Assembly (NCBI GenBank): GCA_037139415.1
Contig: JBAXGN010000035.1
Location: 1 to 48,498, forward strand
DNA length: 48,498 bases
Reading direction: 5' to 3'
From: Verrucomicrobiota bacterium
GTDB lineage: Bacteria > Verrucomicrobiota > Verrucomicrobiia > Limisphaerales > Fontisphaeraceae
Part shown: one piece after another, positions 1-48,498 of the stretch
How positions within the stretch are numbered: the first letter of the stretch is position 1
Layout of the letters: each line of letters starts with the position of its first letter
Notes under the pieces: generated by a model
What the model was told of the DNA's origin: nothing
What the model saw: the letters and a program-made list of their open reading frames with translations, nothing else
Database searches by the model: none
Position numbers and translations under genes: made by a program

Positions 1-406
1 CTTTATTCAAAAACCTGCAAAAAATCCGCATTGTTAAGTCCGACAGGCTGCTAGTTGTTCCGTAGAGTGTGCCGCCCGAAAGCGTCAGGCCAGCAACCGG
101 ATTCGCTCCGTCAAAAGAGTTCGTAAACCATTTCAATACGGCGTAACCACTTCCATCGGGTTGCATTTTGAATACAGTGCCCTGAACATTGTCTTTGCCG
201 CTGGAAGTTGTGCCATAAAGCGTGCCATCCGGTCCCTGCACAAGCTGTGCATGAGGAAAAAATCCAGTAATGTTGGTTGGCTCGTCGAAGTTCTTGAGGA
301 CCGTAAAGGTCTGGGCGTGGGTTTGATTCACCATGAGCATCAACGCCAGCACACTCGAAATCAATAGTGACAAGACTTTGCTTTCTCGTGTTACGAAGCA
401 CCCCAT
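1..406 (-). CDS. Secreted GloVer-repeat (TIGR03803-like) protein, 5' part only
   Basis: The reading frame is open from an ATG at 406 to the window edge, about 135 codons, so the 3' part lies outside. The start MGCFVTRESKVLSLLISS is followed by a hydrophobic stretch ending in THAQ, a good Sec signal peptide. An AGG-rich ribosome-binding site sits just upstream. A longer in-frame ATG at 460 exists but would bury the signal peptide. After the signal come repeats such as DGTLYGTTSSG, GTVFKMQPDGSGY and GANPVAGLTLSGGTLYGTTS, which are the GloVer signature (tandem beta-propeller-like repeats of extracellular proteins in Verrucomicrobiota and Acidobacteriota). The last 15 or so residues before the edge (LSDLTMRIFC...) do not continue the repeat. 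The gene may be interrupted there or the sequence may end at an assembly break. Role unknown; a surface or adhesive function is only a guess. Confidence 0.75.
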   Translation of the reverse strand, partial: MGCFVTRESKVLSLLISSVLALMLMVNQTHAQTFTVLKNFDEPTNITGFFPHAQLVQGPDGTLYGTTSSGKDNVQGTVFKMQPDGSGYAVLKWFTNSFDGANPVAGLTLSGGTLYGTTSSLSDLTMRIFCRFLNK

Positions 407-535
407 TTCCTCCCAGGACGCAAGAGCAGGAAGGGAGCATTGTTTGTGGCCCAATTTCATGTTGTCATGCTGAACTTTCGCCAAGGAATTGTCAAGGATG
501 AGGTGAAGCCCAATTGGGGCGTGGTTTCGACAGAA

Positions 536-763
536 TCACCAGTCTGCAGGGGCGTAGCCGGGTAAGACCATCCGCAGCAGCTTGACAGCAGTTGGCTTGG
601 GTGGCACCTGAAACTTGCTCCCCCCTCAATCGTTACTCACGTTTTTGTAGTCAGGCATGGGATACTCGTTGGCGAACGGTTCGTAGTTCAGCGACCCAAG
701 AGACGGGCACTGGGACAAAGGGTAGCGCGCCCGACTAGTCCAGTGACAACGCACACGCTCAAG
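536..763 (-). pseudogene. Possible decayed 3' end of an unknown gene
   Basis: One minus-strand frame reads like protein (SLNYEPFANEYPMPDY, then after an in-frame TGA near 625, KFQVPPKPTAVKLLRMV, ending ADW-stop). It has no plausible start and is interrupted by that stop. The family was not recognised. It may be the eroded C-terminus of a gene or chance. The rest of the 407-895 gap shows no convincing gene. Confidence 0.25.
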
Positions 764-895
764 TCATCGCAGAAAAATAACTGCCTGAAATTGTTTTTAG
801 CTATAGCATCCACGGTTACTGAACTGGTCACGAAGCGGTCATTTCCGTTGGCATTGCAACTCTGCGTCTTGCCGTCAAACCCGAAATCCAGCATC

Positions 896-1969
896 TCAGC
901 CTGGCTGCGCCGCCGCCGGAGGTTCGTAGGCGCACGCGGGTTCCTCGGCCAGGTAATCACCCGTCACCGCATAGGCTCGGGCTCGGGAACCGCCGCTGCA
1001 GGCGTCGCGAAACTCGCACCGGCCGCATTTGCCCTTCAGCAGGTTGAACTGGCGAAGCTCGCGGAACACCGGGTGATTCCGGTAAATCTCGACCACGGAT
1101 TTATCCCGCACGTTGCCGCATTCCAGCGGCAGGAAACCGCTGGGACACACGTTCCCGGCGTAATCCACGAAGCAGAACCCGTGCCCCGAATTCACCGGCG
1201 GCCCCGAGATCATCATCCGGCCGCGCATCCGCCCAGCCTCCGGGTCGGTCGCCGCCCGCTGCGCCATGTACCGGCGCAGATGTTGGCCTTCGGTGACCTT
1301 GATCACAAACGGCGCGCGCTTCGATAACTGGTAGATCTTTTCAAACAGGCGCTCAAATTCCGCTGCCGTGCAACCCCGTAACGCCGAACCGCGCCCCGTG
1401 GGCACCAGGAAGAACACTTCCCAGAATACCACCCCCAGTTTTTCCACCAGCGCCGCCAGGGCGTCAAAATCATTCACGTTCCACGAGCCGAAAACCGTGT
1501 TGGCCTGCAGGTTCACCCCGGCCTCGCGAATCCAACCCGCCGCCTCGATCATCTTGGCATACGTCCCTGGCACTCCGCGAAAGGCGTCGTGCTTGGCGGC
1601 CGTTTCCGCATCCACGCTCACCGCCAGTTGATGGACGCCCGCCGCCTTCAGGGACAACACGCGTTCCCGGGTCAGGCGCGGCGTGCAGGCGGGGATGGTG
1701 CCGACCGTCAGTTGGCGGGATTTGGCATGGGCCACCAGTTCCTCCAGGTCGTCCCGCTGAAGCGGATCGCCTCCGGTGAACACGATCAGCGGCGTGCCCA
1801 TGCTGGCGACGTCGTCAATGAGTTTCCGGCCTTCGGCCAGGGTGAGTTCCGCCGGGTCGCGTTGGTCAATCGCTGAGGCGCGGCAATGCTGGCAGGCGAG
1901 TTCGCAGGAGCGGGTGATTTCCCAGATCACGAGCAACGGGGCCTGCTGATAATCAATTTTCCAGTTCAT
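896..1969 (-). CDS. Radical SAM/SPASM domain protein (TIGR04053-like)
   Basis: A 357-residue radical S-adenosylmethionine enzyme. The CxxxCxxC cluster motif (Cys22, Cys26, Cys29 in SCELACQHC) binds the 4Fe-4S cluster that cleaves SAM. FTGGDPLQRDDL is the following GGD/GGE-type SAM-binding motif. The C-terminal third has clustered cysteines (GFCFVDYAGNVCPSGFLPL, CGRCEFRDACSGG, EPACAYEP) typical of a SPASM domain with auxiliary clusters. It resembles the TIGR04053 group and the heme d1/AhbD-like branch that modifies tetrapyrroles or peptides. The substrate is not deducible, since no precursor peptide or heme gene is adjacent. The ATG at 1969 (MNWKIDYQ) is preferred over a TTG eight codons upstream. 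Transcribed divergently from the next gene. Confidence 0.85.
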   Translation of the reverse strand: MNWKIDYQQAPLLVIWEITRSCELACQHCRASAIDQRDPAELTLAEGRKLIDDVASMGTPLIVFTGGDPLQRDDLEELVAHAKSRQLTVGTIPACTPRLTRERVLSLKAAGVHQLAVSVDAETAAKHDAFRGVPGTYAKMIEAAGWIREAGVNLQANTVFGSWNVNDFDALAALVEKLGVVFWEVFFLVPTGRGSALRGCTAAEFERLFEKIYQLSKRAPFVIKVTEGQHLRRYMAQRAATDPEAGRMRGRMMISGPPVNSGHGFCFVDYAGNVCPSGFLPLECGNVRDKSVVEIYRNHPVFRELRQFNLLKGKCGRCEFRDACSGGSRARAYAVTGDYLAEEPACAYEPPAAAQPG

Positions 1970-2188
1970 TCTAATGCGCAAGGAGAGTGGCAATCCCGCC
2001 CGAGCAGGTCAATCCTTTCCTCTCGCCTCCAATCCGGTTGCGCGGCTGCCGACCCACCCGCTGGCCCCAAACTGATAGATTTGGAATACGTCATTCACTG
2101 CCACGATGCGCTACTAAATTGTACCGGTGGTTTTCGGCTTGATTAAGTTTTGGTAAAATCGGAGGTACTTGGGCATAATGCGGCTCGC

Positions 2189-3877
2189 ATGACGACCCAT
2201 CCACATCTCTGGGCCATATTATTGGTTTGGTTTGCCGCGCTGTGGCAGTTCCTGCTGGCACAAGCGCAACGCCACTTGTTTCTTGTCCTGACGTTGGTTT
2301 TGGGAGTACCGCCCGCCTTTGCGCAACCTAAGGAACGCTGGGTGTACGCGCCGGCAAATTACCAGGTCAACGAACAGGCTGACCGCATCATCGCCTTGCT
2401 GAACCGCGCGAAGGTGGCGGGTTACACGCATTTCCTGATCACGGATTCGAAATTCTCTCGCGTGCCGACCCTGCCACGCCATTACTTTGCCAACGTCTCC
2501 CGCGTGCGCGCCGCCGCGAAGGAAGCCGGCATCGAACTGGTGCCTGCGCTCTTCGGAGTTGGCTACTCGAACGATCTGCTCTCCAACGATCCGAATCTGG
2601 CCGAGGGTCTGCCCGTGAAGGACGCGCTATTCATCGTCAAAGATTCCTTCGCTCGCTTTATGCCCGATCCGGAAGTGGCCTTGAAGGACACCGCCCTTGC
2701 CAACCGCAAGGCGTGGGGTTTCATTGATGACAACCTCGTTTCCGAGCATGGCACCTTGTGCTCCCGCCCCACCGACAAGAACGCCCGCCTGAGTCAGCGG
2801 TTGAAAGTGCAGCCGTTCCGGCAATATCACGTCTCGGTGTGGATCAAGAGCAGCGGTTTCAAGGGCGGCCAGGCGGAAATCAAGGCCATCGCGGGTAAGG
2901 GTGTGCAGCTCAGCTACACCCTGCTTCACGAAGCGCCCACCCAGGACTGGCGTCAGCATCACATTACCTTCAACTCGCTCGAACATACCGAGGTGCAGCT
3001 TTACTTTGGTGTCTGGGGCGGTCATCAGGGGACTTTGTGGTGGCGCGAGCCGCGCCTCGAGGAGTGCGGGCTGGTCAATGTGCTCCGCCGCCCGGGCGCG
3101 TCGTTGGTGGTCAAGACCGAGTCTGGACGCGAGCTGAAGGAAGGCGCTGATTTCGACGCCGTCAGCGATCCGAAGCTGGGAACTGTTCCGTACGCCGGCG
3201 AATATGAGCCGTGGCACGACGCGCCGTCGCTGCGTGTGCGTGGTTTGGCGGATGGCACCCGGCTGCGCGTTTCCTTCTTCCATCCGCACCTCCTCAACGA
3301 AGGTCAGGTCTGCGCCTGCGTGAGCGAGCCGGCATTTACCACGTTGCTCAAGCGCCAGGCGGGCGACGTCCACGGCCTCTGGTCTGCGGCCGGATACATG
3401 ATGAGCCACGACGAATGGCGCCTGATGAATTGGGACGACGCGTGTCAGTCACGCCATCTTTCACCCGGAAAGATCGCCGCGGACAATGTCCGCGTTTGTA
3501 CCGACATGTTACGCGCCACCGCGCCTAGTGCCAGGGTGTTCGTCTGGAGCGACATGTTCGATCCATTTCACAACGCGACGCGGAATTACTACCTGGTAAA
3601 CGGCGATCTGACCGGCTCGTGGGAGGGGCTCGACCGGGACGTGATTGTGGTGAATTGGAATTCGAATAAAGCTGCGGATAGCCTTAAATTTTTCAGCGGC
3701 CGCGGCCATCGCCAATTGATCGCGGGCTACTATGATGGCCCGCTCGCACGAACGCGCCAGTGGCTCGACCAAGCCAAGGGCGTTCCCGGCCTTATCGGGG
3801 TGATGTACACGACGTGGCACGCGAACTACACCCAACTGGAATCCTTCGCGAAGATGCTCGTTGAAGCCGGGTTTTAA
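2189..3877 (+). CDS. Secreted glycosidase-like protein with inserted beta-sandwich
   Basis: About 562 residues from the ATG at 2189 (MTTHPHLWAILL). The long hydrophobic N-terminus ends in PPAFAQ, a likely signal peptidase I site near residue 45; an in-frame upstream ATG or GTG would only lengthen the leader. The first part (RIIALLNRAKVAGYTHFLI, VPALFGVGYS) and the last part (RVFVWSDMFDPFH, GLIGVMYTTWHANYTQLE) look like the two ends of a TIM barrel such as in GH20-type glycosidases. The middle (RQYHVSVWIKSS ... TQDWRQHHITFNS ... VQLYFGVWGG) resembles a CBM4/9-like jelly roll inserted in the barrel. No family was recognised with certainty and the catalytic residues are not assigned. Probably a periplasmic or extracellular carbohydrate-active protein. 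Confidence 0.6.
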   Translation: MTTHPHLWAILLVWFAALWQFLLAQAQRHLFLVLTLVLGVPPAFAQPKERWVYAPANYQVNEQADRIIALLNRAKVAGYTHFLITDSKFSRVPTLPRHYFANVSRVRAAAKEAGIELVPALFGVGYSNDLLSNDPNLAEGLPVKDALFIVKDSFARFMPDPEVALKDTALANRKAWGFIDDNLVSEHGTLCSRPTDKNARLSQRLKVQPFRQYHVSVWIKSSGFKGGQAEIKAIAGKGVQLSYTLLHEAPTQDWRQHHITFNSLEHTEVQLYFGVWGGHQGTLWWREPRLEECGLVNVLRRPGASLVVKTESGRELKEGADFDAVSDPKLGTVPYAGEYEPWHDAPSLRVRGLADGTRLRVSFFHPHLLNEGQVCACVSEPAFTTLLKRQAGDVHGLWSAAGYMMSHDEWRLMNWDDACQSRHLSPGKIAADNVRVCTDMLRATAPSARVFVWSDMFDPFHNATRNYYLVNGDLTGSWEGLDRDVIVVNWNSNKAADSLKFFSGRGHRQLIAGYYDGPLARTRQWLDQAKGVPGLIGVMYTTWHANYTQLESFAKMLVEAGF

Positions 3878-4070
3878 TAGTGTTTTTTCGAGGTGCCCGT
3901 GGTAGCAGGGAGTTATTGAAGATGCTTAGTGTGCTTGAACCCTTCGGAGCAATGGTCTCACGCTTGGCAATGCCCATGCGCTGCTGCGCCCAGAGCGGTG
4001 TGAGGGTGGCCAGCGCCAGGAAGCCCGTGCAGAAACTGATGGCAAGAATTTGCTTTTGGGCACTGTTCAT
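3792..4070 (-). CDS. Small putative exported/membrane protein
   Basis: A 92-residue frame from the ATG at 4070: MNSAQKQILAISFCTGFL continues into a hydrophobic segment ending LWAQQ, then a basic, Ser/Arg-rich tail. AAGG lies just upstream of the ATG. The final 28 or so codons overlap antisense the end of the glycosidase-like gene, and the basic tail looks non-coding. Only the N-terminal 45 residues look protein-like, so this may be a truncated gene. Function unknown. Confidence 0.35.
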   Translation of the reverse strand: MNSAQKQILAISFCTGFLALATLTPLWAQQRMGIAKRETIAPKGSSTLSIFNNSLLPRAPRKNTIKTRLQRASSRRIPVGCSSRATSCTSPR

Positions 4071-4117
4071 GCCTTCTCTTGTCGTGATGAGGTAAAAGCA
4101 ATTGCTGATCGGTTCAA

Positions 4118-4537
4118 TCAGTACCACTCGCCTTTCATTTTGGAAAAGTCGATGGCCGACCGGTCTGTGAGGCGTACCGCTTTGCCTTCGCCGTGAGGCG
4201 TTTTCCATGACCATCCTGCCGGTTGATACCAGATATGAACGTCAATGACCGCGTCTGCACCAAGTTCCCTTGCTTTGTTGGCCATGCGTTTTAAAACGGC
4301 GTCCTTGGGTGAGGAGACCACCATTCCGACGTCAATTTGGCCAAGGCGATCACGCTGAATTGAGTTTTCGAGTGAGGCTTCCGTCACAAATACTTTATTG
4401 GTATGCGCGGCATACGTAGTGGGGGATTGATACTTGACATAAACTTTATTGAGAATTCGCATTGGACTGTGGGTGGAACATCCTGTCGCCAGCACCAACA
4501 CTGCGCTCAAAGTCACCATTATCTTCGTTAATTGCAT
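4118..4537 (-). CDS. Predicted lipoprotein, YbjQ-like motif
   Basis: 139 residues from the ATG at 4537, preceded by AAAGGAAC at good spacing; a longer frame upstream lacks a ribosome-binding site. MQLTKIMVTLSAVLVLATGC gives a lipobox (LATGC) with Cys20 as the lipidated residue. The mature part ends its conserved stretch with ARELGADAVIDVHIWYQP, like the 'LGADAV' motif of YbjQ/heavy-metal-binding-type small proteins. Membrane anchored by lipid; role unknown. Confidence 0.65.
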   Translation of the reverse strand: MQLTKIMVTLSAVLVLATGCSTHSPMRILNKVYVKYQSPTTYAAHTNKVFVTEASLENSIQRDRLGQIDVGMVVSSPKDAVLKRMANKARELGADAVIDVHIWYQPAGWSWKTPHGEGKAVRLTDRSAIDFSKMKGEWY

Positions 4538-4760
4538 ATGTAGTTCCTTTTGGTTCCGACTGTTATTTATTGTTTTCAATGACTTGGCCGAATTTATTTT
4601 TCGGGCCATTTAAACCCTTCCTACAGCACCTGTCGCAATGCTAGTTAAAGAGTCTTGCATGGATGGCAGACTAATGTCTATGCAAGCTCTAGTCAAACAA
4701 TCAATGACCAACCTTTAAAACCGCGTGACAATTCAAGCCCTTTATGACATGTCCATGGCT

Positions 4761-5330
4761 ATGAAAATAATGCGTGCTCGTGGTTTCTTAAATATCATAA
4801 CGGTGTTGGTTCTTGGCCTGACTCTGCCCGTGCTGGCCAAGGATCAGACTGAGGAACAGTTGATTCTGGAACTGGCTTCTCCCAACGAAAATAAAATTGT
4901 GGACGCTTTGTTCCAGTTGGAGAAGAAATATCCGGCTGGTACCAACGCGATCCCCATCATGAAAAAGTTTCTGGCGGACCCCCGTGCGAAGGTGCGCCGC
5001 AAAGCCGCCCGAGTTCTGGGCGCGCTCCATACCGAGGTGAACGCCGAGGATCTCAAGTCCATCGGCGCGCTGTTAAAGGCATCCGATATGCATGAGATTG
5101 TCGATGGGTTGAAGGCGTTGCGTGGATTGAAAGCGCAGGCGACCGTGCCGGAGATTACACCGCTCCTGAAACACCCTCATCCGAACGTGGTGCGCGACGC
5201 TTGCCGGACCCTTGCTGTGCTGGGCAACAAGGATCTCATTCCCCTGATCGAACCACTGACGAGCCACAAGAATAAGACGATTCAAACCGATGCCCGGGAA
5301 ACGATTCATGATTTGAACACGAAGCAGTGA
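4761..5330 (+). CDS. Secreted HEAT-repeat protein
   Basis: 189 residues. The ATG at 4761 starts MKIMRARGFLNIITVLVLG, a signal peptide ending PVLA-KD; a GTG and other ATGs up to 36 nt upstream are in frame but unnecessary. The mature protein is a series of short helical pairs: FLADPRAKVRRKAARVLGAL, then ALRGLKAQATVPEITPLL, then HPHPNVVRDACRTLAVLG, ending in NKTIQTDARETI. This is the HEAT/PBS-lyase repeat pattern. Such proteins are protein-binding scaffolds. Single transcription unit as far as visible. Confidence 0.75.
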   Translation: MKIMRARGFLNIITVLVLGLTLPVLAKDQTEEQLILELASPNENKIVDALFQLEKKYPAGTNAIPIMKKFLADPRAKVRRKAARVLGALHTEVNAEDLKSIGALLKASDMHEIVDGLKALRGLKAQATVPEITPLLKHPHPNVVRDACRTLAVLGNKDLIPLIEPLTSHKNKTIQTDARETIHDLNTKQ

Positions 5331-5624
5331 TCGCCACCCCGGCGATCTGGATGTTCTTGAATTTGGTTTTTAGCCATCGCACCCTCTGCCGCCGGACTGG
5401 GCGCGCTGCGGTTAGGGGGGCGTTGTTTTTGGCCCGCGATACCGGGGAAGGTGCCTGCGCTGAATCTGGTTGGGGAGTTAAGGGGGAACGAACCAAGCTG
5501 AGCCACGCCGGAACGAAAACCGTTGTCCGCGAAGCGGAACTGCCAGCGCCAACCGGCGTTGGCTCCGGCAACTTTTTAGGCATATTGTCAACCCTATTTT
5601 TTCAAGAACGCATCTAGCATAGCT
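5331..5624. other. Intergenic, no convincing gene
   Basis: A 97-codon frame exists on the plus strand from 5327, but it starts with a GTG overlapping the previous stop and its composition does not look like protein. No RNA gene or terminator was recognised. Confidence 0.4.
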
Positions 5625-5789
5625 TTATGCGTCCTTAATTCTCTCCTGTGATTTTTGTTTTCCGTAAACTAGCCATTTATCAATGGCTTCTTTCAACGTC
5701 TTATCGGCAACCTTGTCTGCTGTCAGGTAGCCTTTCTTCCTGAACTCAGCGACGATCTTGTTATACTTTTTTTGCGTTTTGGCGTCCAT
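5625..5789 (-). CDS. Small lysine-rich helical protein, 54 aa
   Basis: A short frame with clear coding character: MDAKTQKKYNKIVAEFRKKG, then YLTADKVADKTLKEAIDKWL, ending KSQERIKDA. It is rich in Lys, Glu and Ala and would be almost all helical. It is more AT-rich than its neighbours, a hint of foreign origin. No ribosome-binding site is evident. It lies directly downstream of a degenerate copy of the leader found before the next gene (see 5830-5880). Function unknown. Confidence 0.5.
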   Translation of the reverse strand: MDAKTQKKYNKIVAEFRKKGYLTADKVADKTLKEAIDKWLVYGKQKSQERIKDA

Positions 5790-5829
5790 ATTTGTAAGTT
5801 TGTGTGTGTGACCAATATGCCTAACCGTA

Positions 5830-5880
5830 TTATTGAACGAACTTTTCGTTCGTTGTTCTCGGTGGCCAGTTGGTTTTCAT
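5830..5880 (-). repeat. Degenerate copy A of a 51-nt leader ORF
   Basis: Sixteen codons MKTNWPPRTTNEKFVQ-stop, homologous to the leader at 6366-6416 (10 of 16 residues and, by eye, about 44 of 56 nt identical, including the shared TAATAC after the frame). Similarity continues weakly for about 45 nt upstream (gene sense). The codon position that holds the downstream gene's ATG in copy B is ACG here, so the main gene start is lost. This suggests an old tandem duplication of a leader plus gene start. Confidence 0.55.
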
Positions 5881-5944
5881 TTGCCGCCCATCATCAAAAA
5901 GGCCCCGCCGGTCAATTGCAAAACCGGTGTGATCGCGCAGCTCA

Positions 5945-6385
5945 TCATCGGCTCAATCCGTTTGTTGGGCTCTTTGGCCTCTTGAATTCAGTCATGCGTG
6001 ACCACATCCTGTCGATCCAGTCCGAAAGCATGGGGAAACGCGGTCCCTTCTGGCTGGTAAAATACTGAATGTCGGGCCATGAAAGACACCGCGCCATGAC
6101 AAACATCCACGGAATGCCAGTAGCCATAATGGCTGCCAGCATGACCGGAATGATCGGGAGCACCATCATCAGAACAACGAGGCGATCCATGATGCCCTCG
6201 GGCCTCGCATTCATGTCGAGCTTTAGTCCGTGCTCAAGAAACCAAATGTAACCCATCCCTGCGAAGTAGATCGCTGGCAGCACCACAAGGAAGAAAGTTC
6301 CCAGTACAGTTACCTGTGTTCGTAATCGTGGTTTGTACTCGCCAATAGGTTTGGGCTCAACAGTATTATCGAACGCCCTTTTCAT
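5945..6385 (-). CDS. Two-helix membrane protein, unknown family
   Basis: 146 residues starting MKRAFDNTVEPKPIGEYKP. Two hydrophobic segments, about residues 25-50 (VTVLGTFFLVVLPAIYFAGM...) and 69-98 (LVVLMMVLPIIPVMLAAIMA...), flank a short polar loop; the C-terminus is basic. The ATG lies inside the upstream 16-codon leader in another frame, and the leader stops six codons into this gene, so translational coupling is likely. Family not recognised. Confidence 0.6.
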   Translation of the reverse strand: MKRAFDNTVEPKPIGEYKPRLRTQVTVLGTFFLVVLPAIYFAGMGYIWFLEHGLKLDMNARPEGIMDRLVVLMMVLPIIPVMLAAIMATGIPWMFVMARCLSWPDIQYFTSQKGPRFPMLSDWIDRMWSRMTEFKRPKSPTNGLSR

Positions 6386-6416
6386 TCGTGGTTTTCGGCT
6401 GCCAGTTTTTTGTCAT
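6366..6416 (-). CDS. Candidate 16-aa leader peptide (copy B)
   Basis: Short frame MTKNWQPKTTNEKGVR-stop overlapping the start of the membrane-protein gene out of frame. The same peptide pattern (NW-P--TTNEK-V) is preserved in copy A at 5830-5880 with identical length. Conservation of frame and length suggests it is, or was, translated, perhaps to feed ribosomes to the overlapping gene. No long upstream frame belongs to it. Confidence 0.35.
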   Translation of the reverse strand: MTKNWQPKTTNEKGVR

Positions 6417-6571
6417 GGTGCTGACAATCTCCAGAAAGGCACCGGTGGTCAACGCGAAAAAGTCGTTGCTGGAAAACCTTTCAGCCAGGGATGATGGTTT
6501 GGCCTGGCGGGGGGAAGGGTTTCTCTTTTCGCAAGGTTGACAGCGGCGGGTGGGCACGGCATCTTGACGCC

Positions 6572-7951
6572 ATGATTCATCACAACATTATGCTCGCTGC
6601 CTGCCGCCAAACGGTGGCTGGCCTTCATTATACGCTGTCTTATACGCTGTCTGGGGCACGCTGCGTGGCCGCGGGGTTGACGCTCGCCATCGGGTTGCTT
6701 TCCGCCCGTGCGGATTGGCCGCAGTTCCGCGGGCCAACGAACGACGGCCACGTCTCCGCCCCCGGCGCCAAGCCGATCGGTCTGCCCTTGCAGTGGAGCG
6801 AGACGGAAAACCTCAAGTGGAAGACGCCCATCACCGAGTTCGGCTGGTCCACGCCGGCCATCCTCAATGGCCAGATATGGATCACCATGGCGACGCTTCA
6901 GGGTAATGATTTCTTTGTGCTCCGACTTGACCCCGAAACAGGCAAGATTTGTTTTACGGAGAAACTGTTTCACTGCGATAACCCGGAGCCGCTGAGCAAC
7001 GCGACCGGTGTGAATTGTTATGCCACTCCCTCGGTCACTCTGGAGCCAGGCCGCGCTTATGTGCATTTTGGCACCTTCGGCACGGCGTGCTTGGACACCA
7101 AAACCGACCAAGTCATCTGGAAACGATCTGACGTGAACTGCCGCCACTACCGCGGGCCCTCTTCCTCGCCGGTGTTGTTTGGGAACCTGGTGATCCTGAC
7201 GTTGGACGGCGTGGATGTGCAGTACGTCACCGCACTCGACAAGCAGACGGGCAAGACCGTCTGGAAGACCGATCGTTCCTTCCGCTGGGACGACCAAAGC
7301 GACCCCACCGCCTCCACAATGATCCGTGACGGAGATCGGCACAAGGCGCACAGCACACCGCTGATTGTCAATGTCAACGGCCAATACCAGATGCTGAGCA
7401 CCGCCGCGCGGTCAGCCTACGCGTACGATCCCCAAACCGGAAAAGAGCTTTGGCGCATCCATCACGATTGCTGGTCCGCCGCCCCCATGCCGGTGTATGG
7501 CGAGGGATTGGCCTTTCTCATCACCGGCTCGGGCAAGACCCAATTGCTGGGCGTCCGCGTGAACGGCCAGGGGGATGTGACCGACACGCACGTGACGTGG
7601 CACTTCGATACGAGCGTTGCGCGCACGGCGTCACCTATTCTGGTGGACGGGCTGCTCTACATGGTTGCGGATGACGGCGTAATCATCTGCCTCGAAGCCG
7701 CCACCGGAACCCAAGTCTGGAGGCAACGGCTCCCCGGCAAATACGCGGCCTCGCCCATTTGCGGCGATGGACGGCTTTATTTCTGCAGCCAGCAGGGCGT
7801 GACCACGGTGGTGAAGCCCGGTCGGACGTTTGAATCGCTGGCCACCAACACGCTGGCGGGCAGCTTCATGGCCTCGCCCGCAGTGTCGGGCAAAGCGCTT
7901 TACTTGCGCACCAAAACCCACCTTTACCGGGTGGAATCCGCCGGTAAATAG
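6572..7951 (+). CDS. PQQ-like beta-propeller repeat protein
   Basis: 459 residues from the ATG at 6572 (MIHHNIMLAACRQ), whose N-terminus ends in a hydrophobic stretch and SARA-DW, a likely signal peptide. The mature start DWPQFRGPTNDG is the typical opening of verrucomicrobial/planctomycete PQQ-like propellers. Several blades carry the Trp motif: DPETGKICF, DTKTDQVIWKR, DKQTGKTVWKT, DPQTGKELWRI, EAATGTQVWRQ. Members are periplasmic or extracellular and structural; enzymatic quinoprotein activity is not implied. The leader contains a 12-nt tandem duplication (ttatacgctgtc twice, near 6630-6653) giving YTLSYTLS. Convergent with the oxidoreductase pseudogene. Confidence 0.85.
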   Translation: MIHHNIMLAACRQTVAGLHYTLSYTLSGARCVAAGLTLAIGLLSARADWPQFRGPTNDGHVSAPGAKPIGLPLQWSETENLKWKTPITEFGWSTPAILNGQIWITMATLQGNDFFVLRLDPETGKICFTEKLFHCDNPEPLSNATGVNCYATPSVTLEPGRAYVHFGTFGTACLDTKTDQVIWKRSDVNCRHYRGPSSSPVLFGNLVILTLDGVDVQYVTALDKQTGKTVWKTDRSFRWDDQSDPTASTMIRDGDRHKAHSTPLIVNVNGQYQMLSTAARSAYAYDPQTGKELWRIHHDCWSAAPMPVYGEGLAFLITGSGKTQLLGVRVNGQGDVTDTHVTWHFDTSVARTASPILVDGLLYMVADDGVIICLEAATGTQVWRQRLPGKYAASPICGDGRLYFCSQQGVTTVVKPGRTFESLATNTLAGSFMASPAVSGKALYLRTKTHLYRVESAGK

Positions 7952-7981
7952 CCATCACATCCCTGGTTTCCAGCCTTCACC

Positions 7982-8751
7982 CTAATTCTTGTTGGGTTTG
8001 GCGGCGCGCTTCTCAGCCAGGAAAACCAGGATGCCGTCGCGACGCAGAATTTCCTGCTTCAGTTCGGCAATGGGCACCCGGCGCACTTCGACTTGGCGGC
8101 GAATGGCCAGCTCGGCGGCGATGCCCGCCGCTTCTCCCAAAGCCATAAAGGTCGGCTCCACGCGAATGCTCTGGTAGCCAACATGACTGGCCGAGCAGGC
8201 CACCGGTACGAGCAACCCATTAATCTGCTTGGGCACCATGATTCGGTAGGGAAGCTGGAGCGCCGGATGGTTGACGTAAAAGTAACCCTCCCGCACTCCC
8301 GGATGCGCCGGATCGAACTTATGCACCGCATGCGAATCCCAGGCAAAGACGGCCACCGCTACCGCGTCAGGTTTGGCTGGCGGCAGACCCGTGGCGGGAT
8401 CGGGATCAGCATCCCGCTGGGTGAAGTTGTATTCACCCACGATGCGCCGACCCTGGCGGACGTACAGGTAATGGGGACGGTTGCGATGATCCATGAATTC
8501 GTCTTTGCAGAAACCGTACTGCGCGGTCTCTTGACGGAGTGATTCCGGGACTTCTGCGTCGGTTTGCAGGAACCAGAGCAGACCCTCATGGTAACCTATG
8601 CCCCTGAACGTGCTGCCGCCACCGCAGCGGCGATGCCGCCTGGCGTGGCGCCCAACACCACATCCGTTTTCAACTCCTTCGCGGCGACCGGCGCTGCGGC
8701 CAGTCCCATCAAGATAATCCCTCGTGCGAACATATAGTGTACCCGGAGCAT
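7982..8751 (-). pseudogene. FAD-dependent oxidoreductase with large internal deletion
   Basis: Two parts in different frames. The first (from the ATG at 8751) gives a signal peptide ending APVAAKE, then VVLGATPGGIAAAVAAARSG, the Rossmann FAD-binding motif of the pfam12831-type 'TPGG' oxidoreductases, and then meets a stop. From about 8600 a second frame gives the C-terminal domain: YHEGLLWFLQTDAEVPESL, RRIVGEYNFTQRD, NGLLVPVACSASHVGYQSIR, VEPTFMALGEAAGIAAELA. The residues linking the two, some 200 or more in intact relatives, are missing. Deletion plus frameshift means a dead gene. Its family usually works in sugar or uronate catabolism islands. Confidence 0.8.
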
Positions 8752-8833
8752 AATTCAAGCGAACGGCCCAGCGGAAGAATTTTTACTGTTTATCTTCACC
8801 AGTGCGCAACATCGGCAGACTGAATTGATAGGA

Positions 8834-8880
8834 ATTTGGTTTTTTGGCACATTGGATGCCTTCACTTGTCGCGTAGCGGC
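8834..8880 (+). repeat. Dispersed repeat R, copy 1
   Basis: Contains GGCACATTGGATGCC and CTTGTCGCGTAGCGG, the most diverged of five copies. It lies about 85 bp upstream of the oxidoreductase pseudogene start. The remainder of 8752-9076 has no recognisable gene. Confidence 0.7.
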
Positions 8881-9076
8881 TTATTGGGGACCTGTGCCAC
8901 ATTTGATGCGGGTAACTCACAATTCAAAAAAGGGTATGGTTTGGTATGGAACACTTGGGTGCCTGCCCGATCAGGCCAAGTGTGTAGGTGCCACCGGCTG
9001 GGCATAGGGGAATGGCTTTGAGATAAGCGTGCTTGCCAAAGGCCAGGAGCCTGAACCTGTGTCGTGCAGGCAACGG

Positions 9077-9811
9077 TTACAAGGGGCGAATCCACACGTT
9101 GCGGAAGCGTACGGGATTGCCGTGATCCTGGAGGTAGAGCGGCCCTTTCTCCGCGTAACCTTTGAGCGGTGCCGACGTCGTGGGTTGTTCCCCGACGGGG
9201 ATATGATCCTGAATCAGCACCCCATTGTGCAGGACGGTGAATGAGCCGGGTTGCACTTGGCCATCCTCCAGTTTTTTGGGCGCGTGAAAGATAATGTCAT
9301 AAGTCTGCCACTCGCCGGGCTTGCGGCAGACATTGACCAAGGGCGCGTTATGCCCGTAAAACGCACCGCACTGGCCATTCGGATACGTCTTGTTTTCGTA
9401 ACAGTCGAGCACCTGAATTTCATACCGTCCCATTAGATAAACGCCGCTGTTGCCGCGCCCCTGCCCATTGCCTTTCACCACGGACGGCGACGCCCACTCC
9501 ACGTGCAACTGGCAGTTGGTGAATTCCTCCTTGGAGAAAATGCCGCCTCCCGTCGTGGTTTCCATCACGCCATTTTCGAGCTTCCATTTGGGCTCGGGGC
9601 TGCGCTCGCCGCGAAACTTGGATAGGTCTTTGCCGTCAAACAGCACCACGGCATCCGACGGCGGACCGCCCACGGGGCCGGGGTCCACCACCGGCGGTTC
9701 CTGGTCTTTCTTGGGCACGTCTGCCGCCGTGAGGCTGAGGAATCCCGCGAGCAGCAGGCCAGTCAAGGTCATGAGTTTCATGGTTCGGGTTGTTGAGGTG
9801 GCTGTTTTCAT
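9077..9811 (-). CDS. DUF1080 (3-keto-disaccharide hydrolase-type) protein
   Basis: 244 residues: a signal peptide (TLTGLLLAGFLSLTAADVP) and one concanavalin-like DUF1080 domain, with the typical opening VVLFDGKDLSKFRG, then WKLENGVMETT, CQLHVEWASP, GNSGVYLMGRYEIQVLD, GEWQTYDIIFHAP and the end PLYLQDHGNPVRFRNVWIRP. Members bind or hydrolyse sugar derivatives in the periplasm. The gene starts 9 bp after the stop of the Gfo/Idh/MocA gene, so the two form an operon. This pairing is common in Verrucomicrobiota and fits oxidation of a sugar followed by hydrolysis of the keto-glycoside. Confidence 0.9.
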   Translation of the reverse strand: MKTATSTTRTMKLMTLTGLLLAGFLSLTAADVPKKDQEPPVVDPGPVGGPPSDAVVLFDGKDLSKFRGERSPEPKWKLENGVMETTTGGGIFSKEEFTNCQLHVEWASPSVVKGNGQGRGNSGVYLMGRYEIQVLDCYENKTYPNGQCGAFYGHNAPLVNVCRKPGEWQTYDIIFHAPKKLEDGQVQPGSFTVLHNGVLIQDHIPVGEQPTTSAPLKGYAEKGPLYLQDHGNPVRFRNVWIRPL

Positions 9812-9820
9812 AATGAACTT

Positions 9821-11197
9821 TTACAGGCTCCAACCCTTGCGATAAGGGGGATTCACGTAATCATTGGCCGCTTGAAGGTTGGTGATGCGCGCCTTGTTGT
9901 CGTTCCACTCGATCGTCTGGCCGGGGAAACGAAGCGCGATGGCCCCAAGCAGCGCCGCCTGGGTGAGCGGACCGCCGTAGCCGAAATTGGACCCGGCCTG
10001 GCGGCCTGTGCGAATGGCTTCGATCCAATCCCAGGCGTGGTTTTTGACCCGCAGTATTTTCTCCGCCGGCGCGTTCTTGCCGGCGTGTTGTTCCATGAGT
10101 TTTTCCGGCACAAGCCGGCAGCCGCCGCCGCCATGCGAGCCGTGCACAATCATCCCCTTGTCGCCAAAAAGAATGGCCCCCGTGCCCGGCACTTTGTCGT
10201 CAGCCGCGAATTCCTGCGGTTTGGGAATCCGGTGGTCGCCATCGTGCCAGACCAATTTGACGGGGCCGCGTTCCTTGCGAGCGGGAAACCCGAAGGTGAT
10301 CTTCGTCCCGGGAGGATAAGTCAGACCCTGTTTCTCCACCTCATACCCGGACACTTCGGCCAGCACCGTCGAAGGTGCGTCCAGGTCCAGCGCCCAGAAT
10401 GTCGGATCGATCACATGGCAAAACCAGTCGCCGATAGTCCCGGTGCCGAACGGCAGCCAGCCGCGCCAGTTCCAGGGAATCCAAAACGGCGTGTAGGGCC
10501 GGAACGGCACGGGGCCGAGCCAAAGATCGTAGTCGAGCCCCGCCGGCACCTCGTAGGTTTTGTCGAGCTTGTCGAGGTTCCGAACCTGGCAATACACATC
10601 TTTAAAGGCGTCGCAGCCCGCATGCACGGTGTGTACCTTGCCGATGGCATCCGCCCAAACCCACTCGCAGAGTCTGCGGATGGACCCGCTGGAATGACCC
10701 TGGTTGCCAAGCTGGGTGACCACCTTGTATTGGGTGGCGGCCGCCATCAGGGTGCGAACCTCATGGATGCTGTGGGCCAGCGGTTTTTCGCAATACACAT
10801 GTTTGCCGCGCTTCATGGCCTCCATGGCGATGACGGCGTGGGTGTGGTCCGGCGTGCCGATGACCACCGCGTCAATCTCCTTGTCCATCTGGTCGAGCAT
10901 GACGCGAAAATCCTTGAACCGTTTGGCCTTTGGATATTGGGCGAATTTCTTTGCGGCGTAGTTATCGTCCACATCGCAAAGTGCCACCAGGTTTTGGCCT
11001 TCCCCGGCGACGGCATCCAGATCTCTGCCGCCCTGGCTGCCAATACCGATTCCCGCCACGTTCAGCTTTTCATTGGGGGAGAGGCTGGGCGCCCCTTGCA
11101 ATAAATTGCCCGGCATAAGATTGAATATCGTTACGCCCGCGCCTGCGCCGTAGAGGAATCGCCGCCGGCTGATCCTGGAGAAGTTTGACTGGTTCAT
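9821..11197 (-). CDS. Gfo/Idh/MocA family oxidoreductase, TAT-exported
   Basis: 458 residues. A twin-arginine signal (SRRRFLYGAGAG) precedes the NAD(P)-binding fold (LNVAGIGIGSQGGRD) and the conserved DAVVIGTPDHTHAVIAMEAM and GKHVYCEKPLAH, where the EKP Lys is the usual catalytic or structural residue. TIGDWFCHVIDPTFWALDL follows, with GD and His positions of the active site. The ATG at 11197 gives a proper TAT leader; the open frame runs on to 11482 but through repeat DNA, so that extension is rejected. Probably oxidises a sugar with a bound nicotinamide cofactor in the periplasm. Confidence 0.88.
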   Translation of the reverse strand: MNQSNFSRISRRRFLYGAGAGVTIFNLMPGNLLQGAPSLSPNEKLNVAGIGIGSQGGRDLDAVAGEGQNLVALCDVDDNYAAKKFAQYPKAKRFKDFRVMLDQMDKEIDAVVIGTPDHTHAVIAMEAMKRGKHVYCEKPLAHSIHEVRTLMAAATQYKVVTQLGNQGHSSGSIRRLCEWVWADAIGKVHTVHAGCDAFKDVYCQVRNLDKLDKTYEVPAGLDYDLWLGPVPFRPYTPFWIPWNWRGWLPFGTGTIGDWFCHVIDPTFWALDLDAPSTVLAEVSGYEVEKQGLTYPPGTKITFGFPARKERGPVKLVWHDGDHRIPKPQEFAADDKVPGTGAILFGDKGMIVHGSHGGGGCRLVPEKLMEQHAGKNAPAEKILRVKNHAWDWIEAIRTGRQAGSNFGYGGPLTQAALLGAIALRFPGQTIEWNDNKARITNLQAANDYVNPPYRKGWSL

Positions 11198-11276
11198 ATG
11201 ATGAATAATTTTTGAGTATTTTGCCCCAGGAAAATTCAGGGTAAAGCTTTTTATTTTCGGTAATTGTTGTCGCAGG

Positions 11277-11323
11277 AATTTGTTCTGGGCATTTTTGATG
11301 CCTTCATTTGTCGCATTGCGGTA
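11277..11323 (+). repeat. Dispersed repeat R, copy 2
   Basis: Contains GGCATTTTTGATGCC (a 5-bp inverted repeat here) and TTGTCGCATTGCGGTAA. It lies about 80 bp upstream of the Gfo/Idh/MocA start and runs directly into the solo IS end at 11323. Confidence 0.75.
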
Positions 11324-11510
11324 AATGACCGGACAAGACGGTTGACGGCCTCGTGAATCACGGGCGGTTGATTGTTGGACCCGGGACCGGGAAACGAACG
11401 GCGCAGCCATGGATATGAGCGGGCCAGTGTAAGCGCAGAATGAGTCAAAAAGAATACTTTTGATCGCGGAATATTTTTGCATGTTGACAATGAACCTTTA
11501 ATGAATGCTC
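11323..11510 (+). mobile_element. Solo right end of the IS110-superfamily element
   Basis: About 188 bp closely matching 23083-23270, the last part of the IS right end. Shared pieces include ACAAGACGGTTGACGGCC, AACGAACGGCG, TTTTGATCGCGGA and CCTTTAATGAATGC. Similarity stops at the inferred IS terminus (23270) on the right, and at the boundary with repeat R copy 2 on the left. No transposase is present here. Either a deletion remnant of a second insertion or a non-autonomous derivative. Confidence 0.75.
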
Positions 11511-11630
11511 CCTTTTTTAGTCGCCCCCTTTGCTGTCAGAACGCCGATTACTATTGGTGTTTCGAGTTTAAAACGAGCTTGCTGGATTTGCCTCTTGGCC
11601 CCCTGCGCCTTCTATGTTACTTAGCGGGTT

Positions 11631-13109
11631 ATGAAATTTGTTTTCCTTGGCTGGTTATTTCTGTTTAGCGGGGTTACTTCGCAAAGCGAAGTTTATCATG
11701 TGAATAGTTTTGGCGGGGATGATGCCCACGCCGGTACGAGCCCGGAACTAGCCTGGAAGAGCCTGGAACGGGTCAATACCCAGATTTTCAAACCGGGCGA
11801 CCAATTACTCTTCAAGACTGGTACCCGCTATTCGGGACAACTGAAACCGCAAGGCTCTGGAGCCGTGATCCACGGTAAGCCCGTTTGTATTGCCATTGAT
11901 CAATATGGGAATGGCCCATTGCCGCGCATTGATGGGGACGGTAAAGCAAAGGACACGTTCCTGTTGCGCAATGTAGAATATTGGGAGGTGCAAAACCTGG
12001 AGGTGACCAACCTGGGGACGAACCGCGCGCCCTGGCGTACGGGTGTGAATGTGGTGTCGGATGGCTTCGGGGTGATGCATCACATTTACCTGCGAAAGTT
12101 GTTCGTCCATGATGTGAATGGAGATTTGCGGAAGCCGCACGAAGGTTGCGGTATTTTCTTCGAATCGCGTGGTGAAAAACAATCACGTTTCGAGAATTTG
12201 ATCATCGAGGACTGCCATCTGCTGCGCACGGACCGAAACGGAATCTGCCAGCGCACGATTAATGGGAGTCGCAGCACTGGAGTAGTCATCCGCCGCAATC
12301 TATTGGAGGATGTCGGCGGGGACGGAATCAAACCCTGGGGATGCGATAAGCCCCTTGTGGAGTATAACGTGGTCAAAGGCGGGCGCATGCGCTGCGAAGA
12401 TGCCGCTGCGGGCATATGGCCTTGGGATTGTGATGATGCGTTGATCCAATTCAATGAGGTGTCCGGCTTCAAGGGCACCAAGGACGGCCAGGGATTTGAT
12501 TCCGATTATCGCTGCCGACGCTCCGTCTTCCAGTACAACTACAGCCACGATAATGAGGGAGGGTTTTTCCTGATTTGCTCGCCTGGCAATTCGTATTGTG
12601 AAGACACAATCATTCGCTACAACGTCAGCCAGAACGACGGAATTAATTCCGCGCGCGTGTTCCAGTTCGGCGGCGGCGTCAAAAACACTCTGGTCCACAA
12701 CAACACCATTTATATTGGGCCGCGCCAGAGCTTGCCGTTATTCTCCTTTAATGAATGGGACCGGGGCAACGCAGAAAACACCCGGGTGATTAATAACATC
12801 TTTTATGTGGAGGGCCAGGTGACCTACCGCTGGGATAGAAGCCGGAACAATGTTTTTTCCAATAATGTCTATTACGGCAACCACATTGGCCGACCAACTG
12901 ACGCGAAAGGTTCCACCAATCGCCCGCCCTTGCTGAAGCCGGGTGGAGCTGCCTTTGGTCTGGCCAGCACAAAAGCTTATCAGCTCCAGTCTTGTCCGGC
13001 CTGGCTGATAGGATCAGGCATCCCATTGGCAGGCGGGCGAGATTATTTCGGCAAATCCCTGCCAGCATCCGGACCGCTGACCATCGGGGTGCATGAGTTT
13101 AAATATTGA
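11631..13109 (+). CDS. Secreted right-handed parallel beta-helix protein
   Basis: 492 residues. The signal peptide MKFVFLGWLFLFSGVTSQS is followed by YHVNSFGGDDAHAGTSPELA, the standard opening of right-handed beta-helix (pectate-lyase-like) proteins, and GDQLLFKTGTRYSGQL. The body has repeated short strands of the 'NxxxxNxxxD' type (VVIRRNLLEDVGGDGI, LVEYNVVKGG, ALIQFNEVSG, VFQYNYSHDNEGGFF, IIRYNVSQNDG, LVHNNTIY, VINNIFYVEG, VFSNNVYYG). Probably binds or cleaves extracellular polysaccharide. Catalytic residues are not assignable, so 'lyase' is not claimed. Confidence 0.85.
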   Translation: MKFVFLGWLFLFSGVTSQSEVYHVNSFGGDDAHAGTSPELAWKSLERVNTQIFKPGDQLLFKTGTRYSGQLKPQGSGAVIHGKPVCIAIDQYGNGPLPRIDGDGKAKDTFLLRNVEYWEVQNLEVTNLGTNRAPWRTGVNVVSDGFGVMHHIYLRKLFVHDVNGDLRKPHEGCGIFFESRGEKQSRFENLIIEDCHLLRTDRNGICQRTINGSRSTGVVIRRNLLEDVGGDGIKPWGCDKPLVEYNVVKGGRMRCEDAAAGIWPWDCDDALIQFNEVSGFKGTKDGQGFDSDYRCRRSVFQYNYSHDNEGGFFLICSPGNSYCEDTIIRYNVSQNDGINSARVFQFGGGVKNTLVHNNTIYIGPRQSLPLFSFNEWDRGNAENTRVINNIFYVEGQVTYRWDRSRNNVFSNNVYYGNHIGRPTDAKGSTNRPPLLKPGGAAFGLASTKAYQLQSCPAWLIGSGIPLAGGRDYFGKSLPASGPLTIGVHEFKY

Positions 13110-13119
13110 TAATTGATAG

Positions 13120-13167
13120 ATTTGCTTTGTGGAACATTTGATGCTGTCACTTGTCGCGTTGCGGTAA
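13120..13167 (+). repeat. Dispersed repeat R, copy 3
   Basis: Contains GGAACATTTGATGCT and CTTGTCGCGTTGCGGTAA. It lies just after the beta-helix gene and directly abuts the truncated Gfo/Idh/MocA remnant. Confidence 0.75.
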
Positions 13168-13174
13168 TCACTAT

Positions 13175-13509
13175 CCCGAATTCCTGCTCAGCTTCTCCTC
13201 CGAGCAGGTGGGTAAAGACTGGAACGACATCCAATGCCGGTTCCATGGCATGGAAGGCACGATGAACACCCATTTTTCGGCGAGGTGCGTGTCTATTGCG
13301 ACAATGCCTACAACGGCGCGTTGCGAAACATCGCCACGTTCTACAATCAGTTCACTGGCAGCCATCACGTCAACCGGACCGTCGCACCCAGCGTGCGCAG
13401 CAACCTCTTGACCATCCTGGGGCGCACCGCCACCTGCCGGAATGCTGAAGTCACCTGGGCGGAGTTACGCAAAGCCAATGAAAAGCTTGAGGTGAGTTTA
13501 AAAAATTGA
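13175..13509 (+). pseudogene. C-terminal remnant of a Gfo/Idh/MocA oxidoreductase
   Basis: About 110 codons matching the C-terminus of a second, different Gfo/Idh/MocA family: PEFLLSFSSEQVGKDWNDIQ, CRFHGMEGTMNTHF, then after a 1-nt loss in the T-run at 13273-13277, FFGEVRVYCDNAYNG, IATFYNQFTG, TVAPSVRSNLLTILGRTA, EVTWAELRKANEKLE-VSLKN-stop. The N-terminal 300 or so residues, including the nucleotide-binding fold, are absent. The fragment begins 8 bp after repeat R copy 3. Not functional. Confidence 0.8.
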
Positions 13510-13560
13510 AGAGTTGAACGGAAGTTGGCAGAAATAATTTAACCATCGTTGAAAAACCTG

Positions 13561-13589
13561 TTGGCAACTGTACTTATGCAGTATATACA
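13561..13589 (+). promoter_or_regulatory. Probable sigma70 promoter with operator dyad
   Basis: TTGGCA (13561-13566) and TATACA (13584-13589) are spaced by exactly 17 bp. A dyad CTGTA...TACAG (13568-13590) covers the spacer and -10, which fits an operator for the GntR/YtrA-type repressor encoded next, that is, autoregulation of the operon. The predicted transcript start would fall near 13596, almost at the GTG of the regulator. Confidence 0.55.
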
Positions 13590-13598
13590 GTATGAACA

Positions 13599-13997
13599 GT
13601 GACGAACGCACGTAAATCCTGGATGTTGGGTCCGATCTCGCCCGCCGCAAGCGGGCCGCTTTACCAGCAGATCGTGGACCGCCTCAAGCGCGAGGTGAGC
13701 GAGGGCCGCCTCAATCCCGGCGCACCGCTCCCCTCCTTCCGCCAGCTCGCGGAGGACTTGCTCGTCAGCGTGATCACCGTCAAACGCGCTTATGAGGAAT
13801 TGGAGCGCGAAGGCATCATCTACCGCCGCCAGGGGTTGGGCACGTTCGTCGCCGAGCAGGGCCACAACCGCAGTTGCGAAACCAAGCTTGCCACGGCGAA
13901 AGAACTGCTCCGCGAAGGTTTTCGCGAAGCCGCTGAAACCGGATTGGAACGCGCTGAGCTGCTAGACTTGGCCCGCCAAATCCTCAACGAGAAATAA
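13599..13997 (+). CDS. GntR family (YtrA-type) transcriptional regulator
   Basis: 132 residues: an N-terminal winged helix (GPLYQQIVDRLKREVSEGRL, PGAPLPSFRQLAEDLLVSVI, TVKRAYEELEREGIIYRRQG, LGTFVAEQ) and only a short helical tail (REGFREAAETGLERAELLDL), as in the YtrA subfamily, which dimerises through the tail and usually represses an ABC transporter operon. The GTG at 13599 is the longest start; an ATG at 13623 is an alternative. With the promoter placed as above, translation would be nearly leaderless. The ABC genes follow 4 bp downstream. Confidence 0.88.
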   Translation: MTNARKSWMLGPISPAASGPLYQQIVDRLKREVSEGRLNPGAPLPSFRQLAEDLLVSVITVKRAYEELEREGIIYRRQGLGTFVAEQGHNRSCETKLATAKELLREGFREAAETGLERAELLDLARQILNEK

Positions 13998-14001
13998 GCC
14001 T

Positions 14002-14889
14002 ATGAACCACACCAACGCCATTGAAATCCGGGGACTCGTCAAAAAATATCCCCAGTTCCAACTCGGTCCGCTCAACCTGACCGTGCCGCGCGGCGCGATC
14101 TACGGGCTCATCGGCCCGAATGGAGCGGGCAAGACGACGATCATTGATATGATTTTCGGCATGGGCATGAATGACGCCGGGCAAATCCGGGTGCTCGGTC
14201 TGGACCATCGCGCCGATGAGGTGTCGCTCAAGCGCCGCGCGGCCTACGTCAGTCCGGACTTGAATTTCCAAGTTTGGGGCAATGTCGGCAAAGCCGTGAG
14301 GTTCGTGCGCGGTTTTTATCCTGACTGGGATGAGGCGTATTGCTCAGCGTTGATGACGACCTTTCATCTCACCGACACTGACAAGATTGTCACCTTGTCA
14401 TTTGGCGCTAAGACCAAGTTGAGCCTCCTGCTCGCTCTCTCCCGCCGCCCGGAAATATTAATTCTCGACGAGCCGACCACCGGCCTCGACGCAGTCTCGA
14501 AACAGCAAGTCTTTGGCGAACTGCTCAAAGTTGTGGAAAGCGGCGAGCGCACGGTGTTGATTTCCTCGCACGGCTTAAGTGACATCGAACGCTTTGCCGA
14601 CCATGTGGGGATGATTAAAAACGGAAAACTTCTCCTGGAAGGCCGGATGGATGCGGTCGTGGACCGCTACCGGTTTGCCGAGTTTTTCAGCAGCAACGGC
14701 ACAACCTTTCAGAGCCGCGAGGGGCTGAATATTTTGAAGCGGAACGAAAACCGCTGGCACGCGCTGCTCGACCAGCAAAGCAACGCGCAGGAATGGCTGC
14801 AATGCCATGGTGCGCAGCACCTCTCGCTGACCCGCGTGACCCTGGAAGATTTGTTTGTGGCGCTGGCCAAGGAAGAGGAGGCCCCATGA
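14002..14889 (+). CDS. ABC transporter ATP-binding protein
   Basis: 295 residues. Walker A GPNGAGKT (38-45), Walker B LILDEPTTGLD with the catalytic Glu, and the H-loop ISSHGLSD. The signature motif is LSFGAKTK instead of LSGGQ, as in YtrB/EcsA-type exporters. The C-terminal ~90 residues are a variable regulatory tail. It drives the permease encoded next, probably exporting a drug, peptide or lipid or sensing envelope stress; the substrate is not deducible. The 4-bp ATGA overlap with the permease start indicates translational coupling. Confidence 0.92.
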   Translation: MNHTNAIEIRGLVKKYPQFQLGPLNLTVPRGAIYGLIGPNGAGKTTIIDMIFGMGMNDAGQIRVLGLDHRADEVSLKRRAAYVSPDLNFQVWGNVGKAVRFVRGFYPDWDEAYCSALMTTFHLTDTDKIVTLSFGAKTKLSLLLALSRRPEILILDEPTTGLDAVSKQQVFGELLKVVESGERTVLISSHGLSDIERFADHVGMIKNGKLLLEGRMDAVVDRYRFAEFFSSNGTTFQSREGLNILKRNENRWHALLDQQSNAQEWLQCHGAQHLSLTRVTLEDLFVALAKEEEAP

Positions 14890-16238
14890 AACGTCTGATG
14901 CTGGATTACTTTCGCCGTTGGTGGTGGGTATTGGTGATCGGCGCAACGCTTGAACTCGTGATGGGCTGGTTCGCAGCCACGCACACAGAAAATAATAATT
15001 TTGACCCGGCCTCGAGTTTTCAATTTCAAATCGCCTTGTTCACCGGGGCGTTCCTGCTCTCATTTGATCTGCAACGCGGCGCTGCCCGCACCGTTGCGGC
15101 GTTGCCCTTGACCGCAAGGCAAATTGGCCGGGCCTGGTGGTTGATGACCGTTGGCATTCCCGCCACCGTTTTGATCTCGTTGTTGGGTTTGGGCGCGGGA
15201 TTATTTCATTGGTTTCATCCGGCCACGGTGTTTCCGGTGAATCGGCTGGGACTAGCGAGCTTGTTCACGCTGTTGAGCCTGGGCAGCCTGTTCACGCTTA
15301 TCTTCAACACTACGCAGGGAATGCAGGGCAGCAGGCCGCAACGTGCATTCAACCTGGTCGGTGGCGGGCTCGTGGGATTAATGATCGGAGGTGGCTTCAT
15401 CATTTTTCAGGATATAACGAACAACCCCATCAAATGCGCGCTATTTATCGGAGTTGGCTCGGTTTTAACCGTCGTGGGATGGTTCCGTGCCGGGCAATTC
15501 GTGGTGGGCCGCGCCAGTTTTCGAGTTGCGGGGCTGCAAACCAAAGCCCCGCGCGGCCAGCACCGCGCGCCGATCGGCTTTGGTGGAGTGCCATTACTGA
15601 TCCGCGTCGTCTCTGTGCGCGCCTTTTTAATCGGCCTGGCCATGATCGTAATGATGCCGCTTTTCCTGGTTTTACAAGGCCGCATGACCTCCTGGCGTGA
15701 AGTCATTGATATCATGGGAGGCGTCGGCAACTTCTTTCCGTTTTATTTTATCATCCTCTTCCAGATTATCCCCAGCCTGACACAATTGCGCTTTTTACGG
15801 ACGTTGCCTCTGACCGCAAGCCATCTCGCCGCAGTAATGTTCGCCATAGTCTTGCTACCTCTCATTGCCTTGGGCGTGCTGGTTGCCGGATTCGGCGGGC
15901 TAGTCGTAGGTGCTTCTGCCTCACTGGCGGTTTTGAAAAGCTATACCTTCACCCTCGCGCCAGCCTCGCTGTGCATTTTCTTCTTCATCTGGCGGGGCGT
16001 GGGCGTTCAGGCTTTCGCTGCGCTGATTCTCACCATGGTAGCGTTTCAATTCGTGCCACTTGGGTTACAGAGCTGCTTTCAAAATCGGGTAATTCCCTTC
16101 AGCCTGATGGCTGGAATTGCCGGCGGCTGCATTCTCCTGTCGTTTCTGGGTACGCGCCGATTGCTCACGCATAGCAGCCGCGTTTATCGCGTTCAAGCCA
16201 TTGGTTTTGGCGGTGCCAACTGGGGTGCGGTCAGGTGA
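14886..16238 (+). CDS. ABC transporter permease
   Basis: 450 residues from the ATG at 14886 (MKRLMLDYFRRWWWVLVIGA). The long upstream frame is a shadow of the ATPase gene. There are many hydrophobic segments, starting near residues 12-30 and 45-65, with runs such as TVLISLLGLGAGLF, AFLIGLAMIVMMPLFLV, HLAAVMFAIVLLPLIALGVL and GIAGGCILLSFLG; 10-12 helices in all. Inner membrane partner of the ATPase in a GntR-ATPase-permease operon. Confidence 0.85.
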   Translation: MKRLMLDYFRRWWWVLVIGATLELVMGWFAATHTENNNFDPASSFQFQIALFTGAFLLSFDLQRGAARTVAALPLTARQIGRAWWLMTVGIPATVLISLLGLGAGLFHWFHPATVFPVNRLGLASLFTLLSLGSLFTLIFNTTQGMQGSRPQRAFNLVGGGLVGLMIGGGFIIFQDITNNPIKCALFIGVGSVLTVVGWFRAGQFVVGRASFRVAGLQTKAPRGQHRAPIGFGGVPLLIRVVSVRAFLIGLAMIVMMPLFLVLQGRMTSWREVIDIMGGVGNFFPFYFIILFQIIPSLTQLRFLRTLPLTASHLAAVMFAIVLLPLIALGVLVAGFGGLVVGASASLAVLKSYTFTLAPASLCIFFFIWRGVGVQAFAALILTMVAFQFVPLGLQSCFQNRVIPFSLMAGIAGGCILLSFLGTRRLLTHSSRVYRVQAIGFGGANWGAVR

Positions 16239-16310
16239 TATCTTATCCACGGAAAATCCCTATCAGTTAACGATTTCTCACTACTTATTGATATGGAATT
16301 GAATTGCAGA

Positions 16311-16358
16311 AATGTACGTTTTGCACATTTGATGCCTTCACTCGTCGCGTTGCGGTAA
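16311..16358 (+). repeat. Dispersed repeat R, copy 4
   Basis: Contains TTGCACATTTGATGCC and CTCGTCGCGTTGCGGTAA, again directly followed by a truncated gene end. Confidence 0.75.
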
Positions 16359-16362
16359 GGAA

Positions 16363-16544
16363 CTGAATCTCGGTGTGCTTAAACGCGAACAGGGGCGCGG
16401 CCTGCTTTCCTTGCGCGCGCTGCAAATTCCGGGCAAACAGGTAATGGACATGCGCTGCGTGGCGCTGATGTTGCGTACCTGATGACCTTCGTCATGGGCC
16501 GCGCTCCCGATGAAGTCATCCTGCGGGAAAAGCGTGTGGAGTAG
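16363..16544 (+). pseudogene. Remnant of a C-terminal coding sequence
   Basis: Starting right after repeat R copy 4, the frame reads ELNLGVLKREQGRGLLSLRA then LQIPGKQVMDMRCVALMLRT-stop (TGA 16480-16482). This resembles the beta-sandwich tail found at the end of verrucomicrobial/planctomycete sulfatases and fucosidase-like proteins ('L-LRALEIPGKQVMD'). A second frame continues to a TAG at 16542 (YLMTFVMGRAPDEVILREKR). No start or catalytic domain is present. The stretch 16545-16965 holds no recognisable gene. Confidence 0.45.
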
Positions 16545-16965
16545 CTTGACGGTTAGAAGGATTATCACCAATACACAAATTGGTCATGAATATGCAGCCG
16601 TGATGATAACCGAGAAAAAGTGGTCCGGCAGATGAACTGAGGGTAGACAAATAATTGAATGTTAGCCTCCGCCAGCCTGCTTGGCATTTCATTGACCTGG
16701 TCCGGTTGAAGTTCGCTTTTCGGTTTTCTTTCGGATCTCGGATTTTGAACTACGGATTTCAGGATTCAGTTCTCCGGCGCAATTAGTGTTCACGCATCTC
16801 TCGGGCGGTGCGCCACCATATCCGCGACGCCAGAGTTGGCGGGAATTTCCTTTGGACCTCCATCGGGAAAACCCATACTCTCCATTCATGCATCGAACTG
16901 AAAACTCATACTCAAGAATCACGCGGCGTCGAGTCGCGGAAGGCGGTAGCGTCCCCCAAAAGCAA

Positions 16966-18483
16966 ATGCATATCAGCACACCTTTTCTTCGCTTCGCCGC
17001 CTTGGCGATTGTCGTTTTGGCCACGCCACTCGCGGCCGCCCGCGCCGATTCCGACCCACCCGTGGTCCGCTCGATCCGCGAGTGGGTAAAAGGCGACGGC
17101 ACCGCGGATGACGCCGCCGGCGTCGCCAAGGCGTTCGAGGCGTGCAAGAATCGCGCCTTCACCCTCAAAGTGGACTGTCCGGTTCTGATTCACATCGGCC
17201 GGGACATCGCGCGCACCGTGTTCGTTGACAATGGGACGCATGTCCGCTTTGCCGACCAAGGACTTTTCATCGTTGATAACCTGCTCATTCCGGCGTTTGT
17301 CCTCGCGAACAGTTCGGATATCCACTTTGTCGGGTGGCGCATCCAATATATTGGCGGCCTGCCGATGGACCGAAAGGGCGGCGGCTATCTTGTCAACGGA
17401 ACCGCTGTGGGTAACGGAGAACCCGCTGGTGCCTTCAACGACCTTATGCTGACGCGCTGGTTGAAGGAACATCGCGGGATCGCTTTCGGTCGAGGCGCGG
17501 CAAGGACGGCGATCTGGCACGGCCCATCCAATATGTCGGCGCTCTTCTATCTCATCGGCCTCACCAGCCAGGTGGTGGTCGAGGACATGAAGCTGTTCGT
17601 GCCGCCGGATGCCCGCGGGAGCCGGTTCATACCGATGGGGTTCGCCATGGCATCTGGATACAACAATAATTGCGTTCCTCCAGCCCCCGTATCTGACGCG
17701 AGCCCAGCGGTGCTCCTGCCCATTTCCATACCCAGGGACCTGACGTTTAAGAATATCGTCCTCGATGGGTATTACATGGGGTTCCAGGGAACGGCGCACG
17801 ACGCGACTTACACAAATATCACGGGCCTGCGGTACGGCGACCTTGAGGACGATAACGGCGGCACGATCGGCGGCGTTGGAAAATGGTTTGCTCCGCCGCA
17901 TCTCTTCTACCTCAATGGCGGAAGCAAGGCCAATCCGCTCGAAGAGCGCACCAACAATAAGAACGTCACGATCACCAGCGTTCGCGATGTCGGCCCGCGC
18001 ATCGGCAAAGCTCGCGATACGGACCCCGAACACCGGAGCGGGTACGCCTGTTCACTCAAGATCGGCGGGATCGATATGCGCGTCACCGACTACCAGTCAA
18101 ACCGGCCGGACGGCTTGGTGGACGTGCTCTCCTGCCGCAACATGACGCTCAGCCAGGTCACCGGGGTTTACGACTCGGGCTTTCTCTACGACCTCTATCC
18201 CGGCGTTCGTTTCCCGTCCGGCGACTACTACCAGAACCTGACGCTGCGCGATGTCACGCTGACGGATCTCGCGGCTCACCCCTATGCGAAGGCGCCCGCG
18301 AAGGACAAACGTCCGCTGCCCTTCACTGGCGCGCGCGGACAGAACAACCGCAACATCCTCTTCGAAAACGTGGTGGTAAACGTCAAAAGCTGGACCCGCC
18401 CTGAAACGCAGCCAGAGTTCGGCGGAACCGGCCACCGCACGCAGGTGACGTTCAATGTCGGCAAGTCTGCGGGGGCCAACTAG
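16966..18483 (+). CDS. Secreted pectate-lyase-superfamily beta-helix protein
   Basis: 505 residues from the ATG at 16966. MHISTPFLRFAALAIVVLAT continues to LAAARA, a clear signal peptide; the 60 upstream codons are open but non-protein-like. The mature start SIREWVKGDGTADDAAGVAK is the pectate lyase superfamily/GH55-type opening (PF12708-like). Beta-helix repeats follow: THVRFADQGLFIVDNLLIP, SDIHFVGWRIQYIGG, LTFKNIVLDGYYMGFQG, NVTITSVRDVG, LTLRDVTLTDLAAH, ILFENVVVNVKSW. It is more GC-rich than its surroundings. Extracellular polysaccharide binding or cleavage is likely; catalytic residues not assigned. Confidence 0.8.
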   Translation: MHISTPFLRFAALAIVVLATPLAAARADSDPPVVRSIREWVKGDGTADDAAGVAKAFEACKNRAFTLKVDCPVLIHIGRDIARTVFVDNGTHVRFADQGLFIVDNLLIPAFVLANSSDIHFVGWRIQYIGGLPMDRKGGGYLVNGTAVGNGEPAGAFNDLMLTRWLKEHRGIAFGRGAARTAIWHGPSNMSALFYLIGLTSQVVVEDMKLFVPPDARGSRFIPMGFAMASGYNNNCVPPAPVSDASPAVLLPISIPRDLTFKNIVLDGYYMGFQGTAHDATYTNITGLRYGDLEDDNGGTIGGVGKWFAPPHLFYLNGGSKANPLEERTNNKNVTITSVRDVGPRIGKARDTDPEHRSGYACSLKIGGIDMRVTDYQSNRPDGLVDVLSCRNMTLSQVTGVYDSGFLYDLYPGVRFPSGDYYQNLTLRDVTLTDLAAHPYAKAPAKDKRPLPFTGARGQNNRNILFENVVVNVKSWTRPETQPEFGGTGHRTQVTFNVGKSAGAN

Positions 18484-18559
18484 AACATTTCCCCATCAAA
18501 ACTTTTCGATGCTACGGTTGCACCACCCGCGTCCGCGACGGCTTTGCCCCCCTGGTTCC

Positions 18560-19861
18560 TCATTTCCCAGCCTGGAGTCTCGCCGTGCGGAGGCGGTCCG
18601 TGTGCAGGGTGCGGGTGATGCGGTAGATGCCGGTCTTGCCCGTGGCGAAGAGACCGGCATAAACGAAGACGTGCTGCACGCCGTTGGCCTCGTCCATGAC
18701 GGCGCCTCCCGGATGCGCGGCATCAATTTCCCACTCCTGACGGCCCGTCGTCAGTTGCAGTAGGGTGCTTTCAAAGCGCCAGGCGGTGCTGTTTCCTGCG
18801 CGCAGGTCCTCCTTCGAGATGGACCACAGATTCACCGTGTTGCCTTGGCTTTGGTCCGTTTCCTGCGCTTCTGCCCCTCCGAAGCGGTTGTTGACGACCG
18901 CCTCGTAGCGTTTCGTCACTGGGTTGTAGTCCACGTTGGCGGTATCGGGCCAGCGGAAGGACGAGATATTGCTGATTTCTTGATGGGTGAAGGGAAACCA
19001 ACCGGTGCGAGAAACCAGCATGCAGGGACGCTGGGGCGTGTGGAGTTGCCCCGCAAAGCGGAAGGGGAGCGGGTGGTTGCGGGAGAGAAAGATCAGCAGC
19101 CCATCGTGATAGAAGGCGGTCGGTTCCAACGGGTGGATCTCATTGGTTCCGGGCACTTCCTCATGCCGCCAAGTGACGCCCTCGTCGTTCGAGTAGAACA
19201 CATCGACCTCGGGTTTCCGTTCGCGCCCAACCGGAATCATCAGTCCCTTCTGGGGATGCACGACCATGCGTGGCCCAAAATTGCCCCCCACGGTGGTGCC
19301 GGTCTGCTTCTGAGTCAGCGCCCCGGGGATCAACTCCCAGGTGAGCCCTTCGTCGGCCGACCGGTAGAGGCCGTATGCCGTGGCAAAAAACACCTTGTTG
19401 CTGAGAACCCCGAAGCAGTTCCCGAACTTCAGCACCAGGGGCGTTTGGTTTATTCCGAACTGGCGCATGTCGGCCGGGGCCGACCAGGTTGTGCCTCCAT
19501 CGGTCGAGCGGACCATGACGGCCTCGCTGCTGTCAGCGTCGTGCATCGGCCCTGAGCCATGATGCTTCAACGTCTGGTGATAAGCGCAAATCAGCGTTTT
19601 GCCGATTTTGATTCCGACCGGCCAGCCGAGATGGTGATTCGCCCCCTTGAGAAATCGGCCTTCGGGCAGCGCCAGCGGCCGGATGGACTGGACGCCCGCT
19701 GCCTCCAACTCCAGCAGGCGCCGCTGTTCTTCCGGGTGAATGATCAAGGTCTCCCGCACCGGCGGCTGATCCATCCAGGCAGCATCAACCGCCCCGCGCA
19801 CGGCTCCAAGGCTACCCGTGAGCATGACGGCAACGGCGACAGCGAGTTTTCGTGGGTTCAT
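18560..19861 (-). CDS. Secreted Asp-box (BNR/sialidase-fold) protein
   Basis: 433 residues from the ATG at 19861, preceded by AAGGGGAG. MNPRKLAVAVAVMLTGSLG is a signal peptide ending AVRGAV. Three Asp-box motifs mark a six-bladed sialidase-type propeller: RSTDGGTTWSA, RSADEGLTWE, SNDEGVTWR. The position-specific Arg triad of true sialidases is not obvious, so this may be a BNR-repeat glycosidase-like or binding protein. Its ATG overlaps the stop of the upstream lyase gene (ATGA), so the pair was translationally coupled before the lyase was broken. Confidence 0.8.
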   Translation of the reverse strand: MNPRKLAVAVAVMLTGSLGAVRGAVDAAWMDQPPVRETLIIHPEEQRRLLELEAAGVQSIRPLALPEGRFLKGANHHLGWPVGIKIGKTLICAYHQTLKHHGSGPMHDADSSEAVMVRSTDGGTTWSAPADMRQFGINQTPLVLKFGNCFGVLSNKVFFATAYGLYRSADEGLTWELIPGALTQKQTGTTVGGNFGPRMVVHPQKGLMIPVGRERKPEVDVFYSNDEGVTWRHEEVPGTNEIHPLEPTAFYHDGLLIFLSRNHPLPFRFAGQLHTPQRPCMLVSRTGWFPFTHQEISNISSFRWPDTANVDYNPVTKRYEAVVNNRFGGAEAQETDQSQGNTVNLWSISKEDLRAGNSTAWRFESTLLQLTTGRQEWEIDAAHPGGAVMDEANGVQHVFVYAGLFATGKTGIYRITRTLHTDRLRTARLQAGK

Positions 19862-21301
19862 GGACTCCCCTTCCCCCGCATCCACAGCGGACCGACCTCG
19901 GCGGAGGTCAACGGTTTGATTTTGGATAATTCGGCTTCCTCGGACCAGCCTGCGGGCAGCGGCTTTTCAATGAATCCGGATTGGGAGGGTTCGTAGCCGT
20001 TGGTACCGCCCAAAAGGATGTTGCCGGAGAAAATACTCGGCGCGCGGCTCAGGCGGGGCACGCCGGGATCTGAGTCGCTGTGTTCAAGCATTCCTGTCAC
20101 CGAATGACCGCCTTGCGCACGAACAAAACGGTTCCCTGTGATGGTGCAGCATTCCGGCAGCAGAATCGTCTGCTTCTTCGGCCACCCCACCTTGTAGCGG
20201 GTCCCAAAATCGAGGTCCGGCCCCTTTACCCCCACGAGCAGGTTGCTTTCAATGATGACCCGTTTGACCTGCGCATAAAACGGGATCGGGCCATTCGTCG
20301 TGCCCGGTTTGCCCAGGGCGGTCGGTAACACGAAGGGTTCGTGCTTCCCGGTGAGGTCTCGTTCCATGTACTCCCCGCAGGCGACCATGAGGCCCTCGGC
20401 GCAATCGGCGACGACGTTGCGGCGGATGACGTGACCTTCCCCCACGAGGCGGATCGCGCAGGTTGATGACGCCCCGGCTTTCAAGGATGGTGTTGCGGAC
20501 GATACGGTTGCGGCTGGATTTGATCACCAGCAATTGGTCCTCCCCATTGGCGTGATCGAACAGGTTGCCCTCGATGGTGAAGAAGGAGCCATCCTCATCG
20601 GTCTCATCGGGGCCAAAGATGTTGAAGATGGGATTGAGTTGCCGCAGGACGGGTGAAAAGTCAATGTCCTTGAAGAGACAGGCGCACACCGTGTTCGAGC
20701 GCCCCCGGTACCCATCGTTGTGAACGACGGTGCCTGCGTTGTTCTTCCCCGTGAAATAGCAGTTGGTGACCAGGTTCTCGGGTCCTTGGAACCAGAGCCA
20801 ACGACTTTCCGTAGTCGGCTTCCCCGGCTTGAGGCCCACGAAGGCGCAGTTCTGGAGAACTCCGTTATGGGAGCGCAAGGTCACCACGCTGTTCTTCTCA
20901 TGGGGTCCCGAGAACACGAAGCCGTCGAGCGTCACGTACGGCGCCGTCAGGTGTACGCCGCATTCGCCGGTAAAGCGCACCTTGCCGGGCGTTTGGGCGC
21001 GAAGGACCACCGCGTTCTTCGCGTCGCCCCCCCGCTTGACGTAGATGACGACGTCTTTCCAAGTGCCGTCTTTGAGCACGAAGACATCGCCGGGTTGGGC
21101 GTCATCGAGTTTGGAAAGCTCCTTGGGGGTTTCGATGAGGGTGTTCCCGACGGTGGAACGCGCAGCCGCTTCAAGGAGTAGGGCGCCTGACATGAATGCG
21201 GCCACGGCAAATGGAAACAGGCACACCCGCGCAGCCCGCCGGAAAGCAAGGCGAGTGGACGCGTGGTTCAGGGTGCGTGAGACAGGTGGGTTGGGAAACA
21301 T
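19858..21301 (-). pseudogene. PL6 (chondroitinase-B-type) lyase, frameshifted
   Basis: The first frame (21301 to about 20456) has a signal peptide, then RSTVGNTLIETPKELSKLDD, AQPGDVFVLKDGTW, YVTLDGFVFSG, FNIFGPDETDEDGSF and EDQLLVIKSSRNRIVRN, ending GVINLR. The Lys of IKSS and the Arg of INLR are 21 residues apart, matching the catalytic Lys250/Arg271 spacing known for chondroitinase B. Right after the Arg the frame is lost; reading resumes in another frame with IRLVGEGHVIRRNVVADCA and runs to the stop at 19858. Compared with the family, about 20-25 residues ('HG--C-VEGN') are missing. Probably inactive or giving only a truncated helix. Heads an operon with the Asp-box gene. Confidence 0.8.
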
Positions 21302-21320
21302 GGAGGTGCCTCGGATTGAT

Positions 21321-21371
21321 CGATTTGCTTTTTGGCACATCTGATGCCTTCCCTTGTCGCGTTGCGGTAAT
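21321..21371 (+). repeat. Dispersed repeat R, copy 5
   Basis: Contains GGCACATCTGATGCC and CTTGTCGCGTTGCGGTAA. It lies between the 3' end of the split hydrolase gene and the start of the lyase gene. Confidence 0.75.
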
Positions 21372-21621
21372 TACCAAACGTCGTTAGGGCTAGCGGGTGC
21401 TCCCTCCGCTTTGTTGGTTGATCGCGGTGTTCAGCACCACGTTCCGCAGCCAATCCTTTACGGCGGGGTATTCGCTCTCGGGGAAGGCATGGCCGATCGC
21501 TTTCATTTCGTGCATGACAAATTTCACCCCCGCGTCCTTGTTGGTTTGCGTAATCCCCTGGATTCTCTCCGGGCTATTGCTTTTCGTGCCGTAGGCCGCC
21601 AGTACGGGGTGATAGTCATAT

Positions 21622-21636
21622 AAACGTTTGTTTAAC
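21622..21636 (+). repeat. Left subterminal inverted repeat of the IS
   Basis: AAACGTTTGTTTAAC, about 5 nt inside the left boundary. Its partner is the complement of 23243-23259. The match is imperfect, with a 2-nt insertion in the right copy. Confidence 0.5.
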
Positions 21637-21720
21637 GGTGACGTCCATTAGGGTTCGTTGTCGAAGGAAAGCGCCGAGCATTTTCCCCGTGTGACCCGGA
21701 AACCGAACCGAATACGAACC

Positions 21721-22782
21721 ATGAAAAATAAAGACAAAAAGACCAAACCGCTTGGAATAAAAGACCTCTATGCCGCCGTGGATTTGCACGGTGACAATGG
21801 ATATTACTGCGTGATCAATGACCGGGACGAATGCGTCTTTGAGCAACGTCTGCCCAATGATCTACCCAAGGTGCTCAAAGCCCTGGAACCCTATCGGGAA
21901 CGCCTGGCCAAAGGGATCGCCGTCGAGTCCACCTTCAACTGGTACTGGCTGGTGGACGGACTGCAGGCGCACCAGTACACCGTGCAGTTGGTGAACACCA
22001 CCCAGGTGCAGACCTATAGCGGGCTCAAATCCGCCGATGATCAAAGTGACGCCTTTTGGCTGGCGCATTTGCAACGCCTGGGGATCCTGCCCACGGGGTA
22101 TATTTACCCGCTGGCCCAACGTGGCGCGCGCGATCTGCTGCGGCGCCGGATGCTGCTGGTGCAACAACGCACCGCCCAGCTGTTGAGTTTCAAATGCCTG
22201 ATTGAGCGGCAAACGGGCCGGATGATTTCCGGCAACCAAGTCAAGGCGCTGGAACCGGAGGAGGTGGGCCAATGGGTGGCGGGCGTCGAAGTGGAACTGA
22301 TGGGGCAAACCAGTTTGCGGATGATTGAGTTTATCGGGACGCAGATTCGCAGCCTGGAAAAAGCGGCGCAGGCCAAAATTAAACTGCTGCCCGACTACGA
22401 CCGGCTGAAACAAATTCCGGGGATTGGCGAAATCTTGAATCTGGTGATCATGCTGGAGACCGGGCCAATCACCCGCTTTGCCGGGGCGGGCCAATACGTG
22501 TCCTATTGCCGGGGGGCGAAATCCGAGAAACTCTCCAACGGCCGCAAGAAGGGGGAGAACAACCGCAAATGCGGCAACAAGTATCTGGCGTGGGCGTGGA
22601 TGGAGGCGGCGAATTTCGCGCTCCGTTACAGCCCGGAAATCAAGCAGTGGTACCAACGAAAACTGGCGCGGTGCGGCAAAGTCGTGGTGGCCCGCAAAGC
22701 GTTGGCAGCCAAGCTGGCCAAAGCGGCGTACTACATGCTCAAAAACCAGGAGGCGTTTAAACTGGAAAAACTCTTGGGCTGA
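21721..22782 (+). CDS. IS110-superfamily transposase (DEDD)
   Basis: 353 residues. The N-terminal RuvC-like domain shows the DEDD residues: Asp21 in AAVDLHG, Glu69 in AVESTFNWYW, Asp107 and Asp110 in SADDQSDAFWLAHL. The C-terminal Transposase_20 domain shows LKQIPGIGEILNLVIMLETG, RFAGAGQYVSYCRG and GENNRKCGNKYLAWAWMEAA; the Ser in KLSNGRKKG or nearby is a candidate for the second active-site serine. These enzymes recombine circular donor and target DNA guided by an RNA from the element's non-coding end. The ATG at 21721 is preferred; 21 codons upstream are open. The frame is intact, so the element may be active. Confidence 0.92.
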   Translation: MKNKDKKTKPLGIKDLYAAVDLHGDNGYYCVINDRDECVFEQRLPNDLPKVLKALEPYRERLAKGIAVESTFNWYWLVDGLQAHQYTVQLVNTTQVQTYSGLKSADDQSDAFWLAHLQRLGILPTGYIYPLAQRGARDLLRRRMLLVQQRTAQLLSFKCLIERQTGRMISGNQVKALEPEEVGQWVAGVEVELMGQTSLRMIEFIGTQIRSLEKAAQAKIKLLPDYDRLKQIPGIGEILNLVIMLETGPITRFAGAGQYVSYCRGAKSEKLSNGRKKGENNRKCGNKYLAWAWMEAANFALRYSPEIKQWYQRKLARCGKVVVARKALAAKLAKAAYYMLKNQEAFKLEKLLG

Positions 22783-22788
22783 ATTTTG

Positions 22789-22858
22789 GGTTGCGGCTGG
22801 AAACCAGCTAAGGGGTTGGTAACCAAACCAGTGGTTTGATTGGAAACCGGCCGCAACC
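22789..22858 (+). ncRNA. Candidate start of bridge/seek RNA
   Basis: Seven nt after the transposase stop, GGTTGCGGC (22789-22797) pairs with GCCGCAACC (22850-22858). Inside are small hairpins: CTGGAAACCAG, GGTTGGTAACC and CAAACCA-G-TGGTTTG (perfect 7-bp arms, 22824-22838). This gives a multi-branch fold. The rest of the 488-nt non-coding end is GC-rich and open to further pairing (e.g. CCCTATCAGGG at 22922-22932). In IS1111-like elements the guide RNA comes from the region downstream of the transposase, which fits. No guide loop was matched with certainty to the target. Confidence 0.4.
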
Positions 22859-23082
22859 TGTCCTTTAAAAACGGCGCGAACGAGGCCGGCATAATTTTAC
22901 CGTGTTGCCCAGTCCAGGAGTCCCTATCAGGGTGAACGCTCGGCGGCGGCAACGCGGCCAGCGAGTCACGCGTTTGAATGAACCTAATGAACCTGGACTG
23001 GTACGAACGATTTTCTGGCCTTGCGCAAGCGAGGTGGGGGCGGCTCGGGTTGGCGGGGCAGGGAGCGGCGCTAGATCCAGAT

Positions 23083-23270
23083 GAATGACCGACAAGACGG
23101 TTGACGGCCCCGGGAGTTACGGGCGGTTGATCGTTGGAACCAGGACCGAGAAACGAACGGCGTAACCATGGATATGAACGGGCCAGTGCAAGCGCAGAGT
23201 GAGTCAAAAAAGAAAACTTTTGATCGCGGAAGAATTTTGCTTGTTGACAATAAACCTTTAATGAATGCCC
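23083..23270 (+). repeat. Right-end segment of the IS shared with 11323-11510
   Basis: The final 188 bp of the element, including the right subterminal repeat (23243-23259). A second copy without transposase lies 11.8 kb upstream. Confidence 0.75.
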
Positions 23271-23888
23271 CTTAAGCAGTGCGAGCAGGTCTGGCTTCAG
23301 TAATTGCGCACCGCTTTCCACAAAAATGAAAGCCGAGAATCGCTTCAGCACTTCCCCATCAGACTGCACGATCATCCGGGCCGTGGCATACGACCCATTG
23401 GAAAATCCGCCCAGCACACTGTGGGTCGGTTCAGTATTCGGCACGAACTGGCCCAACTTGTCGAGCATCTGCTTGTGTAGCGACCACATATATCTGCAAT
23501 CGGCATCGGTTAGGCCCAGCGTCGTCGGGGCGTTGCCTTCGGCTTTGTATTTGAACAGCGGCAGGTCCACGCAGATGAAATCCCTGTCCGCGACCAGCTT
23601 CCGGGCGGTATCGGGATTGTTGCCGTTGCCGCCGCTGCCGCCTTTGAGAAAGATCAACAGCGGAAATCTTGCCCTGGCATTGTAGTTGGTGGGCAGGAAG
23701 ACCGTCATGGAAGGCCTTGCGGTGTTCTTGGAGTCAAGCAGGCGGGCCATGGTAGGCGGCATTTCCGGAAATTCTACCGTGAAGCTTTTGCCGGGTGCCA
23801 CCTGCGGAGCACGCGGTTGAGCCATTGCCGCCACGGCACCCGAAGCCACCAGGAGGGCGGTGAGTAAAAAAACGGCAACTTTATTCAT

Positions 23889-24586
23889 GTTCATCTTGTT
23901 TCTATTGTTTATAAGCGGGTGGCAAATAAAATTCAATCTGGTAAAATTGGAAAAACAGTTCCTGGTTTGTGGTTCCTATAGCATTTTCATAAACTGCGTA
24001 GCCGCACGACGTCAGTCGGCGCTGATATTTCAAAGGCAAATACTGTGCGAAATATTGATTTTCTCGGCTACGTCATTATTTAAATCGCGCTAGCGTATCG
24101 AGTGGCGGGGGTGGCGGAAGGACGGAACAACAACTAAAACTGACCGTTGCCGGTCGGCGTGTTGAAAAAGCAAAGTCTTATCAATTTCTGCACCGTCTCA
24201 CCCCGTAGGAAACGGGGTGCCAGACGGATGGGCTTTTCCGGTGCGGGCACGGAGCGCGCCAATATGGGCTTAAGGGCCAGGCCCGCTGGTGTATTTACGC
24301 GCTTTGGCCTTAAAATTGGCCGCCCACCGCTTCGCGGACTCCGGGTGCCACCGACGTCCCCAGTTTTCAATCCCAACCGCCGCCATTTCGCTCGCCAAAA
24401 CTGCCGTCTCCCGCTCCCCAAAAAATTACGTGCGGTTTGGGGGTAACTTATCCAATTGACTTTCAACCAGGTAGTTCATATAAGAGCCTCATTCAGTTGG
24501 TGCAGGTAAAGTAATGCTTGGCCTGAGTCTGAATGTGCCCGTGGGTGGGAATAAAAAGTGTGCGTGGCAGGATGGTCACTTGAAGA
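23889..24586. other. Intergenic region with a strong hairpin, no gene seen
   Basis: AT-rich to about 24110, then GC-rich. A perfect 8-bp hairpin CACCCCGT-AGGAA-ACGGGGTG lies at 24199-24219. The overlapping frames on both strands (about 100 codons) have repetitive, Arg/Pro-rich content and look like an extragenic repeat, not protein. Confidence 0.4.
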
Positions 24587-24919
24587 ATGAAATATCGCTG
24601 TTCCAACGGTCATCTGTTTCACAGCTTTGAAATACCGCAGAAGTGTCCCAAACACGGCTGCGACAGCCGCAGTATTCGCCCGGATGGCACCGATCCTCTG
24701 CGGTCGCCGACTCCGAAGCCGGTGGCGGAAGGCAACGCTTGGACACGGATGCTCGCGGGGGCGTTGATCATTTTAACCCTGACGGGCGCGGGGTTCGGTT
24801 ATCTGCTTAAAAACCAATCGCGCAAAAACACCCAGTTGGAGCGGGAGTTGAAAGCCGCCCAACAAGAGTGTCTGCCCTTGGAAATCCAGTTAAACGCCCG
24901 CAAAGGCAATCCCTCATGA
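24587..24919 (+). CDS. Zinc-ribbon membrane protein with coiled tail
   Basis: 110 residues. The N-terminal ribbon MKYRCSNGHLFHSFEIPQKC continues PKHGC, with Cys/His pairs placed to bind zinc. A linker leads to one membrane helix (about 54-74, MLAGALIILTLTGAGFGYLL) and a short charged coiled coil (SRKNTQLERELKAAQQE). The stop overlaps the start of the next gene (ATGA), whose N-terminus is homologous. Function unknown; the ribbon is predicted cytoplasmic and the coil periplasmic. Confidence 0.75.
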   Translation: MKYRCSNGHLFHSFEIPQKCPKHGCDSRSIRPDGTDPLRSPTPKPVAEGNAWTRMLAGALIILTLTGAGFGYLLKNQSRKNTQLERELKAAQQECLPLEIQLNARKGNPS

Positions 24920-26754
24920 AATACCGGTGCTCCAATGGACACGTTACCGAGGCGGATGCCATGCCGTCCGAGTGTCCCATTTGCGGGAGTAGCGTGTTGC
25001 AGGAAACCGGAGGCACCACGCGTCGTTCGGTTTCCGAATGGGATAAAGGCACGCTGATACTCTTTGGGGGCGTGCTCGCCATGCTGGGGATCACCCTTTG
25101 CCTCGCCTTGGCCTGGTTTTTAGCGCTGCGCCAGACGGGTCGCCTCCAGGCAAAAATAGAAGCTGCCAGAGCCGCCAAAACGGTGTTGGAAAGTCGGCTT
25201 AAGTCGCCATTACCACCCGCCGTGATTAAACCGGTGGACCCCACCCCTGCCACGGACTCGGAGGCGGAACTGCGGGTGGCGTGGAACGATGCGCGCAGGG
25301 ATTTTAATCGCGAGATTGAAAGTCTGGGCGACCAACAAAAACTTTTGGAAAAATATTGCGCTTCCGAGTTTAAAGCGTTGACGGCGGCAGCGGAGAGCGA
25401 GGCCGTCAGGTTTGATTTTAAACGGGGACGTGTGCCGTATGACACCTTGCGGGATAATCTCAAACGCATGGTGGCAGACGCCGACAATAATGCCGAGATC
25501 AAGCATAACGAATATTTGGGCGCCAAGCTTAGCTATGAGCGGCTGCTGCAAACCATGGATACCGCGGTGCTGGTAAAATACGCCAAATTCCAATGGGAGA
25601 CGTTGCAGTCCAGCAAACCACCGCTGGAAGATCCGCTGAACTGGGAAGCTGGCCGGGACTTCTATTTGCGCCAGTACACGATCTTGAGCCAGACGTACGA
25701 AAGCGTCAAGGGCATGGTCGGGTGGGATGAAAAAGTCCGCCAGGCCAAAGCAGCTTGGCAGAGTGAAAAAGACTCACTGGACCCAAACCTGATGGGCCAG
25801 CAGGTGGCGGAGGAATTGCGCCAGCTCATGAATTCAGTTGCCCGGGCGCCCAATGCGCTCAACGAGCAGACGGTGCAATTCTACGAACAAGCGCTGGCCT
25901 CACTATTGGCCCTTGAGCGAAAAGCCGCCAAACTGGCGTATGCCGCCGTGCGCCAAGAAACGAATCTTCCATTGCTCGAACGCCACCTGCCTGGTGAATG
26001 GCTGGCCTTGCAGCAAAAAGCGGCGGCGAGCGAGGCGGAGCCCGATGCCAAAAAGGGGAGGAACGGTTATTGGGCCTGTGGTCAGGAATTGAAAACCCTG
26101 CGCAACCGGGCGGCGGATCGGGCCAGACTGGCTGAGGAAAAGATTCATCAGGATGAAATCGCCCGGCAAGCCGCAGAGCTGGCACGGCGGGCTGAACTTG
26201 CCCGGCAAGAGCAACTGGCGAAAGCGGAGGAGCAGAAAAAGGAAATGGCCAGGAAAGCACAGGCTGAATTTTTAGCCCGAAAAAAAACATGGGATGATCT
26301 GATCGCAACCAGGGAACCTGGCCTGCTGGAAAAACATGTCGGCCGGGAATGGGATGCGTTAGTGCAGGGGGTTCAACAACACAGTGCTGGCCCGGACTGG
26401 CACCAGAACATCCGCCATCTGGAAAATGCCACTGGACAGTACGCTTCCCTGGTGCAAGCAGCGCAGAAATTGAAACGCTTGGACAATCCGGAGTACAAGG
26501 GGATCAAGAACTTCATCGAGCAGGAAACCAGAAGAATTCGATCCAATGTGAACCAAGGTAAAAAATATTCAAACAGCGACGCGGACGCTACCCTTAAGAT
26601 ACTTGACGACTACCGGCGGAAAAATGCGGCCACCTTCAATGAATTCCAGAATGAGCTGGCGCAACCGTTTGATGCCCTCAGGAATTTGGTGGATCAGAAT
26701 CGGATCCTTGGGAATGCCGTCCCGCCCGGTCGCAAAAGACCGGATTTTCAATAA
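24916..26754 (+). CDS. Zinc-ribbon, one-TM, long coiled-coil protein
   Basis: 612 residues from the ATG at 24916. The ribbon MKYRCSNGHVTEADAMPSEC then PICG has two Cys and a Cys-His pair. The membrane helix is at about 45-70 (GTLILFGGVLAMLGITLCLA). The remaining 540 residues are almost entirely charged helix, with an Ala/Glu/Arg/Gln-rich coiled coil (ARLAEEKIHQDEIARQAAEL) in the middle. The first seven residues match the preceding gene, so the pair arose by duplication of the membrane-anchored ribbon. Probably a cell-envelope scaffold; no family recognised. Confidence 0.75.
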   Translation: MKYRCSNGHVTEADAMPSECPICGSSVLQETGGTTRRSVSEWDKGTLILFGGVLAMLGITLCLALAWFLALRQTGRLQAKIEAARAAKTVLESRLKSPLPPAVIKPVDPTPATDSEAELRVAWNDARRDFNREIESLGDQQKLLEKYCASEFKALTAAAESEAVRFDFKRGRVPYDTLRDNLKRMVADADNNAEIKHNEYLGAKLSYERLLQTMDTAVLVKYAKFQWETLQSSKPPLEDPLNWEAGRDFYLRQYTILSQTYESVKGMVGWDEKVRQAKAAWQSEKDSLDPNLMGQQVAEELRQLMNSVARAPNALNEQTVQFYEQALASLLALERKAAKLAYAAVRQETNLPLLERHLPGEWLALQQKAAASEAEPDAKKGRNGYWACGQELKTLRNRAADRARLAEEKIHQDEIARQAAELARRAELARQEQLAKAEEQKKEMARKAQAEFLARKKTWDDLIATREPGLLEKHVGREWDALVQGVQQHSAGPDWHQNIRHLENATGQYASLVQAAQKLKRLDNPEYKGIKNFIEQETRRIRSNVNQGKKYSNSDADATLKILDDYRRKNAATFNEFQNELAQPFDALRNLVDQNRILGNAVPPGRKRPDFQ

Positions 26755-26806
26755 TCGATTAAGCGCCATTGGTTGGGAGAACTGTTGCAAGTAATCCGGT
26801 GGAAAC

Positions 26807-26836
26807 AAAAAAGGCAACTTCCGGGGAAGTTGCCTT
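26807..26836 (-). terminator. Rho-independent terminator
   Basis: A perfect 12-bp stem AAGGCAACTTCC / GGAAGTTGCCTT (26811-26822, 26825-26836). On the minus strand it is followed by a six-T run (26807-26812), so it ends the outer-membrane protein transcript. It could also slow readthrough from the convergent coiled-coil gene. Confidence 0.85.
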
Positions 26837-26866
26837 GATGATCGTTCTGTTTAACCGGGATAAAGA

Positions 26867-27754
26867 CTAGAACTCAAAGGTGATTCCAGCGCGGGCAAAC
26901 AAACCATAACGGGCTTCATTCGCGTAGGTATTATAGGTGTTGCCAGTGCGGGTGAAGGTCGTTTTCCACACATAAAAGTCACGTGTATATTGGTAGCCAC
27001 CCTCGGCAAAAATGGTCATGCCGTTCCGCAGGACCAAATCGGAATATACCGTTCCCCGGCCAGCCAGCGTTCCCAGGAATTTGTTAAACGTATTGTCGTA
27101 AAGTGAGGATTGGGTATTGGCAATGCCAACGCCGCCCAAGATGTCCAAACGGTTCCCCATGCGGAAGACGATTCCATCACCAATTTGAAACCACTTCAGA
27201 TTATAACCAACCCCTAAATTGATTTGATAGTTATTCGCCTTTTCAGAATAGAAGGTGTCTGCCTTGTCATATTTGTCATATGTAAACCCTACGGCTGTGG
27301 TCAGGTTGCCAATGGGGTCGCCGCTGCTGCTTTTCCACCGCAAAAATTTTGGTGGCGACCACCGATATGTCAAAGCCAGTTCATCCACGGTGGTTTTCAG
27401 TTGCGAGGTTGCCTCGGTTCCCGTCATTTTACCGTGGCGATAGGAAAAATCCAAAACGCTATTTTCCCAGCTCGGCAGTTTAATACCCACGGTCCCGCCG
27501 TACAGATCGCCCTGGCGCTTGCTGCTGAACAGGTCATACACCCCGCCGCCGCGCGGGAGGTAGCTGGACTCCTTGGACGAAAAACTGAAATAATCTCCTG
27601 AAATCTTCACGCGCCATGCTGAAGAAGCCAGGGGCGGCAACGCGGCCGGAGCGGTTGGCGCCGGCAGACTGGGTGCATCAGCGGCCCCTGCCATGCCAGC
27701 AAACAAGCACACCGAATTAATCACCAATAACGGTTTCAAATAGTTTGTCTTCAT
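26867..27754 (-). CDS. Outer-membrane beta-barrel protein
   Basis: 295 residues. The signal peptide MKTNYLKPLLVINSVCLFAG ends at GAADA. A short Pro/Ala linker is followed by alternating amphipathic strands (WRVKISGDYFSFSS, LYGGTVGIKLP, SVLDFSYRHGK, ELALTYRWSPP, YQINLGVGYNLKWF, MTIFAEGGYQYTRDFY). The C-terminus is YGLFARAGITFEF, with the terminal Phe used by the BAM machinery. Probably a 10-12-strand barrel; substrate unknown. The dedicated terminator follows. Confidence 0.82.
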   Translation of the reverse strand: MKTNYLKPLLVINSVCLFAGMAGAADAPSLPAPTAPAALPPLASSAWRVKISGDYFSFSSKESSYLPRGGGVYDLFSSKRQGDLYGGTVGIKLPSWENSVLDFSYRHGKMTGTEATSQLKTTVDELALTYRWSPPKFLRWKSSSGDPIGNLTTAVGFTYDKYDKADTFYSEKANNYQINLGVGYNLKWFQIGDGIVFRMGNRLDILGGVGIANTQSSLYDNTFNKFLGTLAGRGTVYSDLVLRNGMTIFAEGGYQYTRDFYVWKTTFTRTGNTYNTYANEARYGLFARAGITFEF

Positions 27755-27936
27755 ACGTTACTTTTTTTTAAGGTTTTTAATTTTGCCATTGTTTTAGGAC
27801 ACAACTGGCACACTAACCATACGCAGGCACTAAATGCAATAAAAAATGACAATTAAATCATGCGCAAGCGCACATGGGACCGCAGTCGTTGTCGTGAGCG
27901 CCGACCAGCAATCCAAAGCGCCAGGGACCGCCTCTG

Positions 27937-29826
27937 CTATGTCCGCTCGATTTCACAATTCTTTTCCAAGCTGCACCGGAGTGCTTTCTTCAAGCGGGGC
28001 GCCAGCCGGATGCTGGCGATAATGGGTTCTTTATCCCCCTTGATGGTAATCTCAATTTGCCGGTTCTTTTTCCGTACGATTCGCTCCACCTGATGGATGT
28101 TAATGATGGCTCCGCGATGCACCCGCACGAAGTCGGGATACGGCAACTCCATTTCCCAAGCTGCCAGGGATTTTCGGATCATGGCGGTTTTACTTCCTGT
28201 CAGCACCGCAAACGAATATTCGCCGTAAGCCTTGACCATGTTGATTTGCTGCACCGGCACCATGTGCGTCCCGTCATTCATGGGCAACGGCACCTTTTGC
28301 ACCTGGTATGACATTTTGGGGGTTACCGTCGGCTGATGGTTGGCCAGACTGAAAAACTTCGCCAGCGCGTGATCAAACTGCTGCCGGCGCACTGGCTTCA
28401 AAAGGTAATCCAACGGGCCATATTCAATCGCCTTGGCCGCGTATTCATCATAGGCCGAGGAGAAAATTATGGCGGTGCCACGCGGCATCCGCGATACCAA
28501 TTCAAAGCCGAGCCCATCAGGCAATTGCACATCCAAGAACACCAGCTCAAAGCGGTTCTGCTCCAGCCAACGAATGGCCTCGGCCAGGCTGCCCACTTCC
28601 ACCGGTTCACCCAAGACCGGGTAATGCGCGATCAGGCGCACCAGCGCCGCACGCGCCGCTGCATCATCATCCACAACCAGCACGCGTCTGGACGGCACCA
28701 CAGCCGTGCCGCTTTTGTCGTCTGCCGACTCACTCATTACCAGCGCGGTCGTTTCGCGAGCCGACTTGGCCGACGACTCTGACGGCGCTGGTGCCCAATC
28801 CACCCAAAACTCGCTGCCAACCCCGAGTTTGCTGTTTACGTGGATTTTCCCGCCATTTTTCTCCACCAACATCCTGGCCATCGCCAGCCCCAAACCGTGT
28901 CCCGTTATCCCTGCCGAATTATTCGCCCGAAAAAATGGATCAAAGATGTGCGGCAGTTCCTCAACGGATATTCCCCGACCTTGATCGCGCACCAACAACC
29001 GGACCTGCGTTCCGACCAGGGTCACCTCGACCTCCACCGGTTGCTTATCCGACGAATACTTCAAGGCATTTGACAAAAGATTGATGAAGGCACTCCGCAC
29101 TTGAACCGGGTCAGCGAGGATGACGCATTCCGGCACTTCCGCCTTCAGTTTAACGCGTTTTTTCTCGGGCAATTCCTCCACGACTCTGCCGCACAACTGG
29201 CTAAGATCCAGCCGGACCGGCTGAAATGGCAGTTTTTGAAACCGGGTTTTGGCAAATACCATAATGTCCCGGATTTGTTGGTCCATGCTCTCCACAGCGC
29301 CAATCACCGCTTTGGCATCACCCGCAGAGGCAGCGGTATGATCAGAAAACTCTGCATAGCTCATCACCACCGCCAGCGGGTTGCGTAGATCGTGCATCAA
29401 ACCGGCGAGGGTTTGCAGCACCTGTTCCTCCCGGTGCTCATTCCGGTGTTGATCCTGTTTGCGTTTGGTGAGTCGCGCCTCAATGGTACTCAATAACGCC
29501 ACCTTCTCCACCGGCTTGATTAAGTAGTCGTCGGCGCCAATGTTCATGCCTTTCCGCACTTCCTCCGGCTCCGCCAAACCGGTCAAAAAGACGACCGGAA
29601 TCGCCGCCAGTTGCTCTTCATTCCGCATCGCTTTCAGCACGCCGTAACCGTCTAACTTTGGAATCATAATATCGCAAAGGACCAAGTCCGGCAAATGGTT
29701 GCGCGCCAAGCGCAGTCCTTGTTCGCCATCCGCCGCAGTCACGACCTCGTATCCTTCCAAGCGCAAGCGTTTGCTCAGCGCCAGGCGCATGTTATCCTCG
29801 TCTTCGATTAGAAGAATTTTATTCAT
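27937..29826 (-). CDS. REC-HisKA-HATPase-REC-LytTR fusion protein
   Basis: 629 residues with all parts of a phosphorelay. REC1 (1-120, MNKILLIEDED; phospho-acceptor Asp52; Lys104); HisKA with His145 in GLMHDLRNPLAVV; HATPase_c (about 240-345: N box LLSNALKY, DQGRGIS, GHGLGLAMA); a 35-residue Ser-rich linker; REC2 (382-490, Asp432 in FLDVQLPDG); LytTR DNA-binding domain (508-612, VRVHRGAIINIHQVERI). A Met in the linker (MSESADDKSG) resembles the N-terminus of the separate regulator upstream, suggesting fusion of a kinase gene with a LytTR regulator gene. No membrane segment or input domain other than REC1, so it is cytoplasmic. Confidence 0.9.
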   Translation of the reverse strand: MNKILLIEDEDNMRLALSKRLRLEGYEVVTAADGEQGLRLARNHLPDLVLCDIMIPKLDGYGVLKAMRNEEQLAAIPVVFLTGLAEPEEVRKGMNIGADDYLIKPVEKVALLSTIEARLTKRKQDQHRNEHREEQVLQTLAGLMHDLRNPLAVVMSYAEFSDHTAASAGDAKAVIGAVESMDQQIRDIMVFAKTRFQKLPFQPVRLDLSQLCGRVVEELPEKKRVKLKAEVPECVILADPVQVRSAFINLLSNALKYSSDKQPVEVEVTLVGTQVRLLVRDQGRGISVEELPHIFDPFFRANNSAGITGHGLGLAMARMLVEKNGGKIHVNSKLGVGSEFWVDWAPAPSESSAKSARETTALVMSESADDKSGTAVVPSRRVLVVDDDAAARAALVRLIAHYPVLGEPVEVGSLAEAIRWLEQNRFELVFLDVQLPDGLGFELVSRMPRGTAIIFSSAYDEYAAKAIEYGPLDYLLKPVRRQQFDHALAKFFSLANHQPTVTPKMSYQVQKVPLPMNDGTHMVPVQQINMVKAYGEYSFAVLTGSKTAMIRKSLAAWEMELPYPDFVRVHRGAIINIHQVERIVRKKNRQIEITIKGDKEPIIASIRLAPRLKKALRCSLEKNCEIERT

Positions 29827-30232
29827 ATCACGCCATGTGGCTTTTGCTAAAATCGGCACTACTCATGTCTAATCTCAGTTCAACCGGTGCTTTTATACCA
29901 CCAAGCCCGGCAAAAACCAGCCCTTTTTGCACGCATTCCCATGCGGCCACGCTGCGTTATTCACACCCCAACTGGCAGTTCAAAATTGCCAGGCTGGCCA
30001 GCGTTGCATTTTTCGCAGCGAACGCCGCCGAGGGAAAAATTTGCGACGCAGAAGCGAGCGGTTTTACCCGTAGGCATCACGTTAGCAAAGGTTGGAAGCG
30101 AGGTCGTTTTTGAATGATCCACTTGAAGGAAACCCAGCCACGAGTGCGCTCCATCATACGCCGGGAATGAGCGTGGCGCGCGCCTCATCTTTGACAGAAA
30201 TGTGTGTTTATTGCTCCGTCGCGCTTTGGCGC
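29827..30232. other. Gap between the two LytTR genes, no gene seen
   Basis: About 400 bp with no frame of protein-like content and no recognised terminator. It separates the regulator from the fusion, so they need not be co-transcribed. Confidence 0.4.
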
Positions 30233-31135
30233 TCAGGCTGCGTGCGCCGGGATGGCGGCACCAGCCTTCATGGCTTTCTTGAACTGGGGCGCGAGGCGAA
30301 TGCTGGTGATGATCGGTTGGCGGTCCCCATTGGCGATGATTTGGATTTGTCGGTTCTTGAGCCGCAGAATTTGGTCCACCTGGTGAATGTTGATGATTAC
30401 CCCGCGATGCACGCGCACAAAATCCGGATACGGCAACTCTTCTTCCCAGTCCCGTAACGTTTTTTGTACGGCCAACGCATTACCGTCCAATTGGACCACC
30501 AGCGAGCCGTTTCCACGGGCTCTGACCACGCTAATTTGATGCAATGGCACAGCCTGGACATTATCATGGGCGGGCAAAGCCACCCTGTGTTCCAGGCAGA
30601 CCGGCCTGGGCGAGACCTTAAACGCTGCGGGGGGCCGCTGACGAAACTTCTCCATTACCCGCTCAAATTGCAGTCGCCGCACCGGTTTGGGCAGGTATTC
30701 CAGCGGTGCATATTCCGCAGCTTTGGCGGCATACTCCTCATAGGCGGAAAAAAAGACGAGCGCTGTCCCCGGCGGCAGACTTGGCACCAATTCAAATCCA
30801 GAACCATCCGGCAACAGGACATCCAAAATCACCAGATCAAAATGAACGCGTTCCAAACATTGAACCGCCTCCGCCAGACTGCTTGCCTCCACCGGTTCAT
30901 GCTTTCCCAATGAATAGGCGATCATGTGCCGGATCGCCATCCGCGCCATGGGTTCGTCATCCACGATCAGTACGCGTACGGACCTTGCCGACGGCGGATG
31001 GAGGTTTCCCCCCGACAGAGCGCTTGGATGCGTGACCGCCTGGGTTACGTCCGCAACGGCACTCTCCGAACCGATGAGTGGGGCGGGTCCATTCCCTTCA
31101 AAATTTTCATCTTTACCTGAAAACGTGCTGCTCAT
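30233..31135 (-). CDS. LytTR-type response regulator
   Basis: 300 residues: a polar 45-residue N-terminal extension, a REC domain (VRVLIVDDEPMARMAIRHMI, phospho-acceptor Asp in LVILDVLLPDG, Lys in LPKPVRR) and a LytTR DNA-binding domain (LPYPDFVRVHRGVIINIHQV). The C-terminal half is a close paralogue of the last 250 residues of the fusion protein, sharing ELPYPDFVRVHRG and SIRLAP. Likely cross-talk or shared DNA targets; no partner kinase other than the fusion is in view. Confidence 0.9.
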   Translation of the reverse strand: MSSTFSGKDENFEGNGPAPLIGSESAVADVTQAVTHPSALSGGNLHPPSARSVRVLIVDDEPMARMAIRHMIAYSLGKHEPVEASSLAEAVQCLERVHFDLVILDVLLPDGSGFELVPSLPPGTALVFFSAYEEYAAKAAEYAPLEYLPKPVRRLQFERVMEKFRQRPPAAFKVSPRPVCLEHRVALPAHDNVQAVPLHQISVVRARGNGSLVVQLDGNALAVQKTLRDWEEELPYPDFVRVHRGVIINIHQVDQILRLKNRQIQIIANGDRQPIITSIRLAPQFKKAMKAGAAIPAHAA

Positions 31136-31641
31136 GTCATTACTTCATTTCCGCTGGCTGAACGCCCAACCACCAGTCAGAGCGTCCAGCCCGGATTCCA
31201 AACCAGCAGCGCAGCAAGCCAACCTCGTGGTCTTGCTTCCTTCGCCGCGTTGTTTGATTCGGATTCATTTTATATGCGCTGCAAACAGAATGTATTATTC
31301 CGCCGGGAGTATCGTGCCACCCGCCCCGGGAACAAAACATTAGTCAATGGGCGTTACCAGTTTAGCTGTGAACGTTCTGTCACCTGCGCGCCTGTGGCAG
31401 CCACAGCTAACTCAGAACTTGGCGCGCCCGTTCAGCCTGCCACTCCTCCCGCCCCCCAAGTGATTCCCGGCAGCGTGACCGTTTCCTCCGCCTCCTCAAC
31501 CACCGGCGAACATGCACCGAGCGTCCATCCGCAGCCAGCGGGTCACGCCTTGGCCGCAGGTTGGCCCAAGACGGTCTTGATTTCCCAGCCGGCGAGTATC
31601 ATTTGGGTATCGTCGCCAGGGAAAACTCTTTTTAACCACCC
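31136..31641. other. Intergenic, no gene recognised
   Basis: About 500 bp between divergent/convergent neighbours. Short frames on both strands are Pro/Ser-rich and lack starts with ribosome-binding sites. Confidence 0.4.
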
Positions 31642-32439
31642 TTACGCATCCCGCATCAGGCGTTCCCACTTGGGATTCACCAGATAGTTTTTGCCCAGTG
31701 CCGCCTGCAGCGGGTTGGCGGTTTCTCCGCAGTAGCCCAAGTGCAAATGTTTCCAAAAGCCTTCGGCATATTTAAATTTCTGTGAGCGTCGTCCAGCCGT
31801 CAGCGCATCGGCTTCCATGAAACGGGTGAACGCGTCCATGCCCTGCGTGGCTTGCAACCAGGTGACCTGGCTTTGGTGCGCGTTCAGCGCGGCGCGTTTA
31901 GTCTCCATCACCGATGCGATATTCACATAGCACTGAGGAATCATGGGGCGGCAAAGCTGATCGCACATACCATGTGGCAGGCAATGGTAGAGGGTAACGT
32001 CGCCATCATAAGCGGCGCGGGACGGCACGGTGCGCAGATTCGGGATACCGCGTGCGAACGCGGCGGAGACCGCCAACCGGCAGGCATTCGTATGGTCTTC
32101 CATGTAATCCTGCGGCGGATGCGTGAAGAGGATGCCGGGCTTGACCTCGCGTATCACCGCCGTCAGCCGTTTCAAGGTCTTGAGGTCGTAACCAATTTCA
32201 ATGTCATCCACCAGACTCGGGTGCCAGTGCGCCCCCAGTATTTTGGCGGCGGCCTGCGCCTCGGTACGGCGTACCCGGCGCGTTTCCGCCGCCGAATACT
32301 CAATGCTGCCGAGCGAACCACTGGCAATGTTCATGCAGTGAATCTCCCACCCGGCCTGTTGGAGCAACCGCAAGGTCCCGGCGATCCGAAATTCAATGTC
32401 ATCGGGATGAGCCACGATGGCAAACGCAACCTGATTCAT
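31642..32439 (-). CDS. PIG-L family deacetylase
   Basis: 265 residues of the LmbE/PIG-L fold. The metal-binding motif AHPDDIEF near the N-terminus provides His, Asp and Asp, and DYMEDHTNACRLA provides the third metal His. TLYHCLPHGM and MFPQ-like regions follow. The family removes acetyl groups from N-acetylglucosamine-type substrates (e.g. bacillithiol or mycothiol precursors, chitooligosaccharides). The start is the ATG at 32439. Precedes no obvious thiol-biosynthesis partner. Confidence 0.88.
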   Translation of the reverse strand: MNQVAFAIVAHPDDIEFRIAGTLRLLQQAGWEIHCMNIASGSLGSIEYSAAETRRVRRTEAQAAAKILGAHWHPSLVDDIEIGYDLKTLKRLTAVIREVKPGILFTHPPQDYMEDHTNACRLAVSAAFARGIPNLRTVPSRAAYDGDVTLYHCLPHGMCDQLCRPMIPQCYVNIASVMETKRAALNAHQSQVTWLQATQGMDAFTRFMEADALTAGRRSQKFKYAEGFWKHLHLGYCGETANPLQAALGKNYLVNPKWERLMRDA

Positions 32440-32488
32440 GGTGGCAGCATAGCAACCTGGCCCCGTTCATGGAAATGGAAAAGTGCGG

Positions 32489-33589
32489 TTACTGCGCGCG
32501 GAAAGGCAGCGGACAAAGCATGGCCGAACTGCGCTGTTCGCCGCTCACTAGCACCAATTCCGTGCCGGGTTTCTGGCATTCTTTGCGCACGTAACCCAGC
32601 GCGAGGTTGGCCTGCAACGACGGGGACCGCACCGCGCTCGTAACATAACCCACCGTGCGATCACCCAAAAACAATTTGTCCCCCTTCATGGGCAGCGCGG
32701 CTAAATCATTCGCCAGCCGCAAGCCGCGCAATGACTTGGCCACCTGACCGTAGCTGCGAATACGGGCAATCACCTCCTGCCCGGTATAACACCCCTTGCT
32801 GTAACTGATGGCACGGGCCTCAATACCGGCCTCCGGCGCCAGGTTGGTTTCATCCATATCCACGTCGTACCGCGGCAGCCCGGCCTCGATGCGCGCAGTT
32901 TCCAGCGCCTGCCAGCCGCACATCATCCCGCCCGCCCGGCTGGCCACCGCCAGCAAGCGGGTGGCCACCACCGCCAAGACCTGTCCCGGCACAAACAGAT
33001 CAAATCCATCTGAACCAGTGCGGGGCAAATTCACAATGCACACTTCACCCCACACTGGATGATTCACCATGCAGGAGGCCAGCGACTGCGCGGGCGGAGT
33101 GAATTGCAATTCCCGGCCCAATTCCGCCAAAACCGTCCCGGCACACGGCCCTTGCAGGCTGAGCAATCCATAATGCGGAGCCACATCCACGATCTGTACG
33201 TCATCCGCAATGATAAATTTTTCGAGGCGCGGAAGGGTAGTACTCATGAAACCGGGCTCAAAATCCAGCAATAATTCCCCGGCCAGCGCGTGAATGTACA
33301 AGTCTCCCTGTACCTTTCCCTTATGGTTGACGATGGCGGCATAACAACCCTGCCCCGGCTGAAGGTCTTTGACGTTATTGGTGACCTGTCCGTTTAAGAA
33401 GCGCTGGCGGTCATTGCCGGTGAGGCAAAGGCGGCTGCGGAAACTCAGGTCCAGCAAGGCCACACCCTGGCGCAACGCGGCATGTTCCAGTGTGGGTTCA
33501 CCGTAGTGATCCACCACCTGCTGGCCGTTTACCACCCCAAACCGCGCGCTCAAGTTCCGGTGAAACTCCGATAATGACAATGGCACCAT
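32489..33589 (-). CDS. ygfZ: YgfZ/GcvT-like folate-binding protein
   Basis: 366 residues from the ATG at 33589 (MVPLSLSEFHRNLSARFGVV); the 21 codons upstream are not protein-like. The GcvT fold is indicated by LLDLSFRSRLCLTGNDRQRF, LNGQVTNNV and the diagnostic YgfZ motif KGCYTGQEVIAR near residue 260. YgfZ proteins bind tetrahydrofolate and help assemble or repair certain Fe-S enzymes, such as radical SAM methylthiotransferases. 49 bp upstream of the PIG-L gene on the same strand. Confidence 0.9.
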   Translation of the reverse strand: MVPLSLSEFHRNLSARFGVVNGQQVVDHYGEPTLEHAALRQGVALLDLSFRSRLCLTGNDRQRFLNGQVTNNVKDLQPGQGCYAAIVNHKGKVQGDLYIHALAGELLLDFEPGFMSTTLPRLEKFIIADDVQIVDVAPHYGLLSLQGPCAGTVLAELGRELQFTPPAQSLASCMVNHPVWGEVCIVNLPRTGSDGFDLFVPGQVLAVVATRLLAVASRAGGMMCGWQALETARIEAGLPRYDVDMDETNLAPEAGIEARAISYSKGCYTGQEVIARIRSYGQVAKSLRGLRLANDLAALPMKGDKLFLGDRTVGYVTSAVRSPSLQANLALGYVRKECQKPGTELVLVSGEQRSSAMLCPLPFRAQ

Positions 33590-33711
33590 CTCAGCAGCAT
33601 AGCGCAAAATTGGATAAAAACAAAGACAAGCAGCCGACGCCACGTTTGCCATGGTTCATTTTTGCGTGGTTTTTTGTTTGACCAAAGCCAGGAACCGTCG
33701 AGAATTAGCCC

Positions 33712-34749
33712 ATGAAGCATCATGATTTTCGGGCTGCAACTGTGTGTTTGCTGGGCGTGGCACTGTCACTGCTGGCCGCTGAACCGGGTGGCGACGGCGT
33801 GAAGGTCACCCAGAAAAACGACCGCGTGACCGTGGAAATTAACGGCGACCTGTTTACCGAATTCTGGTTCCAGGGCAACCAGCATCCCGCCAAAATCAAA
33901 AAGAAAGGGAGCGATGAGGAAGTCACCCAGCCAACCCGCAAAGTCTATTACTGGCCCATCACCGGCCCCAATGGGGCCATCATGACCCGGGCGTGGCCCA
34001 TCGTGCCGGACTCCAAAAACGAGGAACACGACCATCCGCATCATCGCGGCTTCTGGTTCGCCCACGGCTTGGTGAATGGGGTGGATTTTTGGGCGGAAGA
34101 CGCCAAGGCCGGGCGAATTGTGCATGACCGTTTCATCGAAGTAAAATCCGGCAAGGACGAGGGCATTATCAAATCCGCCTGCAAATGGGTGGCGCCGGAC
34201 AATAAAGTAGTCTGTACCGATGAACGGGTTTTGCGCGTTTATAACCGGCCCAAGAACGAACGCCTCTTTGATTTTGAAATCACGTTGCAGGCCCCCAACG
34301 ACCGCGACACCGTGTTAGGCGATACCAAAGAAGGGACGCTGGCGATGCGCATTGCCGAATCCATGCGCCTTTCGTTGGGCAAAAACAAGCCGGGCAAGGG
34401 GCGAATCGTGCAAAATACCGGCACGGAAGGCGATAAAACCTGGGGTAAACCCGCTGAGTGGTGCGACTACAGCGGCCCGGTGGAAGGCAACACCGTGGGG
34501 ATCGCCATTTTTGATCATCCGAAAAATCCGGTGCATCCGACTTGGTGGCACGTCCGCGATTACGGACTATTTGCCGCGAACCCATTCGGCGTGCATGATT
34601 TTGAGAAGAAGCCGCCGGGCACCGGCAACCTGACCATTCCGGCGGGCAAATCCATCACGTTCAAATATCGCCTCTACCTGCACGAAGGGGATGAGCGACA
34701 GGGCAAAGTGGCCGAGCGCTATGAGGCGTACGTGAAAGCGGTGAAATAA
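33712..34749 (+). CDS. PmoA-family (DUF6807) secreted protein
   Basis: 345 residues. The signal peptide MKHHDFRAATVCLLGVALSL ends LLAA-EP. The mature protein has the PmoA/DUF6807 pattern: YYWPITGPNGAIMTRAWP, EEHDHPHHRGFWFAHG, VNGVDFWAE, NTVGIAIFDHPKNPVHPTWW and LFAANPFGVHDF. The His-rich DHPHH and DHPxN motifs may form a metal or active site. Despite the name it is unrelated to methane monooxygenase. Such proteins accompany sugar-catabolic islands of Planctomycetota and Verrucomicrobiota; activity unknown. Confidence 0.88.
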   Translation: MKHHDFRAATVCLLGVALSLLAAEPGGDGVKVTQKNDRVTVEINGDLFTEFWFQGNQHPAKIKKKGSDEEVTQPTRKVYYWPITGPNGAIMTRAWPIVPDSKNEEHDHPHHRGFWFAHGLVNGVDFWAEDAKAGRIVHDRFIEVKSGKDEGIIKSACKWVAPDNKVVCTDERVLRVYNRPKNERLFDFEITLQAPNDRDTVLGDTKEGTLAMRIAESMRLSLGKNKPGKGRIVQNTGTEGDKTWGKPAEWCDYSGPVEGNTVGIAIFDHPKNPVHPTWWHVRDYGLFAANPFGVHDFEKKPPGTGNLTIPAGKSITFKYRLYLHEGDERQGKVAERYEAYVKAVK

Positions 34750-34909
34750 CCGCAACCTGGCAAATCAAAAGCATCCGTATTCGCGGGCATTCATAGCAAC
34801 TCTGCTTAAATTAAGTAGGAGAAACAGCATCCGTCTCCATCGCACGAAATGAAAGCGGCACGCCACGCGTGCCATTTGCGCTAAAAAACAGGGGGCGTTG
34901 GGCGGCCGC

Positions 34910-35230
34910 TCAGGCCTGCCGGCGATCCTCCCGGCGATCACCCCGGAATCCGCCACCCGCTGGCTGCGGGGAGCGCTCCTCGCGCGGACGGGCGATATTC
35001 ACGGTCATTTCCTGGCCTTGGAATTCCTTGCTGTGGAGTTGTTCCACCGCCTTTTTGGCGTCTTCCGCCGAGGCAAATTCCACGAAGGCAAAGCCGCGGG
35101 ATTTGCCATTGAATTTATCCACCATCAGGTTGACCGAAGTCAACGGGCCCACCTTGGAAAAGAGTTCCCTCAGGTCGTTTTCACCCGTTTGGAAGGCAAG
35201 GTTCCCCACGAATAATCTGGACTCATTCAT
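34910..35230 (-). CDS. RRM RNA-binding protein
   Basis: 106 residues: a single RNA recognition motif with RNP2 (LFVGNL) and RNP1 (KSRGFAFVEF), then a Gly/Arg-rich tail (GGGFRGDRREDRRQA). Bacterial RRM proteins of this size are often cold-induced or act as RNA chaperones. The ATG at 35230 (MNESRLFVGN) is preferred over an upstream extension. The 238-bp space upstream may hold the promoter and 5' leader; no cold-box was recognised. Confidence 0.93.
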   Translation of the reverse strand: MNESRLFVGNLAFQTGENDLRELFSKVGPLTSVNLMVDKFNGKSRGFAFVEFASAEDAKKAVEQLHSKEFQGQEMTVNIARPREERSPQPAGGGFRGDRREDRRQA

Positions 35231-35468
35231 AATGCTGTTGCATCCGCCGCAAAGCAACGTGGGAAGAAATTACTGCAATTGCGCAGGAACTTATGTCGCG
35301 CCAACCGGCCTTACCGACATCTGTCGTGCTGACACCGACCACGGTTGTTCTTTGTGCTGATGCCCTTACTTTTTACCAAAACACTGGCCGTCGTCAATCA
35401 GAGAAAATGCCTGGTTTGAACGAAATTCCTGGTCGCCTTTTTACTCCCCGTCTGATAGCCTGAGAAAA

Positions 35469-36083
35469 ATGGATATGATCGAGAGAAAAATTGGGGCGGT
35501 CACGCTGATTTATCCGGTGGCTTCCCTGGTGGAACCGGTGCCGTTTCATACCTTATTTTCCGCTGCCCAGCCGTTGGAGGTAGAATTGGGCAGTGGGGAC
35601 GGCTCGTTCCTGGCCCAGTACGCCGGCCGGCAGCCTGCCCGAAATTTCATTGGGGTGGAGCGCCTGCTGGGCCGCTTGCGCAAGTTGGACCGCAAAGGAC
35701 TGCGCGCCGGGTTGACCAACCTGCGCGTCCTGCGAATTGAGGCCAGTTATTTTGTGGAGTACTTGCTGCCGAGTGAATCCGTGAGCGCCTTGCACATCTA
35801 CTTTCCCGACCCATGGCCAAAGCGTAAGCATCACAAAAACCGCTTGATCAACGAACGCTTCACCCGGTTGGCGCACCGGGTGCTGGCGCCGGGCGGGGTA
35901 ATTTATCTCCGCACGGATAACGTGGAGTATTTCGAGTGGATGCTGGCGGCCTTCGCCGGCAGCCCGCAATTTCAAGCGGTGGAGACCCCGGTGGAATTGC
36001 GCGGCCTCGTCACGGATTTTGAACGGGAGTTCAACGCGCAAGGCATTCCCACGCGCCATGCGGCGTATCAAAAGCAGGGATAA
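35469..36083 (+). CDS. trmB: tRNA (guanine-N7-)-methyltransferase
   Basis: 204 residues. SAM-binding motif LEVELGSGDGSFLAQYA (about 36-52), NFIGVERLLGRLRKL, and the TrmB signature IYFPDPWPKRKHHKNRLI followed by LAPGGVIYLRTDN. TrmB methylates G46 in the tRNA variable loop. The length matches the family. Its end is 3 bp from the convergent isomerase gene. Confidence 0.93.
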   Translation: MDMIERKIGAVTLIYPVASLVEPVPFHTLFSAAQPLEVELGSGDGSFLAQYAGRQPARNFIGVERLLGRLRKLDRKGLRAGLTNLRVLRIEASYFVEYLLPSESVSALHIYFPDPWPKRKHHKNRLINERFTRLAHRVLAPGGVIYLRTDNVEYFEWMLAAFAGSPQFQAVETPVELRGLVTDFEREFNAQGIPTRHAAYQKQG

Positions 36084-36086
36084 AAA

Positions 36087-37040
36087 TCACGACAACCCGG
36101 CGGCAGCCACGGCGGCTTTCATTTTGGACAGCCCGGTTTTGGCGGCTTCCAGCGCCGGGAGTTTGTAATATTCCTGATTGAACAATTCGAGGGACAACAT
36201 CACGTCGCAATGGTTGTCCGCCAGATTGGTGAGCAACTGTTTGAGTGGGGCTACGCCATCGCCTGGCCAGATGCGGTCGGAATCTTTGATGGTTTCTCGC
36301 GGCGGGTTGGCCGGGTAATCATTCAGGTGGAAGATCGGCGTCGCGTTGCGGCCCAGCAGCCGGAGGACGGCGGGATCTGAGCCGCCCTTGTACAGATGGT
36401 ACACATCCGCCAGGATGCAGGCATCGGGATGTGCGGTTTTGGCCGCCACATAAATAGCCTCGGGCAACCGGTTCAAGTTGGCAGAGGAGCCCCAAATCTC
36501 GAGCATGGGTCGGATCCCAAACTCGTGGCCCAGTTCGAGGATCGCCCGGTAGCGTTCGGCGGCCTGGTTCAGGTCCAAGACATAACCGGCTTTGGTGGCG
36601 CCCGCCGGCGGTGCGGCGATGTTCTTCCCGCCCAATTGCGACACCCAATCCATCTCGCGCTTCAAGGTTTCGACTCCCTTGGCACGCGCGTCGTCCTCAT
36701 TGACGATCCAAGCGGCAAAGCCGATCGCGCTGATGATCTGCACGCCGGAATCCTGGCCCACCTGGCGCAACTCCTTCAGGGACCCACCCGTCTCCAAAAA
36801 CTTGCTGATGTCGTTCGTCCACGGTTCAAATCCGGTGAAGCCAGCCTTGGCAGCGGTCAGTACTTGTTCACGCAAGGCCAGTTTTTGGCCGCGAATGGTG
36901 CCAGCATTGAGGGAGAACCCAAACCGAAATGCTTTGTCGGACCGCTCGGCAGCCGGGATCGCCAATGGAGCGGTGGTGGCAGCGACACCGGCGGCAGCGC
37001 TGGTCCCCAGAAATTGTCGGCGTGAAACCAAGTTGCTCAT
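36087..37040 (-). CDS. TAT-exported TIM-barrel sugar isomerase-like protein
   Basis: 317 residues from the ATG at 37040. A twin-arginine signal (SRRQFLGTSAAAGVAATTAP) precedes an AP-endonuclease-2/xylose-isomerase-like barrel: FGFSLNAGTIRGQ, AAKAGFTGFEPW, RPMLEIWGSSANLN (metal Glu), CILADVYHLYKGGSDP (Asp/His), TPIFHLNDYPAN (His/Asp) and DVMLSLELFNQEYYK (Glu). It resembles hydroxypyruvate isomerase and IolE-type epimerases. The start is 7 bp after the rseP stop; this coupling with rseP looks incidental. Confidence 0.85.
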   Translation of the reverse strand: MSNLVSRRQFLGTSAAAGVAATTAPLAIPAAERSDKAFRFGFSLNAGTIRGQKLALREQVLTAAKAGFTGFEPWTNDISKFLETGGSLKELRQVGQDSGVQIISAIGFAAWIVNEDDARAKGVETLKREMDWVSQLGGKNIAAPPAGATKAGYVLDLNQAAERYRAILELGHEFGIRPMLEIWGSSANLNRLPEAIYVAAKTAHPDACILADVYHLYKGGSDPAVLRLLGRNATPIFHLNDYPANPPRETIKDSDRIWPGDGVAPLKQLLTNLADNHCDVMLSLELFNQEYYKLPALEAAKTGLSKMKAAVAAAGLS

Positions 37041-37047
37041 GCAACGC

Positions 37048-38457
37048 TTACCTGCCCGATTGGGAGGCTTTCGGGGCAAACTGTAGCGGGCCGCGCGCTT
37101 TCTCGTGTTTGCCAGCCATGCCGGTGATATCGTAGAAGGTCAAATAAAGCATGTAGCTGATGATGACCAGCGCGCAGCCGGTTTGGACATGCTGAAGAAT
37201 GCGCACGCTAACCGTCTTGCGACGAATGCCCTCGATAATGGCCAGCACAATGTGGCCGCCATCGAGCACCGGGATGGGCAGCAGGTTCAACAAGGCGAGG
37301 TTGACATTGAAAATCACGCTGAACCAGATGGCCAACTGCCACCCATAATCACTTTGGAACAGCATGTAGTAAATGCGCATGATGCCCACCGGGCCGCTCA
37401 GGTGCTGCGGTTTGACATCGGACTTGGCGGAGAACAATGCCGTAAACGTGTTCACCATGGAATTAAAACTGTCGCGAATCTGCTCCAGTGGCCCCGGGTT
37501 ATCCAGATAAAGCTGCACGTCCCAGCCCAAACCCAAACGCGGTTTGGTTTCACCGGGAGGCGAAATGGGCAATTCGGGTTTGACCGTTTTGGTCAGCATC
37601 TGAACCCCGCGTTTGAGTTCAATGGTGATTGGGGCGAAGCCGGACCGCTCGGCCGCATCCAGCACCGCCGAGGGGCTGAAAACCGGCAGGCCATTGATTT
37701 TTTGAACGATATCATTCGTCTGGATGCCCGCGAGCATGGCCGGACTGTTGGAGGCGACATAAGCCACGATACAGGTTTGGGCGGGTTCGATCTGGATTTC
37801 CCGCAGGCCCTTGCGTTCCCAGAACTTGGTCGCCTCCTTCTTTGGGGTGGCCTCGAAGGTTTTGGTCTGGCCGTCGCGCAACACGGTCAACGTGATTTTT
37901 TCCTCTTCACTGCTGATAATACGCCATTTGATGCTGTCACCGATGCCCGACCAGCGGGTCACAGGATGGTTGTCAATGGCCAGGATCTTGTCGCCCGCTT
38001 TTAGCCCCGCCTTTTCCGCCGGGGACTCTTTGGCCACGTACCCGATGGTGGTGGTGCGATCCGACTCGCTCACCGGGCGACCAACGCCCCAGACGATGAC
38101 CGCAAACGCGAGGGCCAACAGGAAGCTGAACAGGGGACCCGCAAAGGCCACAATGATCTTGTCCAAGGCCGAGATCGGCGGCAGGTTTTCACTGGATTCA
38201 TTTTTGCCTTCAATCGCCTCCATGGGCGCCATCTGCGGCAGGGAGACAAATCCACCGGCCGGGATCCAGCCGAGGCAATATTTTACGCCGCGAAACTCCT
38301 TTTCCCAGATGGGCTTGCCAAACCAGACGCCAAACCGATCCACCGCCAGCCCGCGCCAGCGCGCGGCAAGAAAATGGCCCAACTCATGCACAATGATGAG
38401 CAGGTTGAACAACACCAGCACTTCGACAATAATCAATAGGAACTTTAAAATTTCCAT
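37048..38457 (-). CDS. rseP: RIP metalloprotease RseP (site-2 protease)
   Basis: 469 residues of inner-membrane zinc protease. HELGH (24-28) in the first helix binds zinc with the Glu as catalyst; NLLPIPVLDGGH supplies the third ligand near residue 400. Two PDZ domains lie between (YVAKESPAEKAGLKAGDKIL and YVASNSPAMLAGIQTNDIVQ). RseP cleaves anti-sigma factors and remnant signal peptides. Length is near the E. coli protein (450). Confidence 0.95.
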   Translation of the reverse strand: MEILKFLLIIVEVLVLFNLLIIVHELGHFLAARWRGLAVDRFGVWFGKPIWEKEFRGVKYCLGWIPAGGFVSLPQMAPMEAIEGKNESSENLPPISALDKIIVAFAGPLFSFLLALAFAVIVWGVGRPVSESDRTTTIGYVAKESPAEKAGLKAGDKILAIDNHPVTRWSGIGDSIKWRIISSEEEKITLTVLRDGQTKTFEATPKKEATKFWERKGLREIQIEPAQTCIVAYVASNSPAMLAGIQTNDIVQKINGLPVFSPSAVLDAAERSGFAPITIELKRGVQMLTKTVKPELPISPPGETKPRLGLGWDVQLYLDNPGPLEQIRDSFNSMVNTFTALFSAKSDVKPQHLSGPVGIMRIYYMLFQSDYGWQLAIWFSVIFNVNLALLNLLPIPVLDGGHIVLAIIEGIRRKTVSVRILQHVQTGCALVIISYMLYLTFYDITGMAGKHEKARGPLQFAPKASQSGR

Positions 38458-38546
38458 TTCACTGCTTCGGTTTAAAAATTCTAATCTGCGCAGCTAAATG
38501 TACACGGCCCAAAGTTGCTGGCAACTAATAATGGCGGAAAAATCAC

Positions 38547-38574
38547 AAAAAAAGCGAGGCCGGATTGGCCTCGC
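38547..38574 (-). terminator. Rho-independent terminator of the rplS operon
   Basis: Stem GCGAGGCC / GGCCTCGC (38554-38561, 38567-38574) with a 5-nt loop. On the minus strand it is followed by seven T (38547-38553), 22 bp past the rplS stop. Confidence 0.93.
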
Positions 38575-38596
38575 TCGGTGATTTTAACCCCGTTTA

Positions 38597-38968
38597 TTAC
38601 TTGGCCGCAGGTATTGCCGCTACTTTTTCCTTCACCAGCGTGGCACCTTTGCCGATACGGTTGCGCAGGTAGGTGAGCTTGGCACGCCGCACGTCGCCAT
38701 GGCGTTCCACTTCGATTTTCTCGATGCGCGGTGAGTTGATCGGGAAAACGCGCTCCACCCCTTCGCCGTAGCTGATGCGGCGGACGGTAAAATTTTCGTT
38801 GAGTCCGTGTCCGCGGCGGCCAATCACAACCCCTGCAAACACTTGGATGCGCTCTTTGTCGCCTTCCACCACTTTGGTGTGGACGCGGACGGAGTCGCCA
38901 ACGTTGAACTTGGTGACGTCTTTCTTAATCTGTGCCGATTCAATTTTATCAAGTATTACCTGGTTCAT
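38597..38968 (-). CDS. rplS: 50S ribosomal protein L19
   Basis: 123 residues. Typical L19 pattern: [68 protein letters not shown]. It starts 3 bp after the trmD stop, so it is translationally linked to trmD. Confidence 0.96.
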
Positions 38969-38971
38969 AAA

Positions 38972-39718
38972 TCATGTTTCTTCGTTTGGCGCTTCCGCGC
39001 GCGTTTTCTGCTTCTTTTTCCCCGGTGCCTCGCGGTATTGCCCAGCTACCGTCGCCCATAAATCCGGCCGCCGCTCACGCGTGCGGATGACCGCCTGTTC
39101 CTGCCGCCAGGCCGCGATTTCCGCATGATGCCCGGAGAGCAACACTTCCGGGACCTTTAGTCCCCTGAATTCCGCCGGACGTGTATAGTGCGGATATTCC
39201 AGCAGGGCGTGACTGAACGACTCATCCTGCGAACTCTCATCATCACCCAACACCCCCGGCAACAACCGGGTCACCGCGTCAATGATCACCATGGCCGGCA
39301 GCGCCCCGTTGGTTAACACATAATCGCCGATGGATAATTCGTCATCCACCAGCGTCTCGCGCACCCGTTCATCCACGCCTTCGTAACTGCCGCACAGGAT
39401 CAGGAGATGCTTCTCCAGCGCGAGTTCCCGGGCAATCGCCTGGTTGAACACGCGCCCCGCCGGCGAAGTGAGAATCATTCGCGTCTCCGCATTCGCCAGC
39501 GTTTCCACTGCTTCAAAGATCGGTTCGGGCTTTAACAGCATCCCCGGCCCACCGCCAAACGGACGATCATCCACCGTCTTATGGCGGTCATGGGTAAAGT
39601 CCCGCAGATTGACCATTCGTAAATCCAGTATCCCTGCCTTGCGCGCCCGTTGGACAATGCTTTCGTCCAGCGGCCCCGTAAACATGCCGGGGAACAGGGT
39701 GAGCACGTCAATCTTCAT
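38972..39718 (-). CDS. trmD: tRNA (guanine-N1-)-methyltransferase
   Basis: 248 residues from the ATG at 39718. [20 protein letters not shown] opening, [20 protein letters not shown], the trefoil-knot SAM site [14 protein letters not shown] and [15 protein letters not shown], and the Asp-containing [20 protein letters not shown]. TrmD methylates G37 next to the anticodon and prevents +1 frameshifting. The extra ~95 codons open upstream overlap khpA and are rejected. Confidence 0.96.
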
Positions 39719-39749
39719 GCTCGGTATGGGCGGCGTTTCCGCCACCCAG

Positions 39750-40001
39750 TCATCCTTGCGCCGCCGGCTGGTCCTCGACGATGTCCAGCGAGCAACGGAT
39801 GCCTTTTTTGGCACTGCCCGCCAGGAGGAGCGACCGGATGGCGTGAATCATTGCGCCTTCCTTGCCGATGACCTTGCCGATGTCCCGGTAATTCACCCGC
39901 AGCTCATAGACGGTCAGACCGCCTCTGTCCACCGGGGTGACTTTCACCTCGTCCGGGTGGTCCACCAGCCCTTTGACGACGTATTCAAGAAAGGCTTGCA
40001 T
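39750..40001 (-). CDS. khpA: KH-domain RNA-binding protein KhpA
   Basis: 83 residues from the ATG at 40001 ([20 protein letters not shown]). One KH domain with the GxxG loop in [19 protein letters not shown]. KhpA lies between rpsP and rimM/trmD in many bacteria; here it is followed directly by trmD with a 31-bp gap. Confidence 0.92.
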
Positions 40002-40021
40002 AAACCGTAGCGCGTCAGGAA

Positions 40022-40273
40022 TTAAGCGGCGACCGCTTTGTTGATGCGCCGCATAAAGCTGGCGACGGTGTCGCTCGGCTGGGCGCCCTTGGAAATCCAA
40101 TGCTTGGCGCGTTCCATGTCGAGTTTCACATTGTCGTCCTTTTTGCGCGGCCAATAGGTTCCCAATTCTTCAATGAATTTACCATCGCGCGGGCTGCGGC
40201 CATCCGCCACCACAATGCGATAGATGGGGCTGTTTTTGGCCCCGACGCGCTTCAAACGAATTCGTACTGGCAT
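40022..40273 (-). CDS. rpsP: 30S ribosomal protein S16
   Basis: 83 residues with the S16 pattern [57 protein letters not shown]. First gene of the rpsP-khpA-trmD-rplS operon; 20 bp separates it from khpA. Confidence 0.96.
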
Positions 40274-40352
40274 AATCTATGTATTCTCATGCGGCGTTCG
40301 TCCAGACTACCCGGCGAACACCATTTTCACTAACTCTTCAAAAAGAGGGCAA

Positions 40353-40381
40353 AGCCTAGTTAGCGTCCGCTCCCTTGGCAA
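40353..40381 (-). promoter_or_regulatory. Possible promoter of the rpsP operon
   Basis: On the minus strand TTGCCA (40381-40376) and TAGGCT (40358-40353) are spaced by 17 bp, about 75 bp upstream of the rpsP start. The -35 is good, the -10 weak. Confidence 0.35.
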
Positions 40382-40438
40382 GCCCTGTTTTCAATTTTTT
40401 TTAGGGTGCCCCCAAAAGCCGTGCCCACCGGTTCAAAA

Positions 40439-41590
40439 TTAAAGCAGTTCCACCACCTTGCGCAGTTCCTCATCGGTGTTGTAATAATGCGGAGATAAGC
40501 GGAGGTAGCGTTTGCCGGAACGGTCGGCGCGCAGGGAGGTGACGACATTCTCCTCCAGCAGGCGCGCCTGGACCGCTGGGATATCGGTGTCCGGCCGGGC
40601 CAGTGTGAAGATGCCGCCCTGGTTATTTTCCGGCGCGTCCGCGTTTAACACCGTCCAGCCCTTGTCCTGCAACGCGGGGATCAGCCAGGCCCGTTTGCGC
40701 AGCAGTTCCCGCGCGATGTTGTCCAGCCCAACCTCCAAGATCAGGGCCAGGGCCGCGCTCAAGCCCGCCAAGCCGACCAGGTTGTTGGTGCCGGCCTCGT
40801 AGCGCCGCGCGTCCGGGCGATACGTCAACCGCTCTTGCGTAACAAAATCGGGGCACCGCACATTGTGCCAACCCAGCAGCGTCGGGCGCAACCGATCCTG
40901 CACCGCTTTGCGCACGTACAGGATGCCCGCTCCGCTGGGGCCCAGCAGCCACTTATGCGCGTCCGCCGCGAGGAAATCCACATGCTCGACGGTGGTGGGA
41001 AACGCCCCGAGCGTTTGGATGCCGTCCACGCAAAATAGGACGTTGCGTGCCCGCAGCCCTTTGCCAATCGCCTCCAAATCCAGGCGCCAGCCGCTCAGGA
41101 AATGGCAGGAGGCCAGCGCCACCAACCGGGTTTGTTCATCCACCTGGCCGAGGACATCGAGCGGACGGATTCGGCCCAGGCCCCGCGTATTAAGGAACCG
41201 CACCTGCACGCCTTTCTCGGCGAGCGCCATCCATGGGTACACGTTGGACGGATAATCGTCGAAGTACACCACGATATTGTCGCCCTTGCGGAAGGAAAGG
41301 CCGTTGGCCACCAGGCTTAGCCCCACCGAGGTGGGGCCCACGAGGGCGATTTCTGCGGCGTCCGCGTGCAATAATTGGGCGGCCCGGTCGCGAATGGTGG
41401 TAATGAAATCGTCGAGCAGCCCGGTTTCCTGGTCGTTCGACATGCCATTGAGGGAGACATGGGCCATGGCTTCCGCCACGCGGCGTGGCAGCGGGCAGAC
41501 CCCGGCGTGGCCAAGGAAAATCCGTTCCCGGGTCACCGGGAAGGCATCGTGCCGCAAGGTCTCATTGGCCAGGAGTTCGGCAATATTCAT
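40439..41590 (-). CDS. Class V aminotransferase / cysteine desulfurase-like
   Basis: 383 residues from the ATG at 41590 (MNIAELLANETLRHDAFPVT). PLP-enzyme fold: IFLGHAGVCPLPRRVAEAMA, LVGPTSVGLSLVANGL, VVYFDDYPSNVYPW, VLFCVDGIQTLGAFP and the Schiff-base Lys in AADAHKWLLGPSGAGILYVR. The catalytic Cys loop of NifS/IscS is not evident, so it is more likely an aminotransferase or kynureninase-type enzyme than an Fe-S cysteine desulfurase. Substrate unknown. Confidence 0.85.
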   Translation of the reverse strand: MNIAELLANETLRHDAFPVTRERIFLGHAGVCPLPRRVAEAMAHVSLNGMSNDQETGLLDDFITTIRDRAAQLLHADAAEIALVGPTSVGLSLVANGLSFRKGDNIVVYFDDYPSNVYPWMALAEKGVQVRFLNTRGLGRIRPLDVLGQVDEQTRLVALASCHFLSGWRLDLEAIGKGLRARNVLFCVDGIQTLGAFPTTVEHVDFLAADAHKWLLGPSGAGILYVRKAVQDRLRPTLLGWHNVRCPDFVTQERLTYRPDARRYEAGTNNLVGLAGLSAALALILEVGLDNIARELLRKRAWLIPALQDKGWTVLNADAPENNQGGIFTLARPDTDIPAVQARLLEENVVTSLRADRSGKRYLRLSPHYYNTDEELRKVVELL

Positions 41591-42957
41591 AGGGGGTTTA
41601 TGATGGCGGAAACCATGGGGAATTGACAATGCATAATTCTAACAGATTGACGCTGGCAGGGCTGCATCCAGCGCGTTGGTGCGTTACGAATACTACGAGT
41701 TGGGCAGGGTCTGTGGTTCCGTACCCCCTCACCTGTTTCCTCTCCCTCGGGGAGAGGATTTCATTATCCGGCTGAGGGAATCGGCTTAAATGGATTCACT
41801 TTCTTTCGGGTAATTCCGCGGCCATGGGAACCCCCGAGCCGCCGCTTCCAGCTTGAACCAAACCGAGCTTGATGCAGCCCTGTGGCGCTGGTTGGTCACG
41901 TCAAACGGGACGGCAATCGGCTACGGGAACTGCGAAAACCACTCCAAAAGTAGTCCAAAACTACACCGGTGGGAGCGGTGTAGTTTGAGAATTGTGATAA
42001 AATTGTGATAAAATTGTACACGAAAACGACCAGGAAACTTTTGCAGAAATATTTTCGGGCAGAAAAATATATCCGAAGAATTTAGGAGCTTGGAGCAAGG
42101 AGTTTGAATACACAGAAAACTGGACCAAAAGTGGACCGTTTCTGTACCAAAAATGAAATTTTCAGGAAGTGGCTTCGACGGACGTCATTTTTATAAGTTG
42201 ATGTAAAACAGACAGTTGTGAGGATTGGGAGTCAACCGACGCTGGTCCATTTTGCAGGGGGGTGGTGCAGTTTGGTTGCGGGAAGGTGGCCAGAAGCTGG
42301 CGCAACGAGTTCTGGCAAAAGGCGAAGCTGTTGGAAAACAGCATCCGATCCAGGTTCATGAACCGTTGGGCGGTCCGGAAGTATTGCGTGATGAGGGATG
42401 GTTTGGGGCGCGGGCCAATCCGTTTCGGGGCGATGCGGATGATGGCGCGGATGATGACCGGCTTGATGATTTTGGGGCGGATGATGCGGGAGATGAATTT
42501 GTGGGGCCACATAGGAATTTCAGATTTCAAATTTCAGAGACAGGCATGGATGCCCGCGAAATACGCGAATAGACGCGAAAGGGGAGTGAGGAATATGGCA
42601 TAAATATGGCAGGTAAAAAATGGAACTAAAGAAGATAGGAGTTTGGAGTCAGGAGCTGGAATTTCCAGCACCAGAATTTGAGTTTTCATCGCAATATGTC
42701 GTTATCGTTTTTCAGTCATGCGGGTCGCGACACACGGTGTCTGGCGGACTGCAAACGCGCGGTCCGCTATGACCCACACCCGAGAGCGTACCACAGAACT
42801 GAGAAAGGTGGTTGCCTCCGGGAGGAGAATAATTTAATCTGGCTATGCAGTTGACGCCAGCAACCACCATCGGTTGTGCTGATGAAGGCGATAACCACAC
42901 AGGATCTTGGGGTGAAAAGCAGCAACTGGCGTGATCTGAATAGCCAGCAAATTTAAA
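41591..42957. other. Repeat-rich non-coding region
   Basis: No convincing gene. Overlapping frames on both strands at 42162-42603 (up to 122 codons) cover low-complexity 'gatgatg'-type sequence and are not called. A perfect 11-bp inverted repeat AAACTACACCG / CGGTGTAGTTT with a 7-nt loop lies at 41958-41986, without a T-run. It is followed by a short direct repeat (attgtgataaa twice, about 41991-42015). A CCTCTCCCTCGGGGAGAGG hairpin lies near 41740. Confidence 0.45.
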
Positions 42958-43118
42958 TGTGGAATGCGGAGTGCGGAATGACCGAACCCAAACATGGCAG
43001 AACTGATAACTGGTAACTGATGACTGATAACTACCTCTCAGCTTCTATCTCCTTCGCATCATTTTTCTGCCGACATGTTTTTCTGCAAAAGGAGTTGGTT
43101 CCCATTTTTTGCCATGCC
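42958..43118 (+). repeat. Left imperfect direct repeat flanking the ATPase gene
   Basis: Shares with 44787-44960, in order: GGAATGCGGAGTGCGGAATG, AACATGGCA, ACTGATAACT, CATCATTTTTCTGC (CATATCATTTTTCTGC on the right) and a TTCCCATTTTT/TTCCCAATTTTT block followed by GCCATG. Homologous but clearly diverged. Confidence 0.65.
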
Positions 43119-43192
43119 TGTTTCGCCACCATGATTGCGATGTCGCCATTATTTCCTTGCATGAAGAGAATGAAATAGTATATTGTTTCCGC

Positions 43193-44473
43193 ATGGATAA
43201 GGAAACACTGAAATACGTTTTGGCTCAGTCAACCACCCGGCCATGGCCGGTGGCCACCCCGCGGACGCTGGCATTACCTCTTGATTCACGCAAGGTCGTC
43301 GCGCTGATTGGCATCCGCCGCAGCGGTAAGACGTATCTCCTATATGAGACGATGCGGCGGCTGGAAGCCCAGGGCGTGGATCGGCGACAGTTGCTCTACC
43401 TCAATTTTGAGGACGACCGGCTCCTCCCCATCCAGGTCGGCGAACTCGACCTGATTCTACGGGCGCACGAAGAGTTATATCCCGCGGTGATGGGCCGCAA
43501 AAAGTTTCTCTTCTTCGACGAGGTGCAGAGTGTCCCTGCCTGGGAAACCTATGTGCGGCGTCTGCATGACACGGAGGATGTCTGCCTCTTTGTCACCGGT
43601 TCCTCCTCGCACCTGCTATCGCGTGAACTGGCCACGGGACTGCGTGGCCGGAGCGTATCCTACGAGGTGTTTCCCCTTTCGTTCGTTGAATTCCTGAAAT
43701 TTCGCGGCCTGACACACGAGCCGTATTCGCGGTCCTCCGAAAGTCGCATGGCTTCGGCGTTGGAAGAGTACCTTAAGACCGGTGGTCTGCCGGAAGTGGT
43801 CCTCGCCGACGAGGCGTTGCGACCACGCATCCTCAAGGAGTACGTGGACCTGGTGTTTTACCGGGATTTGGTGGAGCGCTATAAGGTGGCCAATCCGTTG
43901 GTGATGCGCCGTTTGCTTCGGCATTGCCTGGGCCATCCGGCTTCGCTCTTCAACGTCCACAAACTCTACCTGGACTTCCGCTCGCAAGGACTGGCGCTTT
44001 CAAAGGACACGCTCTACAACTATGCTGGCTACCTGGAGGAGTCGTTTGTCGTCTTTACACTGCCGGTGGCGGAACGTTCGTTGCGCAAACAGGCGGTGAA
44101 TCCGAAGAAGCTCCACGCCATTGATTGGGCGCTGGCGTATCCATTTGTCGCCGAACCCAGTATTGACGTTGGGAAAAAACTGGAGACCGCCGTATTCCTT
44201 CATTGGCGCCGACGGCGCGAGGACTTGGGCTATCTGGCCGGGGAGCGTGAAGTGGATCTGGTGGTGAACCGCGAGCAGCCCGAGCAACTGATCAACGTGG
44301 CCTACTCCACCTCGCAATCGCAAACTTGGGAACGCGAGATTGCCGCATTGGAAGCGGCGGGAACGAGATTTCCACGGGCGGAACGAGTGCTGGTGGCGCA
44401 TGAGCGTACCACCCGTAAACCACCGGACGGCATCCAGATGAGCGACGCTTGGCGTTATCTGCTCTCGACCTAA
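43193..44473 (+). CDS. AAA ATPase with DUF4143 domain
   Basis: 426 residues from the ATG at 43193 (MDKETLKYVLAQ); 28 upstream codons are open but not conserved-looking, and no strong ribosome-binding site is visible. Walker A is GIRRSGKTYLL, Walker B KKFLFFDEVQSVPAWE, sensor region CLFVTGSSSHLLSRELATGL, then RGRSVSYEVFPLSFVEFL. The C-terminal DUF4143 part has KTGGLPEVVLAD, YNYAGYLEESFVVFTLP and a nuclease-like GEREVDLVV near residue 355. The function of this abundant, patchily distributed family is unknown. Direct repeats on both sides suggest a mobile or swapped-in cassette. Confidence 0.88.
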   Translation: MDKETLKYVLAQSTTRPWPVATPRTLALPLDSRKVVALIGIRRSGKTYLLYETMRRLEAQGVDRRQLLYLNFEDDRLLPIQVGELDLILRAHEELYPAVMGRKKFLFFDEVQSVPAWETYVRRLHDTEDVCLFVTGSSSHLLSRELATGLRGRSVSYEVFPLSFVEFLKFRGLTHEPYSRSSESRMASALEEYLKTGGLPEVVLADEALRPRILKEYVDLVFYRDLVERYKVANPLVMRRLLRHCLGHPASLFNVHKLYLDFRSQGLALSKDTLYNYAGYLEESFVVFTLPVAERSLRKQAVNPKKLHAIDWALAYPFVAEPSIDVGKKLETAVFLHWRRRREDLGYLAGEREVDLVVNREQPEQLINVAYSTSQSQTWEREIAALEAAGTRFPRAERVLVAHERTTRKPPDGIQMSDAWRYLLST

Positions 44474-44482
44474 AAATTGACG

Positions 44483-44848
44483 ACTGAGGACACGGACCTC
44501 AGCGGAGGGCGGAACCTTTGATTTCGGAATGCGGAATGCGGAGTGCGGAATGAATCCAAAATACCCAACATGGCAAAAAAATTGGAACCGAAATTGACTA
44601 CGGATGACACTGAGGACACGGACCTCAGCGGAGGGCGGAACCTTTGATTTCGGAATGCGGAATGCGGAGTGCGGAATGAATCCAAAATACCCAACATGGC
44701 AAAAAAATTGGAACCGAAATTGACTACGGATGACACTGAGGACACGGACCTCAGCGGAGGGCGGAACCTTTGATTTCGGAATGCGGAATGCGGAGTGCGG
44801 AATGAATCCAAAATACCCAACATGGCAAAAAAATTGGAACTGAAATTG
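44483..44848 (+). repeat. Tandem repeat, period 126 bp, about 2.9 copies
   Basis: Units start at 44483, 44609 and 44735 and are nearly identical. Each carries ACTGAGGACACGGACCTCAG, a GCGGAATGCGGAGTGCGGAA block and AACATGGCAAAAAAATTGG. The period is divisible by three, so long minus-strand frames appear with a 42-residue repeat; these are judged artefacts. The first unit starts 9 bp after the ATPase stop. Confidence 0.93.
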
Positions 44849-44960
44849 ACCGTTCACTGATAACTGATAACTGCCTCTGACTTTCTCTCTCCTTCATATC
44901 ATTTTTCTGCAAAATAAATTTGTTCCCAATTTTTATGCCAGATAATATTTTTGCCATGTC
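44787..44960 (+). repeat. Right imperfect direct repeat flanking the ATPase gene
   Basis: Partner of 42958-43118. It overlaps the end of the 126-bp tandem array. An inverted copy of the CGGAATGCGGA motif follows at about 44986-45010. Between 44961 and 45097 no gene is seen. Confidence 0.65.
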
Positions 44961-45097
44961 CGGTTTCCTATTTTTAGCAAAATCACTCCGCATTCCGCAT
45001 TCCGAAATCCGAAATCCGCATTTGTTTATCTGCCATGTTCGGCTTCCCCTTTTTCAAGACTTTACATTTCTTCCCTAATCCGGTAGGAACTACTCCC

Positions 45098-48000
45098 ATG
45101 CTCAGTCCAAAATTACTTTGCAACCTGCTTGGCGGTCATTGCACGCCAGCGTCCGCTCTTTTCAGCCGGCCCGGTTTTGTCGTATTCCGTAATTCACCAT
45201 TCGCAATCCGCCATCCCTCGGCTGTCCTGCTACTGCTGTTGTGTTGGTTCCTCAGCCTGGTTCCCGGCAACGCCGGGACGGTGGTGCGGTTCCGTACGGC
45301 GCTCGGCGATATTCAAGTGCAGTTGTATGATGCGGATAAGCCCGTGACCGTGCAGAATTTTCTCCGTTACGTGCAAAACGGTTTATATGCGAACATGATC
45401 ATGCATCGGGTGGTGACGAATTGGGTGGTGCAAGGCGGCGGGTTGATGGTCACCAACCGGGGGACGACCAATCAAACGCTGGCATATATTTCCACTTATC
45501 TGCCCATCACCAATGAGTTCAACGTGGGACGCTTCCACAGTAATGTTTATGGCACCCTGGCGATGGCCAAAACTTCGGATCCCAATTCGGCGACCGCGCA
45601 GTTCTTTTTCAACCTTGCGGACAATTCAGCGAGCTTGGATGACACCAATAACAGTGGCGGCTTTACCGTATTTGGGCGGGTGGTTTCCGATACCAACATC
45701 CTGAACCGTTTCAATCCCGGCCCGGCAAACACGTTTATCAATCAACTGAATCTGGGCGGGATGCTGGCGGAACTGCCGGTGTTGAAACCAGCCACAGCGG
45801 CCACGGTAACCGCCGCCGACCTGCTCTACGTGGAAGTGTCCGTGGTGCTTTCGCCCACCTTCATCGTGCAGCCGCAGAGCCTGACCAATCTTGTGGGTGG
45901 CACTGTCACGTTTGCCACTTCAACTGGAGGAAACGAGCCGATTTCGCTGCAATGGATTTTTAACGGTCATGCACTATCCGGCTTCACCAATAATTCGCTT
46001 ATAATTACCAATGCCCAAGCACCGAACGAAGGAAACTATTTTGTGGTGGCCAGCAATGGCTATGGTGTGGCCACCAGTATTGTGGCCACACTCACGCTGA
46101 CGAATTCACCCACGCGCCCAACCATCCTGCAACAACCACAAAGCCAGGTGTTACGCCCTGGACAACCCGCCCAATTCCAAGTCGTCGCGACTGGCTCCGA
46201 GCCGCTGCGTTATCGCTGGACGAAAGATGGCATAACAGTGCCGGGTGCGAGTAACGCGGTTTACACGGTGAACACTGTCTCTACCACAGATACCGGTAAC
46301 TACCAGGTCATCCTTACCAACATCTCTGGCAGTGTGACCAGTGAGGTGGCGGTTTTAACGGTAGATGGCGTACTGCCAATTTCGGCGATAACGTCTCCGC
46401 TCACTGAAAGCATGGTGACAAACAGTCTTGTGGTGGTTGTCGGCACTGCTTGGGATAATCATTCTATTGCTGCCGTGCATTATCAGTTAAACGATGGGCC
46501 ATGGCTCGTTGCTGTTGGTACGACCAACTGGCAAGCAGCTATCACGTTAAATCTAGGTACCAATTATGTTCTCGCTTTTTCCCTGGATGCGGCAGGGAAC
46601 GCCTCGAAAACAAATGCTATTTCTATTCTCAGAGTGTTGGCCGATACATTGACGGTGCAGACTACGGGGTTGGGACGTGTTTCTCCTGACCTGAATAATC
46701 AGTCCCTTGGGGTAGGGATGCGCTTTGAAGTCACGGCCGTGCCAAGCCAAGGTTACATGCTCTCGAATTGGATGGAACAGGTGGGCGGCGGCGCGGCTAC
46801 GGTGGTCGCGACGACGGCCAACTACACCTTTGTGATGAAATCCAACCTGGTGCTGACGGCGAATTTTGCGCCCACCGCCAAGCCTGTTATTGTACAACAG
46901 CCGACAAGTATGGCGGTGCAACCAGGTCAGTCCGTTCAGTTTCAAGTGCAGGCAACAGGGTCTGCGCCACTGCGTTATCGCTGGACGAAAGATGGCATAA
47001 CAGTGCCGGGTGCGAGTAACGCGGTTTACACGGTGAACACTGTCTCTACCACAGATACCGGTAACTACCAGGTCATCCTTACCAACATCTCTGGCAGTGT
47101 GACCAGTGAGGTGGCGGTTTTAACGGTAGATGGCGTACTGCCAATTTCGGCGATAACGTCTCCGCTCACTGAAAGCATGGTGACAAACAGTCTTGTGGTG
47201 GTTGTCGGCACTGCTTGGGATAATCATTCTATTGCTGCCGTGCATTATCAGTTAAACGATGGGCCATGGCTCGTTGCTGTTGGTACGACCAACTGGCAAG
47301 CAGCTATCACGTTAAATCTAGGTACCAATTATGTTCTCGCTTTTTCCCTGGATGCGGCAGGGAACGCCTCGAAAACAAATGCTATTTCTATTCTCAGAGT
47401 GTTGGCCGATACATTGACGGTGCAGACTACGGGGTTGGGACGTGTTTCTCCTGACCTGAATAATCAGTCCCTTGGGGTAGGGATGCGCTTTGAAGTCACG
47501 GCCGTGCCAAGCCAAGGTTACATGCTCTCGAATTGGATGGAACAGGTGGGCGGCGGCGCGGCTACGGTGGTCGCGACGACGGCCAACTACACCTTTGTGA
47601 TGAAATCCAACCTGGTGCTGACGGCGAATTTTGCGCCCACCGCCAAGCCTGTTATTGTACAACAGCCGACAAGTATGGCGGTGCAACCAGGTCAGTCCGT
47701 TCAGTTTCAAGTGCAGGCAACAGGGTCTGCGCCGCTGCGTTATCGCTGGACGAAAGATGGCATAACGGTGCCGGGTGCGAGTAACGCGGTTTATACCATC
47801 AATAATGTCAGTGCCATCCATGCCGGGAAATATCAAGTCATCGTTGCCAATACCTTGGGCAGCGTGACCAGCACCCCACCGGCAATACTGACGGTGGATG
47901 GGGCAAAACCCAGCCTGACGATCAGCAAACCAATGCCCAATGCCCGCGTGGGGAGCAGCATACAGGTCACTGGTCGTATTACCGATGCTGGTGGTCCGTT

Positions 48001-48498
48001 GGCCGTTGTTTATTATCAACTCAACGATGGACAGTGGCAAACGGCCAATGGCACCACCAATTGGCAGGCGAGTGTGAATGACCTGCTTCCCAGCACCAAC
48101 ACCATCAAACTCTACGCGGTTGATATGGCGGGGAATTTTTCACTCACCAACCTTTTGAAGGTAAATTACGTGGTGAACACGCTGCGGGTGGGGTATGGCG
48201 GCAATGGGTATGGCAAGGTGACGCCCTCCACCAATACCATGCAGGACGCGGGCAAGAACTATCCGTTGACGGCCACGCCATTGACGGGGAGCATCTTCTC
48301 GAACTGGATGTGCGGCGACATGGTGCTGACCAATAAGCCGGTATTGCAGTTCACCCTGCGCTCGAATACGACGCTGGTGGCCAACTTTATGGCCAACACG
48401 TTCCTGGCGCGCAAGGGGGATTACTACGGGCTGTTCTGTCCCAGCAATGACGTTTCGCTGGCGGACTGGACCAATAGCGGAGCGGTGAAGTTGACGGT
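45098..48498 (+). CDS. Secreted cyclophilin / Ig-repeat protein, 3' end outside window
   Basis: The frame is open from the ATG at 45098 (AGGA at 45085-45088) to the window end, 1133 codons. A signal segment (AVLLLLLCWFLSLVPGNAG, about 44-62) precedes a cyclophilin-type peptidyl-prolyl isomerase: GDIQVQLYDADKPVTVQNFL, RYVQNGLYANMIMHRVV, NWVVQGGG, YGTLAMAKTSDPNSATAQFF, FNLADNSASLDD, GGFTVFGRVV. Several active-site residues (HR, QGGG, MA, QFF, FG) are kept. From about residue 265 come Ig-like domains (PQSQVLRPGQPAQFQVVATG, LRYRWTKDGITVPGASN), a second Ig-like module (VHYQLNDGPWLV) and InlB-type repeats (GYMLSNWME, NLVLTANF). Likely a large cell-surface protein. Confidence 0.88.
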   Translation, partial: MLSPKLLCNLLGGHCTPASALFSRPGFVVFRNSPFAIRHPSAVLLLLLCWFLSLVPGNAGTVVRFRTALGDIQVQLYDADKPVTVQNFLRYVQNGLYANMIMHRVVTNWVVQGGGLMVTNRGTTNQTLAYISTYLPITNEFNVGRFHSNVYGTLAMAKTSDPNSATAQFFFNLADNSASLDDTNNSGGFTVFGRVVSDTNILNRFNPGPANTFINQLNLGGMLAELPVLKPATAATVTAADLLYVEVSVVLSPTFIVQPQSLTNLVGGTVTFATSTGGNEPISLQWIFNGHALSGFTNNSLIITNAQAPNEGNYFVVASNGYGVATSIVATLTLTNSPTRPTILQQPQSQVLRPGQPAQFQVVATGSEPLRYRWTKDGITVPGASNAVYTVNTVSTTDTGNYQVILTNISGSVTSEVAVLTVDGVLPISAITSPLTESMVTNSLVVVVGTAWDNHSIAAVHYQLNDGPWLVAVGTTNWQAAITLNLGTNYVLAFSLDAAGNASKTNAISILRVLADTLTVQTTGLGRVSPDLNNQSLGVGMRFEVTAVPSQGYMLSNWMEQVGGGAATVVATTANYTFVMKSNLVLTANFAPTAKPVIVQQPTSMAVQPGQSVQFQVQATGSAPLRYRWTKDGITVPGASNAVYTVNTVSTTDTGNYQVILTNISGSVTSEVAVLTVDGVLPISAITSPLTESMVTNSLVVVVGTAWDNHSIAAVHYQLNDGPWLVAVGTTNWQAAITLNLGTNYVLAFSLDAAGNASKTNAISILRVLADTLTVQTTGLGRVSPDLNNQSLGVGMRFEVTAVPSQGYMLSNWMEQVGGGAATVVATTANYTFVMKSNLVLTANFAPTAKPVIVQQPTSMAVQPGQSVQFQVQATGSAPLRYRWTKDGITVPGASNAVYTINNVSAIHAGKYQVIVANTLGSVTSTPPAILTVDGAKPSLTISKPMPNARVGSSIQVTGRITDAGGPLAVVYYQLNDGQWQTANGTTNWQASVNDLLPSTNTIKLYAVDMAGNFSLTNLLKVNYVVNTLRVGYGGNGYGKVTPSTNTMQDAGKNYPLTATPLTGSIFSNWMCGDMVLTNKPVLQFTLRSNTTLVANFMANTFLARKGDYYGLFCPSNDVSLADWTNSGAVKLT
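46207..47736 (+). repeat. Internal tandem duplication, 765 bp x 2, in frame
   Basis: Units at 46207-46971 and 46972-47736 are almost identical at nucleotide level; a third partial copy begins at 47737 and diverges after about 65 bp (ttataccatcaat). 765 bp is 255 codons, covering one Ig domain, one second Ig-like module and one InlB-type repeat. Only a handful of substitutions were seen, so it is recent or kept identical by conversion. Confidence 0.95.

Follow-up and report, generated by a model that had tools for sequence, protein, structure and literature searches.

Closest described systems

IS110-type recombinases have emerged as a new class of tools for programmable DNA insertion. IS1111 elements have extensions of 7 bp at the left and 3 bp at the right and a seekRNA of 70 to 100 nt (PMC11187229). 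Recorded ends are often incorrect in elements that carry a 3' RNA, and such elements may recognize their targets differently from the IS110 type (PMC11187229). Both points have become testable, with the likely exact ends and core, the target code, and most of the donor code at hand for the clade described here.

The window, i.e., the whole 48,498-nucleotide stretch of DNA that was analysed, contains an insertion that shares its end layout, its RNA modules, and a transposase (44 to 52% identical to those of the relatives aligned) with ISGsu4-like elements. It differs from them in its target and in its right end, which is ATGAA instead of the usual ATGGG, with the donor guide changed to match. 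That its right end and its donor guide differ jointly from those of all other elements compared makes this element useful as an outlier. With the IS1111/seekRNA elements ISEc11, ISPa11, and ISKpn4 it shares a noncoding region 3' of the gene, subterminal inverted repeats, an RNA in which a top-strand match is followed by a bottom-strand match, and a circle-junction promoter (PMC11187229). However, its transposase is 24 to 26% identical to that of IS4321, over part of the length, and the IS1111 motif GL-P----S(T)G is missing, with SNG, SNH, or SNN and no GL-P in the window element and seven relatives aligned with IS4321. Its extensions are 9 bp plus TG and 5 bp plus TG, as in the rest of the clade, rather than 7 and 3 bp. 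The inverted repeats of IS1111 elements are 11 to 13 bp long and perfect or nearly so; those of the window element match at 10 of 12 positions, and those of the relatives kept at 7 to 12 of 12. The downstream modules with a donor guide are a candidate further difference from IS1111.

The IS621 bridge RNA system (PMC11208160, PMC11208158) has the same recombinase fold, a dinucleotide core common to target and donor, distinct target and donor guides, and handshake guides that match the other partner. In IS621, however, the RNA lies upstream of the gene, the guides are in the reverse order, and the core is CT, while the window element has a downstream RNA, a TG core, and two target-tracking modules. 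The IS621 handshake follows the right guides (top strand), whereas the signal here follows the left guides (bottom strand), which are the stretches tested. No description of a mirror-image handshake or of a doubled target module was found in the searchable literature. The comparison suggests that the element belongs to the known bridge RNA/seekRNA kind, as a variant with handshakes after the left guides.

Identity of the element and its recombinase

The TG-core insertion, the guides, and the left-guide handshakes, taken as one explanation, indicate with a probability of roughly 0.85 that the element is an RNA-guided, ISGsu4-like insertion sequence of the IS110 superfamily. The evidence is sequence-based throughout. 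The label "ISGsu4 family" comes from the annotation of two plasmid relatives.

21721..22782, + strand: transposase/recombinase gene, 353 aa, with a DEDD RuvC-like domain and an IS110 C-terminal domain

The transposase matches Pfam PF01548 and PF02371 and NCBIfam NF033542 (161 bits, with a cutoff of 140). In an alignment of 33 rows, E69, D107, and S272, the last within an SNG motif, are invariant, and D21 and D110 are conserved in at least 90%; by alignment with IS4321, we assign D21, E69, D107, and D110 as the putative DEDD residues. An AlphaFold2 model (pLDDT, 86.8) has IS621 and ISCro4 as its best PDB matches. The two domains and the conserved serine are those of the IS110 superfamily, to which a first-pass annotation of this DNA had also assigned the element, with intact DEDD residues. 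By the similarity of its transposase and by its RNA modules (R1 and R2), the element falls in the ISGsu4-like group, and it forms a long branch (0.94) in the tree.

Elements compared

A total of 75 loci had ends above a score cut, the ends used for statistics being picked by a score that favors the clade's left- and right-end motifs. Fifteen loci lacking the layout were removed by eye, which left 60 including the window. L077, L098, L041, L042, and L056 were left out, and the remainder was thinned at <90% identity to 46 relatives plus the window. The RNA models R1 and R2 were built on 41 and 40 of these 46, respectively, and the guide components were tested on 43 or 44 elements, with the window outside these statistics. 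Relatives from the host's order that lie on the minus strand were absent from the end search and were used solely as a hold-out.

Conserved RNA modules

22783..22858, + strand: RNA module 1, target binding, with closing stem 22789-22800/22847-22858 (model R1, 22783-22854, pair covariation)
22899..23132, + strand: RNA modules 2 and 3, multiloop part, with module 2 stem 22909-22918/22992-23001 (model R2)

The noncoding tail of the window element measures 485 nt from the stop codon to the end of the core; in 59 relatives it measures 348 to 498 nt up to the 7/3 right end. With the window excluded from their construction, covariance models match it at 22783-22854 (R1; E value, 6.4e-12) and 22899-23132 (R2; E value, 5.5e-19), and each matches 18 of 19 held-out loci from the host's order. 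The pairs of R1 are formed in 85.8% of cases, compared with 19.3 to 45.8% when the structure is slid; for R2, 92.8% of cells are paired, compared with 30.6 to 39.8%, and 25 of its 34 pairs change on both sides among the relatives. Taken alone, the fold of the 491-nt window sequence does not stand out (z, -1.1; 10 of 100 shuffles fold as well), and it is conservation and covariation that identify the RNA fold as real. Neither model matches 50 kb of plasmid R751 carrying IS4321 at an E value of ≤1, and Rfam yields nothing at the gathering threshold in the whole window, with one chance match within the gene (E value, 1.3). In the family model, both guide-bearing stretches are largely unpaired, inside an internal loop. 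The long structured 3' noncoding end described in the first-pass annotation is thus conserved in relatives, and the absence of a conserved fold, which it had named as grounds for refutation, does not apply; of the nested fold that it drew directly after the stop codon, the stem at 22789-22800/22847-22858 holds, while the three small hairpins are not the conserved part.

Ends and core dinucleotide

21612..23267, + strand: whole insertion, 1,656 bp, with one (the right) TG core copy counted
21605..21609, + strand: left target CGGGG
21610..21611, + strand: core TG, left copy
21612..21620, + strand: left end beyond the inverted repeat, ATAGTCATA (AT, then AGTCATA)
21621..21632, + strand: left subterminal inverted repeat TAAACGTTTGTT
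23244..23249, + strand: -35 box TTGACA, giving TTGACA-N17-GATAGT in a circle joined at TG
23249..23260, + strand: right subterminal inverted repeat AATAAACCTTTA
23261..23265, + strand: right end beyond the inverted repeat, ATGAA
23266..23267, + strand: core TG, right copy
23268..23274, + strand: right target CCCCTTA

The best-supported reading of the insertion is ...CGGGG-TG-IS-TG-CCCCTTA..., with the element at 21612-23267 (a cut at 21610-23265 is equivalent), to which the ends of the relatives, an empty site, homologues of the interrupted gene, and the circle promoter all point. The core dinucleotides at the two ends are TG/TG in 52 of 60 elements, CG/CG in 1, and mixed or misplaced in 7. 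An empty site in a Caballeronia plasmid (NZ_CP084287 versus AP028203) agrees with the TG join; two of the three plasmid empty-site searches returned only the halves of the source record itself.

The element could instead be a standard IS1111 member with 7/3 extensions (21614-23263; 1,650 bp), for which a single module 1 seekRNA of 70 to 100 nt suffices and the downstream noncoding region carries no guide. Its extension and seekRNA sizes are published IS1111 features (PMC11187229), the inverted repeats of the clade are compatible with a 7/3 layout, and the two best target guides both lie within module 1. However, an intact copy of the target (22 nt, ≤3 mismatches) was found for 9 of 55 loci under the TG join and for none of the 55 under the 7/3 join, and the empty site is without the 6 bp that the 7/3 layout needs. 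The 7/3 join also loses the circle promoter of the clade, since a -10 box with at least 4 of 6 matches at 17 nt is present in 29 of 47 elements under the TG join but in 1 of 47 under the 7/3 join; in the window, the 7/3 circle has a -10 box of 5/6, but at 19 nt, and the TG circle one of 4/6 at 17 nt. The conserved downstream fold, and the covariation of the downstream block reported below, also speak against this reading, which we regard as very improbable. A first model with 7/3 ends and the derived pattern GGTTTGATNNNNCCCCTTA was superseded once the empty-site and core data pointed to TG.

Interrupted host gene

21390..23936, - strand: hydrolase-like host gene broken by the element, from alignment to unannotated homologues ("hydrolase" being the word of the first-pass annotation)

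The N-terminal 221 aa of this gene have no Pfam or NCBIfam match at an E value of ≤0.001. Rejoined at TG, the gene reads ...LLKGHPVLAAYG..., and this join has the top score against all three homologues: the scores against L121, L122, and L123 are 436, 259, and 469 for the TG join, 424, 254, and 458 for the 7/3 join, and 420, 258, and 458 for the cut of the first-pass annotation. A first comparison with these homologues had left the ends undecided and became decisive after the TG join was scored.

The first-pass annotation had placed the ends at 21618 and 23270 (1,653 bp), with no target duplication, the target GATAGTC/CTTAAG, and a hydrolase reading ...LLKDYHPV.... Its cut does leave the rejoined frame open, but the frame is open after cuts of 1,650, 1,653, or 1,656 bp, so that an open frame by itself cannot define the ends. 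These ends misfit the layout shared by the relatives and the guides and score below the TG join on all three homologues, which leaves that version with next to no probability. The subterminal inverted repeats that it reported are present. On the best-supported reading, the insertion is flanked by shared TG copies and the target site is CGGGG-TG-CCCCTTA, with ends and target 3 to 6 bp away from those proposed. In the strict sense, the predicted hydrolase join at 21617/23271 is refuted, with the top join at 21611/23268 (equivalent to 21609/23266), as judged from distant homologues rather than from an empty site of the same gene.

Guide code

22809..22815, + strand: right-target guide TAAGGGG, complementary to CCCCTTA (23268-23274), 7/7
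22832..22840, + strand: left-target guide TGGTT, core TG, and handshake AT (bases 1 and 2 of the left end)
23007..23015, + strand: hairpin loop ACGATTTTC, candidate right-donor guide pairing with the left end
23081..23089, + strand: left-donor guide ATGAA, core TG, and AC, of which ATGAATG is identical to the right end plus core (23261-23267)

Covariation with the flanking DNA yields most of a guide code, and an RNA that guides the choice of both target and donor is very probably encoded in the noncoding end, as the first-pass annotation had expected. In family tests whose shuffles ignore relatedness, z is 11.0 for the right-target guide (n = 43; the better of two registers taken in observed and shuffled data alike) and 11.8 for the left-target guide, with 7.8 for its handshake (n = 44). 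The left-donor guide covaries with the right-end bases (z, 8.1) and its handshake with the right target (z, 7.4; n = 44). The signal of the candidate right-donor guide is weak (z, 2.8 to 3.7); the left end hardly varies in the clade. Tree-controlled pairs over all positions, with the right-guide register chosen per element in favor of matches, changed in the same way in 108 cases and in the opposite way in 2.5, with 58 unchanged. A 1-nt bulge considered in the right guide was dropped after two natural registers appeared.

In the window, the complement of the top strand lies 5' of the bottom-strand match, both in the noncoding region, which is the seekRNA order. The right guide pairs at 7/7, and the base after it is a U, which can wobble with the core G; the donor guide with core also matches at 7/7, with one base of its handshake mismatched (AC versus CC). 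The left-target guide with core matches its own site at 4/7 (besides the core, two of five pairs and one U.G wobble). A guide-target rule, which had been thought testable from this one locus, is testable but hardly derivable from it, given the 4/7 left guide, and needed about 45 relatives.

In 14 of the 18 order-level hold-out elements, which are partly dependent (module 1 is identical in L107 and L108, and two of the genomes each supply two loci), the left guide finds its best upstream match immediately before a conserved left end. These 14 guides match at 7/7 in seven elements, 6/7 in six, and 4/7 in one, and the first handshake base is mismatched (AA versus TA) in 6 of them. The mean best match of the left guides is 7.72, compared with 6.69 for other loci. 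As a group, the right guides are no better than the control (5.11 versus 4.93), with several contigs ending early and at least two guides, those of L105 and L111, misread by the script.

The occupied site has three mismatches to TGGTTTGCCCCTTA, while 42 genome sites among the matches listed have two, so that at least 42 sites in the genome fit the pattern better than the occupied one. This, the left-guide mismatches, and the finding of a single match to the element in the 7.9-Mb assembly would suit a decaying copy, in which the guides were once used, the present copy is immobile, and the site was reached otherwise, e.g., by co-insertion or gene conversion. Such decay seems unlikely, as the recombinase gene is open with its residues conserved, the ends and promoter boxes are present, and the right guide and the donor guide with core both match completely.

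A second target-tracking module

22924..22932, + strand: module 2 right-guide-position stretch T2, CTATCAGGG
22970..22976, + strand: module 2 left-guide-position stretch B2, GCGTTTG

B2 and the module 1 stretch TGGTTTG are the same at five of seven positions, and in the family B2 covaries with the left target (z, 7.8 at offset +1, with side peaks of 3.1 and a z of -0.9 one base off). Among independent pairs, 29.9 changed the same way, 1.3 the opposite way, and 31.8 were unchanged. T2 has a weak family signal (z, 3.8, from rough parsing) and matches at 3/4 at best in the window. Module 2 follows the target less closely than module 1 does; in L025 and L026, which form a close pair, the guide of module 1 has changed along with the target, and module 2 is unchanged.

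Proposed mechanism and handshakes

As judged from the computed junction, the excised element would circularise with its ends joined around the TG core, and a junction promoter, TTGACA-N17-GATAxT, would drive transcription of the recombinase gene, followed by that of the 3' noncoding RNA. The covariation suggests that each left guide is followed by two bases matching the other partner, i.e., the left end for the target guide and the right target for the donor guide, an arrangement that would hold the bottom strands in the recombined order after strand exchange. Recombination at TG would insert the element in one orientation, here at CGGGG-TG-CCCCTTA, and break the hydrolase-like gene. The bottom-strand handshake is a sharp mechanistic prediction; with handshake bases behind the left guides, the bottom strands should exchange first. 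Whether ISGsu4-like elements, as a clade, mirror IS621 in this sense, with reversed guides, left-guide handshakes, and bottom strands first, and with a target read twice by two homologous modules, we regard as evenly balanced.

The handshake signal might reflect shared ancestry only, with an RNA base linked to a left-end base in a few subclades, and the DNA changes on the tree are few (5 for the left end and 9 for the right target). This is doubtful, since every independent pair in which the RNA changed went the same way (5:0 and 7.8:0, the latter with 4.2 unchanged), and wrong-partner controls gave z values of 2.2 and 0.0.

Transposase and its relatives

The transposase gene of the window element (ATG at 21721, stop codon at 22780-22782) encodes 353 aa with the Pfam domains DEDD_Tnp_IS110 and Transposase_20 and the NCBIfam assignment "IS110 family RNA-guided transposase." Its predicted structure (pLDDT 86.8) comes nearest to the bridge-RNA-bound recombinases of IS621 and ISCro4, with TM scores of 0.61 to 0.66 by query length. 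Guide RNAs from the noncoding end have been known since 2024 in both IS110 and IS1111 elements, and the clade of the window element, judged by its sequences, appears to work in the same way as these bridge-RNA/seekRNA elements. The genome assembly (7.9 Mb, 378 contigs, 98% complete) contains only one match to the transposase. A scan of GTDB genomes yielded 254 relatives, the best 80 of which share 44% to 53% identity in the best segment, and of 320 genomes from the host's order, 18, including the window's own, contained transposases of this type at E ≤ 1e-60. Relatives are called "IS110-like element ISGsu4 family" in two plasmid records; the name ISGsu4 was not found in the open-access literature among the matches listed.

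Three observations concern single relatives. A transposase 50% identical to that of the window (L139; DQ115814, 857-1759) lies in a 1,788-base record labeled Cyanobacteria phage AS-1, which could be host or other contamination. In NZ_AP028999 (L135), no right end was identified for the element, and another IS110-family transposase gene follows it closely. Three contigs of one genome (L040, L041, and L042) share identical sequence around the transposase match, extending no less than 400 bases leftward and 900 bases rightward, which points to either an extended repeat or a duplication in the assembly.

Ends of the element

The first-pass annotation placed the insertion at 21618-23270, based on the interrupted minus-strand hydrolase-like gene. 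The hydrolase frame is indeed open across that cut, but other cuts leave it equally open, so the cut is not singled out. The published IS1111 rule, given in the available part of PMC11187229 as 7 bp (left) and 3 bp (right) beyond the inverted repeats (the 7/3 join), places the ends at 21614-23263. The relatives share the layout ...CTGAT|AATCATC-TAGCCG...CGGCTA-ATG|GGTGACCCC, to which the window element conforms with GTGAT|AGTCATA-TAAACG...CCTTTA-ATG|AATGCCCC.

Four tests speak for a cut 6 bp longer than 7/3, around the common TG. First, the empty site of a Paraburkholderia plasmid element was found in a Caballeronia plasmid as ACACCGAT-TG-TCGACGATC, the occupied counterpart being ACACCTAT-TG-AA[IS]GG-TG-TCGACGATC. 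Second, an intact copy of the TG-rejoined target occurs in the flanks of 9 of 55 testable loci (≤3 mismatches in 22; L026, L044, L050, L066, L079, L081, L085, L092, and L100), with a perfect 22/22 copy in L081; the 7/3 join gave such a copy in none of the 55. When 49 cuts were compared as a grid, target copies turned up in 3 to 11 loci with the cuts that take out 6 bp altogether and in at most 1 locus with any other. Third, a −10 box matching at least 4/6 stands 17 nt behind a −35 box in 29 of 47 TG-joined circles versus 1 of 47 7/3-joined circles, although the window's own circle does not discriminate (4/6 at 17 nt for TG, 5/6 at 19 nt for 7/3). Fourth, the TG-rejoined hydrolase, LLKGHPVLAAYG, gives the highest score against each of the three homologs found; at the junction, two of them have LLKGKPFLMV and LKGKTVMMV. 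These tests make 21612-23267 the most likely extent of the insertion, 1,656 bp with TG on both sides, in place of the ends of the first-pass annotation.

Among 60 elements, the cores at the two ends are TG/TG in 52, CG/CG in one, TG/CG in five, and different in two others. The element L054 has CG at both ends and in its left guide, which is a natural core change. Targets like AGACC-TG-ACCCC recur across many elements, so the target itself may be a dispersed repeat. The window's own genome also carries, on another contig (C81), a paralog of the interrupted hydrolase-like gene (L123) with 46% identity over the N-terminal part and an open frame of 280 aa.

Conserved RNA modules in the 3′ noncoding end

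Covariance models were built from 41 (model 1) and 40 (model 2) relatives, with the window left out. Both match the window in its noncoding end, which supports the conserved fold proposed there:

22783-22854, module 1 (model 1, E 6.4e-12)
22899-23132, modules 2 and 3 (model 2, E 5.5e-19)

The next match of model 1 within the window (7929-7987, minus strand; E 0.37) is probably due to chance, and model 2 has no further match in the window up to E 10. No Rfam family matched the window RNA. In modules 2 and 3, 92.8% of cells are paired (30.6% to 39.8% when slid) and 25 of 34 pairs change on both sides, and in module 1, 85.8% are paired (19.3% to 45.8% when slid) and 9 of 10 pairs change on both sides; these alignments were not fitted to structure, but both structures derive from them and the sequences are related, which makes the hold-out important. 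Each model matches 18 of 19 transposase loci of the host's order, none of which was used in the models; the sequence of the one missed (L117) ends inside the transposase gene. Neither model had a match at E ≤ 1 in a 50-kb stretch of plasmid R751 that includes two transposase genes of IS4321. As a duplication of the module would predict, model 1 weakly finds module 2 in six loci (E 0.01 to 0.49), and model 2 finds module 1 in two (E 0.0013).

Guide code across the relatives

Among 60 unaligned sequences, 21 repeat the 9 bases preceding the 7/3 left end exactly, 41 to 61 nt past the stop codon, and many have the complement of their right flank ahead of that stretch. In 45 elements, the 9-nt stretch agrees with the left flank of the same element at 7.73 positions versus 5.32 in shuffled pairs (z = 13.4), and the own flank is best or tied in 35. 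The components in the TG frame were tested in 43 to 44 nonredundant elements with 10,000 shuffles, which ignore relatedness. The 5-nt left-target guide gave 3.89 matches versus 1.98 (z = 11.8), the 7-nt right-target guide in two registers 5.72 versus 4.23 (z = 11.0), and the donor block against the final two right-end bases 1.91 versus 1.66 (z = 8.1). The core dinucleotide is nearly constant, and the test covers guides and handshakes, the latter being the two bases after guide and core that match the other DNA partner. Those past the left-target guide match the first two left-end bases (z = 7.8; right-target control, 2.2), and those past the donor block match the right target (z = 7.4; left-end control, 0.0).

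For pairs on separate branches of the transposase tree that differ in a DNA base, the RNA base differs in the same way in 108, in the opposite way in 2.5, and not at all in 58, where each figure adds up the means for all positions and base pairs, which are not mutually independent. The two handshake positions gave 5:0:0 and 7.8:0:4.2. In 14 of the 18 hold-out elements from the host's order, the upstream site that fits the left guide best directly precedes a conserved left end, with guide and core matching 7/7 in L003, L104, L106, L109, L111, L114, and L116, 6/7 in six elements, and 4/7 in L110; the first handshake base is mismatched in 6 of the 14. The hold-out right guides as a group showed no gain over the control (5.11 versus 4.93). 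The right guide of L113 predicts the unusual right target ACGACTG, which is present 7/7 after CTAATGGG-TG.

The noncoding ends of L025 and L026 are 91% identical outside module 1, and their left targets differ; the target change is accompanied by a change in module 1, with module 2 unchanged, which is a natural reprogramming of one module only.

Comparison with IS621 and IS1111

According to the available parts of PMC11208160 and PMC11208158, bottom strands are paired by the left guides of IS621 and top strands by its right guides; once exchanged, the top strands are caught by two handshake bases that follow the right guides. In the window's clade, in contrast, the handshake signal lies behind each left guide, although in both it is 3′ of whichever guide comes second in the loop. 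As reported for IS1111 in the available part of PMC11187229, the guides of a module stand in the opposite order to those of IS621. The simplest reading is that the clade would be a mirror image of IS621, in which bottom strands would be exchanged first. Filing the clade under IS1111 proper was considered and rejected, since it has neither the 7/3 extensions nor the GL-P----S(T)G motif of IS1111.

As far as seen in the open-access literature, what is new in this clade is the TG core with the corrected ends, a handshake located on the left guides, and a second module that tracks the target. A search there for "handshake" with IS110 gave, among the matches listed, only PMC11208158, of which part was available. 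The donor guide may have a published counterpart, since the available part of PMC11208160 reports potential donor-binding bases in the multiloop of many IS1111 bridge RNAs.

Guides and target of the window element

The guides of the window element compare with its target and its right end as follows:

22809-22815, right guide TAAGGGG, against CCCCTTA at 23268-23274 (7/7)
22832-22840, left guide TGGTT-TG-AT, against CGGGG-TG-AT (6/9 plus one U·G wobble)
22970-22976, module 2 stretch GCGTTTG, which resembles the left guide more than the occupied site
23081-23089, donor guide ATGAA-TG-AC, against the right end ATGAA-TG-CC (8/9)

The 44 elements of the component test all lack the AA that the donor guide and the right end have in common. 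Modules 1 and 2 thus both call for a left target with GTT-TG at its end, whereas the occupied site reads GGG-TG; this reflects either a tolerated off-target insertion or a drift of the guides since insertion. The pattern TGGTTTGCCCCTTA occurs with at most 3 mismatches at 533 places in the whole genome and its reverse at 921. Among the matches listed, 42 places have 2 mismatches and none has fewer; the rejoined site has 3, and the best site in the genome is not the one occupied. The relation between guides and site is nevertheless unlikely to be chance, since 533 of ~15.8 million start points reach this level, which puts the probability for a place taken at random at about 3 in 100,000.
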